DNA of 5,322 nt, taken from contig MWAR01000391.1 of NCBI GenBank assembly GCA_002068715.1, positions 1 to 5,322 of the forward strand, written 5' to 3'. Below, piece by piece: positions 1 to 5,322 of this stretch. The position numbers and the translations under genes are program-made. Within the stretch, counting starts at the first letter, position 1, and every line of letters starts with the position of its first letter. A model generated the notes under the pieces. The model was given only the letters and a program-made list of their open reading frames with translations, did not search any database and was not told the DNA's origin. Origin of the DNA: a bacterium ADurb.Bin374 (lineage in GTDB: Bacteria > Riflebacteria > Ozemobacteria > Ozemobacterales > Ozemobacteraceae).

Positions 1-2211
1 CGGTTTTTCATCCGGTATCCGCCGTTCCTGCTCGATCTTCCCCTGCCCCGCCCGTCCGTCGAGGTGTCCCCGGACACGCTCGAACGGCTGACGTTCCGGA
101 ATCATCCGGCCGTTCGCGAGTATGTCGGACGAACGGCATATATTCCTCTCTATAACAATGACGATGTCGATTACACGGAGTGGCTCGACGGGCTTGTCCG
201 CGCCAGCCTCCAACCGTCCGCCCACGTTTCGTTCCACGGTTTTCTCTCGTCTTTCGCCGATCGCGAGGCGTTCGAACGCCAGCCCATTCCAAGACTCGTC
301 ACGAGACACGTCGAACGACGTCCCTTCCTTCTCGAACAGCGGCGGATCGAGGTCCTGAACTGGGTCAGGGCACACCTCGACGCGCGCGGTCCGGCGATCG
401 CCGAGGCCGTCATCAGGGTCGCGTTCGCGATGGGGTTCCACGACGAGGTTCTTTCGGGCATTTCCCGGCATGGCGGGCTCCTGTTCAGCGCCGGCAAAAC
501 CGATCTTCTTCAGAAGCTCGTCCGGCGATATCTGAATTCCGAGTTCAGGCTTCCGTCCCGCCTGTTCATCATCGCGGCGAACATCGCCGCCGGGGAAAAC
601 AGGATCGACGAGGGGCTCGCGCTCCTCGACCGCGGCAAATCCTTCTTCGAGGGCCTCGAAGAAGGCGAGGCGGATTTCGGCGACCTCGCCCTGGCCACGG
701 GAGATATGCTGAGACTGTCCGGGAGGCTCACCGAATCGATGGCGGAGTTTTCTCTCGCGCGCGAATGCTTCATATCGGCGAAGCTGCCCGCGAAAATCGC
801 GGAGACGGACGATGCCCTCGGACGACTCATGATCACCCGCGAACGTCCCACGGAAGCGCGACGGTATTTCCTCTCAGCCCTGTCATCGGCATGGTCGTCG
901 CGGTCTGCCCCGGAACAGGCCGGCATTCTCGAGAATCTCGGCCTCGTTGAGCACGATCTCGGGAATTCCAGACGTGCGGCCCTGTATCTGTCGCGTGCGG
1001 TGTCACTCCATTCACTTCTCGGAAACCGCCCCAGAGCTGCATCCGCGGGTCTTTCCCTCGGCATGCTCCATCTTTCGATGGGCCACATGACGAAGGCGTT
1101 TCGCCTGTTCAAGGATGTCCATGCGTCGATGGAGAAAATCGGCCATGCGGGCGGGGCCTGCGAAGCCGCGGCTTATCTCGGATGGACCTGCGATCTTCTT
1201 GGGAAGCAGGGAGCTGCCGTTTCCTGGTGGTCCATGCTTCCGGCATACGGTCGGCTGGAATCCCGCATTCGCGCCACGGTCGAACTTCTCTGGGCACGAC
1301 GGCAGCTCCTTCTGGACGACGTACGGGGGGCCTTATCCTCGCTCCAGGCTCTGTTTTCCAGTGTACAGGGCATCGAACTTTCGAGTTCCGAACTCGGCGA
1401 CATCTCTTTCTGCATCGGTGTCTGCATGGCGCGTCTCGGAATGCCCGATGCCGCGGCAACGCTTTCCCAGAGTCTCTGCAAAATGGCTGCGACGCCGCAT
1501 CGGGTTCAGACACGGCAATCCCGCATTCTCGCGGGGCTTTTGTACCCCGCCGTCGTTTCCGGCCGGCAGGTATCCGAAGACATTCGGCTGTATCCCGGAA
1601 CGAACGGATTCGATCCGTTCTGGTACATCTATGCCGTGCCCCTCGCCGAGATCCAATCCCCCGACTCTTCCGCTCTCCTCACGCATCTCATCGGGAAAAC
1701 CCCGCCCGACCTTCTCTCCGCTTTCCGTCAGCGCGAACGGAGTTTCGACCATCTCCTGAACCTTCGTGAAACCGGAACTTCCCGCGCGGCGCAGTTCGTG
1801 ACGCTCATACGAAGCGGACGGGCGCGCCCGATACATATCGATGATTATTTCATTTGGAAGAGATCCGGCAGGCCCGATGCGTTCACTTTCGACGGACCAT
1901 CCGGTGAGATACGTTTCGGAAGAAGCTCGGCCGTTCTAAAGCCCGGCTCGATTCCCCACAGGATTCTAATTCAGCTGTTTCTCGCTTTTCCCAACCCCGT
2001 CGATTCCGCCTCGCTGTACACGAGTGCCTGGGGGCTTCCCTTCGACCCGGAATGCGACCAGGCAGCCTTCAAGAGCGCCATTCTACGTCTGAACGGCATT
2101 CTCCGGGCCGTGTATCCCGGGGCCTCTCTGATCAGGCCGGTTCACGGAGCCGCCAGCGATCCCCACGTCGTCGCCTTGTCCCTGTCGGGCGCCTGGGAAG
2201 CCGTCATCTGA
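1..2211 (+). CDS. TPR-repeat transcriptional regulator with C-terminal OmpR-like winged helix, MalT-like layout (5'-truncated)
   Basis: Probably a cytoplasmic signal-responsive transcription regulator. The frame is open from base 1 to the TGA at 2209-2211 (736 visible residues). The GTG at 64 has no Shine-Dalgarno sequence, so I treat the gene as cut by the left edge. About nt 270-560 encodes a helical segment resembling the part of MalT between its ATPase and its repeats. Nt 560-1500 holds about seven TPR-like helix pairs, with blocks such as ILENLGLVEHDLGNSRRA and GLSLGMLHLSMGHMTKAF. Nt 1900-2190 aligns by eye with the PhoB/OmpR DNA-binding domain: LKPGS, then SAWG where PhoB has HVWG, AILRLNGIL where PhoB has IRRLRKAL, and IRPVHG where PhoB has VQTVRG. 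MalT itself ends in a LuxR-type helix-turn-helix, so this is a variant architecture. A STAND ATPase upstream is inferred, not seen. It lies just upstream of the secreted-protein operon and may control it. The TPR and winged-helix calls are fairly secure; the MalT relationship is weaker. Confidence 0.8.
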   Translation, partial: RFFIRYPPFLLDLPLPRPSVEVSPDTLERLTFRNHPAVREYVGRTAYIPLYNNDDVDYTEWLDGLVRASLQPSAHVSFHGFLSSFADREAFERQPIPRLVTRHVERRPFLLEQRRIEVLNWVRAHLDARGPAIAEAVIRVAFAMGFHDEVLSGISRHGGLLFSAGKTDLLQKLVRRYLNSEFRLPSRLFIIAANIAAGENRIDEGLALLDRGKSFFEGLEEGEADFGDLALATGDMLRLSGRLTESMAEFSLARECFISAKLPAKIAETDDALGRLMITRERPTEARRYFLSALSSAWSSRSAPEQAGILENLGLVEHDLGNSRRAALYLSRAVSLHSLLGNRPRAASAGLSLGMLHLSMGHMTKAFRLFKDVHASMEKIGHAGGACEAAAYLGWTCDLLGKQGAAVSWWSMLPAYGRLESRIRATVELLWARRQLLLDDVRGALSSLQALFSSVQGIELSSSELGDISFCIGVCMARLGMPDAAATLSQSLCKMAATPHRVQTRQSRILAGLLYPAVVSGRQVSEDIRLYPGTNGFDPFWYIYAVPLAEIQSPDSSALLTHLIGKTPPDLLSAFRQRERSFDHLLNLRETGTSRAAQFVTLIRSGRARPIHIDDYFIWKRSGRPDAFTFDGPSGEIRFGRSSAVLKPGSIPHRILIQLFLAFPNPVDSASLYTSAWGLPFDPECDQAAFKSAILRLNGILRAVYPGASLIRPVHGAASDPHVVALSLSGAWEAVI

Positions 2212-2258
2212 TCTTTTAGACGTCTGCATATTTTGTGTAACATCCGACTCGCACCGGC

Positions 2259-2283
2259 ACGGCATGTACGTATGGCATGCCGT
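2259..2283. other. Inverted repeat, 8-bp perfect stem with 9-nt loop
   Basis: ACGGCATG (2259-2266) is exactly complementary to CATGCCGT (2276-2283) across the loop TACGTATGG. It lies 48 bases after the regulator's stop codon and no T-run follows it, so it is not a textbook intrinsic terminator. It could be a 3'-end stabilising stem, part of a weak terminator together with the following short stem, or a protein-binding palindrome. The stem is directly visible; its role is not. Confidence 0.45.
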
Positions 2284-2284
2284 T

Positions 2285-2303
2285 CAGGGAGAGCACCTGT
2301 TTT
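2285..2303 (+). terminator. Weak candidate intrinsic terminator
   Basis: CAGG (2285-2288) can pair with CCTG (2296-2299) around a 7-nt loop and is followed directly by TTTT (2300-2303). The stem is only four pairs and the T-run only four bases, so termination here would be inefficient on its own. It is listed because it is the only stem plus T-run between the regulator and the next gene. Confidence 0.15.
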
Positions 2304-2319
2304 GCACCCTTCCGGCGGA

Positions 2320-2348
2320 TTGTATCGGAGACGATACAGGGGTATCAT
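2320..2348 (+). promoter_or_regulatory. Candidate sigma-70-type promoter for the secreted-protein/pseudo-subtilase operon
   Basis: TTGTAT (2320-2325) as -35 and TATCAT (2343-2348) as -10 are separated by exactly 17 bases. The -10 matches the consensus at five of six positions; the -35 matches only the TTG. It would start transcription around 2355, giving a leader of roughly 37 bases before the ATG at 2392. The palindrome at 2321-2338 falls between and over the two boxes, which is the usual place for a repressor operator. This is a prediction by eye. Confidence 0.35.
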
Positions 2349-2354
2349 TGTATC
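2321..2354. promoter_or_regulatory. Putative operator: palindrome and clustered GTATC half-sites
   Basis: TGTATCG (2321-2327) and CGATACA (2332-2338) form a perfect 7-bp inverted repeat around GAGA. GTATC recurs at 2342-2346 and again within TGTATC at 2349-2354. The octamer ATTGTATC is directly repeated at 2319-2326 and 2347-2354, 28 bases apart. Four copies of one pentamer (both orientations) in 33 bases, overlapping the candidate promoter, suggest cooperative binding of a dimeric regulator. Alternatively the GAGA stem could act as an RNA hairpin if transcription starts further upstream. The upstream winged-helix regulator is one possible binder; that link is inferred. Confidence 0.45.
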
Positions 2355-2375
2355 TGGATGACTCGTTACCATCCC

Positions 2376-2383
2376 AGAAGGAG
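2376..2383 (+). promoter_or_regulatory. Ribosome binding site that fixes the start at ATG 2392
   Basis: AGAAGGAG ends 8 bases before the ATG at 2392. An in-frame TTG at 2386 would sit only 2 bases from this Shine-Dalgarno sequence, too close for efficient initiation. The ATG is therefore chosen, and the protein begins MYKYLL. Confidence 0.8.
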
Positions 2384-2391
2384 TATTGAGC

Positions 2392-3270
2392 ATGTATAAG
2401 TATCTGTTGACGATCGTAACGGTTCTGGTCCTTTCCCTTGTATCCGCGGTGCCGGGTTTTGCGGCTTTCGACGGATACGCCCCCGGTCACAAGCACTTCA
2501 ACCTCCAGACGCAGACCTTCCAGATCGTACGCCAGTATTGGCTCGCGACGGAACTCCTCATCGAATACACGAAGAACCCCACCGATGAGAACATGGCCCG
2601 GTACAACAACTCTCTCGAGATCCATGCCAAGCAGAGCTCCGAGCTTGCGAAGTTCCTGCTCGCGACCCTCGAAGAGAATCTCGATTCTCTCGAAGCGATC
2701 AGCGATATCTACAAATCCCTCGATCCGGCGGCGCGCCGCGCGCTGGCGACGTCTCTCGGCGTCGTGAAAGCGGCGATTGTACAGCAGGTCACGACGAAGA
2801 TTTCCCCCGATCAGTTCCGCGAATACTTCCCCGGCTACGGCTACACCGAGCCCGGATACAAGTACCGCAAGGGCCGCGAAATCGACCGCGAGAACAAGGG
2901 CTCGACCTGGCAGTCCGAAGAGCAGTCGATCCAGACGAATTTCCAGGCCGAACTGACGATCAGTCTCGATCTGCTCGACATCCTCAAAGGCATGGCCTCC
3001 GGCGGCGTCATCAAGAACCTGAAGGTTCATGAGCAGTTCGAAGGTCACATGAACGGCCAGCCGATCCTGCTCGCCAAGGTGTCGTTCCAGGTCATCAAGA
3101 CGATCACCACCCGCACCAATCGCAAGTTCGACGTGAACAAGATCTGGTTCGAACTTCTCCGCGCCAAGTCGAACGGCTGGTCGACGGGCGAGTGGGAAAT
3201 CTGCGGCAAGACCTACGAGATCATCAACGAACCGACCGGTGAAGAAGTCGTCACCAACGTGAAGCAGTAA
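2392..3270 (+). CDS. Secreted protein of unknown family, probably highly expressed
   Basis: I do not recognise the family. The 292-residue product starts with a classical Sec signal peptide: a short Lys-containing N-region, a hydrophobic core at about residues 5-20, and likely cleavage after VPGFA (residue 24). The mature protein is thus probably periplasmic, extracellular or surface-associated. Residues 37-140 look mostly helical, including an IEYTKNPTDENMARYNNSLE stretch. An aromatic Gly/Pro-rich turn follows (145-158, YFPGYGYTEPGYKY), then a charged linker. Residues 184-290 alternate hydrophobic and polar residues and look partly beta, with a single cysteine at 271. No catalytic motif, lipobox, internal membrane helix or repeat is visible. 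Codons are strongly biased to AAG, AAC, ATC and CAG, more so than in the flanking genes, which suggests high expression. The pseudo-subtilase gene follows after 49 bases without an obvious terminator, so the two are probably co-transcribed. Function is unknown. Confidence 0.85.
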   Translation: MYKYLLTIVTVLVLSLVSAVPGFAAFDGYAPGHKHFNLQTQTFQIVRQYWLATELLIEYTKNPTDENMARYNNSLEIHAKQSSELAKFLLATLEENLDSLEAISDIYKSLDPAARRALATSLGVVKAAIVQQVTTKISPDQFREYFPGYGYTEPGYKYRKGREIDRENKGSTWQSEEQSIQTNFQAELTISLDLLDILKGMASGGVIKNLKVHEQFEGHMNGQPILLAKVSFQVIKTITTRTNRKFDVNKIWFELLRAKSNGWSTGEWEICGKTYEIINEPTGEEVVTNVKQ

Positions 3271-3301
3271 GGTTCCCCCCGTCCCCGGCCGATAGAAGTA
3301 C

Positions 3302-3312
3302 AAGGAGGAGGG
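3302..3312 (+). promoter_or_regulatory. Strong ribosome binding site for the GTG-started pseudo-subtilase
   Basis: AAGGAGGAGGG contains two overlapping Shine-Dalgarno registers. GGAGG (3304-3308) lies 11 bases and GGAGGG (3307-3312) 7 bases before the GTG at 3320. It supports the non-ATG start and separate translation initiation within the operon. Confidence 0.75.
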
Positions 3313-3319
3313 ACACTAC

Positions 3320-4636
3320 GTGAGAGGCTTCGGTTTTCCGGCTCTGCCGGTAATAGCAGCACTGATTGCCGGGTCGCTCCTGAGCGGCCCGGCGTTCTGC
3401 ACCACCCTTCGTTTCGTCACGACCACGGAATCGGTCGATGCAGAAAGCGTTGCCGAGCGCGTTTCCCGTCTTCCCGACCGCGACAGAGCTTTTGCCGCCA
3501 TTCGCGAGGAGGGAGGACGCGTCGCCGGGGCTATCCGCTCTATCGTCGCCCCACATGATCCCCAGGCTCGCGAAATCTGGTCGGCTCGCGGTGTCACTGC
3601 ACGGCTTTCGAATGACCAGGTCGATCTCTTGAGCGACGAGTGGCCTTCGCTCCGGTTCGAGACGATCGATTCCACCGCCGTCCCCGTTTCGGGCAACGTC
3701 GACGATACCGCCTCCCACCTGACACCCCCGGCCTGGAATCACGTGATGTGCGGTTCCTGGGACCTCTCCCGCCTGCGAAACCTCACCGGAAAAGGCGTGA
3801 TGGTCGCCGTGATCGGCCCCGACGTACCGTTCGATCACCCGGCGATCGCCGAACGCATCATCGCCCAACGAACGTTCGGCGGCGCGCCCGCACGCGGAAC
3901 CGAAGACCTGATGCTCCTTCACCCCCTCGGACTCCTCGCAGGAAAGACCGACGACAAAACGATCGGCACCGCCCCTGACGTCTCCATAGCCCTGGCAACC
4001 CTTCCTCGCGGGAAGGTCGCCGCCGACGATCTTCTGTCGGCCATTCAATGGGCTCTCGAACCCATCGAGGGAACGCGTCCCGTCGCGGTTCTTCTCGCCG
4101 TCGATTTCCAGACCGCGGCTCCACGGGCGATCCGCGATGCGCTTGCAGCCTGCAAAATGGCTGGTATTCTTCCGATCCTTCCCGCTGGGAACACCCCCAG
4201 CCGTATCACCGGCATGGCGGCGCTTCCCGATGTACTGACAATCGGAGCCCTCGACCAGTGGAAGACGCGCGCCGCGTTCTCCGGATGCGGCCCCGCCTTC
4301 GTCGATGGCTACCAGCTCCGCAAGCCCGACTACATGGCCCCCGGTCTCGCCGTTACGGGCCCTGCCGCCGGCAACACCTATCGTCAAGGTTCGGGAACCC
4401 TCCAGGCAGCGGCGCATTTCGCCGGCATCTGGGCGCAGATCCGCCAGTCGAAGCCCGACACGGAAATCGAGACGATCCTCACGACACTGGCCATCACCAG
4501 TCGCGATCTCGGCCCGACTGGCCCGGACAACGATTACGGGAACGGCCTCGCCGATCCGCTCGCCATGCTCCAGTATCTGGAAAATCCGCCGTCCCCACCT
4601 GATGCCTCGGGTTCTCTGCCCGTTCCGCCGCTGTAA
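3320..4636 (+). CDS. Exported subtilisin-fold (S8) pseudoprotease, catalytic triad lost
   Basis: The 438-residue product has a signal peptide (hydrophobic residues 7-22, cleavage around 25-29), then a prodomain-like segment (about 30-116, ending in the VTARLSNDQVDLL type of motif), then a complete S8 fold (about 137-420). The Asp region, GKGVMVAVIGPDVPFDHP, aligns without gaps to the usual GKGV-VAVIDTGVD-DHP, but the catalytic Asp is Gly166. The His region HGTHVAG reads HPLGLLAG (201-208), so the motif is broken. In the Ser region, GTSMA-PHVAG reads GTLQAAAHFAG (359-369), so the nucleophile is Leu361. The oxyanion Asn is kept (PAGN, Asn291), as are MAPG (339-342) and the YGNGLADP end motif (406-413). 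A Pro-rich tail (423-438) follows. The gene is intact, so the loss looks old and selected. It is unlikely to be a protease; a binding, chaperone or inhibitor role is inferred. It is probably co-transcribed with the secreted-protein gene upstream. Confidence 0.88.
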   Translation: MRGFGFPALPVIAALIAGSLLSGPAFCTTLRFVTTTESVDAESVAERVSRLPDRDRAFAAIREEGGRVAGAIRSIVAPHDPQAREIWSARGVTARLSNDQVDLLSDEWPSLRFETIDSTAVPVSGNVDDTASHLTPPAWNHVMCGSWDLSRLRNLTGKGVMVAVIGPDVPFDHPAIAERIIAQRTFGGAPARGTEDLMLLHPLGLLAGKTDDKTIGTAPDVSIALATLPRGKVAADDLLSAIQWALEPIEGTRPVAVLLAVDFQTAAPRAIRDALAACKMAGILPILPAGNTPSRITGMAALPDVLTIGALDQWKTRAAFSGCGPAFVDGYQLRKPDYMAPGLAVTGPAAGNTYRQGSGTLQAAAHFAGIWAQIRQSKPDTEIETILTTLAITSRDLGPTGPDNDYGNGLADPLAMLQYLENPPSPPDASGSLPVPPL

Positions 4637-4650
4637 GGCCCCCTCAGGCC
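4637..4650. terminator. Weak candidate bidirectional terminator between convergent genes
   Basis: GGCC (4637-4640) pairs with GGCC (4647-4650) across a 6-nt loop. The plus strand then reads a T-rich tract (TTCCTTCTTTT, about 4655-4665). The stem is only four pairs, and the T-rich stretch lies inside the end of the opposing gene. Convergent stop codons just 15 bases apart make some termination signal likely here, but this one is marginal. Confidence 0.2.
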
Positions 4651-4651
4651 A

Positions 4652-5322
4652 TCATTCCTTCTTTTCCGGCGGATTTCCTGTAGCGATGTGATTCCCGCCT
4701 TTGCTCCGGGCGTCCTCGATGAGCTTCTCGACGGTTTCGACGAACTGTTCCATGCTCATCGCGTTGTCGTAGGTCGCAAGACCGAAGCTCGCAGTCACAT
4801 GAATCTCGGAGGACTTGTTCGTCAGCTTCTGGGCAGGAATCGCCGTCCGGAGCTTCTCGGCGACAGTCATGCTTCCATCGAAGCCGGTATCGGAGAGGAT
4901 GATGCCGAACTTGTCGCCGCCAATTCGACAGGCGATGTCGTTGAACCGGATATGTCTGCGAATCAGGCTGCCGGTGCGGGACAGCACGAAATCACCTGCA
5001 TCGGTGCCGAAGTTTCCGTTGATCGTTCGGAACCCGTCGATGTCGAAGACGATCAGCGACAGCGGCGACTTCACCCGCCTCGAACGCGAGATTTCCTGGG
5101 CGAGCCGCATTTTGAAATAGTGAGCTGTATATAATTTTGTTAGCCCGTCGGAGATCCCGAGCTTGTAGAGGTTGGCATTCTTGAGGGCGATTCCCAGTTG
5201 GGCGCTCAGGAGACGCGCAAGGTTGAACTCGCGCTCCGTCAGCTCCTGGCCGTCGATACGGTCGGTCAGGGAGATGAGGCCGAGCACCTCCTCCTGGACG
5301 ATGATCGGGATGACGATGAAGG
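4652..5322 (-). CDS. GAF-GGDEF protein with degenerate GGDKF site, likely c-di-GMP receptor (5'-truncated)
   Basis: The frame stays open to the right edge beyond the GTG at 5287. The extra residues, FIVIPIIVQEE, continue a GAF domain that runs through VLGLISLTDR and ends in QLGIALKNANLY. So the GTG is not the start and the N-terminus is missing. A GGDEF domain follows directly. SDGLTKLY stands for the usual D-LT-L-NR, and DIDGF (residues 82-86 from 5287) keeps the metal-binding Asp. An RFND motif (114-117) sits five residues before the signature, the canonical spacing of the RxxD inhibitory site. The signature is GGDKF (123-127), with Lys126 replacing the acidic catalytic residue. The usual AD-ALY-AK is VEKLIEDAR. 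By family knowledge this should abolish diguanylate cyclase activity while c-di-GMP binding may persist, as in PelD, which also joins GAF to a degenerate GGDEF. It is convergent with the pseudo-subtilase and so separately transcribed. Confidence 0.88.
   Translation of the reverse strand, partial: FIVIPIIVQEEVLGLISLTDRIDGQELTEREFNLARLLSAQLGIALKNANLYKLGISDGLTKLYTAHYFKMRLAQEISRSRRVKSPLSLIVFDIDGFRTINGNFGTDAGDFVLSRTGSLIRRHIRFNDIACRIGGDKFGIILSDTGFDGSMTVAEKLRTAIPAQKLTNKSSEIHVTASFGLATYDNAMSMEQFVETVEKLIEDARSKGGNHIATGNPPEKKE

Follow-up and report, generated by a model that had tools for sequence, protein, structure and literature searches.

Within the window, by which I mean the whole 5,322-nucleotide stretch of DNA analysed here, a gene for a pseudo-subtilase, pS8, lies downstream of genes for a TPR protein and for a secreted-looking protein, sec292, and converges with a gene for a GAF-GGDEF protein:

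1..2211, + strand: TPR protein, a probable regulator, 5' end beyond the window (Pfam TPR_12; upstream in 7/7 orthologue loci)
2392..3270, + strand: sec292, a secreted-looking protein of 292 aa (directly upstream of pS8 in 7/7 orthologue loci)
3302..3311, + strand: ribosome-binding site AAGGAGGAGG, 8-11 nt 5' of the GTG (read from the sequence)
3320..4636, + strand: pS8, 438 aa, GTG start, TAA stop (ORF call, Pfam S8, at least 31 orthologues)
3320..3406, + strand: apparent Sec-type signal peptide region of pS8, residues 1-29 (hydrophobic N-terminus, by eye)
3407..3664, + strand: I9-like prodomain, residues 30-115 (strand and helix order in the model; profile alignment from residue 52)
3665..3733, + strand: variable linker, residues 116-138 (low pLDDT, low conservation)
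3734..4585, + strand: S8 fold domain, residues 139-422 (Pfam, AlphaFold model, Foldseek, column conservation)
4652..5320, - strand: convergent GAF-GGDEF protein that runs past the window edge, signature GGDKF (Pfam, conserved locus order)

The order TPR (+), sec292 (+), pS8 (+), GAF-GGDEF (-) recurs at all seven orthologue loci, with the GGDEF gene of locus L005 cut by a contig end. The pS8 frame runs uninterrupted through its 438 codons from GTG to TAA behind a ribosome-binding site, as the original prediction held; this site holds two Shine-Dalgarno-like stretches that overlap, 8-11 nt ahead of the GTG.

The same prediction described an intact protein of the subtilisin fold, and the predicted structure bears this out for the catalytic-type domain. 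pS8 matches Pfam PF00082 (Peptidase_S8) at 58.8 bits, above the gathering cut-off of 21.8 bits, it matches solved subtilisins at E 2.5e-11, and all 31 orthologues found match PF00082 at E up to 1. The AlphaFold model has a mean pLDDT of 86.4, and its residues 134-418 superpose on chains of subtilisin BPN' at 2.2 A, with about 264 of 275 residues aligned. Against whole pro-subtilisins, Foldseek gives an rmsd near 23 A, so the placement of the prodomain in the model is either unlike that of pro-subtilisin or unsure. None of the 31 orthologues found matches PF05922 (I9) at E up to 1, and among seven active paralogues two score above the cut-off, three score below it and two have no match; a profile alignment (HHalign) of orthologues with active paralogues reaches into the prodomain from residue 52 on. 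The linker, which occupies the region where active subtilases cleave themselves, has a pLDDT below 50 at residues 122-133 and a mean column conservation of 0.32. At the N-terminus the model has a helix at residues 8-21 with low pLDDT, and its hydrophobicity was judged by eye across a MAFFT alignment of 29 sequences.

Two homologue searches scored the 7999 and 8000 candidates with the most shared words, so the 31 orthologues found, with identities to pS8 down to 36%, are a lower bound. P0028 and P0029 were removed from this set as active S8 sequences. For comparison, 77 S8 ORF matches were reduced to 56 without duplicates and, after subtraction of seven pS8 sequences and one remnant from genome G020, to 48, which together with P0028 and P0029 make 50 sequences. 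Outside this set, five more S8 loci have intact motifs by pattern reading; of three others, L087 has the Asp and His motifs, and its GT[SAC] motif was not found by pattern reading, L128 has its motifs spread over two frames, and L129 has GTS motifs and one AHG motif only. Active-site positions were assigned from sequence and profile alignments, namely a MAFFT alignment of 29 homologues, one of 81 S8 sequences and an HHalign comparison of the pS8 orthologue profile (n=31) with 15 active Riflebacteria paralogues (probability 99.9, E 2.3e-33, residues 52-420). In BPN' numbering, all three agree on the columns of Asp32, His64, His67, Asn155 and Ser221, and the pS8 positions are as follows, with counts for the 31 orthologues found and the 50 other S8 sequences:

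3815..3817, + strand: Gly166 at the catalytic Asp32 position (Asp in 0/31 orthologues and 47/50 other S8)
3911..3913, + strand: Met198 at the catalytic His64 position (His in 11/31 and 50/50)
3920..3922, + strand: His201 at the structural His67 position (His in 31/31 and 50/50)
4097..4108, + strand: Ala260-Val261-Asp262-Phe263 in place of the Ser-Leu-Gly substrate strand (Asp262 and Phe263 in 31/31)
4190..4192, + strand: Asn291 at the oxyanion-hole Asn155 position (31/31 and 50/50)
4400..4402, + strand: Leu361 at the nucleophile Ser221 position (Leu 30, Val 1, n=31; Ser in 50/50)

All three alignments place Gly166 at the catalytic Asp and Leu361 at the nucleophilic Ser, as was first read from the sequence. 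Conservation of these two residues among homologues had been suggested as a check: Leu361 is nearly invariant, and the column of Gly166 is divided among Gly 17, Ser 9, Ala 4 and Thr 1, without any Asp (the three other S8 sequences that lack Asp have gaps there). The reading of the HGTH motif as HPLG proved to be out of register by three, the aligned motif being MLLH with Met198 at the His64 position. Its substance, the loss of the catalytic His, survives, and this residue is gone from 20 of the 31 orthologues (Met 13, His 11, Arg 2, Leu 2, Pro 1, Ser 1, Ala 1 in the column). His201, first read as at best one residue out of register with the catalytic His, turned out to be the structural His67 instead. 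The reported loss of the SLG strand and the survival of the oxyanion Asn291 are both correct. Across the pS8 family the substrate strand reads Ala or Cys260 (Cys in 19/31), any residue, Asp262 and then Phe263, and the Asp262 column holds Gly in 46/50 of the other S8 sequences.

Judged by the residues of an active S8 enzyme (Asp, His and Ser), the window protein has none of the three, and the 31 orthologues have Asp in none, Ser in none and His in 11. The case of close homologues all with intact triads, which the original prediction named as grounds for its rejection, did not arise, and since all 31 orthologues found lack Asp and Ser, neither a sequencing error nor a recent mutation explains the loss. 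When the 31 orthologues are aligned with the 50 other S8 sequences, their conserved residues give no sign of a rebuilt triad, because active subtilases too have the Ser and Thr residues found near 361. A maintained pseudo-subtilase is well supported by the conservation of the protein, by its codon positions (below) and by the absence of Asp and Ser, and this evidence contradicts the peptidase names under which several members are deposited (S8 family serine peptidase, serine protease AprX, subtilisin family serine protease).

I counted a site as fixed differently where 90% or more of pS8 sequences have one residue and 70% or more of the active sequences have a different one. Eleven sites qualify (197, 199, 262, 286, 322, 347, 361, 362, 364, 365 and 367), and eight of them (197, 199, 262, 361, 362, 364, 365 and 367) fall within the two former catalytic motifs or the strand that binds substrate in active enzymes. 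The family has a new fixed form of the cleft, Asp262-Phe263, Leu361-Gln362 and Ala364-Ala365, and other residues, Trp314 and Pro202 among them, are invariant in pS8 and variable in active enzymes. Columns conserved at 95% or more number 63/282 in the S8 domain, 5/82 in the prodomain and 0/23 in the linker. The variability of linker and prodomain beside a conserved S8 domain argues that the cleft is kept for more than holding the tail of the prodomain. I take this pattern to mean that the old cleft was put to new use and not just abandoned; part of it could be explained by structural constraint alone.

That pS8 is maintained, as originally claimed, is supported by the 31 orthologues and by codon-position identities, which serve here as the measure of constraint because third positions are saturated for dN/dS. 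In seven genome pairs these identities are 0.55-0.73 at first, 0.65-0.83 at second and 0.28-0.57 at third positions, and the neighbours sec292, GGDEF and TPR, like the active paralogue, show a similar pattern where they could be compared. Measured on amino-acid identity, pS8 has changed faster than sec292 in 7/7 pairs and faster than the active paralogue in 6/6. In a tree of 81 S8 domains (quick search; columns 166, 198, 262 and 361 omitted) pS8 forms a single clade with SH-aLRT 100 and a stem of 2.1 changes per column. Its nearest neighbour is P0028, joined via a long branch and untrustworthy in this placement. The 11 members with His198 form one nested clade (support 100) in a tree whose base is poorly resolved, so the His may have been either kept or regained. 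The one stop marked in each of the pS8 matches of genomes G005 and G004 is the terminal stop codon, overrun by the match (ORFs L011 and L014).

A scan of contigs of 84,980 species with two peptide patterns gave seven pS8 loci, all in genomes that share a phylum set with G003 (Candidatus Ozemobacter sibiricus). Within that set 7/39 genomes have an orthologue at E <1e-150, the next S8 protein following at 1.3e-46, and each of the seven has one pS8 orthologue and a second S8 protein with an intact triad. The placeable genomes that carry pS8 are Riflebacteria, an uncultivated group; two of the seven are labelled Erysipelotrichia and Methylomirabilis, and the phylum assignment groups both with Ozemobacter. 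The orthologue P0024, a protein without a genome, is labelled Clostridiales.

Genomes G025-G028 keep TPR, sec292 and GGDEF and lack pS8, and G015 and G016 have TPR and sec292 only. In a tree of the neighbour proteins, rooted on G015, G025-G028 form one clade within the pS8-bearing lineages, so loss of pS8 is the simplest reading for them; G015 and G016 branch outside these lineages, subject to a long-branch warning. In G020, the sister of G003, the gene (L076, ~4648-5200) has lost about 250 codons in frame: signal, prodomain and tail are retained and the S8 domain is gone. The deletion covers residues ~171-423 in the numbering of P0015, and the two matches at the junction overlap by 13 nt; with a single MAG as its source, this deletion could be an error of assembly. 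Nearest to the window is G017 (TPR 78% and sec292 94% identity), which is uninformative on pS8 because its contig ends 8 nt past the sec292 match.

The gene directly upstream, sec292, is spaced 49 nt from pS8 in the window. Of five loci with a + strand call for each of the two ORFs, four have a gap of 11-23 nt; the fifth, L006, has one of 186 nt, and its sec292 match (genome G006) holds a stop near its end. The window sec292 shares 49-57% identity with its counterparts at the seven orthologue loci. A search found 101 sec292 proteins at E up to 1e-5, the named ones mainly from Riflebacteria or Ozemobacteraceae, with two from Wallbacteria and one under a Clostridiales label; the family has no match to a known family in Pfam or NCBIfam, and a structure search gave no clear match. 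An FPGYG stretch is invariant across 61 aligned members, and the predicted structure is helical in its first half and then has strands of up to 25 residues. Genomes G008-G011 have five to eight sec292 matches each.

Well-characterised bacterial pseudo-subtilases seem to be few, and a literature search that did not name Csp returned two papers on Csp proteins and one on PIMMS2. CspC of Clostridioides difficile, a germination protein, is a soluble pseudo-subtilase with an unprocessed prodomain (PMC6636752) and forms a signalling heterodimer with CspA (PMC12880746). Both resemble pS8 in their S8 fold and degenerate triad, and their non-catalytic role, like the unprocessed prodomain of CspC, matches what is proposed for pS8 (PMC6636752; PMC12880746). 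However, CspC retains its catalytic Asp (Asp105; PMC6636752), whereas pS8 is without both Asp and Ser, and Csp proteins have a jelly-roll insertion of ~130 aa (PMC6636752) for which pS8 has no room, its S8 domain of ~285 residues aligning to plain subtilisin. Csp proteins also differ in phylum and gene context. The window protein scores 16.4 of 675 bits against the NCBIfam CspC model and 20.6 of 1250 bits against CspBA; at E up to 1e-3, one of the 31 members matches the former (best 2e-4) and 13 weakly match the latter (best 3.9e-7). It also scores 52.5 bits against TIGR03921 (type VII secretion mycosin), below the cut-off of 278.75, and 30/31 members match that model at E up to 1e-3. PIMMS2 of Plasmodium is a eukaryotic protein with a transmembrane domain and a subtilisin-like domain, described as a potential pseudoenzyme because HGT and GTS motifs are missing, with triad residues present or absent by species (PMC5520436); its likeness to pS8 lies in this degenerate subtilisin-like domain. 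Nearer at hand, the active Riflebacteria subtilases L015-L021 are homologous to pS8 over most of the prodomain and S8 domain and share with it a GP-...-DG-...-KPD stretch, but their Asp, His and Ser are intact and pS8 is a separate clade. No publication on the pS8 family was found among the matches listed for open-licence literature on pseudo-subtilases and on Ozemobacter or Riflebacteria. The family thus appears to be undescribed so far, pseudo-subtilases as such being already known (CspC, CspA, PIMMS2). It offers an independent case of a dead protease: the genomes that carry it also encode an active paralogue, and its unusually remodelled cleft has a fixed set of replaced residues. Its conserved candidate partner gene and apparent natural losses are a means to test what purpose such a protein serves.

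At this point, pS8 is probably a non-catalytic envelope binding or scaffold protein that works with sec292; a role outside the cytoplasm is suggested by the fixed cleft and the secreted-looking neighbour. The explanation I favour, and hold to be rather probable as a whole, is that of a secreted pseudo-subtilase. With an N-terminus that looks secreted by eye, pS8 would be exported and would fold with the aid of its I9-like prodomain, which would stay attached because pS8 should be unable to cut it off. It might then hold a specific peptide, ligand or partner uncut, either in the remodelled groove (Asp262, Phe263, Leu361, Gln362) or on a surface close by. The product of sec292 would be the likeliest partner, to which pS8 would be an accessory that is dispensable in some lineages. 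In favour are the loss of Asp and Ser, the single clade, the fixed cleft sites, the codon constraint, the locus order and the short spacing between sec292 and pS8. The 186-nt spacing in L006, the stop in the sec292 match there and the missing S8 domain of G020, in one MAG, speak against it. The partner step is the weakest, since sec292 occurs without pS8: its presence alone in G025-G028, G015 and G016, and the 101 sec292 proteins set against at least 31 of pS8, make the partnership not obligatory. A bolder version, rather unlikely, is that a subtilisin became a dedicated non-catalytic receptor in one bacterial phylum, independently of Csp, its groove having been rebuilt once into a fixed Asp-Phe/Leu-Gln site for a segment or ligand of the co-encoded sec292 protein, by which envelope assembly or sensing would be controlled.

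Other readings have to be set against this. The presence of at least one S8 protein with an intact triad in 7/7 orthologue genomes, the alignment of the pS8 prodomain with that of an active paralogue, and the retention in G020 of a prodomain without an S8 domain would fit a protein that acts on the active S8 paralogues of its own genome by inhibiting, titrating or chaperoning them, either as a whole or through its uncleaved prodomain. I regard this as unlikely: the prodomain is less conserved than the S8 domain (5/82 against 63/282 columns), genomes without pS8 also encode S8 proteins with intact motifs, and G020 is a single MAG. Somewhat more improbable is a sensor of the CspC type, in which the degenerate cleft or the prodomain interface would sense a small molecule or peptide and signal via a partner. 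The precedent of a soluble, unprocessed CspC and its CspC-CspA heterodimer and the signalling-type genes at the locus (TPR protein, HATPase-GAF-GGDEF protein) lend it some appeal, but the window pS8 scores far under the Csp model cut-offs, the Asp that CspC keeps is absent, and its domain type places the GGDEF protein in the cytoplasm, with no cross-membrane link found.

A new catalytic centre, drawn for example from His198 where present, Asp168, Asp262 or Cys260, would make pS8 still an enzyme. Such a centre could draw on the 11/31 members with His at the His64 position, the invariant Asp262 and the Cys260 of 19/31, but it is very improbable, given that the window protein has neither His198 nor Cys260, each of which further members lack as well, and that the only conserved Ser or Thr residues near the site, such as Thr360, are non-catalytic residues of active subtilases too. 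Least credible of all is a decaying pseudogene or assembly artefact. The apparent loss of pS8 in one clade and its reduction in one MAG might be read that way; against it stand at least 31 orthologues, the constraint on codon positions, the replacement of Asp and Ser in 31/31 and the fixed cleft residues, and such family-wide conservation refutes it for the pS8 family.

Beyond pS8 and sec292, the TPR proteins of the window, L003 and L004 have Pfam matches mainly to TPR families. Their relatives presumably carry an AbiEi-like N-terminal stretch, judged by eye with the copies of L002, L003, L004, L005 and L007 considered, and the C-terminal stretch has a winged-helix look, also by eye. The GGDEF signature was read by pattern at 12 loci (the window, L001-L004, L006, L007, L076 and L078-L081) and has Lys at its fourth position in all 12 (GGDKF, GGEKF, EGDKF); so degenerate a signature makes the convergent neighbour probably an inactive cyclase. 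The relative from L004, the sole one scanned in full, has an N-terminal HATPase_c_2 domain. Past the GGDEF gene, 4/4 loci checked have a gene for a PQQ/BamB-like beta-propeller protein (L004 13288-15240, L007 13656-15509, L003 13444-15687, L001 6815-8695), and after it comes an SH3-TPR protein in 3/3 loci scanned (L004, L007 and L001).
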